Source of the DNA: Thermoflavimicrobium daqui
Lineage (GTDB): Bacteria > Bacillota > Bacilli > Thermoactinomycetales > Thermoactinomycetaceae
NCBI RefSeq assembly: GCF_003313465.1
Contig: NZ_KZ845668.1
Coordinates: 124,001-188,000 of the forward strand
Reading direction: 5' to 3'
Length of the DNA: 64,000 nt
The notes beneath the pieces are model-generated. The model was not told where the DNA came from, made no database searches, and worked only from the letters and a program-made list of their open reading frames with translations. Made by a program: the position numbers and the translations under genes. How positions within the stretch are numbered: position 1 is the stretch's first letter; the number at the start of each line of letters is the position of its first letter. Below are positions 1 through 64,000 of this stretch, one piece after another.

Positions 1-1
1 T

Positions 2-124
2 GTCAAAGATATTTTAGAAGATGCAGGTTTAGACGTAGGAAAAGAAGTATATTTAAAGGAGACCTATGCTGATCGCCCTACTCCTTTACAAGCTGTAAAA
101 AGAAACGCACTGATTAAAGCTTAA
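2..124 (+). CDS. walJ: C-terminal end of a probable WalJ (YycJ) metallo-hydrolase, cut by the window edge
   Basis: Only the last 40 codons are present, ending in TAA. The tail reads ...ETYADRPTPLQAV..., which resembles the end of WalJ/YycJ/VicX metallo-beta-lactamase-fold proteins. The catalytic metal motifs lie outside the window, so the call rests mainly on position: in Bacillus walJ directly precedes the htrA-type gene, as here. Family members act in coordinating cell-wall metabolism with replication. Treat the name as probable only. Confidence 0.5.
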   Translation, partial: VKDILEDAGLDVGKEVYLKETYADRPTPLQAVKRNALIKA

Positions 125-701
125 TAGTCCTTTTAATCAACAAGAATGTAAGCCAATGATTCTCATGTTAAATATCTGCGCTCTTTTAATAGAGTAGGTA
201 GATATGGCTGCATTCTTTTTCATTTTAAGGCTAATCCTTCTTCATGTAATCGATGTTGCTTGAAGAACAGCATGTTGCATCATTCGATTGAAAATCCAGA
301 ACATACTTAGAGGAAATCGCGAATCATTTTTGTGTAGGATCAACTTTTGGCCAAACCTTTAGCGGGATTGAGCGGGGAAACGATGAACGGATGGATTAGA
401 GGGCAACCTCTAAGAAGCAAATATAAAAGAAAGACATCATAAAGAAACTGGATCTAAGACTTTAGGAAAAAGAGGCAAATGTCACGTTTTTATGAAACAG
501 CTTCCTAATTTTTCATAGTGATGATCGTCTTTAGTATAATATTCATAAATATATCAAATACTGTAGCCGATAAACCTCAGAAAGGAGGTAATCCTGTTGT
601 TTCTAACATAGGCACTTGTTATATCTTCCATTACCCACCATATATACACAGCAGTTATGTCTCTTTTTGTCTATGTTTTAATAACAGGAGACCACAAACA
701 T
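125..701. other. Intergenic stretch with one dispersed repeat copy
   Basis: No credible gene is visible. A 65-codon open frame at 518-715 is AT-rich, lacks a ribosome-binding site and overlaps htrA. The middle (about 269-410) holds copy 1 of the dispersed repeat family described separately. The right end carries the htrA ribosome-binding site. Confidence 0.6.
269..410 (+). repeat. Dispersed intergenic repeat, copy 1
   Basis: It starts with AGCATGTTGCATCATTCGA, identical over 19 bases to copy 2 on the other strand near 21,049-21,067. It contains a TTTTTGTGTAGGA core and ends with AACGATGAACGG followed by GAGGGCAACCTC. The same ordered blocks recur near 20.9, 21.4, 27.1 and 46.2 kb. No terminal inverted repeat or target duplication is obvious. 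Confidence 0.65.
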
Positions 702-1871
702 ATGGGTTTTTATGATAATCGAAGTCAAAGAACCTCTCCACTTTTAATTGCAGTGATTTCAGCAATTATTGGCGGACTGATCGTATTACTGTTTACTCCC
801 TTGCTTATTCAAAGTGGCGTTATCAAACTTCCTACAACGAATCAAGTTAGCAAGGCACCTGGTCCTACTCAAGTAACTACTGTTAAAGTAAATACAGATA
901 TTACTAAAGCTGTAGATAAAGTTCGCCCCGCTGTTGTTGGAGTTGAAAGTATTCGCAAGGCAGATGGTTTCTTTTCAGAAGAAGAGCGTGAATCCGGATC
1001 AGGAATTATTTTTGAAAAAAGAAATGGCAAAGCGCTGGTGGTCACGAATCATCATGTCATCGAAAATAGTCGAAATGTAAGGATCGTCATTTCTACCAAT
1101 AACAATACACCCAAAGTAGTTCCAGCCAAAATCTTGGGTAAAGACAAAGTAACCGATTTAGCTGTATTAGAAATTAATGATAAATATGTGACAACCGTTG
1201 CTGAATTTGGTAACTCCGATGTCCTTAAAGCTGGTGAGCCAGCAATTGCGATAGGAAACCCATTAGGTTTAACCTTCTCTCAATCGGTAACAGTAGGTGT
1301 GATCAGTTCACCTAAACGTACTTTCCAAGCAAATGAATATATTTCAACAGATGTCATACAAACAGATGCAGCGATCAATCCTGGTAATAGTGGTGGTGCT
1401 CTGATTAATACAGCAGGTCAAGTTATAGGTATTAATACACTAAAAATTGCTGAACGAGGAGTAGAAGGGCTGGGCTTTGCAATTCCAATCAACCATGCTC
1501 GTCCGATTATTAATAACCTAATTAAGAGTGGTCGTGTACCTCGTCCTTATATTGGTGTCTCCTTCTTAGGTAACTTATATCAATTATCAGATGGAGAACG
1601 TGACTTATTAAAGTTACCTGCCAGTGTAACTGGGGGAGTAATCGTAGAATCAACCGAGCTTGCTTCCCCAGCAGCAAAGGCTGGCTTAAAACGCCTCGAT
1701 GTCATCACATCGATTAATGGTAAATCCATCAATTCTGTCGTTGACTTAAGAACCTATCTATATAATAAAACAACCATTGGCTCTACAGTTCGTTTAACAG
1801 TATATCGGGACGGAAAAAAGCAATCTGTAGAATTAGAATTACAAGAAGCACCTCCTAATTTAGCTGGATAA
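702..1871 (+). CDS. htrA: HtrA/DegP-family membrane-anchored serine protease
   Basis: This 389-residue protein has a short cytoplasmic N-terminus, one membrane segment (about residues 13-35), a trypsin-like domain and a C-terminal PDZ domain. The catalytic triad is visible as His118 (TNHHVI), Asp152 (VTDLAVL) and Ser230 (NPGNSGGAL). HtrA proteases degrade or refold damaged proteins on the outer face of the membrane. Position behind walJ matches Bacillus htrC (yyxA). The start chosen is ATG 702, which has AGGAG about 10 bases upstream. An in-frame ATG at 657 has no such site. Confidence 0.93.
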   Translation: MGFYDNRSQRTSPLLIAVISAIIGGLIVLLFTPLLIQSGVIKLPTTNQVSKAPGPTQVTTVKVNTDITKAVDKVRPAVVGVESIRKADGFFSEEERESGSGIIFEKRNGKALVVTNHHVIENSRNVRIVISTNNNTPKVVPAKILGKDKVTDLAVLEINDKYVTTVAEFGNSDVLKAGEPAIAIGNPLGLTFSQSVTVGVISSPKRTFQANEYISTDVIQTDAAINPGNSGGALINTAGQVIGINTLKIAERGVEGLGFAIPINHARPIINNLIKSGRVPRPYIGVSFLGNLYQLSDGERDLLKLPASVTGGVIVESTELASPAAKAGLKRLDVITSINGKSINSVVDLRTYLYNKTTIGSTVRLTVYRDGKKQSVELELQEAPPNLAG

Positions 1872-1979
1872 TATGATATAAACGATACATAAAGCATTTA
1901 GTGCAAATTTTAGCCCAGAATCCTTTTTATTGGGATCCTGGGTTATTTTATCGATCATTTGGTGAAGGAGGAATATACT

Positions 1980-2159
1980 TTGATTTGGTATGCTTGTGAA
2001 GAACATCTTGATTATATTATGGATGACATTATCGATACTTACATGGTTGCTCCAATCCTAGAGTCTTATCAACCTATTCGTCCATCGGAAAAAAAGGCAT
2101 GTAAGTGGTGTGGACAATCTTCTGAGTATCAACTTACATTTGAGCTAGAATCATCATAA
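1980..2159 (+). CDS. Small CxxH/CxxC zinc-ribbon-like protein (YyzF family)
   Basis: A 59-residue protein with an N-terminal CxxH pair (Y-A-C-E-E-H) and a C-terminal CxxC pair (C-K-W-C), the layout of the CxxH/CxxC proteins found between htrA and rlmH in Bacilli. The four residues probably bind one zinc; the function is unknown. The TTG at 1980 is preferred because AAGGAGG lies eight bases upstream. The frame is open further upstream, but that would place the ribosome-binding site inside the gene. Confidence 0.8.
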   Translation: MIWYACEEHLDYIMDDIIDTYMVAPILESYQPIRPSEKKACKWCGQSSEYQLTFELESS

Positions 2160-2172
2160 AAGAGGGAAAAAC

Positions 2173-2652
2173 GTGCGTATCCAAGTGATTACTGTAGGAA
2201 AACTAAAAGAGAAGTTTTTGCGTCTTGCCTGTGATGAGTATCTAAAGCGATTATCTTCTTATGCCAAAGTAGAGATACTGGAAATTGCCGAAGAAAAGGC
2301 CACAGATACTCCATCTTTAGGGGAAATCAAATGGATCTTACAAAAGGAAGGGGAACGAATTCAAAAAGCGATTCGTTCAGATACATATCTTATCTCCTTA
2401 GCTATTGAAGGTAAATCCCTTTCATCTCCTGCTTTTGCAAAGAAATTAAACGAGCTGGCTACTTATGGGCAAAGTCACCTTACCTTTCTCATTGGCGGAT
2501 CTTATGGGCTTGACCCATCGCTATCAAAGCAGTCAGACTTACTCTTATCCTTTTCAGCGATGACCTTTCCCCACCAGCTCATCCGTGTGTTTCTACTGGA
2601 ACAAATTTACCGTTCTTTTAAGATTAATCGTGGTGAGACTTATCATAAGTGA
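2173..2652 (+). CDS. rlmH: 23S rRNA (pseudouridine-1915-N3) methyltransferase RlmH
   Basis: A 159-residue SPOUT methyltransferase, exactly family length. It uses S-adenosylmethionine to methylate pseudouridine 1915 in helix 69 of 23S rRNA. The knotted SAM site is visible as the LIGGSYGL loop and the C-terminal FPHQLIRVFLLEQIYR segment. It starts with GTG 13 bases after the CxxH/CxxC gene, so the two are probably cotranscribed. Confidence 0.95.
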   Translation: MRIQVITVGKLKEKFLRLACDEYLKRLSSYAKVEILEIAEEKATDTPSLGEIKWILQKEGERIQKAIRSDTYLISLAIEGKSLSSPAFAKKLNELATYGQSHLTFLIGGSYGLDPSLSKQSDLLLSFSAMTFPHQLIRVFLLEQIYRSFKINRGETYHK

Positions 2653-2770
2653 AGGAGGAAAGGCATTTTCTGGCCTAGCAAATGATTCCAACAAACAATT
2701 CAAGTCATTTTCCTCTCTTTCTCCCATATAGTTTGATTAGAGTGTATCTCATGTAGGGGGAAAGAGGATT

Positions 2771-3202
2771 ATGCAATTTTATTATGGTGAGCAAATGCCG
2801 TTGCGGGTTTTAGATGAAGCTGAGTTTTGGAAACAGCAAGAGGAAGAACACACTGTTGTTATTAGAGAGGCCTTCAAAAATTTGGAAGAGAAATATGTGA
2901 ATGCATTAAAAGAGTGGGAACAAGCCTTGTCAAAAACACATCAAAAAGTGGTTAGTTATGTGGAAACAGTAAATCGCAGTCAATATGTCTATGCCGAACT
3001 TAAAAATCATGTGATTCAGCTTGTGACATTCTGCTTAGAGGAGAGTATGCAATTTATTGAATTATGTCGCCAGATTAAAACTCATAGTTCAGTGGTTAAG
3101 AACAACCCGATAGCTAAAACAATTCTCGACCATATCATCAGGGAATCAGAATACTTTATTGGTATTGCACGTACCATTTTATACAACAATCCAGATAGAT
3201 GA
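2771..3202 (+). CDS. DUF2935-type helical protein, single domain
   Basis: A 143-residue, wholly helical, soluble protein. The opening FWKQQEEEHTVVIRE resembles the start of DUF2935 domains, whose conserved His and Glu residues suggest a hemerythrin-like metal-binding bundle. Full DUF2935 proteins often carry two such domains; only one is present. A GGGGGAAAGAGG sequence in front of ATG 2771 serves as ribosome-binding site. Its biochemical role is not known. Confidence 0.6.
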   Translation: MQFYYGEQMPLRVLDEAEFWKQQEEEHTVVIREAFKNLEEKYVNALKEWEQALSKTHQKVVSYVETVNRSQYVYAELKNHVIQLVTFCLEESMQFIELCRQIKTHSSVVKNNPIAKTILDHIIRESEYFIGIARTILYNNPDR

Positions 3203-3558
3203 CCCTATGCTTATAAATTGGTTTCTCTACCTGCAAGGTCGTGCTACGCCCAATATAAATAAATCCGCCTTTCTAGTTAGTGTGGCGGATTTTTCTATAT
3301 ATTGATCTCGATTGATAATTTCCAAATCAAAATAGCTGGGTCGCATTCACAATTTAATAGCTAACCATGAGTAATAGGAATAAATCCTCCATCAACAGCA
3401 TTTTCTATCATGGACATCCATAGTTCATAATATCCAACCACACTTGATCCAGCAAATACATTTTCTCTTCATGCTCTTCATCTTCTTCTTTTCTCTGGTA
3501 ACTATTCATTCGATACTATAATATATGAATGGAAAGCAGAAGAAGGGGCGTTATAAAA
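3203..3558. other. Intergenic stretch with a terminator and a promoter
   Basis: A strong hairpin terminator (3261-3295) closes the upstream gene. A TATAAT -10-like box lies at about 3516-3521, just before the MazG-type gene. The rest is unassigned. Confidence 0.55.
3261..3295 (+). terminator. Rho-independent terminator after the DUF2935 gene
   Basis: AAATCCGCC pairs with GGCGGATTT across a 14-base loop, followed by a T-rich tract. Confidence 0.85.
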
Positions 3559-3888
3559 ATGAATTTAGCAGAATTACAGAAATGGGTTGACGAAACTTAT
3601 CAAAAACGGGGCTGGAAAGAGTTGGGTCCCTATATTCGTGTTGGATTTCTCATGGAAGAAGTGGGGGAAGTTGCTCGTGCTGTCCGAGCGATTGAAATCG
3701 GTCGAGATCGCCCTGATGAAGTGACACCATCTGATCAAGAGTTACACCAAGAGTTAATTGGGGAGTTAGGCGATGTATTAGCCAACATTGCACTTCTAGC
3801 CAATATCTATGATCTCTCCCTCGATGAAGTGGTAGAATCCCATAAACAAAAATTACAAGAAAGATACCAAGCCAACCACAACTGCTGA
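3559..3888 (+). CDS. MazG-type nucleotide pyrophosphohydrolase
   Basis: A 109-residue all-helical protein with the metal-binding signature of single-domain MazG enzymes: the EEVGEVARA helix (about residues 34-42) and the ELIGELGDVLANI helix. These enzymes hydrolyse nucleoside triphosphates to monophosphates plus pyrophosphate, usually to remove unwanted nucleotides; the substrate cannot be read from sequence. ATG 3559 has an AGAAGGGG site upstream. The earlier ATG at 3529 sits only a few bases behind the TATAAT box and is unlikely to be used. Confidence 0.82.
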   Translation: MNLAELQKWVDETYQKRGWKELGPYIRVGFLMEEVGEVARAVRAIEIGRDRPDEVTPSDQELHQELIGELGDVLANIALLANIYDLSLDEVVESHKQKLQERYQANHNC

Positions 3889-4002
3889 TTGACTCTAGTT
3901 AAATACCGAAAGCATATTTGAAATAGGTTTTTAAATAAGTAATATGCTATAGTTAAATTAAGTAGTGTCTCATTACTTAGTATGATTGGAGGAAAGAAAA
4001 AG

Positions 4003-4356
4003 ATGACACATATGCACTTTACCGCTTGGATTATTCTTTTAATTTTATTTTTTGTCACTCTCCCTAAGCCAAAACCACCGAAGTCATTGCATATGATTAT
4101 CCGTCTTTTTTATTTAATCGTTATCGCTACTGGATTAGATCTCGTTTTCCGTTTTCAAGTGTTTAGTTTAGGTTCAACTGGAGAGTATATTGGTAAAATT
4201 ATCTTAGGTATTTTGGTAATTGGTTTTATGGAAATGGTTCTGGTGAAGAAGTCCAAAGGTCAACCGGTCAAAGGATTTTTAATTGGATTTTGGATTACAT
4301 TGATTCTTGTTATCTTACTTGGTCTCCGTTTACCATTAGGCTTTAGATTCTTTTAG
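4003..4356 (+). CDS. YisL/UPF0344-type membrane protein
   Basis: A 117-residue protein with four hydrophobic segments and little else. Length, the N-terminal MTHMHFTAW and the overall pattern fit the UPF0344 (YisL, DUF1516) family of uncharacterised Bacillus membrane proteins. The start at ATG 4003 follows GGAGGAAAG. It is a single gene closed by a strong terminator. Confidence 0.75.
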   Translation: MTHMHFTAWIILLILFFVTLPKPKPPKSLHMIIRLFYLIVIATGLDLVFRFQVFSLGSTGEYIGKIILGILVIGFMEMVLVKKSKGQPVKGFLIGFWITLILVILLGLRLPLGFRFF

Positions 4357-4371
4357 AGATCCTTCTCATCT

Positions 4372-4415
4372 AAAGCATCCTCATATCACAATATGGTATG
4401 AGGATGCTTTTCTAT
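4372..4415 (+). terminator. Terminator after the yisL-like gene
   Basis: AAAGCATCCTCATA pairs with TATGAGGATGCTTT, a 14-bp perfect stem followed by TTCT. It faces the purA terminator across a short convergent gap. Confidence 0.9.
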
Positions 4416-4440
4416 CTTTTGTCATCTTAAATATTCCATA

Positions 4441-4472
4441 ACAAAACCGCTGAACATTGTCAGCGGTTTTTC
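4441..4472 (-). terminator. Terminator after purA
   Basis: On the minus strand AAAACCGCTG pairs with CAGCGGTTTT and is followed by a T-rich end. Confidence 0.88.
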
Positions 4473-4477
4473 ATATC

Positions 4478-5767
4478 CTATTTGATATATACAGGACGTA
4501 CTTGCACAGTTTGATCACGATCAGGTCCAACTGAAAAGGTGGCCAAAGGAATTCCAGTCAATTGAGTCACTCGTTCTACATAATGGAGAGCTTCCAGCGG
4601 TAAGTCATGCAGGCTACGTACCTGAGTAATATCTTCTTTCCATCCTGGTAACTCCTCATATACAGGCTCGCACTCGGAGAGGACTCTCAAATTGCTTGGA
4701 TAGTTTTCAATAATTTCTCCACGATAACGATAAGCTGTACAAATTTTAACTGTATCTAGACCGGTTAAAACATCTAAAGAGTTTAAAGATAAATTAGTAA
4801 TACCACTTACACGGCGCGCATGGCGAACAACAACCGAATCAAACCAACCTACCCGGCGGGGTCGTCCAGTAGTCGTACCATATTCTCTTCCGATTTCGCG
4901 AATTCGATTACCAATTTCATCATGAAGTTCGGTTGGGAAGGGACCATCACCTACTCGTGATGTATAGGCTTTCGCTACCCCAACTACTTGATGAATTTTG
5001 GTAGGTCCTACACCTGAGCCAATACAAACTCCACCCGCTACTGGATTGGATGAGGTTACAAATGGATAAGTCCCTTGATCGATATCTAACATAACACCTT
5101 GTGCACCTTCAAATAAAACACGCTTTCCTTGATCGATAGCATCGTTTAATACTACTGAAGTATCGGTAACATAAGGACGAATCACTTCTGCATACTTCAT
5201 GAAGGAATCATAAATTTCTTCAAAGGTAAATCCTTCCAGTTGGTAAAGTTGCTTAAACATGCGATTTTTCTCATCCAAATTACTTTTAAGTTTTTCAGCG
5301 AAAATCTCAGGATCTAGCAAGTCGCCAACACGAATCCCTGCACGCGCAGCTTTATCCATATAAGCAGGGCCAATCCCTTTTCCAGTGGTTCCGATCTTAT
5401 TGCTTCCTTTTCGTTTCTCTTCAGCTTTATCCAAACGAATATGATAAGGCATAATCAAATGGGCACGATCCGAAATCCGTAAGTTCGATGCATCGATTCC
5501 ATGAGACTTTAAGTATTCGAGCTCTTGAATTAAAGCCTCAGGATTAATTACCATTCCATTTCCTAACACACATACTTTTTCCTTATAGAAAATGCCTGAG
5601 GGGATCGTATGCAGTTTATAGCGGGTTCCATCGAAAACAATGGTATGACCAGCATTGTTCCCTCCTTGGTATCTAGCAACAGCTTCTGCTTTTTCAGCTA
5701 GGAAATCCGTAATTTTACCCTTACCTTCATCTCCCCATTGGGTACCTACAACAACTACTGTGGACAT
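4478..5767 (-). CDS. purA: Adenylosuccinate synthetase
   Basis: A full-length, 429-residue enzyme that joins IMP and aspartate using GTP, the first committed step to AMP. The N-terminal [11 protein letters not shown] loop, the GNNAGHT element, [11 protein letters not shown] and the [12 protein letters not shown] segment are all intact. AGGAGGAACAACA precedes ATG. It lies downstream of dnaB with its own upstream spacer and a strong terminator, as in Bacillus. Confidence 0.97.
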
Positions 5768-5895
5768 TGTTGTTCCTCCTTTTCAGGATCTACTTCTTTG
5801 TTTGCTCCGTACGATACGAACTACAACTATATTTTATCAATCGATCCCTAGGCAGGTCAATTAAATACGAACATTTAACAAATATTATCACCTAT

Positions 5896-7242
5896 TTATT
5901 CGGCAAAATCATGATTTTTTACTTCTAAACTCAAAAATTTATTGTAGTTTTTGAGAAACAGCAATTCTACTTTCCCTACTGGGCCATTTCTTTGTTTGCC
6001 GATGATCACTTCAGCAATATTTTTCTTCTCTGATTCCTCATTATAATAATCATCCCGATATAAAAAGGCTACAATATCGGCATCTTGCTCAATCGAACCT
6101 GATTCTCTTAAATCTGATAGCATTGGGCGTTTGTCTTGTCTCTGTTCTACTGCACGTGATAACTGAGATAACGCTATAACAGGGACATCAAATTCACGAG
6201 CCATCAACTTTAAGGAACGGGATATTTCCGAAATCTCCTGTTGACGACTATCTACACCTCTACCTGAAATTAACTGAAGATAGTCGATCAGGACTAGACC
6301 AAGACCATGTTCAGCTTGAAGACGACGTAGTTTAGAACGAATATCAAACACAGTAACACCAGGGGTATCATCGATAAAAATCGGCGCTTCGCTTAATGCT
6401 CCTATTGCCATCGTTAGTTTTTCCCAGTCTTCCTCTTTTAAATTACCTGTACGGAATGCTTGGGCATCAATGTTGGCTTCTGCGGCGAGGATCCGCATAA
6501 CCAACTGTTGAGCTGACATCTCTAAGTTAAATATGGCTACAGTTTGTCCAGCACGTAAGGCTACATTCTGTGCCACATTTAAAGCAAAAGCAGTTTTCCC
6601 CATACTTGGACGTGCAGCTAAAATAATTAGGTCCGACTTTTGAAATCCAGAGGTCATTCGGTCCAGATCTACAAAACCGGAAGGAGTTCCTTTTAACCCT
6701 TTTGGGCTATTGTACATCGACTCAATTTGCTCAAAGGATTGCATTAATACATCGCCAATGGGGATAAAACCCCCACGCACCCTTCGCTGGGAAATTTCTA
6801 GAATACTCTTCTCCGCTTCATTAATAACATCGGCCACATCTTCTCCACCAGAATAGCCAGAAGCAGCGATTTGGGTAGCAGTTCGAATTAGCCGACGCAG
6901 AGTCGCTTTTTCCTCAACAATCTGTGCGTAATAATCTACGTTAGCCGCTGTTGGAACAATTCCCGCCAATTCAGTTAAATAAGCAACCCCTCCAACTTCC
7001 TCAAGCCATTTACGATCTTGTAATTCAGCAGTCAGGGTAACTAAATCAACAGGCTCACCTTTCTGGGCTAAGTCATTCATTACTTGAAAAAGCTTTTGAT
7101 GTCCTTGTCGATAAAAGTCCTCGGCTCTTAATCGTTCATTTACCATAATTAAAACAGAGGGCTCAATTAAAATAGCACCCAAAACCGCCTGTTCAGCTTC
7201 AATATTGTGTGGAGGAAGACGATCAGCAAATAAATCACTCAT
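5896..7242 (-). CDS. dnaB: Replicative DNA helicase DnaB (DnaC of Bacillus)
   Basis: A 448-residue hexameric 5'-3' helicase that unwinds DNA at the fork. It has the N-terminal primase-interacting domain (PPHNIEAEQAVLG) and a RecA-like motor with Walker A ARPSMGKTAFA, Walker B VLIDYLQLI and the RESGSIEQDAD motif. No intein is present although the P-loop is a common insertion site. GGAGGTGAAAGCAA precedes ATG 7242. It follows rplI with a terminator between them. Confidence 0.97.
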   Translation of the reverse strand: MSDLFADRLPPHNIEAEQAVLGAILIEPSVLIMVNERLRAEDFYRQGHQKLFQVMNDLAQKGEPVDLVTLTAELQDRKWLEEVGGVAYLTELAGIVPTAANVDYYAQIVEEKATLRRLIRTATQIAASGYSGGEDVADVINEAEKSILEISQRRVRGGFIPIGDVLMQSFEQIESMYNSPKGLKGTPSGFVDLDRMTSGFQKSDLIILAARPSMGKTAFALNVAQNVALRAGQTVAIFNLEMSAQQLVMRILAAEANIDAQAFRTGNLKEEDWEKLTMAIGALSEAPIFIDDTPGVTVFDIRSKLRRLQAEHGLGLVLIDYLQLISGRGVDSRQQEISEISRSLKLMAREFDVPVIALSQLSRAVEQRQDKRPMLSDLRESGSIEQDADIVAFLYRDDYYNEESEKKNIAEVIIGKQRNGPVGKVELLFLKNYNKFLSLEVKNHDFAE

Positions 7243-7264
7243 TTGCTTTCACCTCCAAACTCAA

Positions 7265-7296
7265 TAAAAAAGCACCCCACCCCCTTGTGGAGTGCC
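7265..7296 (-). terminator. Terminator between rplI and dnaB
   Basis: On the minus strand GCACTCCAC pairs with GTGGGGTGC (nine pairs, one G-U), followed by six T. It would reduce read-through from rplI into dnaB. Confidence 0.8.
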
Positions 7297-7314
7297 ACCT
7301 AATCATCGGTGAGA

Positions 7315-7761
7315 TTACTTTTCTACTACATGCACATTGACATGAACCAAAACTTTAGGATGTAACTTGACAGGGACTTTTGTTACACCTAGTGAACGAA
7401 TAGGTTCTTCTAATAAGATTTTTTTCTTATCAATCGGAAGTTGATGTTTTTTCCTTAACTCTTCACTAATTTGTTTCGCAGTGATCGATCCGAACATACG
7501 ACCGCCTTCCCCTGCTTTGGTAGCAAGCTTAACGGTGATTTTCTCTAACTTTTCCCCTAATAACTTCGCTTGTTCAAGCTCTTGTTCTTTTTTTACTTCT
7601 GAAATTCGTTTCTTCTCTTTTAGTGAATTCACATTTCCTTTCGTTGCTGCAACTGCCAACTTACGTGGGAATAAAAAATTCTGAGCATATCCTTCGGCGA
7701 CCTCTTTAATTTCCCCTTTTTTTCCAGTCCCTTTTATATCTTGAAGTAAAATGACTTTCAT
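7315..7761 (-). CDS. rplI: Large-subunit ribosomal protein L9
   Basis: 148 residues, the normal length. The N-terminal domain MKVILLQD...[13 protein letters not shown] is the L9 signature, followed by the long connecting helix rich in Lys and Glu and the C-terminal RNA-binding domain. ATG 7761 lies one base after the gdpP stop codon and is preceded by GGGGGC, so the genes are translationally adjacent. A longer frame to 7776 adds five residues not found in the family. Confidence 0.96.
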
Positions 7762-7762
7762 T

Positions 7763-9724
7763 CTACTTGCCCCCAATTTCTAATGTATCTTTCAAAATCC
7801 CCAAAAGTTGTCTCTTAACCTCTTCTAAACTTTTCTTTTTAATCTGGCTAGCTGCATTGGTTAAATGCCCACCGCCTCCCAATTGCTCCATAATTACCTG
7901 TACATTTAACTCACCATGGGATCTTGCACTGATCGAAATTAGATCTTCTTCTCGACGGCAAATCACAAATGAGGCGATCACTCCTTGCATATTCAAAAGA
8001 GTGTCAGCTGTTTGAGCAATCATGACTTGATCATAGATTTCATCTGAGGCTCCCACTGCTATGGCAATTTGTTGCTCAAATAACTCGGTATTCTTAATGA
8101 TCTCTGCTCGTTTTATAAATCGTTCTAGATCTTCTTTTAATAAAGATTGGACCATGGTAAGATCTGCACCGTGGCGGCGCAAAAAGGAGGCCGCTTCAAA
8201 TGTGCGCGAACCGGCACGTACAGCAAAATTTTTGGTATCGACAACAATTCCTGAAAGTAAAGCGGTAGCTTCAAGCGGGTCCATGGCTAAACGGTTCTCT
8301 TGGTATTGCAATAACTCTGTTACCAGTTCACAAGTAGAAGAAGCATAAGGCTCTAAATATACCAATACTGCATCATCCACAAAGTCTTCTCCACGACGAT
8401 GGTGATCAATAATTACAATACGTTCTGCTTTCTCCAGTAGCTTAGGCTCAATCGCGAGCGAAGGCTTATGAGTATCTACAAGGACCAATAAGGTATCCGG
8501 TTCATCCACCCATTGCAAAGCTTTTTCTGGAGAAATTAAATGATCACCTAAATAATCATGTTCCTTCACAATACTCATTAAACGTTCAATCGCTGAGTTA
8601 GCTTCATCCATGACAATGTATGCTTCGCAATCATTGATTAAGGCAAATTTCACAACTCCAATGGCTGCCCCTAGTGCATCCATATCTGGTTCTTTATGCC
8701 CCATCACCAAAACACGATTACTATCTCTAATGAGATTCCCCATAGCATAGGAGATCACTCTTGCTCGTACTCGAGTCCGTTTCTCTACCGCATTTGTCTT
8801 ACCACCAAAAAAGACAGTTCGCTCTGGATTTTGTACTGCTGCTTGGTCACCACCACGAGCAAGTGCAATTTCTAAAGCAGACTGAGCATTCCTTGATCGT
8901 TCGATCATGGTTTTTCCAACGCTTGTAACTCCAATACTTAAGGTTAAAGGAATTTTATATTGTCGAGTCATATCGCGAACAACATCAAGAATATCAAAGC
9001 GTGATTGAATTAATTTTCTGAGTGATCTTTGTTCAGTTACAAAAAACATTTTATCTGTATCTAGCCGTTTTAAAGTCATCTGATACTCTTCAGCCCAATT
9101 AGAGATAGCACTCCAAACATTGCTTAGAAGTGAAGTCATCTCTTGATCAGATAAACCTTGCTCTACATCATCTAAGTTATCTAAATGAAGAAAACCCAAA
9201 ACAACTTGTTCTCGCTCATATTTATCTTTTAAATTTACAAACTCAGTGACATCCTGAACAAAGTAAAGGCGCTCTTCAGCTTGATGAAGTAATTCAAAGA
9301 ATCGCTTACCTATTTGAATCTGAAAAATTTTGTCACTTTGCTTCTTTTGTTTTTGCTCAGGAAATATATCATCGACAGAAAGACCGATCAAACGAGACTG
9401 ATTTAGAATGTCTTGAACATAGCGATTATGCCACTCAATCTGTCCTTCACGATCATAAAGTAACATTCCTATTGGCATTTCATCTAAAACTGATTGGCCA
9501 GCATTTTTAATCCGGTGTGATAACGTTAGGATATACTGGTTATAGTTTCTACGAAATACTTGTTCCGCTCGATACAATACGAGTGCAAGTACAAAAAACA
9601 GGCATAAGCCAAGGATTCCAATCATCCAGTTGTAAATCGAAAGAATCGCAATGAGAATCAGGCAAAAACACATGGCAAAAACCATATGATACCCATACCA
9701 TCTTTGGAACACAAATCTCGGCAT
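7763..9724 (-). CDS. gdpP: Cyclic-di-AMP phosphodiesterase GdpP (YybT)
   Basis: A 653-residue membrane enzyme that hydrolyses c-di-AMP to pApA and so tunes potassium balance and cell-wall stress responses. Two N-terminal membrane segments (about residues 10-50) are followed by a PAS-like domain (about 75-170), a degenerate GGDEF domain and a C-terminal DHH/DHHA1 unit. The DHH unit shows [32 protein letters not shown] and the GGGGH loop. Catalytic Asp and His residues are intact. Order gdpP-rplI-dnaB is the Bacillus order. Confidence 0.95.
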
Positions 9725-10060
9725 CTCTTTATCCCCTCAAATTGCACTCGTTCTCTACATTCATTACTAGAATCACTAAAACAAACTAAATCTATCGCAC
9801 TCATACCACCCAAAGATGGTATGCCATCAAATAGAACATCTATGATTGTTCAAAAGTAAATTTCCCCTATACGAAAGTGGATCTTTCTCAAAAAGGATGG
9901 GTTATTAACATAGGGTATAAAGATTTAATCATTTCATACGGCGTATACACTGTTAGACTTAGTTTTATTTTACCCTAGTTCTTTTAGATCGCAACTATTG
10001 GTTTAAAAGTAAATTTGCCCAAGATATAGCCCCAACCAAGCTATACTCCTTGTTGATCTT
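9725..10060. other. Intergenic stretch between yybS and gdpP
   Basis: Both neighbours are on the minus strand. I see no gene and no convincing hairpin with a T-tract. A 12-base AAAAGTAAATTT occurs twice (near 9,852 and 10,003). The region presumably carries the gdpP promoter. Confidence 0.4.
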
Positions 10061-10981
10061 TCAGTCTTTATTTTTTTGTTTTTCCAATATCCATTTTCGC
10101 AAGGAAAAGCCTACATCAACAACTCCCAAAAGCTGGATAAACATCGATAGCGGAGTCCACAACATAAAAAAAGCCAAAACTAACCAAGCTCTGCGTTTAT
10201 TACGATAGTGTAGCCAAAAGGCGATTAGGGAAAGTCCTTGTATCATAAATAAAAATTGCAAGATAAACAAAACACCTAAATAATTGTCTAATACTTTGGA
10301 TCCAATCCAGTCACTTAGTAAATAACCGATCATGATCACCATATAAAAGTAAAAAAACACTTTCGGCAAATGCCAGTCTCTGAAAGCGAGAACCTTTTTA
10401 GTTTCAAATCCTCTTCGACTTAGCCATTTTCTTCCTAGCCAAAAGTTGATAAAGGAGATTGGAGGGACCATTAAAAGTATCATCACTGGTAAAAATAGAT
10501 TTAAACGTATATAATTCGGATCAATTGTACCTATTCCTATTTCTTTTCCCTGCTGATAAACTTTTATCAATTCCTTTTGTAATAAATCGATCCAATCATA
10601 AAATCCAGGAATGAAGAGATAGGAAACCCCAAAAATAACCAATATACCTACACAACTAGCAATTAGGCCCGCTAGCACCACATCAGTTCCAGTTGTTTCC
10701 TTCTTACGATACATGATCCCCATACTAATCCCAACGATCAAAGCGAATAATATAATAACTCCTCCAACACTCCATCCCCAAAGGGCCGTGAGTCCTCCAG
10801 CTAGAGCTGCTAGGAGCAATCCATAAGTGGGGCGAAACCTTGTTACTAATAAGAAAATGGGGAGAGGGAGGAGATAAAACGCAAATAACATAAAGGGAGT
10901 TAGAAATAGACTTAGAAGTAAGATAAACATCACAGAAAGGAAAAAGAGGTCTTTATTTGCTTTTCTAGGCTGCTCAGTCAC
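10061..10981 (-). CDS. yybS: YybS/DUF2232 multi-spanning membrane protein
   Basis: A 306-residue protein with about eight hydrophobic segments and a glycine-rich LAALAGGLTALWGW loop, fitting the YybS (DUF2232) family next to gdpP in Bacilli. Its function is not established. It starts with GTG a few bases after the preceding MazG-like gene, so it is likely cotranscribed with it. Many segments are typical of a transporter-like S component, but no substrate can be inferred. Confidence 0.85.
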   Translation of the reverse strand: MTEQPRKANKDLFFLSVMFILLLSLFLTPFMLFAFYLLPLPIFLLVTRFRPTYGLLLAALAGGLTALWGWSVGGVIILFALIVGISMGIMYRKKETTGTDVVLAGLIASCVGILVIFGVSYLFIPGFYDWIDLLQKELIKVYQQGKEIGIGTIDPNYIRLNLFLPVMILLMVPPISFINFWLGRKWLSRRGFETKKVLAFRDWHLPKVFFYFYMVIMIGYLLSDWIGSKVLDNYLGVLFILQFLFMIQGLSLIAFWLHYRNKRRAWLVLAFFMLWTPLSMFIQLLGVVDVGFSLRKWILEKQKNKD

Positions 10982-10988
10982 GCTCCCA

Positions 10989-11300
10989 TCACCTCTTATT
11001 CATATACTCTTCAAGTGAAGAAAGATCACCATACCACTGTTCCAATTGGTGACCTTCATTTTTATGTTCTCTTAATTTATCAATGATAGCTTGATCTAAC
11101 TCACGAAAGCTTAATCCCATTCGCCTAGCCAAAATATAGGTAGATACGATCAGGCTAGATAAGCTATCTATAAGAATATGACGATTGGCATAATATAATC
11201 CCTTAAATAAGTTAGCAATTTGATTCAACATATCTGTTTTGAGCCAATCGATCACCTTAATATTTTTGGCAAACTGCATTCCTTTCTCCGGCCGATTCAT
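10989..11300 (-). CDS. MazG-like family protein
   Basis: A 103-residue helical protein resembling the MazG-like family (PF12643) of Bacilli: FAKNIKVIDWLKT, then a long helix ILIDSLSSLIVSTYILARRMGLSF, ending W-YGDLS. The acidic metal-binding signature of active MazG enzymes is not evident, so nucleotide hydrolysis should not be assumed. It lies seven bases before yybS. Confidence 0.7.
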   Translation of the reverse strand: MNRPEKGMQFAKNIKVIDWLKTDMLNQIANLFKGLYYANRHILIDSLSSLIVSTYILARRMGLSFRELDQAIIDKLREHKNEGHQLEQWYGDLSSLEEYMNKR

Positions 11301-11376
11301 CAGTCTTGCACTCCTTTAACGTAAAAGACATCTAGTTGAACTTTCTTCAACCTTCGGCCGTTTTCCTGCTTGTATA

Positions 11377-11412
11377 CGAAAAACAGGGGTAAAATCAAAT
11401 ACCCCTGTTTAA
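11377..11412 (-). terminator. Terminator of the rpsF-ssb-rpsR operon
   Basis: On the minus strand AAACAGGGGT pairs with ACCCCTGTTT, followed by TTTTCG. It stands directly behind rpsR. Confidence 0.88.
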
Positions 11413-11417
11413 AAGAA

Positions 11418-11645
11418 TTAATCATTCGTATATGGTAAGAGAGCCATTTGACGTGCTCTTTTAATTGCTCGGGTTAGCTGACGTTGGTATTTGGAGCTAG
11501 TCCCTGTCACACGACGTGGTAAGATTTTACCGCGCTCGCTGATAAATTTTTTAAGTAAATCGACATCTTTATAATCGATATAGTCGATCTTGTTAACCGT
11601 AAAGTAGCAAACTTTACGACGTTTATTACCGCGACGACGTGCCAT
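11418..11645 (-). CDS. rpsR: Small-subunit ribosomal protein S18
   Basis: 75 residues with the N-terminal [15 protein letters not shown] and the RNA-contact stretch [17 protein letters not shown] typical of S18. ATG 11645 lies eight bases behind GGAGGG; a TTG six bases earlier would be too close to that site. Last gene of the S6-SSB-S18 operon. Confidence 0.96.
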
Positions 11646-11689
11646 CTTCAAGTCCCTCCTTTATCAATAAGCTCATCTATATCCGTTTT

Positions 11690-12178
11690 CTAGAAAGGCA
11701 AATCATCATCGGAGATGTCAATCTGTCTTCCATCATCAGCAAAAGGATCATCCATTGGCTTTTGACGGTTATTGCCATAAGAGTTTCCACCATAATTATT
11801 ATTGCCACCATAGTTGTCTGGGCGGAAATCATCAGGTGGTCCTCCAGCAGCTCGACTCTTCGAGGAATCCAAAAAGCGTACGCTATCAGCAATCACTTCC
11901 GTCGTCCAAACTGTACGACCTTCCTGATTTTCATAGCTGCTCACTTGAATTCTCCCCTCTAATCCGACCAGAGAGCCCTTACGAATATAATTGGCACAGT
12001 TTTCAGCAAGTCCCCGCCAAGTTACGATTGGAATAAAGTCAGCATCCCGTTCTCCTTGTTGATTGGTATAACTTCGATTAACAGCAACGACAAAACGAGT
12101 AACTGCTACGCCATTCGAAGTATAACGAAGCTCAGGATCACGCGCTAACCGTCCAATCAGGATGACCCGATTCAGCAT
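11690..12178 (-). CDS. ssb: Single-stranded DNA-binding protein SSB
   Basis: 162 residues: an N-terminal OB fold (MLNRVILIGRLARDPELRY), a glycine- and asparagine-rich linker (about residues 110-145) and the acidic C-terminal tip DDDLPF that binds replication and repair partners. ATG 12178 is preferred because the GGAGG site directly abuts the upstream ATG at 12184, leaving no spacing. It sits between rpsF and rpsR. Confidence 0.95.
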   Translation of the reverse strand: MLNRVILIGRLARDPELRYTSNGVAVTRFVVAVNRSYTNQQGERDADFIPIVTWRGLAENCANYIRKGSLVGLEGRIQVSSYENQEGRTVWTTEVIADSVRFLDSSKSRAAGGPPDDFRPDNYGGNNNYGGNSYGNNRQKPMDDPFADDGRQIDISDDDLPF

Positions 12179-12221
12179 TGACATCCTCCCCCTTTATTTA
12201 GATGATCTAACCTTTGTGTTT

Positions 12222-12512
12222 TTATTTCTCATCGACATTGATTGTTAAATGACGGATGATATTGTCATTGATGTTAATTACGCGATCTAATTCAGAAACT
12301 ACATCAGCATCTGCGTTAAAGCTGTAGATTGTATAGATACCTTCACGGTATTTATCAATCATATAAGCAAGGCGGCGCTTCCCTAAATCCTGTTCTTCTA
12401 GGATCTCTCCGCCTCCATTTGTAATAACAGCTTGTACTTTCTCACGAGTTGCTTTTAGTGTTTCTTCATCCACATCTGGGCGTACAATGAAGTTTAATTC
12501 ATATTTACGCAC
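12222..12512 (-). CDS. rpsF: Small-subunit ribosomal protein S6
   Basis: 96 residues beginning MRKYELNFIVRPD, an S6 signature; S6 pairs with S18 on the 30S platform. It starts with GTG eight bases behind AGGAGGTG. It is the first gene of the operon, so the promoter should lie in 12,513-12,679. Confidence 0.96.
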   Translation of the reverse strand: MRKYELNFIVRPDVDEETLKATREKVQAVITNGGGEILEEQDLGKRRLAYMIDKYREGIYTIYSFNADADVVSELDRVININDNIIRHLTINVDEK

Positions 12513-12679
12513 GTTCTACACCTCCTTCTGGACTTTACGGCTCTACATTCTTTTCGTAGAGCAAGGAGTAATAAATACTCACGATAATATATTTTAACAA
12601 AAAGTAGGGTTCGTAGCAAGAACTAAACCATATGCCTTTCCCGCAATCATTAGGCTAAGAATAGATACGAGTTAACATG

Positions 12680-13780
12680 CTAAACATTAAATCGGAAGGT
12701 AATAATGTCCCCATCTTGTACTACATAATCTTTTCCTTCTAAACGTAGTAGACCCTTCTCGCGTGCATGGGCTAATGAACCTACACGAATTAAGTCAGTA
12801 TAACTTATCACTTCTGCCCGTATAAAACCACGCTCAAAGTCGGTATGAATTACTCCAGCAGCTTGAGGCGCTTTCGTACCTTCACGAATGGTCCATGCTC
12901 GAACTTCTTTTTCGCCGGCTGTAAAATAGGTAATTAATCCAAGTAAGCGATAAGCAGCATTAATCAGACGATCCAGGCCTGAAGTTTCTAATCCTAGCTC
13001 AGCTAAGAACGCTTTTCGTTCTTCTGCATCTAATTCCGCAATCTCAGCTTCGACTTGTGCGCTTACTGTAACTACATCCGCCCCTTCCTTCGCTGCAATT
13101 TGCTTTACTATTTGAACATAGGGATTTTGTTCAGGATCTGCTACTTCTGCTTCACCAACATTTGCTGCATAAAGCATTTTTTTCAGAGTTAATAAATTAA
13201 GACTCTTTATTATGAGTTTCTCTTCATCACTTAGGTCGAGTGAGCGTGCAGGGCTTCCCTCCGCTAAAACTTCTTGTAAACGTGTCAATAGCTCATGCTC
13301 TTGGATCGCTGCCTTATCCCCACTCTTTTTTTGCCTAGCTACACGCTCCAAACGTTTTTCTACAGATTCCAAATCTGCCAGCACCAATTCTAAGTTAATT
13401 GTTTCTATATCACTGGCTGGATCCACTTTTCCTGCTACATGAGTAATATTTTCATCTTCAAAACAACGTACGACATGAATAATGGCGTCAACTTCACGAA
13501 TATGAGACAAAAATTTATTTCCTAATCCCTCACCCTGACTAGCTCCTTTAACCAGTCCAGCAATATCTACAAACTGTACCGATGTAGGTATGATGCGCTG
13601 TGGATTTACGATTTCCGCTAAGCGATCTAACCGCTCATCAGGTACATCAACCACTCCTACATTGGGATCAATTGTACAAAATGGATAGTTCGCTGATTCT
13701 GCTCCAGCTTGTGTAATAGCATTAAATAGTGTGGATTTCCCTACATTAGGTAATCCAACAATCCCTGTAGTTAGTCCCAT
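12680..13780 (-). CDS. ychF: Ribosome-binding ATPase YchF (Obg-like)
   Basis: 366 residues, the usual length. It has the G1 motif [23 protein letters not shown] (G3 region), a coiled-coil insertion in the middle and a C-terminal TGS domain. YchF binds ATP rather than GTP and associates with ribosomes. ATG 13780 follows an AAGGGG site. An open extension to 13837 adds residues that are absent from the family. Confidence 0.95.
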
Positions 13781-13858
13781 ACGGCACCCCTTTTCTTCTC
13801 TTCCAAATGGCACAATAATTGAAGGCAACTTCTTCATTATATAAGAAAATTAATATCC

Positions 13859-13888
13859 AAAAAAACAGCCGCTCCCAATAAGCGGCTA
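13859..13888 (-). terminator. Terminator after the DUF951 gene
   Basis: On the minus strand AGCCGCT pairs with AGCGGCT and is followed by seven T. Confidence 0.85.
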
Positions 13889-13890
13889 CT

Positions 13891-14115
13891 TTATTCGCGA
13901 TCCTTTACTTGACTTTCTGTCTGCTCCGCTGAAACTAATACTTTTTTCATTCGTTGTTCAAAACGGCGACGAGGTAAGAGTATACTATGATCACAGCCTG
14001 TACATTTAATTCGAATATCCGCACCCATCCGAATGACTTTCCATGCATTCGTTCCACAGGGATGAGGCTTCTTCATCTCCACAATATCACCTAAGGCAAA
14101 TTGCTTTTTTTGCAC
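13891..14115 (-). CDS. DUF951 (YyzM-type) small protein
   Basis: 74 residues with KKPHPCGTNAWKVIRMGADIRIKCTGCDH, the DUF951 signature; the three Cys and nearby His suggest a small metal site. The gene is found beside ychF in Bacilli and its role is unknown. It starts with GTG. Confidence 0.85.
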   Translation of the reverse strand: MQKKQFALGDIVEMKKPHPCGTNAWKVIRMGADIRIKCTGCDHSILLPRRRFEQRMKKVLVSAEQTESQVKDRE

Positions 14116-14831
14116 AAAAGATCACTCTTTCTCAAATCAGTCGGATTTGAAGGGTAGCTTCAATCACATCTTTATTAGACAATGCGCTTTGCCTTAATTT
14201 AAAAGATAAAAACCAACATTGCAATAGGTTAAAGTAAATATTTCATGGAATATTTCTGAAGCAAGAAAGGATTCCAACAATCCTCGTGGTTCAATAACGT
14301 TTACCTTTAAACAATCACCATTTATTCTTTTATATCTTTACCTATCTAGAGATAGCCACCTATCCTAAAAACATTTTACATAAATTTATACTATTATAAA
14401 ATATTTGAGGGTATATATAATTAAATCCTGCTTTTAAATCCAATATATCTGTTGTAAGTCGATTTATAATATCATTGACTTTTCATTGTATCTCGTTGAG
14501 ACATCACTCTTTTTATCCCCTTAATCATAGATAGAACAAGAGCCGAATTGTTGTATTTGGTGACTGTTTTAGACGACCATCTCTTTTAAAAATATAGATC
14601 GATGATATTCTGATGGATTAACCTACTTATGAAATCCCCATGTATGGAGTAGCTTAGTAAGAATCGCCTCTTTATTCATATGTTGCAGATGTTCTTCGGT
14701 TTCTCCCTCATACTCTTTTTTCCTTACAATACTAAGTCGTGATGACAATAGCATCGATAATCGTTCACCACGTATATTTTCTTCCTACTTTCCGTATACT
14801 GGTAAGGATGAATTTTCCGGAGGTAGCGAAA
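14116..14831. other. Long intergenic stretch between the DUF951 gene and yyaC
   Basis: About 700 bases, AT-rich, between divergent genes. I found no gene with a ribosome-binding site, no RNA signature and no repeat-family copy. In Bacillus this interval often contains other genes, so it may be decayed sequence. Confidence 0.4.
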
Positions 14832-15425
14832 ATGAGAGAGTTTCACTTGGCTCCGCAAACTCATACCTTAACCTTTCCATATAGAATGGAATATACTCAT
14901 CCACATGCTAGTCAGCTTTTTTCTGATCATATTTCTTATGCGCTTAATGATTTTCAAGCCGAATCTCGGATCATATGTGTTTGCATAGGAACAGATCGCT
15001 CAACGGGTGACTCATTAGGTCCTTTAGTCGGCTCTTTTCTAGCTAAAAAAGCCCCAAGTCATATCAAGATTTTTGGCACACTTGACGAGCCTGTTCATGC
15101 TCTAAACTTGCAAAATACCATTCAGTATATTCATAGCAAATATCCAAAATCTCCAATCATCGCAGTCGATGCTTGTCTAGGTCATCTGAAAAGCGTCGGT
15201 TGGATTCAAGTAGGGTTAGGTCCGATTAAACCGGGAGCAGGAGTAAAAAAGGATCTACCCGAAATCGGACAAATTCATATTAAAGGAATCGTTAATGTTT
15301 CTGGGTTTATGGAATATATCATTCTACAAAATACACGTTTAAGTGTTGTAATGAAGATGGCAGAAGTCATTTCTTCTTCTATTTTAATGGCCACTTCAAC
15401 CAATCAAACTTCCTCAAGCTTATAA
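14832..15425 (+). CDS. yyaC: Spore protease YyaC (GPR-like)
   Basis: 197 residues. The segment ICVCIGTDRSTGDSLGPLVG, then GTLDEPVHALNL and IIAVDACLG, are hallmarks of the YyaC family, related to hydrogenase-maturation and germination proteases. Known members are expressed during sporulation. ATG 14832 lies nine bases behind GGAGG; the open frame to 14739 has no such site. Presence of this gene is one reason to call the organism spore-forming. Confidence 0.9.
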   Translation: MREFHLAPQTHTLTFPYRMEYTHPHASQLFSDHISYALNDFQAESRIICVCIGTDRSTGDSLGPLVGSFLAKKAPSHIKIFGTLDEPVHALNLQNTIQYIHSKYPKSPIIAVDACLGHLKSVGWIQVGLGPIKPGAGVKKDLPEIGQIHIKGIVNVSGFMEYIILQNTRLSVVMKMAEVISSSILMATSTNQTSSSL

Positions 15426-15521
15426 GTTTTCTAGGCATTCTGGGCTCTTTGAGGAAGAAAACATAAGTGATCAATTATCTAATCTTTTACTAAGATTCGG
15501 TAATTGTTTCAATAGGAAGTC

Positions 15522-15566
15522 GCCGAATAATAAGGAAGCTGTTTACTGGTACCTTACTTATTCGGC
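15522..15566. terminator. Hairpin between convergent yyaC and the cysteine desulfurase gene
   Basis: GCCGAATAATAAGG pairs with CCTTACTTATTCGGC, with one bulged base and a 16-base loop. T-tracts are weak on both sides, so termination is probable but not certain. Confidence 0.6.
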
Positions 15567-15690
15567 ACATCTATTTCTTTTTATGGTTTAAATAGGTTTT
15601 TGGGAACAATTGCATCATTTCATCCAAACCTAAGTCATTCTTAGCATGAGAGCGAAGAGCAGCCGATCCAGTGACCAACCTCCATTTAGT

Positions 15691-16830
15691 CTAAATAAAT
15701 GCTTGACTAATCTCTTGGATAGCACGTATAAAACAGGCAATCTCTTCAGTTGTATTAAAATATCCCGGACTTACACGTATAGCACCAATTTGACCTGTTT
15801 TCATTTGCTGATGGGCTAAAAAAGCACAATGTAAACCTGATCGAACAGCAATTTGATAATGTTGATCAAGAATCATCGCTACCTCAGTGCCACTTACATT
15901 TCTTAAATTAAACGAAATAATAGGGAGTTTCGGTGGCTCCAAAGTGTATAATTCTACACCTTCAATACTAGCTAGTCCTTCCCATAACAGATGGGTTAAT
16001 TTTTTCTCATGTTCATAAATTTGATCGATTCCTGTTTGCAAAATAAACTCGACTCCAGCTCCTAATCCTGCAAGTCCAGGTGTATTAGGTGTTCCACTTT
16101 CAAATCCAATCGGTTTTTCTACTGGCTGTTCTAACTGTTCAGAGCGGTTTCCTGTTCCTCCTTGGATCATAGGAACAAGTGAAACGGACTCATGCACATA
16201 AAGTCCACCTGTTCCTTGTGGTCCAAATAAACTCTTATGCCCTGGAAAAGCTAATAAATCAATGGGTAGCCTTTCCAAATCGATCGGAAGCAACCCGGCC
16301 GTCTGCGCTGCATCAACTAAATAAAAAATTCCCTTCCTGCGCGCTACGTCTCCAATTTCCTCAACCGGTAAAATATCTCCTGTTACATTGGAACCATGAA
16401 TAGTAACAATTAATCGCGTATTAGTTTGAATAGCATTGGCTACTTGCTTAGCCCAACCTACCTTCTTATCATACGTAATCCAAGTCGTTTGTACATGCAT
16501 CTGCTTTTGTAAATAGGAAGCTGGGCGCGCGACTGCATTATGCTCCCAACCAGTAAGAATCATATGATCTCCTGATTGTATAAGCCCTTTGATTGCTTGA
16601 TTCAATGCATAAGTGGTATTAGGGAAAAATAAAAGATTGCTAGGATTTTTTACTCCTAGCAATTGAGATAATAAATTTCGAGTCCGAGTAATAGTTTGGC
16701 TCGCCCTAGAAGCTAATTGATGATTTCCACGTCCAGGATTGGCTCCGTACTCCTCAATTGCTTGCTTAACTGCCTCTGCAACACCTTTAGGTTTGGGCCA
16801 AGTCGAAGCTGCATTATCTAGATAAATCAT
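15691..16830 (-). CDS. Cysteine desulfurase family protein (class V aminotransferase)
   Basis: A 379-residue PLP enzyme of the single-gene desulfurase group found in Firmicutes. It has YLDNAAST at the N-terminus, the PLP lysine in FPGHKSLFGPQGTGGLYV and a C-terminal SGLHCA loop that carries the likely catalytic Cys. It would release sulfur from cysteine as an enzyme-bound persulfide. Its ATG overlaps the parB stop by four bases, so it is the last gene of the parA-parB operon. Confidence 0.88.
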   Translation of the reverse strand: MIYLDNAASTWPKPKGVAEAVKQAIEEYGANPGRGNHQLASRASQTITRTRNLLSQLLGVKNPSNLLFFPNTTYALNQAIKGLIQSGDHMILTGWEHNAVARPASYLQKQMHVQTTWITYDKKVGWAKQVANAIQTNTRLIVTIHGSNVTGDILPVEEIGDVARRKGIFYLVDAAQTAGLLPIDLERLPIDLLAFPGHKSLFGPQGTGGLYVHESVSLVPMIQGGTGNRSEQLEQPVEKPIGFESGTPNTPGLAGLGAGVEFILQTGIDQIYEHEKKLTHLLWEGLASIEGVELYTLEPPKLPIISFNLRNVSGTEVAMILDQHYQIAVRSGLHCAFLAHQQMKTGQIGAIRVSPGYFNTTEEIACFIRAIQEISQAFI

Positions 16831-17705
16831 CCTATCACCTGATCCTGATATAATAACTCTACTAAGCGCTCTAGCTCCCGTTCTGAATGATATACAATTT
16901 CAATTTTCCCTTTACGCCGACCTTTTTTTATCTTGACGGGTGTACTTAATAATTGTTGTAGCATATCTTCGTATCTACGAAGACTGGGGTCAAGCTCTCC
17001 TTTTGATTTTTGTTTTTCTTTTCTTACAGGTAATTGATTTATTTTTTGTACCCATTCTTCCAATTCACGAACACTTGCATTTTCTTGCTTAACTTTTTCT
17101 GCCAACTTTTTTTGTTGCTGGGCATCTTTAAGTCCTAATAATGCACGTGCATGCCCCATTGACAATGTTCCACGTGAAACATCTTCCTGTAATTCCTCTG
17201 GTAGCTGTAAAAGCCGAAGAAAGTTTGTCACATGCGACCGGCTTTTTCCGACACGTGTCGATACTTGTTCATGGGTTAATGAAAAATGTTGCATTAGTTT
17301 TTGATAAGCATAAGCAATCTCTATCGGGTTTAAATCTTCGCGTTGTAAATTTTCTACTAAACCAATTTCCAACATTTGATCATCATTTAACTCTTTAACT
17401 ACTACAGGTACTTTCGCTAAACCTGCCTTCTTAGCTGCGCGAAATCGACGTTCTCCAGCAATAATTTCATATCCTCTAATACTCTCTCTTACAATCAGTG
17501 GTTGAATAATCCCATGTAACTTAATAGAATCACTTAATTCTTCGATCAAATCATCTCCAAAATGCTTGCGTGGTTGATATGGATTTGGACGCAATTTATC
17601 TAACTCAACTTGCTTAACTACATCTTCTTCTGAAATTTCAACTTGCGGAAATAAAGCACCTAAACCTAAGCTTTTGACTCCATCTCCTAAGCCTTTACTA
17701 CTCAT
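16827..17705 (-). CDS. parB: Chromosome partition protein ParB (Spo0J)
   Basis: 292 residues. The N-terminal CTPase/clamp domain has LRPNPYQPRKHF and GERRFRAAKKA; the middle has the parS-reading helix-turn-helix (LTHEQVSTRVGKSRSHVTNFLRLL); the C-terminus dimerises. ParB slides from parS as a CTP-gated clamp and recruits SMC. Its ATG overlaps the end of parA by eight bases. A perfect parS site lies within the coding sequence, as in Bacillus subtilis. Confidence 0.96.
   Translation of the reverse strand: MSSKGLGDGVKSLGLGALFPQVEISEEDVVKQVELDKLRPNPYQPRKHFGDDLIEELSDSIKLHGIIQPLIVRESIRGYEIIAGERRFRAAKKAGLAKVPVVVKELNDDQMLEIGLVENLQREDLNPIEIAYAYQKLMQHFSLTHEQVSTRVGKSRSHVTNFLRLLQLPEELQEDVSRGTLSMGHARALLGLKDAQQQKKLAEKVKQENASVRELEEWVQKINQLPVRKEKQKSKGELDPSLRRYEDMLQQLLSTPVKIKKGRRKGKIEIVYHSERELERLVELLYQDQVIG
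17166..17181. promoter_or_regulatory. parS site inside parB
   Basis: TGTTCCACGTGAAACA is a perfect match to the Bacillus parS consensus TGTTNCACGTGAAACA. ParB nucleates here. Confidence 0.93.
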
Positions 17706-18414
17706 GACTAATCACTTCCTTAGCTAAGTCAATATAACACTCCGCACCACGTGAACGCGCATCATACATTAGGATCGGCTTTCCATGACTAGGAGCTTCG
17801 CTTAATCTGACATTTCGAGGAATCACTGTCGTATAAACTTTTGAACCGAAATATTTTTTTACTTCATCCATAACCTGAACAGATAGATTCGTTCGTTTGT
17901 CAAACATCGTTAGCAAAACACCTTCAATCCCTAAAAATTTATTGAGATGTTTTTGAACCAAGCGAATCGTATTTAACAATTGACCTAATCCTTCTAGCGC
18001 ATAAAACTCACATTGTATGGGAATCATGACTGTTTCAGCTGCTGTTAGAGCATTCAACGTAATAATACCTAAAGAAGGTGGACAATCAATAAAGATATAG
18101 TGGAAATCATTTTTGACATATGATAAAGCCCTTTTCAGCCTCAACTCACGGGAAATAGCTTGGGCTAATTCAATCTCAACACCAGCAAGCTTAATCGTTG
18201 CAGGAATGACCCACAAATTATTCACAGAGGTTGATATAATCACCTCATTGGGTATTGTCTCATTCATAAGTACATCATAAATGCACTTAGTTACATCTGG
18301 TTTATGGATTCCTAAACCACTTGTGGTATTTCCTTGCGGATCAATATCTACAATGAGTACTTTTCTCCCCAAGGAAGCTAAACTTGCTGCTAGGTTAATG
18401 GATGTTGTTGTTTT
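17698..18414 (-). CDS. parA: ParA (Soj), exon 2, residues 16-253
   Basis: This exon begins at the Walker A lysine codon (KTTTSINLAASL) and carries the rest of the ATPase: VDIDPQGN (A' motif), FIDCPPSLG (Walker B) and the C-terminal DNA-binding face. Joined to exon 1 it gives 253 residues, the length of Bacillus Soj, with the frame kept across the splice. Soj binds DNA as an ATP dimer and regulates DnaA as a monomer or dimer. An open frame with a TTG at 18372 exists but would lack the P-loop and has no ribosome-binding site. Confidence 0.95.
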   Translation of the reverse strand, partial: KTTTSINLAASLASLGRKVLIVDIDPQGNTTSGLGIHKPDVTKCIYDVLMNETIPNEVIISTSVNNLWVIPATIKLAGVEIELAQAISRELRLKRALSYVKNDFHYIFIDCPPSLGIITLNALTAAETVMIPIQCEFYALEGLGQLLNTIRLVQKHLNKFLGIEGVLLTMFDKRTNLSVQVMDEVKKYFGSKVYTTVIPRNVRLSEAPSHGKPILMYDARSRGAECYIDLAKEVISHE

Positions 18415-18546
18415 GTAGGGTAGAAAACTAGCGCCTTATATATGCATCCTAAAATAATTCGCTTATGGCCACTTATCAGATAATATCCTGATTCGACTTA
18501 AACAAATTCTACCGATCACATATACAGGTTTCTAGTATCCCCCTCC
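18415..18546 (-). ncRNA. Group II intron domain VI with a large insertion
   Basis: The basal stem forms from GGGGGATACTAG near the start and CTAGTTTTCTACCC at the 3' end, leaving an unpaired A at position -7 as likely branch point. About 90 nt of additional sequence sits at the tip; domain VI is usually about 40 nt in all. Confidence 0.65.
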
Positions 18547-18580
18547 GAACCGAACGTACACCTTTCGATGTATTCGGCTC
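18547..18580 (-). ncRNA. Group II intron domain V (catalytic hairpin)
   Basis: On the minus strand a 34-nt hairpin begins GAGCCG, has a GAAA tetraloop and ends CGGTTC. The AGC catalytic triad is present. Stems are complete, so the ribozyme core looks intact. Confidence 0.93.
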
Positions 18581-18604
18581 TCCAATTGTCGCTAGGTCAG
18601 GTGA

Positions 18605-19867
18605 TTACAATGGTTTCCGTGCTAATGGGTCTATTGATCTTCGTTTGATTTGTTGTGGAAAATAGATCATTATTTTTTCTTTTCCATTCACAGTATGATA
18701 CTTTGCTCCAATTGTTTGTTTTCCAGTAGCACTTACGATTAGACCATATTTTTTAAGAACTTTTTTCACAGAGCATTTTTCTTTATTCGCAATGGTTTTT
18801 AATAAACTTTGAAAGTGATAATAGCGAAATTTCCCCAGTTTTTTACTTACATCATCAGCATAACAATAATAGCTATACAGACCACTTATTTCAGTATGGT
18901 ATCGACGAATAATCTCTGATACAGGAAAATGAAGCCACGCTGAAAAGTGAATAGGCTGTCCATTTTTCATAAATGGATGAAGCTTAGATTGAATAATCTC
19001 ATGTGGAATTAAAAAAAGGAGCTTCCTATTTGTTGACTTAACAATATGATAGCCAAGAAATTCTACCTTCTCATCATGAATAAAGGCAGTTTTACTTGTA
19101 TTTAAATCAAGTGTCAACTCTAATTGCTGCTCTAAAAATTGCAACATCTGCTGTTTTATTTGGATAGCAGTCTTCTTGGTACCCGTTATCCAAACAAGAA
19201 ACTCATCGTGATAGCGAATATATTCCACTTTTTCCTGAATCATTATGTTTTGCACATAATGATTCATCCATTGATCAAACGGATGTAAATAAATATGAGC
19301 CAATAGGCGACTTAGCTCTCCTAACGAACCTTTATTTACAAAATCAGGTTTCAAATAGCCCGCCTGTAAAAAACGATGTACCAACTCAATAAACCGACCG
19401 TCTGCAATTTTTCTATATAACAGTTGTAGCAGGATAGGGTGAGAAATTTGAGCAAATAAGTTTTTGATTTTTCCTTTGATTACCCAATTAGATTCTGGTG
19501 CAAATTGATTTAGTTGATACAACACTTCTTCTATAGGAACTTCTTTTCGACAGCCTATAGCCGCTTCTATGAAGACGGGTTGGTATATAGCTTCAATGAG
19601 CAAACATAATACTTTTTGAACTAACTGGTCTGTATGACATCCTTTATTTTGTTCTAGGGAAAGAGGCTCTGGATAATACCGTTCATACCGCAATTGATCA
19701 ATAATCTCTTCTATCACTTCCATCTTCAATTTTCTTGAACAATCTTGCTGTGCAAGTTGATAAAAACTAGGTTGAAATAGATTGCGATATACTCGTTGAA
19801 ATATAAAATTTGCATTCTTACTAGATTTCTGACCTAGTAATGATAAGATTACTTTGGCCTTCTGCAT
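18605..19867 (-). CDS. Intron-encoded maturase with inactivated reverse-transcriptase domain
   Basis: A 420-residue protein in intron domain IV, preceded by GGAGGTATGCGAA. The C-terminal maturase (X) domain is clear: WLHFPVSEIIRRYHTEISGLYSYY at about 311-334. The RT region aligns throughout, but the catalytic YADD is YHDE (219-222), the first catalytic Asp region GDIKGCFD is GKIKNLFA (132-139), and QGGxxSP is replaced by SLGELSR (181-187). No HNH endonuclease follows. It should assist splicing but not make cDNA. The frame has no stop, which suggests selection for the maturase role. Confidence 0.9.
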   Translation of the reverse strand: MQKAKVILSLLGQKSSKNANFIFQRVYRNLFQPSFYQLAQQDCSRKLKMEVIEEIIDQLRYERYYPEPLSLEQNKGCHTDQLVQKVLCLLIEAIYQPVFIEAAIGCRKEVPIEEVLYQLNQFAPESNWVIKGKIKNLFAQISHPILLQLLYRKIADGRFIELVHRFLQAGYLKPDFVNKGSLGELSRLLAHIYLHPFDQWMNHYVQNIMIQEKVEYIRYHDEFLVWITGTKKTAIQIKQQMLQFLEQQLELTLDLNTSKTAFIHDEKVEFLGYHIVKSTNRKLLFLIPHEIIQSKLHPFMKNGQPIHFSAWLHFPVSEIIRRYHTEISGLYSYYCYADDVSKKLGKFRYYHFQSLLKTIANKEKCSVKKVLKKYGLIVSATGKQTIGAKYHTVNGKEKIMIYFPQQIKRRSIDPLARKPL

Positions 19868-20090
19868 TTCGCATACCTCCGTAATTTATCATTTCGACAA
19901 TCTGCCTTCCTTCGCCACGTGACTGGCTTTCCCAAGTCTCAAACTACTATGAAGGCTCCGCAGCCTTAGCGATAATGCCTTAGGCTGTCTCCGTTTAGCT
20001 CATGTAAATACAAAGGGAGTGACTTAGGTTCCCGTTCGCTTCTTTGACGTATCAACGATACGCTGGGAAGAGATAGAGAGTGTAAATAGT

Positions 20091-20096
20091 GTTGGC
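20091..20096 (-). promoter_or_regulatory. Candidate EBS1 of the group II intron
   Basis: GCCAAC on the minus strand, within domain I, is complementary over six bases to GTTGGC, the last six bases of parA exon 1. It lies in the loop of a possible hairpin (TGTAAAT / ATTTACA). Confidence 0.75.
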
Positions 20097-20374
20097 AAAC
20101 CCATTTACAATCCCTCCCGTGTACGTTTCGATTAGCTTTCGTACACCTTGGTAGTTTAAGCGAAGAAGCTGGGTTTAAAGCAGTTTAGCCTTGACCATAT
20201 CACTCCACTGGCCTTGCATATCAACTTATTAGCTAATTTCATAAGTCATATGCTTTACTGACATGCTATGGTCCCCTTTGATGTTTCCATCTCAGGTAAG
20301 TCAGTTGGCCATCAGGATCCCTCTCTAATCCTGAGCCCTCATTGGGCAATATTTACAGACCCTTACGGACGCAC

Positions 20375-20419
20375 GCCAACTCCACCTTTTTGATTAGCAA
20401 TCGCTATAATTTTCCCCAT
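20375..20419 (-). CDS. parA: ParA (Soj), exon 1, residues 1-15
   Basis: ATG and 14 further codons encode MGKIIAIANQKGGVG, the N-terminus of a deviant Walker A motif. AGAGAGGTGAATCAT precedes the ATG. The exon ends at the Gly codon GGC immediately before the intron GTGCG. The next codon, the essential Lys, starts exon 2. Confidence 0.95.
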
Positions 20420-20904
20420 ATGATTCACCTCTCTTAGTTCTCACATCTCTCTCACAAAGAACCCAATTAAGTGTGTAGCCTACTTTGGTTGGAAGCTTGA
20501 TATAGTCTTGTCCAGATGAGAATGGTGTCTAGGACAAATGATTTTCCTAAGGTAACTTAAATAACAAGGACCATCTTATAGCAATCTCAAAAAAATACGA
20601 TGTAAAATAGCAAACGAATTGAGTTCCTGTTTTAAGAGCAATTGATTACTACGATAGATAAGTAGTAGGGATCATCTTTACACGAAACAGGAAAAATGAT
20701 CCCATTTTATTCTTCTGTTTGTAGACAATATTGCCCTTTAAAAAATCCACTGCTTTCCATTTGAGAGCTCCGAGTTATAGATCTTCTGAGATTTACTGTT
20801 TGAAGCTCTTTGTTTCTTAAGTAAAAGTCGTCCTACAATAACTCCCACTTGCTAAGATCTTTACTTAATCTGAGCAATATGTCTATAGATGAATAGTCCG
20901 AATA

Positions 20905-21067
20905 GAGGTTGCCCTCTTAATCAGCCGTTCATCGCTTCCCCCCTCACTCCCATAGCCTTAATCGGTCCATAAAGTTGTTCCTTGGGGAAAAGTCGTTCCC
21001 ACACAAAAGTACTTCATGGCTTCATCTAGGAATGATCTAAGTTTTGGCTCGAATGATGCAACATGCT
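20905..21067 (-). repeat. Dispersed intergenic repeat, copy 2
   Basis: Reading the minus strand it has AGCATGTTGCATCATTCGA, then TTTTGTGTGGGAACGACTTTT, GGGAGTGAG, GCGATGAACGGCTGATTAAG and GAGGGCAACCTC, in the same order as copy 1. Confidence 0.7.
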
Positions 21068-21310
21068 CCTGATAGATCTAGTTGTCTCAAATGTACTCTT
21101 TCTCCAAGAAAGTAATTGATACAACAAGATCTACCAGCAGATAGTAGATTAATTTTACGATAACACAAAATTTTGCTCTTGCCATCTCCTAAGAAAATGA
21201 TTTTACGGAAACTTTCTATCCATCTAACATTTAGAGAGTTAAATATCTGTCTACCCAATAATACAGAAGTTCTCCTATACACGGTCATGTCACTAACTTC
21301 AAAAGTCCAA

Positions 21311-21473
21311 ATAACTTCTAGATAAAACCGCGAATCATTTTTATGTAGGATCAACCTTTCCCATAGAGAAAGAGCACTTCAAAAGTTATACTTAATTCGA
21401 AACTCTATGGACTAATCAAAGTTATGGGAGTGAGTAAGGAAACGATGAGTGATGGAGTTTAAGAGGGTAACCT
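21311..21473 (+). repeat. Dispersed intergenic repeat, copy 3
   Basis: It has CGCGAATCATTTTTATGTAGG, ATGGGAGTGAGTAAGGAAACG, GATGAGTGATGG and AAGAGGGTAACC. An extra internal stretch of about 40 bases separates the first and second halves relative to copy 1. Confidence 0.65.
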
Positions 21474-21602
21474 TTACTTCTATTAGAAGAGCTATTTTGT
21501 ATAACCCCTATATCTTAAACATATTGTAGTCCATCCCCCAATCATTGGCTTTCAAAAAAGTTGGAGTTAGTCCAACATAAAATAGCTTCCATAAGATCAT
21601 CC

Positions 21603-22421
21603 TTATTTAGGGATTCTTATAACTAACTCATAATAGGCATCATGCTCATTTTCATCAGTCACTACCTTCATTCCAGACTCTTGAATCATATGGATGGATT
21701 GCCGAATGGTATTAACCGCAATACGTAGATCTCTTGAAACAGCACGGCGTCGACCTCTTTTTTTATCTTTTGGTTTTTCATTTTCCAATATTTTGCGTAC
21801 TCTCTCCTCAGTTTGCTTTACATTTAAATCCTTATCCAGTATCTCCTGTAAAACAAGCAATTGTAACTCTTCTCTTTTCAAGGCTAACAAGGACCTTGCA
21901 TGTCTTTCTGTAATTTTTCGTTTAAGAAGTTCGTCATGAATCGCTTTGGGTAACTGTAGTAATCTTAACTTATTAGCAATAGTTGATTGTCCTTTACCCA
22001 ATCGTTGAGCTAGACTCTCTTGTGTGAGATGATGGATTTCAATTAATTTTTGATAAGCATACGCTTCTTCAATCGACGTTAAACCCTCACGTTGCAAGTT
22101 TTCAATGAGTGCTGCAGATGCAGCTTGACTATCTGTCATCTCTCTTACAATTGCAGGAATCGTGGACAACTCAAGCTTTTTGACTGCACGGAGCCTCCGT
22201 TCACCTGCGATCAATTCATATGTATTTTCCTTACGACGAACAACAATAGGTTGGATAATTCCGTGTGATTGAATGGTTTGACATAATTCATCAATCCGTT
22301 CATCGTTAAATAACGTACGCGGTTGATAAGGGCTTGGTTCAATTTCTTCAACTGGGATATGCCTTACCATCTCATGACCTTTTTCCCCTAAGCTAAACCA
22401 GCGTGTAATGGATTCTTTCAT
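21603..22421 (-). CDS. noc: Nucleoid occlusion protein Noc
   Basis: 272 residues, ParB-like: the clamp domain has [12 protein letters not shown] and [10 protein letters not shown], the helix-turn-helix has [24 protein letters not shown], and there is a C-terminal dimerisation part. The short N-terminal MKESITRWF amphipathic segment is the Noc membrane-binding helix and separates it from ParB. Noc blocks division over the nucleoid. ATG 22421 follows AGGAGGGGAG. Confidence 0.93.
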
Positions 22422-22552
22422 CTCATCTCCCCTCCTTTTCCCAGATAGCAAGAAACAACAATAATTAAGAGAATCAAGCTATATTACAGGTTGACTAAAG
22501 AATGACCCAACCAATATATTACATTCGCTACCTAATGCTAACTACCTTCTCA

Positions 22553-22568
22553 TGTTTCACGTGAAACA
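22553..22568. promoter_or_regulatory. parS site upstream of noc, copy a
   Basis: TGTTTCACGTGAAACA is a perfect 16-bp palindrome and matches the parS consensus. Confidence 0.95.
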
Positions 22569-22682
22569 TTTGAGAATACTAACAAGCCCGATTTTCCTTT
22601 TTAGCTAATTGAATTTCTCTATTTTTGAGTAGGAGTGAAACTGAATATCCATTATATAGCACATTTTGTGAATAAACTTCCA

Positions 22683-22698
22683 TGTTCCACGTGAAACA
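22683..22698. promoter_or_regulatory. parS site upstream of noc, copy b
   Basis: TGTTCCACGTGAAACA matches the parS consensus. It is 130 bp from copy a and about 450 bp from the actin-like gene. Confidence 0.95.
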
Positions 22699-23144
22699 TT
22701 TATAAATAGATTTTGATATGAGTTACTTTCAAGTATCATGCGTTCCTTACTCTACATCTCATAATGATGTTGTTTTTTTGATTAAAGTAAATAAAGTCAT
22801 CCATTTGATAATCATCGAAAAATGGAAATTTAACAAATTTGTAACTTCATCCTCTTATATAAGAAAATAATGCTGATAAAAACTATCCTTTTCTTCAGCT
22901 TAACGACTTTTATTTGCTCTACCTTGATTAGGTGTGAAACAAAAGTGAAAAAAAACATGAAATAAGGAGGCTTTGTAAGCAATCTAAAATTATTTTCCTT
23001 TCTAGCTTTTTAAATCAAGTAAAAAAAAGAGCATGCAAAAATGAAAATAATAGAATGAAATTTAACAATCGACTATACCTTATTGACCCTTATACTTAGC
23101 TATTGATAGAATCGTTCACAGGAAGATAAAAGGAGGAAAATCAG

Positions 23145-24332
23145 ATGAGTATTCCTGTTTACATAGGCAATGACCAAGGATACTATGGTACCAAAGTTGT
23201 TAGCCGTGCTAATGGAAAGTTTTATAAAATGTTTATCCGTAATATGGTGGTTCCTAACCGTGTAGGAGAAATTACCTACAATAATGATCCTCATAACATT
23301 ATGTATAAAGAAGCGGATGGGGATCGGGAATGGTTTGTCGGAAAATTAGCGATTGAACAATCAGGTGATGATGAACTATTCGATTCACACAAACGTCGTT
23401 TATTTAGCCCAACTTGGTTCCGCGAACAAGAATATCTCATTATGTTCAGAGTGAGTACCGGGTTGATGTTACAAGGTAATACAGAGCCGATTGTCTCCGT
23501 AGCATTACCAACAGATAGCTATGTAGACTATAAAGACGATCTTAAACGTCGCCTTATTGGAAAACATAGTTTTGAAGTTAAACAAGGTAATCTCCCTTAT
23601 AGAAAAATTGAGTTTGAAATTAAAAAAGAAAATTTATTTGTTATTAGCCAACCTATGGCTACTTTATTCCATATTGCCTTAGACCGAGAAGGAAATCTGT
23701 TAAATGAGGATTTATTTATTCAAAAAGTTAGTATCAACGACTTAGGTTTTGGTACTTCTGATATTGAAACTCTACATGGCGAAACCATCATTAAACGTCA
23801 AAGCTTCACTTCCCGTTATGCCATGATGACTGTATATCAACGGTTATCTAAAAAGTTATTAGAATTTACGCGCAGTGTCGACTCAGAACAAAACGGAAAA
23901 GAATATCCTATTTGGAGTTTGCCACGAATTGTAAGTTCCGGAGAAATCAGCTTTAAAGGAAAGATTCATGATATCAGCTCAATCGTACAAGAATCTATCA
24001 AAGAAGTTGGGGAAAGCTTAGTTGATGAAGTATGGAATCGTCTCGAGTTCGGTGATGATATTACCTACATTATTCTTACAGGTGGTGCATCGATTCCTTT
24101 CAAACCATTCTATCGTGACCGATTTGGTGATAAATTGATCTTCGCGGAAGACTATGGAATTGAAGCCCAATTTGCCAATGGTTTCGGTCTCTGCAAATTC
24201 TCTCAATCCAAATCTAAAGCTGTACCTGTTAAAGATCTTCTAGAAGCAGCAGCTACAATTCAACAAGAGTTTACTCCTGATACAGCTAATGAACCAGTAG
24301 TATCTAAAAAACAAAAAGTAGCAAAAAAATAG
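23145..24332 (+). CDS. ParM/Alp-type actin-like ATPase encoded beside oriC
   Basis: A 395-residue protein of the bacterial actin superfamily. Phosphate-1 is YIGNDQGYYGTK (residues 6-17), phosphate-2 is NDLGFGTSD (198-206) and the adenosine motif is ILTGGAS (310-316). It ends in a Lys-rich tail. Relatives (ParM, AlpA, Alp7A) form filaments that move plasmids or organise membranes. AAAAGGAGG precedes the ATG. It sits head-on to replication between noc and rsmG, with parS sites in front and a terminator behind. No ParR-like gene is recognised. The fold is sure; the cellular role is inferred. Confidence 0.85.
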   Translation: MSIPVYIGNDQGYYGTKVVSRANGKFYKMFIRNMVVPNRVGEITYNNDPHNIMYKEADGDREWFVGKLAIEQSGDDELFDSHKRRLFSPTWFREQEYLIMFRVSTGLMLQGNTEPIVSVALPTDSYVDYKDDLKRRLIGKHSFEVKQGNLPYRKIEFEIKKENLFVISQPMATLFHIALDREGNLLNEDLFIQKVSINDLGFGTSDIETLHGETIIKRQSFTSRYAMMTVYQRLSKKLLEFTRSVDSEQNGKEYPIWSLPRIVSSGEISFKGKIHDISSIVQESIKEVGESLVDEVWNRLEFGDDITYIILTGGASIPFKPFYRDRFGDKLIFAEDYGIEAQFANGFGLCKFSQSKSKAVPVKDLLEAAATIQQEFTPDTANEPVVSKKQKVAKK

Positions 24333-24639
24333 TAGGAAATACCCCCAAAAAGAATTTTTGGGGGTATTAATTTATATATAAAATGTGAGCAAAAGGAGAA
24401 CGAAAATATAATATTATAAATTGGAACTAGCCATTCCCACAAAAAAGAGAGATAATAAATGGAGGAGTCTAGGAAGTTATTCTATGTTAAAGGAGGTGCC
24501 AAACTGTTACTTAGAACATAGAAAGTCGTCCATAGAATAGGAGAATATCCATCCATTATATTTTCCATCACACCCTGCCCTGTTTTAGGTAGTATTCACT
24601 TTAATGGACTATTATCTATGTTTTTAGTAGCAGCCAAAC
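24333..24639. other. Spacer with terminator and a hairpin holding an orphan ribosome-binding site
   Basis: The actin-like gene terminator is at 24,340-24,370. At 24,480-24,523 TTCTATGTT pairs with AACATAGAA around a loop that contains AAAGGAGGT, with no start codon at normal spacing. The rest is the leader of the 520-residue gene. Confidence 0.5.
24340..24370 (+). terminator. Terminator after the actin-like gene
   Basis: TACCCCCAAAAA pairs with TTTTTGGGGGTA around a short loop, followed by TTAATTT. It separates the actin-like gene from the next one. Confidence 0.85.
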
Positions 24640-26202
24640 ATGTCTCAGCATGAAAAGCTATTTGATCTCATATTATTGGGATCTGGAGAAAATGGAAAAG
24701 AGATCATTCAGGGTTTAGAAGAACAAGGTAAACGTGTCTTATACATCAACCTACAACCTGAACTTATCGCTTCCATGAGTGTCCAAGTACCTTATGAGTA
24801 TACTTCCGATGAGCGGAATGAAGATAAACAACCTTTCAAAATTTTAGCACATACACAAACATTAAATACTTCAACTTATGAGTTAAGAACATATATGTTT
24901 CAAGCCAAGCAACATGAAGAATCTTTAGAAGTAAGCTCTATGAAAGATCAAGAAGTTCAATCAAAAGAAATAGAACAAGCACAGCCTACAAAATTTGAAT
25001 CAACTGTACTAAAGAGTGAAAAGGAAAAACATGAAATAAATCATGTTTCCAAAACAGAGGAAAATAATTCTCTGCATAAAGAAGAAAATCTTGAAAAAGT
25101 TCTACAAGCATTTGATGAAGTATTAGAAGTGGAAGAACCTACTGAAAAGATGAAAGAAGAAGTTGTTGTTCCCAAGAAAGTCATGGACGAGGTAAACCAT
25201 AGTCACAGAGAAACAGCTTCGACCGAAGTAAATGATTCATCTATCGAACAAAAGATACAACCTTTTATTCTATCAGAACCCAATAAAGATACTACGGATT
25301 CTAATAATGAAAAAACATTGGATATATTAAAAGCAAGAGAACTATCATTAAGAAAAAAACTGTTTCGACGCAAAAACCAAGTAGATTCGGACAACAGTTC
25401 TTCATTTAATCAAGCATTCTCCTCTACTTTAGAAGTGAAGCCGGAAACAGAGGAATCGAAATCACCTAAATCAACTGATACGAATATTGCTTCCGAACCT
25501 GTTGAAAGTTTAGATGAACAGCCTATTCAAAAATCGATTCAAGAGGAAACTGATACGAACGGACATGAGCACTCATCTGAATCTTTAACCTATTCATCTG
25601 AATATGATCGAGAAGTCAAGCTAAGAAAGAAATTCTTAGGTAGAAGTAGACATTCATTATCCTATTCTGAATTAGAACAACAGGAAGAAGAAGCCATCCA
25701 AGGAAATAATGAAGATATCACTAAACAAACTGAATCAAGAGAGCGATTAACTGTTGAAAAACAAGAGGAAATTTCCCCAGAATCTCTTTCTTTAGAATCC
25801 TTTACCTCTCGGCGACGTTCCCGAGCAAAAAAGAAGAACCGTTTATTTGCCAATATCGTAAACCGTCCACCTCAGGCAAGGGATAATCCTCCTTCATCAA
25901 CACCTGTAACTGAGGCTAACAACCAACAATCAAAACCGTTAGCTTCCGACTACTTCCCGCAATCCGAAGATGAAATTATCGATATGGCTGATTTTAATTA
26001 TAATTCAGAACTAAATACGAACTCTTCTCCTACATTAAAAAGAGATACAATTGAATTTGAAGATGCTTATGGTTATAACCAATGGGAGGAGTTTTTTACC
26101 CCATTCTCTCATAGCAGCCGAAAGAGGCAAGAAATGAATAAAATAGAGAAGCGAAAGATCGCCTTACGTGGTTTGCATAATTTAATTAATAATTTAGGAT
26201 AA
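24640..26202 (+). CDS. Large, mostly disordered protein of unknown family
   Basis: 520 residues. Residues 8-36 look like a Rossmann first strand-loop-helix (LILLGSGENGKEIIQGL). The next 400 or so residues are rich in Glu, Ser, Lys, Asn and Thr and look disordered. Three basic patches recur: LRKKLFRRK (about 237), LRKKFLGRS (about 328) and RRRSRAKKK (about 391). A compact C-terminus (about 474-520) has YNQWEEFFTPF and a Lys/Arg helix. I do not recognise it. The ribosome-binding site is poor, so the start is uncertain. Position suggests, without proof, a partner of the actin-like protein. Confidence 0.7.
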   Translation: MSQHEKLFDLILLGSGENGKEIIQGLEEQGKRVLYINLQPELIASMSVQVPYEYTSDERNEDKQPFKILAHTQTLNTSTYELRTYMFQAKQHEESLEVSSMKDQEVQSKEIEQAQPTKFESTVLKSEKEKHEINHVSKTEENNSLHKEENLEKVLQAFDEVLEVEEPTEKMKEEVVVPKKVMDEVNHSHRETASTEVNDSSIEQKIQPFILSEPNKDTTDSNNEKTLDILKARELSLRKKLFRRKNQVDSDNSSSFNQAFSSTLEVKPETEESKSPKSTDTNIASEPVESLDEQPIQKSIQEETDTNGHEHSSESLTYSSEYDREVKLRKKFLGRSRHSLSYSELEQQEEEAIQGNNEDITKQTESRERLTVEKQEEISPESLSLESFTSRRRSRAKKKNRLFANIVNRPPQARDNPPSSTPVTEANNQQSKPLASDYFPQSEDEIIDMADFNYNSELNTNSSPTLKRDTIEFEDAYGYNQWEEFFTPFSHSSRKRQEMNKIEKRKIALRGLHNLINNLG

Positions 26203-26204
26203 AA

Positions 26205-26240
26205 ATAAGCAGCAACGAATGTGCTGCTTATTTTTATTAA
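26205..26240. terminator. Bidirectional terminator between the 520-residue gene and rsmG
   Basis: AATAAGCAGCA pairs with TGCTGCTTATT around seven bases, with A- and T-tracts on both sides. Confidence 0.9.
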
Positions 26241-26296
26241 AGCATATTACGTACTAATGGCTATTTATATACGTATTAATTAATAAAAATCTCTTA

Positions 26297-27019
26297 TTAC
26301 TTTAACGGTTGCTTAGCTGGAATTCCGGCACGACGCGGAAATATTTTGGGTGTTTTTTTCTTCTTTTCAATCAATAGCAAATGACGGTCTCCCATTCCCT
26401 CTGGAAGTGATAAGTTTATAGTTTTAACTGTAGCATTTCCTAGTTGCACTAATGCTTTTTTTGCCTCGGACACTTCATCTTCAATAAGAGACCCTTTCAT
26501 CGCTATAAACCGTCCACCCACTTTGGCAAAGGGCAAGCAATATTCCGCAAGAATATTTAGTCTTGCAACTGCACGAGCAGTTACCAAATCAAAAGACTCA
26601 CGAAGTCCTTGACTTTGTCCCCAATCTTCTGCGCGACCATGAATACAATCAACTTGTTTTAGATTCAGTTTATTCACCACTTCTTGCAGGAAGCCAATCC
26701 GTTTTTTTAATGAGTCCAATAAAACTAACCGAATATGTGGGAAGGCAATTTTCAAAGGGATACCAGGAAACCCTGCTCCTGTTCCAATATCAATGACTGT
26801 TTGAATTTGTTTAATTGGAATGTGACGAATGATCGTTAATGAATCATAAAAGTGCTTGACATAAACTTCATGGTGATCTGTGATTGCTGTTAAATTCATC
26901 CATTGGTTGGTTTCCACAAGATGTTGATAGTATACCTCAAATTGAGATAATTGTTCCTCTGTTAAGCTAATACCCCAATCCGCTATTTGTTGTTTAAGCC
27001 AATCTCCTTCTATCACCAT
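26297..27019 (-). CDS. rsmG: 16S rRNA (guanine-527-N7) methyltransferase RsmG
   Basis: 240 residues of the GidB family. The SAM-binding VIDIGTGAGFPGIPL motif (about residues 72-86), LLDSLKKRIGFL and VTARAVARL are intact. It methylates G527 of the 530 loop. GGAGGATCG precedes ATG. It is the end of the rnpA-to-rsmG block; noc, its usual next gene, is displaced by about 4 kb. Confidence 0.95.
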   Translation of the reverse strand: MVIEGDWLKQQIADWGISLTEEQLSQFEVYYQHLVETNQWMNLTAITDHHEVYVKHFYDSLTIIRHIPIKQIQTVIDIGTGAGFPGIPLKIAFPHIRLVLLDSLKKRIGFLQEVVNKLNLKQVDCIHGRAEDWGQSQGLRESFDLVTARAVARLNILAEYCLPFAKVGGRFIAMKGSLIEDEVSEAKKALVQLGNATVKTINLSLPEGMGDRHLLLIEKKKKTPKIFPRRAGIPAKQPLK

Positions 27020-27096
27020 CGATCCTCCTTAAAAAAGGTCTGATCATAATGGATCAGACCCTCACCAGAAATGATTTGTTGCTCAAATTGTTTTAT

Positions 27097-27150
27097 GAGG
27101 TTGCCCTCTAATTCAATCCATCACTCATCGTTACTCCATTCACTCTTGTA
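27097..27150 (-). repeat. Dispersed intergenic repeat, copy 5 (partial)
   Basis: On the minus strand only the 3' half remains: GAGTGAATGGAGTAACGATG, AGTGATGGATTGAATTAGAG and GGCAACCTC. It occupies the mnmG-rsmG gap. Confidence 0.55.
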
Positions 27151-27173
27151 ATGAATGATACAATGTAGCTGTT

Positions 27174-29057
27174 TTATTTTTTTACTGCCTTATTTCCTTG
27201 TTCAATGTGGATCATCAAAATCGAAATATCGGCTGGATTGACCCCCGAGATCCGAGATGCTTGTCCTAATGAAATTGGACGTACTTTTTCCAGTTTTTCA
27301 CGTGCTTCAGAAGAAATACCTGCTACTTTAGCATAGTCTACCCAATCCGGGATGCGTTTTTCCTCGATTTTCTTCATTTTCGCCACTTGCTGTAATGCTT
27401 TTTTAATATACCCTTCATACTTTAACTGAATTTCTACTTGCTCTGCTACCTCTTCCGGGATCGCCTCAGCTAAAGGTGCCATCTGCAAAATTTCTTGATA
27501 ACCGAGTTCCGGACGCTTAATTAGACCTGCCAATTCGATTGCATTATTAATAGGTGATGTTCCCATCTTTTTAAGAATAGCTTGCACCTCTGGAGTAGGA
27601 CGAACTTTGGTTTGGCGTAAGCGATTGATCTCCTTCTCAATGGCTTCTCGCTTTGCTACAAATCGTTGATACCGTTCTTCAGGAATGAGACCAATTTCGT
27701 ATCCTAGCTCTGTTAACCGTAAGTCTGCATTATCATGACGAAGAAGTAGGCGATACTCTGCCCGTGACGTTAACAAACGGTACGGTTCTTCAGTCCCTTT
27801 AGTTACTAGATCATCAATAAGAACACCAATATACGCTTGAGAACGATCTAAAATTACCGGATCTTTTCCTTGTACTTTTCTAGCGGCATTGATACCAGCC
27901 ATAATTCCTTGTGCTGCCGCTTCTTCATAACCTGATGTTCCATTGATTTGTCCTGCGGTAAACAAGTTTTCTACGATTTTCGTTTCTAAGGTAGGCCAAA
28001 GCTGGGTTGGGATGATTGCATCATATTCGATCGCATACCCTGTTCGCATCATTTCTGCTTTTTCTAAACCGTTAATCGTTCGTAACAGTTGAAGTTGTAC
28101 ATCTTCAGGTAAACTGGTTGATAAACCTTGAACATACATCTCCTCAGTATCTCTTCCTTCTGGCTCGATAAATATCTGATGACGATTCTTATCTGCAAAA
28201 CGAACGATTTTGTCTTCAATCGAAGGGCAATAACGTGGACCTGTTCCTTCAATCGCACCAGAATACATAGGAGCACGATGTAGGTTTTCCCGTATAAATT
28301 GATGTGTACGCTCATTCGTATGAGTTAACCAACAAGGAAGTTGATCCATAATAAATTCCGTTGTCTCGTACGAAAAAGCACGTGGAACATCATCACCCGG
28401 CTGGATCTCCATCTGTTCTGTATCGATTGATTTACGGTTGATACGTGGTGGTGTTCCTGTTTTAAAGCGAACTGTCTCAAAACCTAACTCATGTAAATGA
28501 TGCGCTAAATTAATAGATGGTTGTTGATTATTAGGACCACTTTCATAAGATAAATCACCAATAATGATACGACCACGTAAGTAGGTTCCTGTAGTGAGAA
28601 CGACTGTTTTTGAGGAATATTGCGCACCTGTTCGAGTCACAACTCCTTTGCATTTCCCATCTTCTACTATAAAGTGTTCTACCATATTCTGATGAATTTC
28701 TAAATTAGGCTCCGTCTCCAGAGCGTGTTTCATCGCTTGCTGATAAAGTACTTTATCAGCTTGAGCGCGTAAGGCATATACCGCCGGACCCTTCCCTGTA
28801 TTTAACATCCGCATTTGAATATGGGTTTTATCGATGACTTTAGCCATTTCCCCACCTAAAGCATCGATTTCCCGAACGACATGCCCTTTAGCTGGGCCAC
28901 CGATAGAAGGATTGCAAGGCATATAAGCGATTGTATCTAGACTAAGCGTGATTAATAAAGTTGAACATCCCATACGAGCAGCTGCTAAAGCTGCTTCACA
29001 ACCAGCATGACCAGCACCAATCACAATTACATCATATTCTCCCGCTGGATAGGTCAT
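27174..29057 (-). CDS. mnmG: tRNA uridine-34 modification protein MnmG (GidA)
   Basis: 627 residues. The FAD-binding [19 protein letters not shown], the [22 protein letters not shown] segment with its catalytic Cys, and the C-terminal helical domain that binds MnmE are all present. With MnmE it installs the carboxymethylaminomethyl group on U34 of certain tRNAs. ATG 29057 matches the family start M-x-Y-x-A-G-x-Y-D-V; the ATG three bases earlier is also possible. Confidence 0.96.
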
Positions 29058-29162
29058 CATCTCACCCCCAAATACATTGGTTGTAAACTTCGTATTTCTA
29101 AATATAAGCAAGTCTTTGGATCAAAAAATACAACATATTCCCATCGACTATCCTTACTATGA

Positions 29163-30539
29163 TTACTTACCAAGACAAAATTGGGAAAAAATCTGGTCTA
29201 TCAAATCCTCAGCTACAGCTTCTCCGATCACTTCACCCAAATATTGCCAAGCATTTTTCAAATCAATCTCAACCATATCTAAAGGCATTCCTGATTCAAT
29301 TCCGTTCAATACTTCTTGTACACTCTTTTTTGCTTGAGTTAGCAAATGGATATGTCTGGTATTACTAACATAGGTCTGATCCGTCATTTCCATTTTACCC
29401 AAATAAAACAAACGAGCAATCGCTTCTTCTAGTTGATCAATTCCTTTTTCCTCTTTAATCGATGTAGTAATTAGTGGGGTTTCTCCAATCAATGATTGAA
29501 CTTCTTCTAAGTCCAAGCGCCTTGGGAGGTCAACCTTATTTACGATCACGACTTTTGTATATCCTTGTAATAAACGAAGTAGTTTTCGATCATCATCGGT
29601 TAGAGGCTCTGCATAATTAAGTACAAGTAGCACTAAATCCGCCTGAGCAAGGGCTTCGCGAGAACGTTCTACTCCGATACGTTCTACGACATCCTCTGTT
29701 TCGCGAATTCCTGCTGTATCCAACAAGCGTAAGGGAATCCCACGTACATTGACATACTCTTCGATTACATCTCGCGTTGTTCCGGGTATTTCTGTTACAA
29801 TTGCTTTGTTTTCTTGAGTCAATGTATTCATCAAAGAAGATTTCCCAACATTGGGACGCCCTACAATAACCGTAGCTATACCTTCTCGCAATATCTTCCC
29901 TTGACGCGCTGTTTGTAATAACTGATCGATTTCTTTTAGAATGGACTCACAACGCTGGACTAAGTATTGACTGGTTAGTTCTTCTGCATCATATTCAGGA
30001 TAGTCCACATTGACCGCTAGATGAGCAAGCGTCTCAACAATATCATGACGTAGACGGCGAATCATCCGTGATAAACGACCTTCCGCCTGTTGTATCGCTA
30101 CTTTTGCTGCTTGATTGGTTTTTGATCGAATCAGATCAATCACAGCTTCAGCTTGAGATAAATCAATACGACCATTTAAAAAAGCCCGCTTCGTAAATTC
30201 ACCCGGTTCCGCCAAACGCGCTCCTGAAAGAAGCAATGCTTCTAATGTAGCTTGTACAGGAATCATCCCACCATGACAACTAATTTCTACTACATCTTCC
30301 CGTGTAAAAGTACGGGGGGAACGCATGACGGTAACTAATACCTCATCAATCCGCTCTTTCGTTTGAGGATGAACAATATGCCCATATTGCACTGTATGTG
30401 TAGGAACATTCTCCAAATTATTTTTCCCATGATATATTTGATCCGCAATCGGTATCGCTTCGGGACCGCTAACACGAATAATAGCGATTCCACCTTCACC
30501 AGGTGGAGTAGAAATTGCGGCAATTGTATCGGTTTCCAT
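29163..30539 (-). CDS. mnmE: tRNA modification GTPase MnmE (TrmE)
   Basis: 458 residues: an N-terminal tetrahydrofolate-binding domain ([22 protein letters not shown]), a helical domain, an inserted G domain ([28 protein letters not shown]) and the C-terminal CLGK with its conserved Cys. It works in complex with MnmG. GAGGTGAAAGA precedes ATG. Confidence 0.96.
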
Positions 30540-30601
30540 TCTTTCACCTCAAAGGCCTCTTCACTTTTTCATTCATCATATCATACACATATAACCCAAT
30601 C

Positions 30602-30627
30602 AAAAAAACTCTCCAAACAGAGAGTTT
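30602..30627 (-). terminator. Small terminator between jag and mnmE, distal
   Basis: On the minus strand AAACTCTC pairs with GAGAGTTT, followed by a T-tract. Confidence 0.75.
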
Positions 30628-30740
30628 CAGGGATAAATTTCCTACAGAAAACCAAATAGTGAAAACGAAATTTTATAGGCTATGCATAAGCCGGGTTTTC
30701 CCTTTCAAGTAAAACAAACTTTATAACATGATTATTTCCA

Positions 30741-30803
30741 TTTTTAAAAAGGGTTTCTCTTAAGACAAATAGTCATTCATATATTGCTTTAAGAAAAACC
30801 CTT
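30741..30803 (-). terminator. Terminator directly after jag
   Basis: On the minus strand AAGGGTTTTTCTTAA pairs with TTAAGAGAAACCCTT (one mismatch), followed by TTTAAAAA. Two terminators in the jag-mnmE gap imply that mnmE has its own promoter. Confidence 0.8.
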
Positions 30804-30810
30804 CTATTAC

Positions 30811-31473
30811 TTAACTATCCCTTTTACTTTGCAACCCTAACTTAACATTCACTACCACATAACGAAATGGTTCTACACCTTCACTACGAGTAGTGATTCT
30901 CTTCATCCCTTGTAAAGTTTGATGAATAATTTTACGATCCATAGCTGGCATGGGTTCTAAAGACGCCGATTGATGAGTTTGAAGTACACGGTCAGCTACG
31001 CGATGGGCTAGCAATTCCAGCGATTTTACCCTACGCTCACGGTATCCATCCACATCGAGAATAAAACGGCGTTTATCCCGAAATTTCTCCACATGACGAT
31101 TAGCTACTAATTCGCTCAAAAACTGAAGTGAAGCAATTCTTGATCCTTGTTTACCGATAAGAGGGGCTAAATCGGATCCTTCAAGCCCTAGTACAACGGG
31201 TTTTTTTCGCCCACCTTGATCTTTTATCGTTACCTTGACATCAAATCCCAATTGCTTAACTACTTGTTCCACAAATATAATTGCTTCCTCAACAGGATCA
31301 ACTAAACACTTCACTTCTACCTTTGCATCACGAGTACCAAATAAACCAAAAAAACCCTTGCTTGGTTGCTCCAAGACATCAATCGTTACTTTATCACGCG
31401 TTGTGTTTAATTGTTCTAAAGCAGATGCAACCGCCAATTCAATGGTTTTGGCTTGTACAACTACTTTATTCAA
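30811..31473 (-). CDS. jag: RNA-binding protein Jag (KhpB/EloR)
   Basis: 220 residues: an N-terminal Jag domain (AKTIELAVASALEQL), a KH domain with LIGKQGSRIASLQFL and a C-terminal R3H domain (MPAMDRKIIHQTL, TRSEGVEPFRYVVV). Homologues act with KhpA in RNA binding and control of cell elongation. Its start overlaps the yidC stop by four bases, so the genes are translationally coupled. Confidence 0.95.
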   Translation of the reverse strand: MNKVVVQAKTIELAVASALEQLNTTRDKVTIDVLEQPSKGFFGLFGTRDAKVEVKCLVDPVEEAIIFVEQVVKQLGFDVKVTIKDQGGRKKPVVLGLEGSDLAPLIGKQGSRIASLQFLSELVANRHVEKFRDKRRFILDVDGYRERRVKSLELLAHRVADRVLQTHQSASLEPMPAMDRKIIHQTLQGMKRITTRSEGVEPFRYVVVNVKLGLQSKRDS

Positions 31474-32249
31474 CGGGTAGCGCCCTCCTGAACTAATTTA
31501 CGCTTTAACGGATTAAAGATCAATAAATATTGTAAGATATAGATTGCATTACCATATACCCAGTATAAAGATAAAGCTGAAGCAAATTGATATGCCAAGA
31601 TAGCGATCATCACAGGGAATACCCACATCATAATCTTATTCATTTGTGCTTGTTGCGGATTATCTACTCCTGCTTGTGACACAATAAATTGGATATAGGT
31701 TGTTGCCGCTGCAAGTAGCGGTAATATCAAATAAGGATCCGGTTTACCTAACTGTAACCATAAGAAATTGGAGTCTGCAATATGAGGATTCCGTACAATC
31801 GCTTGGTAAAAGGCGATTAAGATAGGGAATTGAATAATCATTGGCAAACAGCCTGAAGCAGGATTATATCCATGCGTTTGATATAACTTCAACATTTCTT
31901 GCTGCATTTGCTGTGGATTGTTTTTATATTTATCTTGTAACTTTTTCATTTTAGGTTGGAGCTTTTTAAGTGCTTCCATGCTTTTTATTTGCTTCCAATA
32001 TAGTGGCGCAATAATAAATCGAACAATTAGGGTGACGACCAAAATCGATAACCCATAGTTACCGAGTACCCCTTCAAACCAGTCCAATAAATCTGACATT
32101 GGTATAACCAAAAATTTATCCCAAAAACCGCCATTTACGCGATCTTTCTCTGTAATATGGGACATATTTGGAGAACATCCTGCTACCATCACAACCGCCA
32201 TAACAAGCAGAAAAATGAGAGCAATTTTATTACGCCGCCGCTTTTGCAA
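31470..32249 (-). CDS. yidC: Membrane protein insertase YidC (SpoIIIJ/OxaA type)
   Basis: 259 residues. It has a lipoprotein signal with cleavage at VAGC, five membrane segments and the conserved arginine in the first one (LIVRFIIAPLYWKQ). The cytoplasmic loop is rich in Lys and Gln. In Bacillus this copy is needed for forespore SpoIIIA function. The gene is followed by jag in the usual arrangement. Confidence 0.96.
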   Translation of the reverse strand: MQKRRRNKIALIFLLVMAVVMVAGCSPNMSHITEKDRVNGGFWDKFLVIPMSDLLDWFEGVLGNYGLSILVVTLIVRFIIAPLYWKQIKSMEALKKLQPKMKKLQDKYKNNPQQMQQEMLKLYQTHGYNPASGCLPMIIQFPILIAFYQAIVRNPHIADSNFLWLQLGKPDPYLILPLLAAATTYIQFIVSQAGVDNPQQAQMNKIMMWVFPVMIAILAYQFASALSLYWVYGNAIYILQYLLIFNPLKRKLVQEGATR

Positions 32250-32283
32250 TAATAACGCCTCCTTTAATATAAGATTATCTATA

Positions 32284-32529
32284 TTAACCGTTTACTTTTG
32301 TTTTTTGTTTCTCCTTCTTTTCAGGAACTAGATCAATTCCACCTGGATGAAATGGATGGCACTTTAAAATCCTCTTCAATGTATACCAACCACCTCGCCA
32401 AAAACCATGGCGTTCAATTGCGATTAAACCATATGTTGAACATGTTGGATAAAAACGACAAACAGGCGGTTTAAACGGAGAAATAAATTTACGATAAAAT
32501 CGAATAAGTGCTAAAGCGAGTTGTTTCAT
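32284..32529 (-). CDS. yidD: Membrane protein insertion efficiency factor YidD
   Basis: 81 residues with [25 protein letters not shown] and H-P-G-G-x-D, the YidD signature. It is an amphipathic peripheral protein thought to help YidC insertion. It lies 34 bases before yidC. Confidence 0.94.
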
Positions 32530-32623
32530 ATTCCCACCCCATTTGACCTTTAGCAGATGCTACATCATTTCAATACTCTGTCGGATCTAATCGGTTTCTC
32601 TTTTATGAAATGATGCAACTTGC

Positions 32624-32986
32624 TTATTTTTTATCTTGAGGGGGTTCACTTACAAATAATCGTGCGCGGCGAAAAACATGCCGTAAACTAGATTTTACTT
32701 GATCATACGACATATTCGCAACAGGATTTCGGGCAATCACTACAATATCCGCCTGTGACTTGATATGTTCCATCCAATGTCTAGAAACTTCCTTAATTAG
32801 CCGCTTAACCCGATTCCGTACGACTGCGTTACCTACCTTGCGACTTACGGATATACCTAGCCGAGCAGGTCCGCTTTCTGACCGTTTCGCAACATATACA
32901 ACAAACTGCCGATTCGCAACGGATCTCCCTGCACGAAATACTCGACGAAAATCATTTCGCCTTTTCAGACGATATACGCGCTGCAA
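32624..32986 (-). CDS. rnpA: Ribonuclease P protein component
   Basis: 120 residues with RLKRRNDFRRVFRAGRS and the RNR motif in GNAVVRNRVKRLIKE. It binds the catalytic RNA and the tRNA leader. It lies downstream of rpmH. Confidence 0.95.
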   Translation of the reverse strand: MQRVYRLKRRNDFRRVFRAGRSVANRQFVVYVAKRSESGPARLGISVSRKVGNAVVRNRVKRLIKEVSRHWMEHIKSQADIVVIARNPVANMSYDQVKSSLRHVFRRARLFVSEPPQDKK

Positions 32987-33090
32987 AGGTATACTCCTTC
33001 CTATGAACCTCTGTCTATTTCTCTCAATTATAGGGAAAAAATAAACAGATTAAACCAAATCACCTTTCTATCTTACTTTCATACATAGGA

Positions 33091-33116
33091 AAAAAGGCCA
33101 CAGAGTAAGTGGCCTG
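33091..33116 (-). terminator. Terminator after rpmH
   Basis: On the minus strand AGGCCAC pairs with GTGGCCT, followed by TTTTTT. It probably attenuates transcription into rnpA. Confidence 0.85.
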
Positions 33117-33122
33117 GTCACC

Positions 33123-33257
33123 TTAAGCAGATAAAACTTTTCTTCCTTTTCTTCTACGGTTACGTAATACTTTGCGGCCATTTTTCGTGCTCATGCGAGC
33201 GCGAAAACCGTGTACATTTTTACGTTTACGTTTACTAGGTTGATAAGTACGTTTCAT
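33123..33257 (-). CDS. rpmH: Large-subunit ribosomal protein L34
   Basis: 44 residues: [19 protein letters not shown], then [13 protein letters not shown] and a basic tail, the standard L34. It is divergent from dnaA across the origin, the universal bacterial arrangement. Confidence 0.97.
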
Positions 33258-34119
33258 ATTATTCACCTGGTGATCCTTAGCTTTCTCATGCATGTAAGCT
33301 AAGGTGAACCGGATCGGATAAAGATCCGACTGCGCCCCAGGTAACCTCCCTTCTATATCATGCGTTCATCAATACCCGACGACAATCTATAACATTATAC
33401 CGAGTTTAAAGTAAAAATGTCAAGAAACCCTTATGCTCTAAGGGATAAGCATGTGGATAAATTTTCAACCTGCTTTCGAAAATCCTTTATGTAATTAACC
33501 TTTTCATAAACATATACAAAACGTGTACTTTCTGTTGATACATCCAATTTTCCTTTTCTGGTTAAACGAAAGGTTTGATTTTTACACAACAGAAAGGAAA
33601 TCACAAATCTAGAAAAATGGTACGTGGCGGATTAAGAGGGGCACTTCAACTTAAAATAAAGAGACTAAAGTTATCCACATGTTTATAACCTGAGGATTCC
33701 CCATCTCCTTATGTGGATAACTTATCGTAATTATCCCCATCCACATGTGGATAATTTTTGCGCATCGGAAACTTTTTACACATCTTATCCAAAGATTATC
33801 CACTGGTTATCCACAGTATTCAGGGGTGTGGATAAAAAAAATCCACATCCTTGTGGATTGTGGATAACTTTCCATTTCTCATTGTAAATACTGGGATAAT
33901 TTGATATTCTATTGTTGCTTTATCAGTGGATAACTCACTTGTTCACAAACACTTATCCACAACTGTGGATAAGTGTTTGATTATTTATTCACATCCCTGT
34001 GGAAAATATTTTAGACAAGGTGTGGATGATGTGAATAAGTCATTTTTACTCTTTATTATCATCATTAAACCTTGTGGATAAATTATTTATATCATCTAGC
34101 TGAGAAAGGAGGAGAATGG
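33258..34119. other. Upstream half of oriC: DnaA-box region between rpmH and dnaA
   Basis: Ten perfect DnaA boxes are visible: TTATCCACA at 33671, 33807 and 33953, and TGTGGATAA at 33452, 33712, 33746, 33827, 33859, 33964 and 34073. Several one-mismatch copies lie among them. The rpmH side also has two hairpins (CCTTAGCTT/AAGCTAAGG near 33,273-33,303 and CGGATC/GATCCG near 33,313-33,331), likely in the rpmH leader. The dnaA promoter must lie here, so DnaA should repress its own gene. Confidence 0.92.
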
Positions 34120-35445
34120 GTGGAACATGTTCAAGAGCTATGGGCCAAGACACTGAAGGTATTGCAAGAGCAAGTTAGCAAGCCTAGTTTTGAGACTTGG
34201 TTCAAAGCTACCGAAGCCACCGACTTCCAGAACAACACGTTAACTGTTACAACACCCAATGAATTTTCCCGCGATTGGCTAGAATCTCGCTATGCCAATA
34301 TGATTCGTTCCACACTACAAGCAATGACGGGGACAAACATCAAAATCAAGTTTGTCATACCAGAAAACGCTAATAAAAAAACCGCTGAAGCCGAAGTAGT
34401 TGAAATAGCTCCCCCACAATCTCAGTTAAATCCGCGTTATACCTTCGATACCTTTGTCATTGGTTCTGGAAATCGCTTTGCTCATGCTGCATCATTAGCT
34501 GTCGCAGAAGCACCTGCTAAAGCATATAATCCACTATTTATCTATGGTGGTGTTGGGCTTGGCAAAACCCATCTGATGCATGCGATCGGTCACTATGTAC
34601 AAGATCACTCGTTATCTAGCCGAGTTGTTTATTTGTCTTCTGAAAAATTTACTAATGAATTTATCAACGCAATTCGAGACAATAAAGCAGATCACTTTCG
34701 TAACAAATATCGATCGGTGGATGTCTTGCTAATTGATGATATTCAATTCTTAGCTGGAAAAGAACAAACACAAGAGGAATTTTTCCACACTTTTAACGCA
34801 TTACATGAGGAAAACAAACAAATTATTATCTCAAGCGACCGCCCACCCAAAGAAATTGATAACTTGGAAGATCGACTGCGTTCTCGATTTGAATGGGGAT
34901 TGATCACAGATGTCCAACCCCCAGATTTAGAAACACGGATTGCTATTTTACGAAAAAAGGCGATTGCTGATAATCTAGATGTCCCTAGTGAAGTCTTAGC
35001 ATATGTAGCAAATCATGTAGATACCAATATTCGTGAGCTTGAAGGGGCTCTAATCCGAGTGGTTGCTTATTCAGCTCTGATGAACCAGTCCATCAGCACC
35101 GAATTAGCCAAAGAAGCTTTAAAAGATATTATCTCTAATTCTGCTCCTCGTGTAGTAGGTATTCAGCATATCCAGCAAGAAGTATGTAATTACTATCGAT
35201 TGCGTGTTGAGGATTTAAAAAGTAAAAAGAGAACCAAAACAGTTGCATTCCCTAGACAAATCGCCATGTATTTATGTCGCGAACTAACTGATTACTCCCT
35301 TCCAAAAATAGGAGAGGACTTCGGAGGGCGTGATCATACAACTGTTATTCATGCTCATGAAAAAATTAGTCGCATGTTGAAAAATGATCCACAATTGCAA
35401 CATGTAATGAAAGAATTGAAAAAGAGAATTACTCGTGGTTTATAA
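34120..35445 (+). CDS. dnaA: Replication initiator DnaA
   Basis: 441 residues. Domain I begins [15 protein letters not shown]; domain III has Walker [14 protein letters not shown] and Walker [13 protein letters not shown]; domain IV has the box-reading [15 protein letters not shown]. It binds DnaA boxes and opens the origin. The GTG at 34120 lies seven bases behind AAAGGAGG; the frame is open to 34072, but there it runs through a DnaA box. Confidence 0.97.
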
Positions 35446-35695
35446 ACAGGGGATTGTGTAAACTGTGGATAACTTGTACTCACTTATACACATGTTTTAC
35501 ACAGCCAATTCATATGGTATATCTGGGATAGACCCACTTATCCACAATATCCACAGCCCCTACTACTACTATTACTATTATTATTATTAAATATAAATAA
35601 AAAAGAGCACTCATTTTTCACTTTTTCATTTGTTTTTTTATCGCTTCACTTATCCACAAAAAATTGGGGATAGATTTAGCTTAAGGAGGATTTTC
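35446..35695. other. Downstream half of oriC: unwinding element between dnaA and dnaN
   Basis: DnaA boxes TGTGGATAA at 35464 and TTATCCACA at 35538 and 35650. The 35538 box is abutted by ATATCCACA (35547-35555), then GCCCC, then the trio array and a run of A and T. This order (boxes, GC-rich block, DnaA-trios, AT-rich element) is the Bacillus basal unwinding system. It also holds the dnaN leader and its AGGAGG site. Confidence 0.9.
35561..35590 (+). repeat. DnaA-trio array
   Basis: Ten consecutive TAC, TAT or TAA triplets follow the GCCCC block: three TAC, TAT, TAC, four TAT and a final TAA. DnaA-trios guide the DnaA filament onto single strands during melting. Confidence 0.85.
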
Positions 35696-36865
35696 ATGGA
35701 ACTGTCTACTATTCATTCCGCATCTATCCAAATGAAACTTACAATTGCTAAATCAGCGCTTGTTGAAGCTGTTTCACAAGTATCAAAAGCTGTATCTAGT
35801 AAAACAACCATACCCATCTTAACGGGAATTAAAGTATCTGTAGATGAAGAAGGTCTTACCTTAACAGGAAGTAATTCAGACATTACCATCTCTGTGCGCG
35901 TACCCAGAAAAGTAGAGGATAAAGAACAAGTAACTGTAGAAAAAACAGGGGATATTGTTTTACCAGGGAAGATTTTCGGCGATATTGTACGTAAGTTACC
36001 TGGTGATAAAGTGGAATGGATGGTAAATGATCGCTTTCAGACAATTATCCGTTCTGAACAAGCAGAATTTCAACTAAATGGGCTCAATCCTGAAGAATAT
36101 CCAAGACTTCCTAAGCTTCCACGTGAACAAGTTTTTACCATGCCTGCTGATCTTTTAAAATCAATCATTCGACAGACCGTATTTGCTGTAGCTACCAATG
36201 AAGCCCGAGGAATCCTTACTGGTGTACAATGGCAATTGGACTCAGGTGTACTTACTTGTGTAGCAACAGATAGTCACCGTTTATCTCGTCGTCAAGTTGA
36301 AGTGGAAGGCTCAGAAGACTTGGTTTTAAGAAATGTTGTTATCCCTGGAAAGAGCATGAATGAATTGGCCAAAACTTTAGCTGATAGTTCAGGTTATGTT
36401 GATATGATTGTGGCAGACAATCAAATTTTGATCAAAAATAATCATCTTGAGTTTTACTCCCGTTTACTTGAAGGAGTTTATCCAGATACCAATCGTGTAA
36501 TCCCGAAAAATGGAGAAACCAACTTAGTCACATCGACTAAAGAATTGTTACAATCTGTTGAGAGAGCTTCACTTATTACCAGAGAAGGTCGAGATAATGT
36601 GATAAAATGGACTATAAATGACGGGAAGGTTCAAGTTACATCTACTGCGCAAGATATTGGAAGTGTTACAGAAGAAGTGGTAGCTAAAGTAACGGGTCCG
36701 GATCTAAGTATTTCATTTAACGCTCGGTACATGATTGAAGCCTTACGATCGATTGACAGTGAATCACTTCGCATTCAATTTACAGGTGTGATGACGCCAT
36801 TTATCATCCAACCAGCAGATCGAGACGATTCCCTTCACTTAATCGTGCCTATCCGGACCCGCTAA
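35696..36865 (+). CDS. dnaN: DNA polymerase III beta clamp
   Basis: 389 residues with three repeated clamp domains; KTTIPILTGIKV in the first and MAP/MTPFIIQPAD-like residues at the C-terminus are typical. The start at ATG 35696 has a strong AGGAGG; it adds about 12 residues before the usual family start MKLTIAKSALV, which itself has no ribosome-binding site. It encircles DNA and tethers polymerase. Confidence 0.96.
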   Translation: MELSTIHSASIQMKLTIAKSALVEAVSQVSKAVSSKTTIPILTGIKVSVDEEGLTLTGSNSDITISVRVPRKVEDKEQVTVEKTGDIVLPGKIFGDIVRKLPGDKVEWMVNDRFQTIIRSEQAEFQLNGLNPEEYPRLPKLPREQVFTMPADLLKSIIRQTVFAVATNEARGILTGVQWQLDSGVLTCVATDSHRLSRRQVEVEGSEDLVLRNVVIPGKSMNELAKTLADSSGYVDMIVADNQILIKNNHLEFYSRLLEGVYPDTNRVIPKNGETNLVTSTKELLQSVERASLITREGRDNVIKWTINDGKVQVTSTAQDIGSVTEEVVAKVTGPDLSISFNARYMIEALRSIDSESLRIQFTGVMTPFIIQPADRDDSLHLIVPIRTR

Positions 36866-36885
36866 ACCGAGGAAGGAAGTCGAAA

Positions 36886-37101
36886 ATGAAAAAAGTAAAA
36901 ATAGATGGTCCGTATATTACACTGGGCCAGTTATTAAAAAAAATAGATTTGATCGATAGTGGGGGACAAGCAAGGATTTTTCTCGATATGACTGAAGTAA
37001 AAGTGAATGGTGAGCATGAGCTAAGACGGGGTAGAAAGATTTATCCACAAGATATTGTGGATATTGCAGGTCACGGAAAAATGCATATTATCCAGGTGTA
37101 G
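36886..37101 (+). CDS. yaaA: S4-domain protein YaaA (RlbA)
   Basis: 71 residues forming a small S4 RNA-binding domain (ITLGQLLKKIDLIDSGGQA, then VNGEHELRRGRKIYPQD). It sits between dnaN and recF as in Bacillus, and a role in ribosome assembly has been proposed. GAGGAAGG precedes ATG. A DnaA box occurs by chance or design inside it (TTATCCACA near 37,040). Confidence 0.92.
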   Translation: MKKVKIDGPYITLGQLLKKIDLIDSGGQARIFLDMTEVKVNGEHELRRGRKIYPQDIVDIAGHGKMHIIQV

Positions 37102-37113
37102 GAGGGCACTTAC

Positions 37114-38232
37114 TTGCGTGTGCAGCATTTAGAGCTACGTCAGTATCGTAACATCACTGCTCTTGAACTTCAGTGCCCCGAAGAACTCCATCTGTTTGTT
37201 GGTCCCAATGCCCAAGGAAAAACAAATATTCTCGAATCCCTTTATGTACTGGCTCTTGGTAAATCCCATCGATCTCGCTCATCACGGGATTTAATTCAAT
37301 TTGGTAAGACACGAGCAAACTTAAAAGCAAAAGTAAAAAAAAATAACCAAAATGAACGTTTGGAAGTGCAGTTATTTGAAAAAGGGAAAAAAGTGATTCG
37401 TAATGGTATTGAGCAGCCTCGACTAAGCCAGTATATCGGCTCTCTCCCCACTGTATTGTTTGCACCAGAGGATTTAGCCTTAGTCAAAGGAAGTCCACAA
37501 GTACGTCGGCGTTTTCTGGATATGGAAATTGGGCAGGTAAACCGAACGTATGTCCACCATTTAACACAGCTAACGAAATTGATCACACAACGAAACCATC
37601 TTTTAAAAGAGCTAGGAAAGAGTCGGCAAATTCAATCTGCTTTACTCGATGTGCTAGATGAGCAATTTATTTCCTTAGCTGTTCCGATTTGGGAGAAGCG
37701 GTTTCGCTTTTTAGCTTTATTAACCAAATGGGCGAGGAAAATTCACGAGACCATAACTCAAAATCAAGAGGAACTTATGATAGAATATGTTCCATCTATC
37801 CAAATTCATGGGGAAATGACCCAGACAGAGTTACAAGAAACATTTGCGCAGGAATTATCAAAAATAAGAGGAAAAGAAATTCAACGGGGCAGTACTTTAG
37901 TAGGACCACAACGAGATGACTTTAGCTTAAAGGCGAATCAGCTTAATTTACATGCGTTTGGGTCCCAAGGCCAACAGCGTACGGCTGCTTTGTCGTTAAA
38001 ACTAGCAGAGATTGAGTTAATCTATCAAGAAATGGGTGTTTATCCCACTCTTTTATTAGATGATGTCTTATCTGAGTTAGATGATTCACGCAAGACACAT
38101 TTATTGACTGCTATTCGTGGTCGGGTACAAACATTTGTAACAACAACCAATCTTGAAGGAATTGACCCAGCTCTACTCAAGCAAGCACGAATTTATCAAG
38201 TAAGGCAAGGTATTATAACCGAACTGGGGTGA
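37114..38232 (+). CDS. recF: DNA repair ATPase RecF
   Basis: 372 residues of the SMC-like ABC ATPase family: Walker A FVGPNAQGKTNILES, signature GSQGQQRTAAL and Walker B LLLDDVLSELD. It loads RecA at gaps with RecO and RecR. The start is TTG, nine bases behind AGGAGGG. Confidence 0.96.
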   Translation: MRVQHLELRQYRNITALELQCPEELHLFVGPNAQGKTNILESLYVLALGKSHRSRSSRDLIQFGKTRANLKAKVKKNNQNERLEVQLFEKGKKVIRNGIEQPRLSQYIGSLPTVLFAPEDLALVKGSPQVRRRFLDMEIGQVNRTYVHHLTQLTKLITQRNHLLKELGKSRQIQSALLDVLDEQFISLAVPIWEKRFRFLALLTKWARKIHETITQNQEELMIEYVPSIQIHGEMTQTELQETFAQELSKIRGKEIQRGSTLVGPQRDDFSLKANQLNLHAFGSQGQQRTAALSLKLAEIELIYQEMGVYPTLLLDDVLSELDDSRKTHLLTAIRGRVQTFVTTTNLEGIDPALLKQARIYQVRQGIITELG

Positions 38233-38236
38233 GAAG

Positions 38237-38494
38237 GTGTTTATTCACCTAGGTGGAAATCGTATGATTCGCATTAGCGAGGTGGTTGCAATTATTGATG
38301 TAAATACCAATAAAGCTTCGGATCCATCTTGTTCATTTATCGAGCTTGCCAAAAAAGAAGGGCAAGTTGAACAAATTTCAGCGGACGAAATTAAATCATT
38401 TGTCATAACCAAGCAAAAAGTGTATGGCTCTCCGATTTCCTCGCTGACTCTGATGAAAAGAGCAGAGCAGAGCCAAAATCATCAGAAATTATGA
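38237..38494 (+). CDS. remB: RemB (YaaB, DUF370) regulatory protein
   Basis: 85 residues, beginning MFIHLGG and with the DUF370 fold related to RemA. In Bacillus it affects biofilm and wall-related transcription. GTG 38237 lies four bases after the recF stop. Same gene order as Bacillus. Confidence 0.9.
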   Translation: MFIHLGGNRMIRISEVVAIIDVNTNKASDPSCSFIELAKKEGQVEQISADEIKSFVITKQKVYGSPISSLTLMKRAEQSQNHQKL

Positions 38495-38539
38495 TCTCTA
38501 CAAGAACTGGATTTTGAAATGGATTAAGAGAGCAGGTGA

Positions 38540-40465
<1,926 letters not shown>

Positions 40466-40518
40466 TACTTGTTTAGAACCATGGTCTTGGTTGGTAAATG
40501 AATGGGGAGTTGAATGAT

Positions 40519-42966
40519 TTGGCAGAATCAGAACGTATTCAATCAGTCAATATTAGCGAAGAGATGAAGACTTCCTTTTTGGATTATGCGATGAGTGTAA
40601 TAGTGAGCCGGGCTTTACCTGATGTCCGTGACGGGCTAAAACCGGTTCACCGCCGTATATTATATTCCCTACATGAACAGGGAATGACACCTGATAAGCC
40701 TTATAAAAAATCCGCACACGTAGTCGGGAACGTACTAGCGCAGTACCATCCTCATAGTGACACTGCCGTATATGATGCCATGGTAAGAATGGCTCAAGAT
40801 TTTTCATTCCGTTACATGTTAATTGATGGTCATGGGAATTTTGGATCGGTGGACGGGGATGCCCCGGCAGCCATGCGTTATACAGAGGCGCGCATGGCTT
40901 CAATCACGTTAGAGCTTCTTCGGGATATTCACAAAGATACGATCGACTTTATGCCTAACTATGATGGGCAAAAACAAGAACCACAGTTCCTTCCTGCACG
41001 CTTTCCTAATTTACTTGTAAATGGGTCTGCTGGAATTGCAGTAGGAATGGCTACCAATATCCCACCACATAATCTCAATGAAGTCATTAATGGAATTCTG
41101 TATTTGATTGATCATCCTGAAGCGACTATCGATGAATTAATGAAATTAATCAAAGGCCCTGACTTCCCAACAGGGGGAATCATTCTTGGTTTAGATGGCA
41201 TCCGTAAAGCATTCCGAACTGGAAGAGGTAGTATTCAGATTCGTGCCAAAACCCGAATTGAAGAAGCGGGTAATGGTAAGATGCGTATTGTGGTAGAAGA
41301 ACTTCCGTATCAAGTGAATAAGGCCAAGTTAGTTGAAAAGATTGCAGAATTGGCACGGGATAAGAAAGTGGATGGAATCACTGACCTACGTGATGAGTCT
41401 GACCGAAATGGAATGCGTGTGGTCATCGAATTGCGTCGTGATGTCAATCCACGTATCATCTTAAATAACTTGTACAAACACACCCAGTTGCAAACAGGCT
41501 TTGGGATTAATATGTTAGCTTTGGTCAACGGAAAACCTCAAGTGCTTAATATAAAACAGGCTTTGTATCATTACCTTGAGCACCAAGTAGAAGTCATTCG
41601 CCGCCGGACTCAATTTGACCTAAATAGAGCAGAAGAACGTGCTCATATTTTAGAGGGCTTAAGGATTGCCCTTGATCATATCGATGAAGTAATTAACCTA
41701 ATCCGTTCATCGAAGGATACATCAACAGCCCGTACAGCTTTGATGGAACATTTTGGTTTAAGTGAAAAACAAGCCCAAGCCATCCTTGATATGCGTCTGC
41801 AACGCCTAACTGGCTTAGAACGTGACAAGATCGAGAAAGAATATGCCGAGCTCCAACAGACGATTGCTGAGTTAAAAGCGATATTAGCAGACGAAGCAAA
41901 AATCCGTGGGGTTGTGAAGCAAGAAATTATCGAGATCAAAGAGAAATACGGAGATGAGCGCCGTACACGTATTAAGATCGACGTAGAAAGCATTGAAGAT
42001 GAAGACCTAATTCCGGAGGAAGAAGTCGCGATTATTATGAGTCACCGAGGCTATATTAAACGGATGCCTCTGTCTAACTATCGTGCTCAAAAAAGAGGTG
42101 GCAAAGGTGTTACCGGAATGGGGACTAAAGATGATGATTTTGTGCAAAATCTCTTCGTTACCCATTCACATAACTACTTGCTATTCTTCTCAAATAAAGG
42201 GAAAGTTTATCGATTAAAAGCCTATGAGGTGCCAGAATTAGGTAGAACGGCTCGGGGCACCCCTATTATTAATTTGATTCAAATTGATCAAGGTGAATAT
42301 ATTCATGCCATTATTCCTGTCAAAGAATTTAATGATGAAAACTATCTGATCTTCTGTACCATGCATGGGATTGTGAAGAAAACAGCATTATCGGAATTTG
42401 AAAATATCCGTCGTAACGGACTATTTGCGATTAACTTACGCGAAGAAGATGAATTGGTTAGCGTTCGTATGACAGATGGAGATCAAGAAATCATTATTGG
42501 AACAAGTACAGGAATGTCGATTCGCTTCCATGAAGCAGATGTAAGAGAGATGGGACGATCTGCGACAGGAGTGAAAGGAATCACCCTCACGGATGAAGAT
42601 TATGTGATTGATATGGATATTGCGATTCCAGGAAGAGATGTATTAATCGTAACCAAAAAAGGTTATGGAAAAAGAACGCCACTTTCGGAGTATCGTGTAC
42701 AATCACGGGGTGGAAAAGGGATCAAAACATTAAGCATTACTGAGAAAAAAGGGCAAGTAATCGGTCATAAAGTAGTTTCAGCTGAAGAAGACCTGATGAT
42801 CATTACCCAATCTGGAACAGTCATCCGGATTAACGTAGCCGATATTTCAGTCATGGGACGGTATGCTCAAGGTGTCAAACTGATTGCGGTAGATGGAAAT
42901 GAAGAAGTAGCGACCGTCGCTCGCGTACAAATTACAGATGAAGAAGTTGAAGAAGAAAAAGAATAA
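40519..42966 (+). CDS. gyrA: DNA gyrase subunit A
   Basis: 815 residues. The catalytic Tyr lies in [11 protein letters not shown]; the GyrA box QKRGGKG at the start of the C-terminal beta-pinwheel marks it as gyrase rather than topoisomerase IV; the tail is acidic. TTG 40519 is chosen since GGGGAG lies nine bases upstream. ATG 40498 is in frame but would put that site inside the gene. Confidence 0.96.
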
Positions 42967-42984
42967 ATCATGAGGGATGATTTT

Positions 42985-43024
42985 AGCGAACATTGCCGAT
43001 GATAATGGTAATGTTCGCTTTTTA
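42985..43024 (+). terminator. Terminator after gyrA
   Basis: AGCGAACATT pairs with AATGTTCGCT, followed by TTTTTATC. Confidence 0.9.
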
Positions 43025-43040
43025 TCATCTTTCCAAAAAG

Positions 43041-43070
43041 TTATCCACAATTATCCACAGGTTATCCACA
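43041..43070 (+). other. Three phased DnaA boxes behind gyrA
   Basis: TTATCCACA occurs at 43041, 43051 and 43062, all on the same strand and 10-11 bp apart, that is one helical turn. They lie after the gyrA terminator and before guaB. Confidence 0.88.
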
Positions 43071-43148
43071 GTCTATACACATCCTTTTTCAGATGATTCT
43101 AATCTATTTATTCTTCATTGACTGTACATCGTAGCTTTGCTACACTAG

Positions 43149-44645
<1,497 letters not shown>

Positions 44646-44706
44646 AATATAAAATCAATGAGTTATTATAATCAAAATGACTCAGAAGATAATTAAGGAT
44701 AAATGT

Positions 44707-44742
44707 GAAGAAGTAGGAAACTCCTCCTGCTTCTTCTTTTCT
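44707..44742 (+). terminator. Terminator after guaB
   Basis: GAAGAAG-T-AGGA pairs with TCCT-G-CTTCTTC, followed by TTTTCTTTT. Confidence 0.85.
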
Positions 44743-44818
44743 TTTGTTAGCGGATATTGTAAACTTGAATGAGTCGGTAAAGAACGGATTGATTTTGGAT
44801 GGAAGGGAGGAGTTACTG

Positions 44819-46054
44819 ATGAAGCATCGATGGGGATTTGGTTTAGGAATTCTACTGTTTGTGGCTTTGACTTTGGGTATGCCTGTCCAAGGTTTTGCTC
44901 AAACAAACTCATCTCTTTCAAACCTCGAAGCCAAAGCTTATTTTATGATGGATTATGAAACAGGAACCATTTTGGCTGAGGAAAAATCAGAAACAAAACG
45001 TCCACCTGCCAGTATGACGAAATTGATGACAGCTTTTCTTGTTTTGGACGAAATAAAGGCTGGAAAGCTGAAATGGGAAGACCAAGTGAAGATTGGCAAA
45101 CGACCGGGAGCACTCACAGGAGAACCGGTTCCATTTAAGACAGGAACTCAGGAAACGGTTCGTGACTTAGTTACAGCAATGATGGTTAAATCTTCCAATT
45201 CTGCTGCTGTAGCCTTGGCAGAACACATAGGACAAACCGAAGATCAATTTGCCGATATGATGAATCAAAAGGCGAAACAGTTGAAGATGCATCAAACGAA
45301 ATTTTTCACTGCGAGTGGTTTAGATAAGGCTTCTTATAAAGAATTTGCCCCTAAAAACGGTGTGGATAATCGAATGTCTGCACACGATACAGCTATTTTA
45401 GCTCGCGAATTAATGAAACAACATGGCGAAATATTAGATATCACCAAGCAAGCCAAAGTAACCATCCATGTAGGGGAAACAAAGCAAAAATTAGAAAACA
45501 CGAATGATATGCTATCGCCAAAAAATAAATACTATGTAGATGAAGTGGATGGACTCAAAACAGGATTTACAGATGAAGCAGGAGCTTGTTTTGTGGGAAC
45601 GGCTAAAAAAGGGAATATGCGCTTAATCACAGTAGTGATGAAATCATCAAAGAGTGGTCGATTTAAAGCAACCAAAAAACTATTAACATACGCTTTTGAT
45701 AACTACCAAGTAAAACCGCTGAAAAAAGCAGGCGAATCGATCGCTAAATCAGAAAATTTAACAATCCCTAATGGTGTAGAGCGCACAGTCCCCATGGTCT
45801 TAGAAAAGGATCTCCAATTTCCTATACATAAAGGGGAAGAAAGTAAATATACCTTCCAAGTTACCAAAGACCATGTCCAAGCTCCGATCAAAAAAGGTCA
45901 GACTTTAGGAAAGATCAAAGTCTTGTACAATGGTCAGGAAGTAAAAGGATTAGAACCATTTAAGTTAGTTGCTCAAACCGATGTAGAAGAGGCAAGCTCC
46001 ATTCGCTTATTCTTCCGTGAGATCGGTGATACTATCTCAGGCTGGTTTAGCTAA
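44819..46054 (+). CDS. dacA: D-alanyl-D-alanine carboxypeptidase (DacA/PBP5 type), first copy
   Basis: 411 residues: an export signal (about 1-25), a serine peptidase domain with SMTKLM (S-x-x-K), SSNSA (S-x-N) and KTGF (K-T-G), a C-terminal PBP5 beta domain and an amphipathic end FFREIGDTISGWF that can hold it to the membrane. It trims the terminal D-Ala of wall peptides. ATG 44819 follows GGGAGGAG. dacA behind guaB is the Bacillus order. Confidence 0.95.
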   Translation: MKHRWGFGLGILLFVALTLGMPVQGFAQTNSSLSNLEAKAYFMMDYETGTILAEEKSETKRPPASMTKLMTAFLVLDEIKAGKLKWEDQVKIGKRPGALTGEPVPFKTGTQETVRDLVTAMMVKSSNSAAVALAEHIGQTEDQFADMMNQKAKQLKMHQTKFFTASGLDKASYKEFAPKNGVDNRMSAHDTAILARELMKQHGEILDITKQAKVTIHVGETKQKLENTNDMLSPKNKYYVDEVDGLKTGFTDEAGACFVGTAKKGNMRLITVVMKSSKSGRFKATKKLLTYAFDNYQVKPLKKAGESIAKSENLTIPNGVERTVPMVLEKDLQFPIHKGEESKYTFQVTKDHVQAPIKKGQTLGKIKVLYNGQEVKGLEPFKLVAQTDVEEASSIRLFFREIGDTISGWFS

Positions 46055-46412
46055 TTCATATAAAAACGAATGGTAAAGCTATTACGATCAATAGATAAAT
46101 AGATAAATAGTACACAGTCTTCAACTAAAACAAATAAGTAGATTACGTTAAATCGTATAAAAAGCGAAGAGTATATAGGATATATGGTATCATTCGAGTC
46201 AAAACCAAATTCATTCCTAGACGAAGTAGCGAATCGTTTTTGTGTAGGAACGACTTATGATTGATTGAGTGGGAGTTCAAAAACGATGAGTGGTTGATTA
46301 ATACTACAACCTTAATTTATATAATAAATAGTTATAGAACCTATCTCTTGGTGATGATGTACAAGAGTTAGGTTTTTTTCATTGGATAGAATTGGAAAGC
46401 AAAGGAGCAGGT
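46055..46412. other. Spacer before the two-component genes, with a repeat copy
   Basis: Contains dispersed repeat copy 4. No gene is seen and no strong terminator is seen behind dacA. A hairpin-like ACCTATCTCTTGG...CAAGAGTTAGGTTTTTTTC at 46,339-46,380 could end transcription before the regulator. Confidence 0.5.
46188..46313 (+). repeat. Dispersed intergenic repeat, copy 4
   Basis: ATCATTCGAG, TTCATTCCTAGACGAAG, CGAATCGTTTTTGTGTAGGA, then AACGATGAGTGGTTGATTA and CAACCTT, in the same order as copies 1 and 2. Confidence 0.65.
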
Positions 46413-47129
46413 ATGATGCTGATAGAAGACAGTAAGATTTTACTTGTTGATGATGATCAACATATTTTAAACTTGCTGGAATTTGTTTTGAAAAAAGAGC
46501 AATTTAACCAGATCAAGACAGCCAAAAGTGGCCGAGAAGCTAGCCAATTATGCCAAAGTTGGATGCCTCATTTGATCATACTCGATATCATGCTACCTGA
46601 TACGGATGGACTATCTCTATGTAAAGAATTGCGTCAGTGGACACGTGTACCTATTTTATTTTTGACAGCAAAAACTACCGACTTAGATATTTTAGCCGGA
46701 TTTCAATTTGGTGGAGATGATTATATTACTAAACCATTTAATCCTTTGGAAGTGGTCGCAAGAATTCGAGCTCAATTACGCCGGGAGCAATATATGTTCG
46801 AACAGCCACAGATTGAAAGTGTCACATTCGACTTTGGTCGCTTTCGAGTAAATGAAGCGTATGGACAACTATGGGTGGAAGGTGAACAGATCGAGTGCCC
46901 AGCCAAAGAATTTCAGTTGCTTGTCTATATGTGTAAACATCCAAATCGAATTTTCAGCTGGAAACAACTGTACCGTCAGGTATGGGAAGAAATGGAGTAT
47001 TATGGGGGGCATAATACTGTCAAAGTTCATATCAGGAGACTTCGAGAAAAGATCGAACGAGATCCTAGTCATCCTGAATATCTCGTGACCGTAAGAGGTT
47101 TAGGGTACAAAATGGTTTTACCCAAGTAG
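46413..47129 (+). CDS. OmpR/PhoB-family response regulator
   Basis: 238 residues: an N-terminal receiver with phospho-acceptor Asp58 (IILDIMLPDTDG), LTAK and the Lys in ITKPFNP, then a winged helix (VKVHIRRLREKIERDPSHPEYLVTVRGLGYK). ATG 46413 follows AAAGGAGCAG. It pairs with the kinase 17 bases downstream. The neighbouring ABC exporter genes point to a BceRS-like or lantibiotic-type sensing unit, but they lie on the opposite strand. Confidence 0.92.
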   Translation: MMLIEDSKILLVDDDQHILNLLEFVLKKEQFNQIKTAKSGREASQLCQSWMPHLIILDIMLPDTDGLSLCKELRQWTRVPILFLTAKTTDLDILAGFQFGGDDYITKPFNPLEVVARIRAQLRREQYMFEQPQIESVTFDFGRFRVNEAYGQLWVEGEQIECPAKEFQLLVYMCKHPNRIFSWKQLYRQVWEEMEYYGGHNTVKVHIRRLREKIERDPSHPEYLVTVRGLGYKMVLPK

Positions 47130-47146
47130 AAGGGAAATATGATGCA

Positions 47147-48604
47147 ATGAAGCGGCGATTTACCTTTTATTTTTTACTTATATTGTTACTCCTATTTGTG
47201 TCACTGTTTCTATGGGGAATGATTGGTCCACCATGGATTTATGAATATGTTTTGAAGCGAAATTATCCCGAAAATCTTTTAACCCAAGACTACTTGGAAA
47301 AGATTGCAGAAAGTACAGTATGGAAAGATGAGCAAGTATCGATCAAACCAGAAGTCCTCCATTTTATCCAGCGACATAAAGGTTGGCTCCAAGTATTAGA
47401 TGAGAATGGCAATGAAATTTATCAGTATCGACGGCCTGATCATCTTCCTCAACATTATATCCCAGGGCAATTAGTTTCTTATTACCAATTTCCTGAACGG
47501 ACAGGCTTTCTGATCTCGACTTGGTATGGAAAGATAAATGGGAGAAACTTAACTTGGATCTTAGGAAAAGATCGACATCACGCGAATAAAGAAACGGTCC
47601 CGATGAATGTACAAGCTCAATTTGCAAGTTCGATGTTTGCTGGTTGGCTTGTCATTACTCTGATTCTAGCTTTTCTCATCGGGAAATTTCTGGGGAGTCC
47701 GCTTTTATCAATTTTAACTTGGCTACAAACACTTTCCGCTGGCTCGTATGATGAGCCGCTCGATCGTCGAGGGAGACCGATTAGTCAAAATCGATTTGGC
47801 ATTATGAAACGTTCTTATCGAATTTATAGAGAAGTGATCGAAGCACTGCACAAATTGACTCGTACTTTAAAACAGAATGAAGAAGACCGAAAACAATTAG
47901 AGAAAACCCGAGAAGAGTGGATGACTGGGGTTTCTCATGATCTAAAAACACCATTATCAACAATTAAGGGATATGTGGATGTGTTGAGTTCCAAACATTA
48001 CCCGTTAAGTGAACACGAGGTGAGTGAAATAACAGACATTTTACAAGAACGGATCAGGTATATGGAAGATTTAATTCAAGATTTCAATTTAACATTTCGT
48101 TTAAAAAATCATGCTCTTCCTTTACATAAGCAGCGAGTGGATATTGCTAATTTAGTACAAGAATCCGTACTAGATATGGCCAATTCTCCAAGGGCTGAAA
48201 AGTATGAATTCCGGTTTTCTTCCAGTCCGGAAGAGTTATATGCCGATGTCGATCCGAAATGGTTTAAACGAGCGATGGACAACTTAATTGGCAATGCGGT
48301 GATTCATAATCCACCAGGAACACTGATTGAAGTGATGGTGCAAGAGAAGAAGCAATCCTATCAAGTAGTGATCCGTGATCATGGGAAAGGAATGGATGAG
48401 GAGACGCAATCCCGTTTGTTTGATCGTTATTATCGAGGAACAGATAGTGGCAGAAATTATAGTGGGACTGGTCTGGGAATGGCCATTGCCTATCAGTTAA
48501 TCCAAGCTCACCAAGGTAAGATGGATTTGGTTAGTCAACCGAGTCACGGAACAAAAATTACGATGAACTTTCCTTATGAGAATACAAAAGCACCTGCTGA
48601 TTGA
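47147..48604 (+). CDS. Membrane sensor histidine kinase
   Basis: 485 residues. Two membrane segments (about 5-27 and 165-185) flank an extracytoplasmic domain of about 135 residues, then a HAMP-like linker, the H box VSHDLKTPLS with His264, and a HATPase domain (NLIGNAVIHN, DHGKGMD, GTGLGMAIA). It should phosphorylate the regulator just upstream. The sizeable extracellular domain differs from the very short loop of BceS-type kinases, so it may bind a ligand itself. Confidence 0.92.
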   Translation: MKRRFTFYFLLILLLLFVSLFLWGMIGPPWIYEYVLKRNYPENLLTQDYLEKIAESTVWKDEQVSIKPEVLHFIQRHKGWLQVLDENGNEIYQYRRPDHLPQHYIPGQLVSYYQFPERTGFLISTWYGKINGRNLTWILGKDRHHANKETVPMNVQAQFASSMFAGWLVITLILAFLIGKFLGSPLLSILTWLQTLSAGSYDEPLDRRGRPISQNRFGIMKRSYRIYREVIEALHKLTRTLKQNEEDRKQLEKTREEWMTGVSHDLKTPLSTIKGYVDVLSSKHYPLSEHEVSEITDILQERIRYMEDLIQDFNLTFRLKNHALPLHKQRVDIANLVQESVLDMANSPRAEKYEFRFSSSPEELYADVDPKWFKRAMDNLIGNAVIHNPPGTLIEVMVQEKKQSYQVVIRDHGKGMDEETQSRLFDRYYRGTDSGRNYSGTGLGMAIAYQLIQAHQGKMDLVSQPSHGTKITMNFPYENTKAPAD

Positions 48605-48618
48605 CAGGTGCTTTGATT
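48587..48618. terminator. Bidirectional terminator between the kinase and ABC permease genes
   Basis: AAAGCACCTG pairs with CAGGTGCTTT. The left arm overlaps the kinase 3' end. Confidence 0.85.
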
Positions 48619-49361
48619 TATGAATGCATATCTTTTTTGGTAAAAACACGAAGTCCGATGAAAAGAGCGATGATAAATACAGAAATAACGATACCATAGA
48701 AAACGGGATAAGATTGAATGGGCGCTTCGTCAGCTGGAGACATGGCTAGATTGGGTAATGCCCAAGGATAATACTGTCCGTACTTCGTGTAAGATAAAAT
48801 AAAGGCAGGGATCGCGAACCCAATATTGATCGCGAGCGGAACACCAAAACTACGCCAATGAGTGGAAACGATCATCTGAATGGTGGCAAGAGGTAGAGAG
48901 GCTATGCAACCCAACATGGCGAACTTGAGTAAATCCAACCAGGGAAGTTCCCCAGGAATTCCTGTGATTAAACCGGCTGGGATATAAAGCACGACCATAA
49001 GCAGCTGGGTAAAAGCGAGTAAGACGAAAACGAGTGTTAGTTTGCTCAAATAAACCTGAGATCGTTTTATAGGTAGAGCAAGCAACTGCTTCCACCCTCC
49101 ACCGATATGTTCACTACGACAAATGAGTGCAGAGTAGATTCCTGTTAAGATAGGCAAGATTAAAGGGCCATAAAAAATTTGTAACTGCGTCCATGCTTCA
49201 ATCCAACCATTATCACCTGGGCCCATAAAAACCTCATAATTGCCAAAATAATTGCTTATACCAAATAAGATACCAAGTAGGGGACCGATTAGCATCAAAA
49301 TCCATATTTTTAAACGACGGATTTTGATCCATTCGACTGCAAATAGTTTTATCATAACCAA
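48618..49361 (-). CDS. ABC-2-type transporter permease, second subunit
   Basis: 247 residues with six hydrophobic segments and EWIKIRRLKIWILML at the N-terminus, as in BcrB/LanG-type permeases. Paired with the permease just upstream (nine bases between them) and the ATPase. The three genes form one operon likely to export or repel a peptide antibiotic; the substrate is unknown. Confidence 0.82.
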   Translation of the reverse strand: MVMIKLFAVEWIKIRRLKIWILMLIGPLLGILFGISNYFGNYEVFMGPGDNGWIEAWTQLQIFYGPLILPILTGIYSALICRSEHIGGGWKQLLALPIKRSQVYLSKLTLVFVLLAFTQLLMVVLYIPAGLITGIPGELPWLDLLKFAMLGCIASLPLATIQMIVSTHWRSFGVPLAINIGFAIPAFILSYTKYGQYYPWALPNLAMSPADEAPIQSYPVFYGIVISVFIIALFIGLRVFTKKDMHS

Positions 49362-49370
49362 ACCCTCCCT

Positions 49371-50126
49371 TTAATAAATGTCACGACGCGCAAAGTCTTT
49401 GGCCCCAATGAATAACAGAACAATCCCAATTCCTAAACCAAGTAGATTCATCAGAAGTAAATCTGGATTGGGAACCATCCCCTTTTCCGACATGATAAAA
49501 GCGAAGGATTGGAGTGGATAAGCCCAAGGCAGCCAGCGCGTAAAATCACCGAAGTTTAGGAATAGTCCTACCATAGCTGATACGGTACCGATCGTAATGG
49601 AGAAAGCTTGGTTACGGATGACCATCGATAACCATAGTTGAAAGGCTATAATCGGTAGGGAGGAAATATAAGGACCAAAACTATTTTTGAAAAGGATGAT
49701 CCAAGGAATCGGGTCTTTTGCACCCAAACAGAGTCCAAATAGAGCGAGTCCAACGGTTAGAAGTAATGCTGAAATCAACGAACAGATCACTGCCCAAGTA
49801 AATTTACTAACATAAACTCCTGTGCGTGACAAAGGAAGGGCTAGCGTATGTTTCCACCCTTTTGACTGATGTTCGGTATTGGCGATTACGGAGCATGTAA
49901 TGGTAATCCCAACAGGAACAGCGAATACCATAATTCCGATTAAGATATTAAGATGGGTGGTCCACCAGTCTCCCGTTTTATTCACTTCTTTTACATAGTA
50001 ATCGTAACGGATAAGCGATTCTGCTAGCTTCAGTAAGACAGTGACAAAGGGAACGAGTATCGTCACCAGCCATAAGGAAGTTCGTTTCATTTTCAGTTGA
50101 TCTGAAGTTAATAGTTTTCCAATCAT
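49371..50126 (-). CDS. ABC-2-type transporter permease, first subunit
   Basis: 251 residues with six hydrophobic segments and DQLKMKRTSLWLV at the N-terminus. It resembles the other permease in layout (HQSKGWKHTLALPLSRTGVYVSKF compares with HIGGGWKQLLALPIKRSQVYLSKL), so the two arose by duplication. Its ATG overlaps the ATPase stop by four bases. Confidence 0.82.
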   Translation of the reverse strand: MIGKLLTSDQLKMKRTSLWLVTILVPFVTVLLKLAESLIRYDYYVKEVNKTGDWWTTHLNILIGIMVFAVPVGITITCSVIANTEHQSKGWKHTLALPLSRTGVYVSKFTWAVICSLISALLLTVGLALFGLCLGAKDPIPWIILFKNSFGPYISSLPIIAFQLWLSMVIRNQAFSITIGTVSAMVGLFLNFGDFTRWLPWAYPLQSFAFIMSEKGMVPNPDLLLMNLLGLGIGIVLLFIGAKDFARRDIY

Positions 50127-51037
50127 AAGCTTTCCCCCTTCCCAGTTAGCTCTAGGAAGATATCCTCCAAAGAAAGTTTCACTTCTTCTAACCGCGATAC
50201 ACGAAATCCTGCTTGTATTAGAGAGATATTAATATCTGCCGCCTGATCGTGATTAGTTTGTGGAAGCCAAATCGCTTCGTCTTCCACTTTCGCTGAAATC
50301 CCTTGTTTATGAAGGAACTGAACAGCATACTGAGGAGAATCGATGACGATTTTAAGTCGAGCACCACTTTGCTCTCGTAGAGTTTCGATCGAATTTTGGA
50401 AAATCATCTTTCCTTTATGGATGATTCCTACTTGTGTAGCCATTTGATCAATTTCGCTTAATAGATGGCTAGAGACAAGGATAGTCATACCATATTCCTT
50501 AGGTAGGTTTTTGATAAGCTCACGTATCTCTTGGATACCTGCTGGATCTAAACCATTAGTGGGTTCGTCGAGAATCAGTAATTTGGGCATTCCTAGCAAT
50601 GCAGCGGCGATTCCCAATCTTTGTTTCATTCCCAAGGAATATTCTTTTACCAAGCGATTAGCTGATTCAGTTAAGCGAACAATATCGAGTACTTGATGGA
50701 TACGATTAACAGGAGCTTCTAATAATCGACGAATAACCTCTAAATTTTCATAGCCAGTAAGATGTCCATAATAAGATGGTGATTCAACTAAAGAGCCAAT
50801 TTGTCGTAGAATTTCTAAGCGATTCTGTTTTAATTCTTTATTAAAAATACGAACTTCCCCTGAAGTGGGCTTTATGAGATTCAGTAACATCCGAATGGTT
50901 GTTGTTTTTCCTGCTCCATTGGGTCCTAAAAAACCATAGATCTCACCTTCTTTTACCTGCATATTTAAGCGATTAACAGAGATGCGATCTCCATATTTTC
51001 TTGTCAACTGAAGGGTCTGTATAATCATTTCTGCCAT
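50123..51037 (-). CDS. ABC transporter ATPase, bacitracin/lantibiotic type (BcrA-like)
   Basis: 304 residues: Walker A GPNGAGKTTTIRM, signature YSLGMKQRLGIA, Walker B LLILDEPTNGLDP and a C-terminal extension of the BcrA group. It powers the two permeases downstream. GAGGTGATCAAC precedes ATG 51037; an open extension of seven residues has no such site. Confidence 0.9.
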   Translation of the reverse strand: MAEMIIQTLQLTRKYGDRISVNRLNMQVKEGEIYGFLGPNGAGKTTTIRMLLNLIKPTSGEVRIFNKELKQNRLEILRQIGSLVESPSYYGHLTGYENLEVIRRLLEAPVNRIHQVLDIVRLTESANRLVKEYSLGMKQRLGIAAALLGMPKLLILDEPTNGLDPAGIQEIRELIKNLPKEYGMTILVSSHLLSEIDQMATQVGIIHKGKMIFQNSIETLREQSGARLKIVIDSPQYAVQFLHKQGISAKVEDEAIWLPQTNHDQAADINISLIQAGFRVSRLEEVKLSLEDIFLELTGKGESL

Positions 51038-51253
51038 GTTGATCACCTCGATATTCATTAAATAATGCTCAGGTTAAGTAGAAGGAAACCAAAGGTTAAA
51101 TAGAGGTTAATCTTAAGCAAAAATGAATGTGTACAGGTTTTAATCCAAAAAAACAAGGGGTATTACAAAATTGGAATGATACTATACTTTTATTCTGTTA
51201 TAAAATGAATGAAGATAAGGGAATATATTCTATCACCGAGGAGAAAAATCTTC

Positions 51254-52492
51254 ATGTACCTTCGAATAAAAATGAAATGGATGACAAGTTGTTTATTCTC
51301 GCTACTCCTAATATGGGTAATTCCTTCGTCGATCAGGGCAGAAGAAAAAGAGAGCTTCCTTCCTCAATTGCAAGCAAAGTCTTTTGTTCTCATGGACGCA
51401 ACAACAGGAAAAGTACTCATATCGAAAAATGCAGATCAGTCTTTACCGCCAGCAAGTATGACTAAAATGATGAGTGAGCTCCTTGTTCTTGATGCGATTC
51501 AATCAGGAAAATTAAAATGGACTGATAAAGTGAAGATGAGTTCACGAGTTGAATCGGTTGATGAATCGCAGATGTATTTGTTGGCAGGGGAAGAAGAGAC
51601 GGTAAGAGAGCTATTTATTGGGATGGCTGTACGCTCAGCAAATGATGCAACCGTTGCGCTAGCTGAAAAAGTAGCGGGTAGTGAAGAACGATTTGTTGCT
51701 CAAATGAACCAAAAAGCGAAAAAAATAGGGATGAAGCATACTCACTTTTATGCTACAACGGGACTCGAAAAATCAGACTATAAATACCCGCCTAAAACTT
51801 CTGGAAATCATGTGATGTCTGCTTATGACTCAGCTCTTTTAGCCAGATATTTAATTAAAGAGCATCCTGAAGTACTAAAGATCACTTCATTACCACGTTA
51901 TATATTTCGAAAAGGCACCCCACGTGAGCTTCAAAGTAATAGTACCAACCGCATGCTTATAGGGCTTCGAAACTATTATCAAGGAGTTGATGGGATAAAA
52001 ACTGGCTATACAGATCAAGCAATGTTTTGCTTTACTGGAACCGCCAAGAGAAATGGAATGCGCTTGATTACCGTAGTAATGGGAGCACCTACTGCTGATT
52101 TAAGCTTTCAAGAGACCGCCAAACTTCTCGACTATGGTTTTACCAATTATCAAATAAAAACACTAATCAAAGGTCGTAAATCTCTGCCTAACTATCCATC
52201 GGTTCCAGTAGAAGATGGAGTGAAAGAATCGGTTTCGGTAGTGACCAAGAAAGATATTATTCTGCCTATTCGCAAGGGAGAAGAAAGTAAATATACGTAT
52301 CAAGTAAGCTTACCCAAAAAAATAGAAGCCCCTAAGAAAAAGGGGGCAGTGATTGGAAAAATAGAGGTGATTTACGCTGGGAAAAAAGTAGGGAACAAAA
52401 CAGATTTAGTTGTAGCCGAAGAGGTTGAAAAGTTAAGCTGGTTTAAGCAATTATTTCGTGATATCACGGCGAAATTTACCGCTATTTTTTAG
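51254..52492 (+). CDS. D-alanyl-D-alanine carboxypeptidase, second DacA-type copy
   Basis: 412 residues, close in layout to the copy at 44.8 kb: signal (about 8-29), SMTKMM, SANDA and KTGY motifs, PBP5 beta domain and an amphipathic tail WFKQLFRDITAKF. ATG 51254 follows GAGGAG. Wall-modifying role is sure; why two copies lie 6 kb apart is not. It could be a stress-specific or sporulation-specific form (compare DacB, DacF). Confidence 0.92.
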   Translation: MYLRIKMKWMTSCLFSLLLIWVIPSSIRAEEKESFLPQLQAKSFVLMDATTGKVLISKNADQSLPPASMTKMMSELLVLDAIQSGKLKWTDKVKMSSRVESVDESQMYLLAGEEETVRELFIGMAVRSANDATVALAEKVAGSEERFVAQMNQKAKKIGMKHTHFYATTGLEKSDYKYPPKTSGNHVMSAYDSALLARYLIKEHPEVLKITSLPRYIFRKGTPRELQSNSTNRMLIGLRNYYQGVDGIKTGYTDQAMFCFTGTAKRNGMRLITVVMGAPTADLSFQETAKLLDYGFTNYQIKTLIKGRKSLPNYPSVPVEDGVKESVSVVTKKDIILPIRKGEESKYTYQVSLPKKIEAPKKKGAVIGKIEVIYAGKKVGNKTDLVVAEEVEKLSWFKQLFRDITAKFTAIF

Positions 52493-52542
52493 AGGGGAAT
52501 ATATTTCACTATTTCATTAGAGCACCAGAATATCTAGATTTG

Positions 52543-52583
52543 GAGCGCTCTGTTATTCATAGAGGAGGAATAACAAAGCGCTC
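52543..52583. terminator. Bidirectional terminator between the second dacA and the MocR-type gene
   Basis: GAGCGCTCTGTTATT pairs with AATAACAAAGCGCTC, one mismatch, in a convergent gap. Confidence 0.75.
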
Positions 52584-52588
52584 GTTTG

Positions 52589-54073
52589 CTAAAATAAAGG
52601 CGTTTGCCCTTTTTGTCGATCCAGTGAGCTTAAATATTTTCCAATTACCATGCACATTTCTTTAATACCCAAAGTTATTTCTTCTTCATCCACATTTGAG
52701 AAACTAAGGCGGAGGTGATTCCACTCGATATCACTGGGGAAGCAAGCTGAACCGGGTAAAAAGCTGATATTCTTTTGTTTACACATACTTAGTAGCTCGA
52801 TGGTATTGGCACCTTTAGGAAGGGTAATCCAGATATTGAACCCTCCTTTGGGAGTCAGCCAAGACATACCAGGAGGAGCATACTCTTTCAGTAACTGTAA
52901 AGTAAGGTTTCTTTTCTGTTTAAGAGACTCACGAAGCTCTTTTAATAATCGTCTAATCCACTGGCTTTGGAAGATCGGTAAAATAACTTTTTGATTAAGA
53001 AGTGGATTTCCCATATCTGCATTTGTTTTCGCAGCGATAAGTCGATTTAGAATCATGTCTGAAGCGACCATAAAGCCAATTCTACAACCTGGGGAAAGAA
53101 TCTTACTTAAACCTTTAAGATAGATCACATTTCCATAGCGATCCATCGCCTTTAGATGAAGAGGAGGAGACTGATCAAAAAAGATTTCACTCCAAGGATC
53201 ATCCTCTAAAATCAAACAGTTGATATGGCGCGTGAGGTCAATGAGCTCCCTTCTTCTCTTCTGATTCATCACATAGCCTGTAGGATTTTGAAAGGTAGGC
53301 ATGGTATAAATAAGTTTAGGTGTGTAAGTGTCAAGTAAAGCCGTAAGCTTGTCGATCCGCATACCTTCTTGATCCACCGGAACAGCGATAACTGTTGCGC
53401 CACGACTACGGAAAATATCAATAGCGGCGGTATACGTAGGTTCTTCTGTAAAAACAATGTCACCAGGCCCTAGAAAACAGCGAGCCACTAGATCAATGCC
53501 TTGCTGGGAACCGTTTGTAACAAGGATATCTTGAGGAGAAACTTTGATTCCCTCATTCATGAGATAATGGGCTAAGGCTTGCCTAAGTTCTATATCACCT
53601 TGGATCTCTCCGTACTGAGCGAGGATTTCAGGTTCCTTTTGGACAAGCTGACTAATACTTTGAGCTAATATTTCTGTCGGAAGTAAATCAGGATGTACGA
53701 TGGGGCTTGAAAAGTTAATTTGTGCTAGTACTTGATTGTAGTACATTTGCTGTGTTCGATGTAGGTAGTCTGGAATTTGTAGAAAAAGGCTTCCATCCTC
53801 TCTCTCTTCTTCTGGTTCTTCAGTTTCCACATTATTTTTAACGGCTACGAATATCCCTTTTCCTTGAATTCGCTCAATAAGTTGTTGTTTTTCCAACAAG
53901 TCTAATGCTTGCATTACTGTTACAGGACTTACTTGAAGTGTTTTAGCCAACTGTCTTACTGAAGGTAGGCGAGTACCACTTGGAAAATAGCCAGATAAGA
54001 TTCGATCTGTAAAGGATTGGTAAATTTGTTGTGCTAAGGGTACATGCGAGCTACGATTTATCTCAATTTTCAT
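52589..54073 (-). CDS. pdxR: MocR/GntR-family regulator with aminotransferase domain, probably PdxR
   Basis: 494 residues: an N-terminal GntR winged helix (PLAQQIYQSFTDRILSG, TRLPSVRQLAKTLQVS), a linker, and a type-I aminotransferase-like domain with TNGSQQGIDL and the PLP lysine in YLKGLSKILSPGCRIGF. MocR proteins sense PLP. It is divergent from pdxK and pdxST, the arrangement of PdxR regulators, which activate vitamin B6 synthesis when PLP is low. The symbol rests on this context. Confidence 0.75.
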   Translation of the reverse strand: MKIEINRSSHVPLAQQIYQSFTDRILSGYFPSGTRLPSVRQLAKTLQVSPVTVMQALDLLEKQQLIERIQGKGIFVAVKNNVETEEPEEEREDGSLFLQIPDYLHRTQQMYYNQVLAQINFSSPIVHPDLLPTEILAQSISQLVQKEPEILAQYGEIQGDIELRQALAHYLMNEGIKVSPQDILVTNGSQQGIDLVARCFLGPGDIVFTEEPTYTAAIDIFRSRGATVIAVPVDQEGMRIDKLTALLDTYTPKLIYTMPTFQNPTGYVMNQKRRRELIDLTRHINCLILEDDPWSEIFFDQSPPLHLKAMDRYGNVIYLKGLSKILSPGCRIGFMVASDMILNRLIAAKTNADMGNPLLNQKVILPIFQSQWIRRLLKELRESLKQKRNLTLQLLKEYAPPGMSWLTPKGGFNIWITLPKGANTIELLSMCKQKNISFLPGSACFPSDIEWNHLRLSFSNVDEEEITLGIKEMCMVIGKYLSSLDRQKGQTPLF

Positions 54074-54253
54074 ATAATCCGCTCCTGAGTGTTACATAAT
54101 GTTATTGACTGTTACATTTAAGTGTATATAGAATCAAACTGAAAAACAATAAAAGCAACTAGTTTTTTCTAATCCCAATCCAATCCCATTTAGCACATAA
54201 ACAATATGAATTACTAAGCACTGGTATTTTTGATAAAAGAGGAGGGAAACTCG
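54074..54253. promoter_or_regulatory. Divergent pdxR-pdxK control region with direct repeats
   Basis: TGTTACAT occurs at 54090 and 54110, 20 bp apart in the same orientation. The second copy lies in the spacer of a plausible + strand promoter (TTGACT at 54105, TATAGA about 16 bases on). MocR regulators typically bind direct repeats two helical turns apart. Confidence 0.6.
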
Positions 54254-55069
54254 ATGGCGATTTATAAAGCATTAACAATTGCTGGATCAGATAGTAGCGG
54301 TGGTGCTGGACTTCAAGCTGACTTAAAAACGTTTCAAGAACGTGGCGTATATGGGATGACAGCCATTACTACTATCGTAGCCATGAGTCCAGAAAATTGG
54401 GATCATCAGGTGTTTCCTGTGGATTTAGACACTGTTCGTGCCCAATTAAAAACGATTTTTGAAGCAGTAGGTGTAGACGCGTTAAAAACAGGGATGCTAG
54501 GAACTCCTGAGCTGATTGAGCTCGTTGGCGAAGCCCTAGAAAAATATCAAGCAGATCGGATTGTTATTGATCCTGTGTTGGTCTGTAAAGGAACTGAAGA
54601 AGTATTAAGTCCAGAGACACTGATCAGTTTAAGAGAAGTATTGATACCTAAAGCGACGATTGCTGTACCAAACTTATATGAAGCGGGGCATTTAAGCCAA
54701 TTTGGTGCGATTAAAACCGTTGATGATATGAAAGAAGCTGCAGCACGTATTTATGATTTAGGTGCGAAATACGTTCTGATCAAAGGTGGTGGCCGTCTCG
54801 AACATGAAAAAGCGGTTGATTTGCTATATGATGGGGAATCATTTGAGCTGCTTGAGTCGGATCGGATCGAGACCACTTATACCCATGGAGCTGGCTGTAC
54901 TTACGCAGCGGCAATTACGGCAGAGTTAGCAAAAGGGAAATCGGTCAAAGAGGCTGTTTATACGGCGAAAGCATTTATTACTGCGGCTATTCGCCATTCA
55001 TTCCCACTAAATCAACATTGTGGTCCGACACTTCATGCTGCCTATCGTCTATATGGGGATAAAGAATAG
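54254..55069 (+). CDS. pdxK: Pyridoxine/hydroxymethylpyrimidine kinase (PdxK of the ThiD type)
   Basis: 271 residues, the length of Bacillus PdxK. Ribokinase fold with TIAGSDSSGGAGLQADLKTF at the N-terminus and the catalytic THGAGCTYAAAI loop with Asp replaced by Cys, a feature of this kinase group. It phosphorylates pyridoxal, pyridoxine or HMP. ATG 54254 follows AGAGGAGG. Adjacent to pdxST, supporting the B6 salvage role. Confidence 0.88.
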   Translation: MAIYKALTIAGSDSSGGAGLQADLKTFQERGVYGMTAITTIVAMSPENWDHQVFPVDLDTVRAQLKTIFEAVGVDALKTGMLGTPELIELVGEALEKYQADRIVIDPVLVCKGTEEVLSPETLISLREVLIPKATIAVPNLYEAGHLSQFGAIKTVDDMKEAAARIYDLGAKYVLIKGGGRLEHEKAVDLLYDGESFELLESDRIETTYTHGAGCTYAAAITAELAKGKSVKEAVYTAKAFITAAIRHSFPLNQHCGPTLHAAYRLYGDKE

Positions 55070-55286
55070 AACAACATAAAATAGCTTGTACTAAGACTGA
55101 AAAATGAGGTGCTCCTCAATAGCGGGGACGAGGGACACCTCAAACACATAGAACAACCTTTATAAAAACATATACGTATCTAGTTATACTACAAAATTGT
55201 AGTCATGTCGATGAACTAGAAGTAGGTAATGATAGAAAGGCATTTTTGACATCACTGACAAAACTGTGGAAACCGGAGGGGATATC

Positions 55287-56171
55287 ATGAAAAGAGTAGG
55301 TACAGATCGTGTGAAACGTGGAATGGCTGAGATGCAAAAAGGTGGCGTTATCATGGATGTTGTTAACGCAGAACAGGCGAAAATTGCTGAAGCAGCAGGA
55401 GCAGTTGCAGTGATGGCGTTAGAACGTGTTCCAGCTGATATCCGTGCTGCAGGCGGTGTAGCTCGTATGGCAGATCCACGTATTGTCGAAGAAGTGATGA
55501 ATGCAGTATCGATTCCTGTGATGGCAAAAGCGCGGATTGGTCACTTTGTAGAAGCACGCTTATTGGAAACACTTGGAGTTGACTATATTGATGAGAGTGA
55601 AGTGTTAACCCCAGCTGATGAAGTGTTTCATATTGATAAATCGCAGTTTACTGTTCCTTTTGTTTGCGGAGCACGTAATTTAGGTGAGGCTTTACGCCGG
55701 ATTGGAGAAGGTGCTTCGATGATTCGGACCAAAGGGGAACCAGGAACTGGAAATGTAGTCGAAGCGGTACGTCATATGCGAACGATGCAAAGCCAGATTC
55801 GTAAAGTGCAAAATATGTCTCGCGATGAGCTAATGACTGAAGCCAAAGAATTAGGTGCTCCTTATGAATTACTTCTGCAAATTCATGAGACAGGCAAGCT
55901 CCCTGTAGTAAACTTTGCTGCTGGTGGTATCGCTACTCCCGCTGATGCAGCATTGATGATGCATTTAGGTGCAGATGGTGTATTTGTTGGGTCTGGCATT
56001 TTTAAATCGGAAAACCCTGAGAAATTTGCACGTGCGATTGTAGAAGCAACCACTCATTATGAAGATTTTGCCTTAATTGCAGAGCTGTCGAAAAATCTAG
56101 GGAACGCTATGACCGGGATCGAAATCTCCCAAATCAGCCCAAATGAACGGATGCAAGAGCGCGGTTGGTAA
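55287..56171 (+). CDS. pdxS: Pyridoxal 5'-phosphate synthase subunit PdxS
   Basis: 294 residues, the standard length; a TIM barrel with [23 protein letters not shown]. With PdxT it makes PLP from ribose 5-phosphate, glyceraldehyde 3-phosphate and ammonia. ATG 55287 follows GGAGGGG. A 39-nt inverted repeat (TGAGGTG...CACCTCA, 55,105-55,143) lies in the leader. Confidence 0.97.
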
Positions 56172-56182
56172 GGAGGAGAAGA

Positions 56183-56779
56183 ATGAAAATAGGTGTATTG
56201 GCTTTACAAGGGGCTGTACAGGAGCATTTACATCTTCTCCAAAAACTGGGTGTAGAAGCTATTACAGTAAAAAGAGCAGAGCAATTGGAAGACTTAGATG
56301 GATTGATTTTACCAGGTGGAGAATCAACTACTATGGGGAAATTGCTCAAAAAATATGATTTAATCGAGTCTCTCTACCAAATGCATGAGCAAGGAAAGCC
56401 TCTATTTGGTACGTGTGCTGGTATGATCCTGTTAGCCAAAGAGATTGAAGGGCAAACAGAATCGCATTTAGGATTGATGGATGTCCATGTAAAGCGAAAT
56501 GCTTTTGGTCGTCAAATTGCTAGTTTTGAAGCTAATTTAGTAATCAAAGAGGTAGCTGAAGATTTCCCTGCTGTCTTTATTCGAGCACCGTATATCGCAT
56601 CTGTATCCCCCTCTGTTGATATACTAGCTGAAGTTGATGGTAAAGTAGTGATGGCTCGCCAAGGCCCCCTATTAGCTTCGGCATTTCACCCCGAGTTGAC
56701 AGATGATGTGCGCGTTCATCAATATTTTGTAAAAATGGTACAAGAATCTATGGCTAAACCTAGTAGAGTTAGAGTATAA
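56183..56779 (+). CDS. pdxT: Pyridoxal 5'-phosphate synthase glutaminase subunit PdxT
   Basis: 198 residues of the class I amidotransferase type: oxyanion strand LPGGEST, nucleophile Cys in GTCAGMI and the His-Glu pair in FHPEL. It feeds ammonia to PdxS. It begins 11 bases after pdxS with AAGGAGGAG in between. Confidence 0.96.
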   Translation: MKIGVLALQGAVQEHLHLLQKLGVEAITVKRAEQLEDLDGLILPGGESTTMGKLLKKYDLIESLYQMHEQGKPLFGTCAGMILLAKEIEGQTESHLGLMDVHVKRNAFGRQIASFEANLVIKEVAEDFPAVFIRAPYIASVSPSVDILAEVDGKVVMARQGPLLASAFHPELTDDVRVHQYFVKMVQESMAKPSRVRV

Positions 56780-56822
56780 TAAAGAATAAATCATTATTTA
56801 ATAAATTAATGATAAATGAACG

Positions 56823-57060
56823 TGAAGAAGAGGCTAGTAACCATTTGACTTTGGTTTTCAGAGAGGCGATGGTGGGTGCAAATCGCTCCAAGCAAGTGGT
56901 GAATCCACCTCAGAGCGATACGTGAAAAAGCGAATGGCTTGAAGCGTAATCGGTAGCGAACCGTTATTTCGCAAAGAAGAGGATCAGTTATAGAATGCTG
57001 GTCAATGAGGGTGGCACCGCGGAACCTTCCGTCCCTTTGTGGAGGAAGGTTCTATTTTTA
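56823..57060 (+). ncRNA. Serine-specific T-box riboswitch
   Basis: A leader with the Stem I motif AGAGAGGCGATGG, a probable UCC (Ser) specifier at 56904-56906 within GAATCCACCTCAGAGCG, the T-box AGGGTGGCACCGCGG (57008-57022) and a terminator GAACCTTCC/GGAAGGTTC followed by TATTTTTAT. Uncharged tRNA-Ser should stabilise the antiterminator and turn on serS. Confidence 0.92.
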
Positions 57061-57078
57061 TTTGAAGGGGGTTTTTTT

Positions 57079-58356
57079 ATGCTTCATGCAAAAGTGTTAC
57101 GTGAGCAACTGGAAGTCGTGAAAAATAAATTAGCAACACGGGGAGGAGATCTCCAAGATCTTGATTCGTTTGTAGATTATGATCGAAAAAGACGGGAACT
57201 TATCCAAAAAACAGAAGATCTAAAAAATCGTCGCAATACAGTTTCCCGGGAAATAGCTCAAATGAAAAAAGCGAAACAAGATGCTGAAGCCAAGATTTTG
57301 GAGATGCGCCAAGTTGGGGAAGAGATTAAACAATTGGATGAAGAAATTGGGCAGCTTGAAGAGAAGATGAACGATATTTTACTTACCTTACCCAATCTAC
57401 CTCATGAAACAGTTCCGATTGGTGCTTCTGAGGAAGAAAACGTGGTTGTACGACATTGGGGAGAAGTGGCGGAAGCTGAATTTGCAGTGAAACCTCATTG
57501 GGAAGTAGGACTGGAATTAAATATCTTAGATTTTGAGCGAGCTGCCAAAGTATCTGGTTCACGTTATGTTTATTATCAAGGATTAGGTGCTCGCTTAGAA
57601 CGGGCTTTGATCAATTTTATGTTAAATCTCCATACAAGCGAACATGGTTATGAAGAGATGGTAACCCCGTTTATTGTCCAACAAGATTGTATGGTGGGTA
57701 CAGGACAACTCCCTAAGTTCGCAGAAGATGCCTATCGCCTGGAAGGAGAAGAATCTTATCTAATTCCGACAACAGAAGTACCACTGGTGAATTATTTCCG
57801 TGGAGAGATTTTAAAAGATGAAGATCTACCGAAATATGTAGCAGGCTATAGCCCGTGCTTTCGCTCGGAAGCTGGCTCGGCCGGTCGTGATACCCGTGGA
57901 GTAATCCGTTTACATCAATTTCATAAAGTTGAAATGGTAAAGTTAACGCATCCAGAGAAATCCTATGAAGAGCTGGAAAAATTAGTATCCAATGCTGAAA
58001 AAGTGTTACAACGACTAGAATTGCCCTATCGTGTGATTACACTATGCACAGGAGATCTTGGCTTTACGGCAACGAAGACGTATGACTTAGAAGTATGGTT
58101 GCCAAGCCAAGGAGCTTACCGAGAGATTTCTTCGTGTAGCAACTGTGAGGATTTCCAAGCGCGACGGGCTAATATTCGTTTCCGCCGTGATGCCAAATCG
58201 AAGCCGGAATTTGTTCATACCTTGAATGGATCTGGTCTCGCTGTCGATCGAACCATTGCAGCGATTCTGGAAAACTATCAACAAGCTGATGGGACTGTAC
58301 AAATTCCTACAGCATTACAACCTTATATGGGCGGCATCACACAGATTAGCAAGTGA
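57079..58356 (+). CDS. serS: Seryl-tRNA synthetase
   Basis: 425 residues: the N-terminal coiled-coil arm (about 30-100), then a class II core with [43 protein letters not shown] and [16 protein letters not shown] 57079 lies behind GAAGGGGG. An open frame back to 56995 runs through the T-box and is not translated. Confidence 0.97.
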
Positions 58357-58370
58357 TGATATCTTAACAA

Positions 58371-58422
58371 CTCCCCTCATTCTTGTTATTTTGTTTGAAT
58401 CAGGGGAGTTTATCTATTTTTT
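58371..58422 (+). terminator. Terminator after serS
   Basis: CTCCCCT pairs with AGGGGAG across a 24-base loop, followed by TTTATCTATTTTTT. Confidence 0.75.
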
Positions 58423-58501
58423 ATTAAAAATAAATTACTTATCTCTTGACAAAAGCCTATATCCATGTATAATATATTCTTGTAGTTTCATTTTCCAACG
58501 T

Positions 58502-58588
58502 GGAGAGGTGGTCGAGTGGTTTAAGGCAGCGGTCTTGAAAACCGCCGATGTCGTGAGGCATCCGTGGGTTCGAATCCCACCCTCTCCG
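58502..58588 (+). tRNA. tRNA-Ser (anticodon UGA)
   Basis: Acceptor GGAGAGG pairs with CCTCTCC, discriminator G, and CCA is encoded. The anticodon stem GCGGT/ACCGC encloses CTTGAAA, giving UGA. A long variable arm (GATGTCGTGAGGCATC) and GGGTTCGAATCCC T-arm fit serine. It follows serS. Confidence 0.97.
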
Positions 58589-58598
58589 CCAAAGGATA

Positions 58599-58640
58599 AA
58601 AAACGCACTTACCGTTATGAAGCGGTCAAGTGCGTTTTTT
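58599..58640 (+). terminator. Terminator after tRNA-Ser
   Basis: AAAACGCACTT pairs with AAGTGCGTTTT, followed by a T-run. Confidence 0.9.
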
Positions 58641-59202
58641 GTGTTGTCTATTCTTGTATTTATAATCATACTAAACTTCGACTTTATAGCTGTCTTTTTA
58701 TGATTATAACCTCAGTTTTCCACCCAATTGTATAATATAATCTATTCTATATAAAAAATAAATTTGCTAAGTCTTTGTGCCTTATACTACTTGGAGTTAC
58801 ATGCTGTTTTTTTACGATTAATTAAATGAATCCCGATGGGGCGGCTTTTATCCGGCATGGGGCTATACGTTTGATATAATGGACCAAGAGGATAGTCCTT
58901 AGAGTTTCTCTAGCCTGAAAATTGAATCACTGATATTGATATTACAATATGAAATTAGAATCTAAAAGAAGTTATTAACAACCTGTACATAAAATGTGAA
59001 TAACTTGTGAATAAAACTTTTTATGCTGAAAAACAAGTGATTATTCGTGATTTTGAAACCGATGAGAAGCTGTCATAGTGGATAGCCCTTTGTACTACCT
59101 TTGAAGAAATTTTTTATCCCATATTTTGTAGATACTCCAACAATAGTAAGAATTATTAGGTTATGATATAGTCCATATAAAAATAGTAGGTAGGTGATAA
59201 TA

Positions 59203-59346
59203 TTGCGAACCCTCTTTCATCCGAGCCCGAGCGAGATTAGACTAAGTGCGGTTCTTGCATCATTGAGTGATCCGATCCGATTACAAATCATTAAACAGCT
59301 TGATGGATGCAATTTTGCAAGCCAAAGAACCTTTTTAATGAGATAG
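59203..59346 (+). pseudogene. Truncated ArsR-type transcriptional regulator
   Basis: A TTG frame of 47 residues has FHPSPSEIRLSAVLASLSDP and IRLQIIKQL, the N-terminal helices of an ArsR winged-helix repressor, then loses homology and stops. The recognition helix and wing are missing. TAGGTGATAA precedes the start. Confidence 0.7.
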
Positions 59347-59396
59347 GTTCTTTTGAAGATGAAATTGCGAAAAGGAAAGTCAATGTGAATAGGGCT

Positions 59397-59847
59397 TGTG
59401 GATAACTTGTGAATAATTTTATTTATATATGATAAGATTATGTAAGAAAAGCCAGAGAAATTAGGCGAGTAGAACTCTATTCAAAGCAATTGATATTCTG
59501 TGTATAAATTGTGGATAACTTGTGAATAGACATTTTATCTACATTCTATGCCAGATCTTTTCTTATAGAGATTGTCGACTAATTTAACTAATAATTATTT
59601 TTGAGCTCATTCCATTAAGGATGCAGAGAGATCACATGTAATAATAATCCACTTTAAAAGTAGATAGTTCAATCGTTTCTACTTTACTTATATATAAAAT
59701 TTATTTTATATACAGATGATCCAATCATATTGATTTTATAGCTTAATAGGAGAAATTGATTTTGTGGATAAATTATAAACAATTTGTGTATAAATTGTGG
59801 ATAAGTAGAATTAGTTATCCACAGGTAGTAACTATTTTTGTGGATAA
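59397..59847. other. Distal DnaA-box cluster
   Basis: Six perfect boxes: TGTGGATAA at 59397, 59510, 59763, 59796 and 59839, and TTATCCACA at 59815. Near-matches such as TGTGAATAA and TGTGTATAA lie among them. The cluster is about 24 kb from the dnaA-dnaN element. Confidence 0.85.
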
Positions 59848-59918
59848 CTTGTGTATAATTGCTTATTGATCATGAGATGGTCTTATTTATCTGCCTTTTA
59901 TTAATAGATAGAAATAAT

Positions 59919-59954
59919 GGTCACTCCAAACTGAGATAAGAGTGGCTTTTTTTT
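59919..59954 (+). terminator. Orphan terminator-like hairpin
   Basis: GGTCACTC pairs with GAGTGGCT (with wobbles), followed by eight T. No intact gene precedes it; it could belong to the decayed ArsR gene. Confidence 0.6.
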
Positions 59955-60119
59955 ATGTTTCCATGAGAAAATAAAAAGTACATAATCGTTTTTTTATTAT
60001 ATAAGCTATACCTTACTAGGTTCAAATATAGGATAGACCTTGAAAAATAAAGAATGCTTGGTTTAAAGAAGTGTATCATAAATGGATCGTTATTCAATGA
60101 AAGATAGAAGGTGATGAAA

Positions 60120-61165
60120 ATGAAAAGAAAGAAATTTGCTAAACGATATCAAATTATAGATGAAATAGCAAGTGGAGGGATGGCAACAGTTTATAAGGCA
60201 CACGATACATTACTAGATCGTTATGTAGCCATTAAGATACTAGATCGTGACTTGATCAAAGATAAAGTGATTGTCAAACGTTTTGAGCGGGAAGCTAAAG
60301 CGATTGCGCAGCTTTCTCATTCGAATATTATTCATGTTTATGATTTTGGCTATGAGAAAGACCACTATTTTATTGTGATGGAATTAATCGAAGGACCCAA
60401 TCTAAAAAAGCTATTAGCAAATCAAGGGGCGTTTTCTATTCATGAGGTAGTACAAATTGGCTGTGAAATCCCAGTGAATTAAAGCCATATATTCCTAAAG
60501 AAATGGATCGGGTTATATTAAAAGCACTTGCTAAAAATCCTTCAGATCGTTATCAAACCGCTGAAGAGATGAAAAAAGCCTTACAACAGATAGGAAGAAA
60601 GTATCCTCTGGCAACTCCTCAAACTTTTAGAACAAAAAAATCTGCAGTCCATCTTCATAAGAAATTAAATGATCGTTATCAAACGATTAAAGGGATCGGG
60701 ACTAGTGGATTAGCTGATATATATAAAGGTTATGATACTTCTCTGGAAAGGTACGTAACGTTAAAAATTGATAAGGATGGACGATATAAATTAACTGATT
60801 TTTCAATCTTATGGATTGATTCAACTCTTTCTCCTACTTTAAGTCAAGATGAATTAGAAGCAGCTTTCTATTGTTCTCCAGAATATGCGAAGGGGGAGAA
60901 AGTGAGCTTTCAGTCCGATTTGTATTCGTTAGGCATTGTTTTATTCCGACTAGTTACAGGTCATCTTCCCTTTGAAGGAAATGATGTAGATACGATTTTT
61001 TCTAAACATATCAATGAATCACCCCCTCATCCAAAGGAATTTAACCCTAATATCCCTGATATACTTTGTCAAGTCATTTTAAAATCGTTGGGAAAAAATC
61101 CAGATGATCGATATCAATCACCGACACAAATGAAATCATTCCTAAGCCAGTCATCCCTTTTTTGA
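60120..61165 (+). pseudogene. Remnants of two Ser/Thr protein kinase genes
   Basis: The first part (to 60,482) encodes an intact N-lobe (IASGGMATVYKA, VAIK, EREAKAI) that stops where the catalytic loop should start. After a frameshift the end of a kinase C-lobe follows (PKEMDRVILKALAKNPSDRYQ). A second kinase then starts (LNDRYQTIKGIGTSGLADIYKG) but jumps from its VTLKI lysine straight to KLTDFS, losing the catalytic HRD loop, and ends normally (DLYSLGIVLFRLVTGHLPF). Neither can phosphorylate. Both resemble the intact kinase next door. Confidence 0.82.
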
Positions 61166-61229
61166 TATATAGGCCTGTAAATATTCAGATGTATCGACAT
61201 ATCAGACAGTTTAATAACATGAAGAGTAG

Positions 61230-62903
61230 GTGAGCAGCTTGGAAGGCCAAAAACTAAATGATCGATATCTGATTATCAAACAGATTGGTAAAGGAGGTAT
61301 GGGGAAGGTTTATCAAGCGAAAGATGAACGACTGGGGCGGAATGTAGCTATTAAAGTAATGTATGACAACTTAAAAGAAGATGAGGAGTTTGTTCGGCGT
61401 TTTATTCAGGAAGCCAAGGCATTGGCTAAGATCTCCCATCCACATGTCATACAAGTGTATAACGTAGATAGTGCGGATAAGACATCTTATATAGTATTGG
61501 AATTAATGAAAGGACCTACATTAAGGCAAAAACTAGACGAACAGGGAAAAATCCATTATAAAGAAACAATTTCCATTATAAGTAAAGTACTAAAAGGGCT
61601 AAGCAAGGCACATCAGTTTGGAATTATTCATCGTGATATTAAGCCTCATAATATTATGTTAGGAATGGATGGTCGTTGGAAGTTAATGGATTTAGGGGCT
61701 TCTAAATGGCTAACTTCTTTTTCAGACTTAACCAATTCGGTTGGCATTATAGGGACAGTACAATATTTCTCACCTGAACAAGCGCAAGGGAAACAAGTAG
61801 GAATTCCCTCAGACTTATATTCAGTTGGAATCGTTCTATATGAAATGTTAACAGGTCAGCTGCCTTTTCAGGCTAATGAAAAAATAGCAATTGCTCTAAA
61901 GCATGTGACTGAGCCTGTTCCAGATCCACAGGAATTTAACCCTGATTTACCAGATGAACTATGTCGAGTTTTATTAAAACTTTTAGAAAAAGATCCTTCC
62001 AAGCGATATCGATCTGGTGAAGAGCTAATGGTGTATTTAGAAAAATCGGTACTGAAAAGAAAAAAAGATGTACGTAAGGAAGAGATAAAGAAGTCTATTC
62101 AGATTAAGCAGAAAGAGGAGTTAAATAAAGCAAATCCACCATTTATTCCAGTGTGGAAGAGAAAGGGAATCTGGATAGGAGGAATCTTTAGTATCTTTTT
62201 ATTAGCTACAGGTTATTTTATTTTGACTACAACGAGTGAAGCCGAATCGGCACTAAATCAAGAGCAAAAAAGTATCCAAAATATACTTGAGAGGTCATTG
62301 CGTAAAATGGAACAGATGAAGGGAATCCAACTTGAAATTGATGAACAACGTCAGTTAGGGAATTCCCTAGAAAAAACACAACAAGCTAATGTTGTATTAC
62401 AAGGAAACCAATTGTTTGTGATGTTTGCGAGATCTGAAATCGCTGAACATATGGAAGGCTCGACATGCTATCGTGGTAAAATAAATGATAGTGAGTGGTT
62501 AGCTACAAAAGTCTGTATGTCTTCGATTTATAGAAACTATCACCCCAAAGAATTACTATTAAAAAGTAAACCATATATCCGAAAAATGTTAAAGAAAGAA
62601 CAAGATGACACTTATATTATCCAAATGAAATTAAATGAGGAAGATCATTTTTATCCCCTTATTGATAAATATTGGGAAATGAGGGAAGTAAAACCGATGA
62701 TGGTGGAGAAATGTTCTCTTCATATCAATATCGAAATTGATAAAAGTGATTTACAAGTTAAAGAAGTAGATATGAACTTAAATGTGAAACATAAAAATAA
62801 AAATTGGCTATCGAATTGGTTTGGTTTATCCCGTTTTTCTTCTATCCAAGCAAAGACTTATACGAAGGTAGTCGGGATTGGTTCCATTCGATCAAGCAAT
62901 TAA
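61230..62903 (+). CDS. Membrane Ser/Thr protein kinase with novel extracellular domain
   Basis: 557 residues. Kinase domain (about 10-275): GKGGMGKVYQA, VAIKV, catalytic HRDIKPHN, DLG in place of DFG, and SPEQAQG. After a Lys/Glu-rich linker there is one membrane segment (about 311-330), then about 225 extracellular residues. These lack PASTA repeats, unlike PrkC; the layout looks like a lipid- or peptide-binding lipoprotein-like fold, but I cannot name it. The start is likely the TTG at 61239 or the frame start at 61230, with GTAGGTGAG near. Confidence 0.85.
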   Translation: MSSLEGQKLNDRYLIIKQIGKGGMGKVYQAKDERLGRNVAIKVMYDNLKEDEEFVRRFIQEAKALAKISHPHVIQVYNVDSADKTSYIVLELMKGPTLRQKLDEQGKIHYKETISIISKVLKGLSKAHQFGIIHRDIKPHNIMLGMDGRWKLMDLGASKWLTSFSDLTNSVGIIGTVQYFSPEQAQGKQVGIPSDLYSVGIVLYEMLTGQLPFQANEKIAIALKHVTEPVPDPQEFNPDLPDELCRVLLKLLEKDPSKRYRSGEELMVYLEKSVLKRKKDVRKEEIKKSIQIKQKEELNKANPPFIPVWKRKGIWIGGIFSIFLLATGYFILTTTSEAESALNQEQKSIQNILERSLRKMEQMKGIQLEIDEQRQLGNSLEKTQQANVVLQGNQLFVMFARSEIAEHMEGSTCYRGKINDSEWLATKVCMSSIYRNYHPKELLLKSKPYIRKMLKKEQDDTYIIQMKLNEEDHFYPLIDKYWEMREVKPMMVEKCSLHINIEIDKSDLQVKEVDMNLNVKHKNKNWLSNWFGLSRFSSIQAKTYTKVVGIGSIRSSN

Positions 62904-62980
62904 AAGAGGTTTTTGATACACCTTTTCATATATATGACATAGGATAGTGGGTAGATATTGGCCTAAGGTGGGGATAGTTT

Positions 62981-64000
62981 ATGTGCGGTATTGCTGGTTG
63001 GGTTAATTATGGGTATGACCTTCGTTTGCAAAAAGAAGTGGTTGAACGTATGAATCAGCAGCATTCTGTACGAGGTCCTGATGCGGAAGGGATTTGGTTA
63101 GGAAATCATGTCGCACTCGCCCATCGAAGATTAAGTATCATTGATCCAGAAGGCGGAGCTCAACCCATGGTTAAGTATGTGGATGGAAGAAAATATGTAA
63201 TTACCTATAATGGTGAAATTTATAATATGCCTGAATTACAAGCAAAGCTACAAACACTCGGTTATTCACTCGATACACGTTCGGATACTGAATTAATTCT
63301 CACAGCATATATTCACTGGAAAGATCAATGTATTCATTATTTGAATGGGATTTTTGCATTTGCGATTTGGGATGAATTCAGACAAGAGTTGTTTTTAGCA
63401 AGAGATCGTATCGGTGTAAAGCCACTCTTTTATTTTCAGAAAGATAGTACATTTCTATTTGGTTCAGAGATCAAATCTTTACTTGTACATCCACTTGTAG
63501 AACCTATTTTAGATGAAGAAGGACTAGCCGAGATCTTGGTCATGGGGCCAGCTCGTACTCCTGGTGTAGGTGTTTTTTGTGGGATTAAGGAATGTAAACC
63601 AGGACATTTTATTCGTGTTTGCCGAGATCAGGTGATACAGAAGCCTTATTGGAGGCTAACAAGTCAAAGCCATAGGGATGATTTTGAGACAACGGTGGAG
63701 AAAGTACGAGAACTTTTTATCCAAGCTGTCCAGCGCCAATTGGTTTCGGATGTACCGATTGGTACGATGTTATCAGGTGGACTGGATTCTAGTGCAATTT
63801 CAGCATGTGCAGCGCAAGTTTTTGCGCAGGAAGGTAGAGCACCCTTACCTACCTTCTCGGTAGATTATGTTGATAATGATAAGTATTTTGCAACCAATGA
63901 ATTTCAGCCCAATTCGGATGCACCTTGGGTTAAACGGATGGTTCAGCATATTCATTCCAATCATCACACCATTTATGTAGATAACCAAGAGTTGCTAGAT
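62981..64000 (+). CDS. asnB: Asparagine synthetase (glutamine-hydrolysing), 3' end outside the window
   Basis: The first 340 codons are present. MCGIAGW gives the catalytic N-terminal Cys after Met removal; RGPDAEGIW, HRRLSIID and YNGEIYN complete the glutaminase domain. The synthetase domain starts with LSGGLDSSAIS, the ATP-pyrophosphate loop. It makes asparagine from aspartate; some paralogues amidate wall or antibiotic precursors, which the truncated sequence cannot exclude. Confidence 0.9.
   Translation, partial: MCGIAGWVNYGYDLRLQKEVVERMNQQHSVRGPDAEGIWLGNHVALAHRRLSIIDPEGGAQPMVKYVDGRKYVITYNGEIYNMPELQAKLQTLGYSLDTRSDTELILTAYIHWKDQCIHYLNGIFAFAIWDEFRQELFLARDRIGVKPLFYFQKDSTFLFGSEIKSLLVHPLVEPILDEEGLAEILVMGPARTPGVGVFCGIKECKPGHFIRVCRDQVIQKPYWRLTSQSHRDDFETTVEKVRELFIQAVQRQLVSDVPIGTMLSGGLDSSAISACAAQVFAQEGRAPLPTFSVDYVDNDKYFATNEFQPNSDAPWVKRMVQHIHSNHHTIYVDNQELLD

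Follow-up and report, generated by a model that had tools for sequence, protein, structure and literature searches.

The soj (parA) locus of Thermoflavimicrobium daqui lies close to oriC, on its left side, in the order spo0J, soj, noc, rsmG, mnmG, mnmE, jag, yidC, rnpA, dnaA (position 34072), dnaN, recF, gyrB, and gyrA. Within the 64,000-nt stretch of DNA that we analyzed (the window), soj is read from the minus strand and is split between the Gly and Lys codons of KGGVG|KTT by a group II intron of 1,960 nt (positions 18415 to 20374, minus strand). Exon 1 (20375 to 20419, minus), delimited from the sequence and an alignment of Soj proteins, supplies 15 codons (MGKIIAIANQKGGVG) that end in K-G-G-V-G, and exon 2 (17698 to 18414, minus) supplies 238 codons and the stop, starting with KTTTSINLAAS and matching AAA_31 (2.9e-52). 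The stop codon of soj is overlapped by spo0J (parB; 16827 to 17705, minus), whose product has the Pfam domains ParB_N, HTH_ParB, and ParB_C.

Joining the exons yields a protein of 253 residues that aligns without gaps to a solved ParA (8ray, 1.4e-87) and also matches the solved Soj 6iub (1.8e-63), and this protein has the complete ParA fold, the motif KGGVGKTT, and a gene upstream of spo0J, all of which identify it as Soj. An earlier note on this DNA had proposed both the 253-residue product and an insertion between the P-loop Gly and Lys codons; the product stands, and the coordinates given for the insertion are correct to the base. If left unspliced, the RNA would yield a peptide of just 18 residues, MGKIIAIANQKGGVGVRP-stop. 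The genome is 99.98% complete and contains a single Soj at E ≤ 1e-40, such that the second, uninterrupted parA that might have done the work is not found there; the other P-loop ATPases, which include MinD-type proteins and a plasmid-type ParA with KGGIAKTTT, were rejected as intact Soj copies.

Several features of the surrounding region are of separate interest. The gap between noc and soj (window positions 20420 to 21602) is about 1.2 kb, versus mostly 40 to 650 nt in relatives, and holds a 105-codon open reading frame (ORF) whose product has no Pfam match; this region may be what is left of a mobile element. A gene for an actin-like protein (ALP_N, similar to ParM/PRTRC_D; 23145 to 24332, plus) is located next to oriC, with rsmG and noc on either side. 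It adjoins noc, with 79 to 94% identity, in nearly all Thermoactinomycetales genomes checked (it is absent from G040 and G041) and seems to be an actin homologue linked to oriC throughout the order. The adjoining gene (24640 to 26202, plus) encodes a highly charged protein of 520 residues and unknown family, with partial matches beside the actin-like gene in relatives.

Features of the intron RNA

The insert in soj begins with GTGCGTCCGTAAGG and ends with CTACCCTAC, and its boundaries (GTGCG at the 5' end) are identical in other Thermoactinomycetales genomes. The Rfam model of domains V and VI (Intron_gpII, RF00029) matches positions 18582 to 18415 of the minus strand with 60.5 bits (gathering threshold, 40), and the match ends exactly at 18415, the predicted splice site. 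According to the Rfam alignment, domain V (18549 to 18582, minus) is the catalytic hairpin, with a GAAA loop, and domain VI (18415 to 18548, minus) is enlarged and retains the conserved end; the seventh base from the 3' end, at 18421 (minus), is the candidate branch-point A. The window contains a single copy of the 5' consensus GTGCGNCCGTNAGG, at 20374 to 20361, against an expectation of 0. The insert therefore combines domains V and VI with the GTGYG...AY ends of a group II intron, as the earlier note had recognized. It is a single-copy element in this genome. Across the order, the junction is shared by 19 genomes that have the exact 5' pattern, T. daqui included, and by G005, recognized from the 3' end; this recurrence excludes chance.

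The intron recognizes its host through a pairing that has been maintained among relatives. EBS1 (GCCAAC; 20091 to 20096, minus; intron nucleotides 279 to 284) lies in an 11-nt hairpin loop and pairs at six of six positions with IBS1 (GTTGGC; 20375 to 20380, minus), the last 6 nt of exon 1, as had been proposed for this intron. A corresponding loop is located about 250 to 290 nt into most introns at the parA site, and EBS1 was defined by this loop, as locking its position to a fixed downstream anchor gave inconsistent registers. Across 28 introns, 162 of 168 EBS1-IBS1 positions pair, compared with a mean of 135.4 for shuffled partners (0 of 50,000 shuffles as high), although the observed count is somewhat inflated because hexamers were picked from the 11-nt loop partly knowing IBS1. 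IBS1 is a GTN GGN codon pair, so its variation is silent for the host protein; EBS1 covaries with these silent codon changes, and the intron has followed its host. Each of six introns contains one mismatch, and four of the six belong to Shimazuella (G016) and the Ktedonobacteria, the groups that hold both cases of an intact reverse transcriptase (RT).

Two features place the parA-site intron in the ML/IIA class. The base preceding EBS1 is T in 27 of the 28 introns (in the window, it is the candidate delta) and the 3' exon starts with A, as in the delta-delta' pairing of IIA introns. In addition, the nearest solved intron-encoded protein (IEP) is LtrA, which matches over residues 6 to 553 of 582 (7.8e-117) when an RT-intact relative is the query, indicating that the parA-site intron is related to that of LtrA.

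The intron-encoded protein

The intron encodes a protein of 420 residues (18605 to 19867, minus), with a Shine-Dalgarno sequence, GGAGGT (19875 to 19880, minus), 7 nt before its ATG that is conserved in most relatives. The protein consists of a degenerate RT and a retained maturase domain X (Pfam RVT_1, 6.6e-14; Intron_maturas2, 3.3e-12). Both catalytic sites of the RT are lost, with Asp replaced by Lys in motif A and YADD replaced by YHDE; hence the window IEP lacks the catalytic Asp residues of a mobile intron, and a Pfam search found no HNH endonuclease domain in it. With TIGR04416, the model of group II RTs (cutoff, 300), the window IEP scores 119 bits, and those of Shimazuella and Dictyobacter score 312 and 305; the IEP of Dictyobacter vulcani also has an HNH domain.

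Loss of the RT sites is the rule at this position. Only 2 of 26 parA-site IEPs readable across both motifs, those of Shimazuella soli (G016) and D. vulcani, have both sites intact, and within the Thermoactinomycetales, 18 of the 19 ORF-bearing introns at the site are RT dead. The replacements are diverse: beside the K/YHDE of the window, the motif A/YADD states include K/HVDD, K/WGEE, S/IHSQ, A/WNRY, E/YSDR, Q/YADE, and H/YADH. IEPs at other sites in these genomes, which served as a control, are mixed, some intact and some degenerate, indicating that RT decay is not unique to parA.

Despite the loss of catalytic residues, the RT-dead ORFs stay open, and in five close pairs their dN/dS ratios are 0.20 to 0.31, denoting purifying selection. 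Domain X is more alike than the RT across parA-site IEPs (mean identity, 44% versus 32%). As in MatK, domain X is kept, the RT sites are lost, and the ORF is under selection; the window IEP has apparently kept its ability to assist splicing and lost its ability to copy, and with its RT dead, the intron is probably splicing-only. An IEP in cis is not always kept, since the G010 intron at this site (L085, soj region), 1,394 nt long, has no IEP and has an EBS1 that pairs at six of six positions; splicing help for this intron would have to come in trans, or none would be needed.

Distribution of introns at the parA site

Each of 42 Thermoactinomycetales genomes has a single Soj, and the gene is interrupted at the identical junction in 20 of them (including G005, in which the 5' part of the intron is cut by a contig end) and uninterrupted in the other 22, which answers the question, raised in the earlier note, of how widely the interruption is conserved. 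The carriers span three families in the grouping used and include Thermoflavimicrobium, Laceyella, Shimazuella, Seinonella, Paenactinomyces, Baia, Kroppenstedtia, and Paludifilum. No intron occurs at the site in 361 sampled genomes of Bacilli outside the order.

A pattern scan of 84,980 species, each represented by one genome of the collection, recovered the junction sporadically in the Clostridia (Clostridium algidicarnis, C. simiarum, Heliorestis, and three further Clostridia or Bacillota metagenome-assembled genomes [MAGs]) and in four Ktedonobacteria of the Chloroflexota (D. vulcani, D. arantiisoli, Ktedonosporobacter, and strain brp13). It was also present in several short contigs of one Anaerolineae MAG (MAG_32), whose exon 1 sequences differ and which break just inside the start of the intron. 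Rfam confirmed domains V and VI in seven introns outside the Thermoactinomycetales. The remaining matches were chance occurrences in unrelated frames, and a viral vector was rejected because the single match among viral contigs is not a ParA.

Vertical descent and transfer

In a tree rooted with IEPs from other sites, all 12 of the parA-site IEPs that were tested group together in a clade (support, 96/96), within which those of the Thermoactinomycetales form a clade of their own (99/98) with the RT-intact Shimazuella outermost. Trees that included the fastest-evolving sequences (G012, G005, G036, and the Clostridia) gave long-branch joins and were rebuilt without them. A separate test of monophyly, lacking the root of other-site IEPs, had only three Ktedonobacteria outside the group and was uninformative. 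The sister of the parA-site clade is an RT-intact (YADD) intron on a 335-kb Subdoligranulum plasmid (L225:1923-4420), located in a large ORF unrelated to parA; strict specificity of the whole lineage for ParA was rejected on this basis. RT loss appears to have been independent at least in the Thermoactinomycetales, brp13, and Ktedonosporobacter, and the clostridial line, whose placement in the tree is unsure, is likely a further independent loss.

The introns are monophyletic within each of Thermoflavimicrobium, Laceyella, the Baia group, and g18, and they have descended with soj within genera. In the five close pairs, dS for the dead IEP and for soj is 0.29 and 0.28, 0.40 and 0.41, 0.44 and 0.36, 0.47 and 0.40, and 0.07 and 0.05, respectively, a similarity indicating that intron and gene were inherited together. 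Mapped onto the host tree, presence and absence of the intron require at least seven gains or losses (on the starred branches), such that recurrent homing or transfer has contributed.

The strongest alternative is that homing accounts for nearly the whole pattern, with active introns moving between species and reinvading the site, so that we see many young insertions in decay and little long-term vertical descent. The patchy distribution is as this predicts, active relatives exist, and Shimazuella soli carries an RT-intact copy that two congeners lack and that groups with the Ktedonobacteria when the tree has no root outside the parA site; the broken MAG_32 contigs are also what a multicopy intron would cause. 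Young insertions in decay would not, however, be expected to keep dead ORFs open under purifying selection with a dS close to that of soj, or to be monophyletic within four groups, and the introns of the order form one clade once non-parA relatives root the tree. Moreover, EBS1 fits the local silent codons best in the dead residents, with most of the single mismatches falling in Shimazuella and the Ktedonobacteria. We consider homing on this scale a possible but distinctly less probable history and read the data as one intron lineage adapted to the ParA P-loop, inherited mostly vertically within genera, with losses and some transfer.

Constraint on Soj and its probable splicing

Soj is equally constrained with and without the intron (dN/dS, 0.01 to 0.07 in carriers and 0.02 to 0.08 in noncarriers), suggesting that functional Soj is made despite the intron and strongly implying that splicing is efficient. 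The dependence of each functional Soj on one splicing event leaves room for a switch in which the intron couples RNA processing (through temperature or Mg2+) to the level of Soj and thence to segregation or the control of DnaA, as the earlier note had suggested; translation of the IEP from unspliced RNA could even provide homeostatic feedback. Half of the order, however, lacks the intron in the same gene at the same constraint, and we found no regulatory feature and no evidence that splicing, temperature, or Mg2+ is linked to replication, making this an improbable role. In Bacillus subtilis, soj is dispensable, so its splicing need not be a checkpoint. That same dispensability is the one point in favor of a decaying selfish element that splices poorly or not at all and leaves soj a pseudogene in its carriers, which is the least credible reading given the low dN/dS of Soj in carriers, the EBS1-IBS1 covariation, the intact domain V, and the fact that every intron-bearing soj exon seen is open with its halves of the P-loop intact.

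A probably immobile intron with a putative MatK-like maturase

The explanation that we favor, and hold to be very probable, is that an ML/IIA intron lineage entered the ParA P-loop, became immobile, and has since been inherited mainly vertically as a splicing-only resident with a MatK-like maturase. The lineage would have originated as a retrohoming element targeting the conserved Walker A codons of ParA. The soj pre-mRNA would carry the intron, and the IEP would be translated from this RNA before it is spliced, by way of the Shine-Dalgarno sequence of the IEP; the protein probably no longer reverse transcribes and would serve as a maturase in folding the ribozyme. The exons would then be positioned by EBS1 and delta, and joining of the codons for Gly-15 and Lys-16 would produce Soj. 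Strong selection on soj would preserve the intron RNA, EBS1, and the maturase while the RT and endonuclease decay. From these comparisons of genomes, we infer that cells splice soj, that they require the IEP as the maturase for this, and that the intron is no longer mobile, although the RTs of other introns could in principle act in trans in place of a dead one.

Bacterial group II introns are usually held to avoid housekeeping genes for the most part and to survive by constant movement, with no persistence of nonmobile, splicing-only derivatives (PMC4424553), a view that is taken to set bacteria apart from organelles and from the path to spliceosomal introns. IEPs that are degenerate are rare in bacteria, and the only example known to a 2015 review is O.i.I2 in radC of Oceanobacillus iheyensis (PMC4424553), the one bacterial precedent that we found for an RT-dead, splicing-only state. 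Like the parA-site introns, O.i.I2 is of the ML class, resides in a conserved bacterial gene, and has an IEP that lacks YADD yet is open and presumed to be maturase only (PMC4424553). It is a single case, whereas at one codon junction of soj the state recurs in nearly all ORF-bearing introns of one order and again in Clostridia and Ktedonobacteria, with evidence from selection and covariation.

Other known introns share some of these properties. The chloroplast trnK intron is likewise a IIA intron residing stably in a key gene, with an IEP, MatK, that has lost RT motifs and kept domain X (PMC4424553), but the parA-site introns are on bacterial chromosomes, and MatK serves several introns in trans (PMC4424553). 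A group II intron also occupies a housekeeping gene in the thermophilic Gram-positive bacterium Geobacillus kaustophilus (Chee and Takami 2005, cited in PMC4424553), but that gene is recA and not soj. Ll.LtrB of Lactococcus lactis, which encodes LtrA, belongs to the same ML/IIA class but interrupts a relaxase gene and is actively mobile, unlike the window intron, whose IEP has neither RT sites nor an endonuclease. We found no description of a group II intron in parA or in the Thermoactinomycetaceae in the open-access literature, to which the search was confined.

More tentatively, the parA-site introns may amount to a bacterial counterpart of MatK: a clade that inhabits the Walker A codons of a single chromosomal gene throughout an order. 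In this clade, mobility would have been lost several times, the maturase would have been kept along with an EBS1 that tracks silent changes of the host exon, and chromosome partitioning would have come to depend obligately on domesticated splicing, which possibly also regulates Soj dosage. At this one site, the introns of approximately 20 species in a single order range from RT intact through RT dead to ORF-less, and many of these species are spore formers that can be cultivated. How a mobile retroelement turns into a resident intron that depends on a maturase can thus be tested directly in bacteria. The clade also bears on a 2009 survey in which group II introns showed no preference for conserved sites (PMC2814812), as its site lies in a motif that ranks among the most conserved of a widespread ATPase.

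Introns in other genes of the order

The T. daqui genome contains a second ML-type group II intron (L055:930-3022, contig C9), whose host exons read like mutS (LGDFYEMF|FDDAK). Its 5' junction is identical in G014, G015, and G019, and G015 has several copies of the IEP. Related introns occur in an apparent gene for the beta subunit of ribonucleotide reductase (L043:916-3054, in G020) and in an HU-like gene with two neighboring introns (L054, in G022), and the Thermoactinomycetales seem to be rich in introns within housekeeping genes.

Follow-up and report, generated by a model that had tools for sequence, protein, structure and literature searches.

A conserved, ordered cluster of DnaA boxes 24 kb from oriC in Thermoflavimicrobium daqui, predicted to be a Bacillus subtilis-type DnaA-box cluster

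What is the function of a non-coding stretch that lies 24 kb from the replication origin of the thermophile Thermoflavimicrobium daqui and carries DnaA boxes at a density close to that of the origin? For this locus, located in a window of 64,000 nucleotides (the whole stretch of DNA that was analysed), the initial annotation listed six perfect boxes in 451 bp, accompanied by several one-mismatch boxes, and proposed either a site that restrains initiation, similar to DnaA-box clusters in Bacillus subtilis or to datA and DARS in Escherichia coli, or a duplicated origin fragment. The present analysis indicates that this is a real, conserved and ordered cluster, most likely a further example of a type of site described before in B. 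subtilis. No paper on DnaA boxes in Thermoactinomyces or on the replication origin of Thermoflavimicrobium was found in the literature.

Composition, architecture and genomic context of the cluster

All six perfect TTATCCACA boxes are present within 59397-59847 (59397, 59510, 59763, 59796 and 59839 on the minus strand, 59815 on the plus strand), and boxes with one mismatch are found in and around the cluster at 58972, 58984, 59384, 59521, 59535, 59706 and 59773. With the consensus TTATNCACA, as used for Bacillus (PMC4447404), the cluster grows by about 400 bp on its left side and by 11 bp on its right side and includes 12 boxes in 58995-59858 (864 bp; Table 1). In 5,000 first-order Markov sequences modelled on the surrounding AT-rich stretch 58641-60110, the mean number of such boxes is 0.11 and the maximum is 3, compared to the 12 observed. 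Pattern searches, on which all genome-wide statements on boxes rest, detect 79 perfect boxes in the genome versus 42 matches to the reversed pattern used as control, most of the surplus being located on the oriC-bearing contig. The distance of about 24 kb given at first is accurate (24.0 kb separate the first perfect box from the end of dnaA), and the density of perfect boxes, originally equated with that of the origin, is near it but slightly lower (6 in 451 bp versus 10 in 630 bp at 33452-34081).

The arrangement of the boxes is regular. Each TTATNCACA box in the cluster is on the minus strand except for the one at 59815, and five same-strand tandem pairs form exact 11-bp repeats (58995/59006, 59397/59408, 59499/59510, 59785/59796 and 59839/59850). 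The box at 59763 is located two 11-bp steps before that at 59785, the one-mismatch boxes at 58984 and 59521 stretch two of the arrays to three boxes each, and the opposed box is spaced 19 bp from 59796 on its left and 24 bp from 59839 on its right. With approximately one helical turn per box, the sites would face the same side of the DNA, an arrangement that would suit cooperative binding.

Table 1. Features of the window discussed in the text
Feature	Coordinates	Strand	Details
oriC part 1, boxes upstream of dnaA	33452..34081		10 perfect boxes in 630 bp
dnaA	34075-35445		TIGR00362
oriC part 2, between dnaA and dnaN	35464..35658		TTATCCACA-ATATCCACA-GCCCC, then DnaA-trio-like triplets
Three DnaA boxes in tandem, upstream of guaB	43041..43070	+	guaB by TIGR01302
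serS, seryl-tRNA synthetase	57079..58356	+	NCBIfam TIGR00414, 580 bits; syntenic left anchor of the cluster
tRNA-Ser (TGA)	58502..58591	+	ARAGORN, Rfam
Box array A	58984..59014	-	one-mismatch box 58984, TTATTCACA at 58995 and 59006; 11-bp repeat; outside the coordinates of the initial annotation
Gene remnant (short truncated reading frame of helix-turn-helix type) separating arrays A and B	59203..59346	+	translation LRTLFHPSPSEIRLSAVLASLSDPIRLQIIKQLDGC...
Box array B	59397..59416	-	TTATCCACA 59397, TTATTCACA 59408; 11-bp repeat
Box array C	59499..59529	-	TTATACACA 59499, TTATCCACA 59510, one-mismatch CTATTCACA 59521; 11-bp repeats
Box array D	59763..59804	-	boxes 59763, 59785, 59796; steps of 22 and 11 bp
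Single opposed box	59815..59823	+	TTATCCACA; 19 bp on from the last box of array D
Box array E	59839..59858	-	TTATCCACA 59839, TTATACACA 59850; 11-bp repeat
Broken Ser/Thr protein kinase gene	60111..61165	+	pieces 60111-60482 and 60503-61165; partial matches to Pfam PF00069; mapped to orthologue

The gene order in T. daqui is serS, tRNA-Ser, the cluster, a broken kinase gene and a second, intact kinase gene at 61230. The serS orthologues in the two sister genomes are 82% and 76% identical, and an inverted repeat with a T run follows the tRNA gene (58598-58640). The description of the stretch as gene-poor is borne out: there is no intact gene between the end of tRNA-Ser (58591) and 60111, and the short truncated frame in between, which we take to be an ArsR-like remnant, gives no match in an NCBIfam search. 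The cluster thus occupies a non-coding region outside oriC. The reading frame of the broken kinase, which begins 250 bp after the end of the cluster, has suffered an internal loss and a frame change relative to the intact 565-aa orthologue from T. dichotomicum. Two further candidates were considered and rejected. An Rfam search for structured RNA detects just the T-box of serS and the tRNA, and none of the known RNA families falls within the cluster; parS-like sites, which would mark a chromosome-segregation site, occur at 17166, 22553 and 22683 (three sites to the left of oriC, within 17166-22698), and none is near the cluster.

The comparison with the true origin bears on the proposal of a duplicated origin fragment. 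In oriC, adjacent boxes and the GCCCC spacer are followed by a DnaA-trio-like run of nine consecutive triplets (35561-35587), whereas no run of at least four TA[CT] triplets (DnaA-trio) is detected in the distal cluster of any of the three Thermoflavimicrobium species compared below, so that the succession of boxes, GC-rich spacer and DnaA-trio unwinding element characteristic of an origin is missing from the cluster. The cluster region is AT-rich (70%), its box density approaches that of oriC, and its 45-bp stretch 59784-59827 resembles the dnaA-dnaN boxes of one of these species, G022 (87%), as could be expected of a duplicated or degenerate replication origin; this similarity, however, amounts to boxes in similar order, and a search of the T. 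daqui genome itself yields nothing beyond box-sized matches (best off-site match of 41 bp, E 0.1). Because there is no DnaA-trio in the cluster but a textbook one in the true oriC, and no similarity beyond the boxes, a duplicated working origin is rejected and the proposed origin fragment finds no support; descent from an origin in any form appears most improbable.

Conservation in Thermoflavimicrobium and the neighboring genes

The genus comparison includes three genomes, T. daqui (G000, the source of the window), its nearest named relative T. dichotomicum (G021), and G022, and the cluster is found at the same locus in all three. It is placed after serS-tRNA-Ser in T. daqui and in G022, where it is 18.4 kb from dnaA and is followed by tRNA-Arg and other genes. 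In T. dichotomicum, it lies 48.8 kb from dnaA, the intact kinase orthologue follows directly at a distance of about 200 bp, and serS-tRNA-Ser is separated from the cluster by 32 kb of other genes with a GC content that is higher in part. Judging from their first residues, genes in this 32-kb stretch (C38, about 455-487 kb) presumably include those of a hydantoinase, a xanthine-dehydrogenase-type enzyme and a terminal oxidase.

In the right half of the cluster, 42 of the 45 box columns but only 5 of the 29 spacer columns are identical in all three genomes (Fisher P 1.5e-11), a contrast that is inflated given that the alignment was led by the boxes themselves, whereas the locus itself was set by synteny. 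Array C has a matching block in both sister genomes, and the opposed box is kept at 18-19 bp in all three species. We count the retention of the boxes and the divergence of the spacers as support for purifying selection, which probably acts on the boxes. The same pattern speaks against a neutral accident in decaying intergenic sequence, an explanation for which the gene remnants around the cluster could be cited but which is hardly credible.

Genus-wide pattern searches detect DnaA-box pairs in T. dichotomicum and G022 only at oriC, upstream of guaB and in the cluster, with 0 matches to the reversed control. The T. daqui genome contains two further small box sites. One (C6:211001-211056, or L006:3001-3056) is made up of four boxes at a distance of 52 kb from dnaA and precedes a sensor-kinase-like gene followed by dnaX; neither sister genome has a perfect-box counterpart of it. 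The other (C7:53919-53960, or L008:2920-2961), on another contig, includes three DnaA boxes after a lysS-like gene. The boxes upstream of guaB, the IMP dehydrogenase gene, suggest a possible link between GTP synthesis and DnaA. Like the cluster, they are tandem DnaA boxes outside oriC, found at a distance of 7.6-10 kb from dnaA in almost every genome of the family; unlike the cluster, they precede an intact gene, so that a transcriptional role is likelier there.

A transcriptional role can be considered for the cluster as well, with DnaA acting here mainly as a transcription factor and the cluster serving as an operator for a flanking promoter or for the kinase genes that follow it, as in the case of sda or ywlC in B. 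subtilis. Several strong DnaA sites in B. subtilis indeed control transcription (PMC4447404), the kinase frame is close by in both T. daqui and T. dichotomicum, and the intact second kinase gene could still be a target. However, the boxes are kept although the adjacent kinase gene is broken in T. daqui, and no kinase genes are found beside the cluster in the syntenic stretch of G022, which contains tRNA-Arg and another gene at this position; for this reason, the kinase does not explain the conservation, and its promoter is weakened as the cause. There is, then, no conserved intact gene next to the cluster, an observation that concerns the adjacent gene rather than more distant targets. Promoter-like matches, moreover, are no commoner than in shuffled sequences, and the operator explanation seems doubtful.

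Predicted role and relationship to known DnaA-box sites

Taken together, these observations are best compatible with the cluster being an oriC-proximal DnaA-box cluster (DBC) of the B. subtilis kind, predicted to bind DnaA and to restrain initiation, a reading to which we assign a probability of roughly three in four. Of the initial proposals, it is the Bacillus-type cluster that is well supported, the site being non-coding and oriC-proximal and having kept both its position and its architecture in three species. In B. subtilis, in the account of Okumura et al. 2012 given by the reviews PMC5295017 and PMC13220808, removal of six DBCs outside oriC causes early initiation, and restoring one DBC at various places partly rescues the timing. 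The strong DnaA sites of this bacterium contain 4-12 boxes, are mostly intergenic and bind DnaA cooperatively (PMC4447404).

By analogy, cooperative binding of DnaA to the tandem boxes with their 11-bp phasing would be expected, with one protomer per approximately one helical turn on the same face, and at least ten DnaA molecules would be joined in the resulting nucleoprotein complex. At 24 kb from oriC, the cluster would be copied soon after initiation; this early copying would double its DnaA-binding capacity and, by titration, lower the amount of free DnaA, so that the next initiation at oriC would be delayed. The shared features include non-coding clusters of consensus boxes outside oriC, few per genome, against a common background: both organisms belong to Bacillota, YabA is present in the T. 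daqui genome as it is in B. subtilis, and no Hda-family protein above the cut-off is found in T. daqui, as in B. subtilis. The differences are the locus, after serS-tRNA-Ser and before a kinase gene, with none of the top B. subtilis DnaA sites listed in PMC4447404 located at serS, and the prevalence of 11-bp same-strand tandem arrays. In B. subtilis, the DBCs are redundant and have a modest effect, which becomes strong only when all six clusters are removed, and according to one review no cluster with a significant regulatory role has been identified in this bacterium (PMC5295017). Conserved DnaA binding could also serve other ends, for example, transcription or nucleoid organisation.

The cluster shows more order than a simple sponge for DnaA requires, the opposed box being flanked by tandem pairs in a conserved geometry, and one could envisage a datA- or DARS-like site, where an ordered complex alters the nucleotide state of DnaA beyond sequestering it. 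Like datA of E. coli, the cluster is a group of boxes outside oriC near a tRNA gene; it lies downstream of such a gene in two of the three genomes, as datA does according to PMC10950094, but this link is broken in T. dichotomicum. Furthermore, datA depends on IHF and promotes DnaA-ATP hydrolysis, and B. subtilis lacks IHF, Hda and the datA and DARS loci (PMC13220808). With DARS1 and DARS2, which act by nucleotide exchange, the cluster shares, at a general level of comparison, the character of a small non-coding DnaA-box site. Given also that T. daqui has no Hda above the family cut-off, the analogy with datA and DARS is weakened, and such a mechanism is quite improbable here.

DnaA-box pairs outside oriC across the family

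Throughout the family, DnaA-box pairs are found outside oriC, whereas the control pattern gives no match in any genome (among the matches listed); the family table covers same-strand pairs on the dnaA contig only. In 20 of the 21 genomes tabulated, the guaB region contains a pair at 7.6-10 kb from dnaA; its position upstream of guaB was checked in the three Thermoflavimicrobium genomes and is assumed for the others. Several genera have a pair 28-44 kb from dnaA on the opposite side, whereas Thermoflavimicrobium and Thermoactinomyces, which are not sisters in the tree built from SerS and DnaA, have one 17-49 kb from dnaA on the serS side. The arrays themselves differ, with abutting boxes in Thermoactinomyces and 11-bp arrays in Thermoflavimicrobium. 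In Thermoactinomyces vulgaris and T. mirandus (L125, L127), two copies of the boxes, with 9- and 12-bp steps, lie about 500 bp apart after serS; one of the copies in T. vulgaris is degenerate, and the architecture differs from that of the Thermoflavimicrobium cluster while the distance from oriC is similar. A distant member of the family, G010, has about 27 tandem 64-bp units between dnaA and dnaN (C1, L145:9950-11700), with 74 TTATNCACA boxes, 72 of them perfect, next to a TACTACTACTAC trio run, an extraordinarily large array for an origin.

These distributions hint, as a lead rather than a result, that a cluster at such a distance may recur in the family while its place changes. In a more specific scenario, which we consider rather unlikely, the order itself would matter: arrays with 11-bp phasing around a single opposed box would carry a defined DnaA complex, and selection would keep one site approximately 17-50 kb from oriC while the locus and the chromosome arm change, with the serS side used in Thermoflavimicrobium and Thermoactinomyces and the opposite side in several genera. 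If this is true, the distance, and hence the time of copying, would be the selected property.

The DBC interpretation matters beyond this locus, given that most work on DnaA-box clusters outside oriC comes from B. subtilis, a bacterium in which the effects of six clusters mask one another. The sparse clusters of Thermoflavimicrobium make the idea of restraint easier to test: in T. dichotomicum and G022, there is a single cluster besides the guaB site, so that a single deletion could test the restraint of initiation, and the natural distances of 18, 24 and 49 kb between the cluster and dnaA provide a test of whether the timing of duplication matters.
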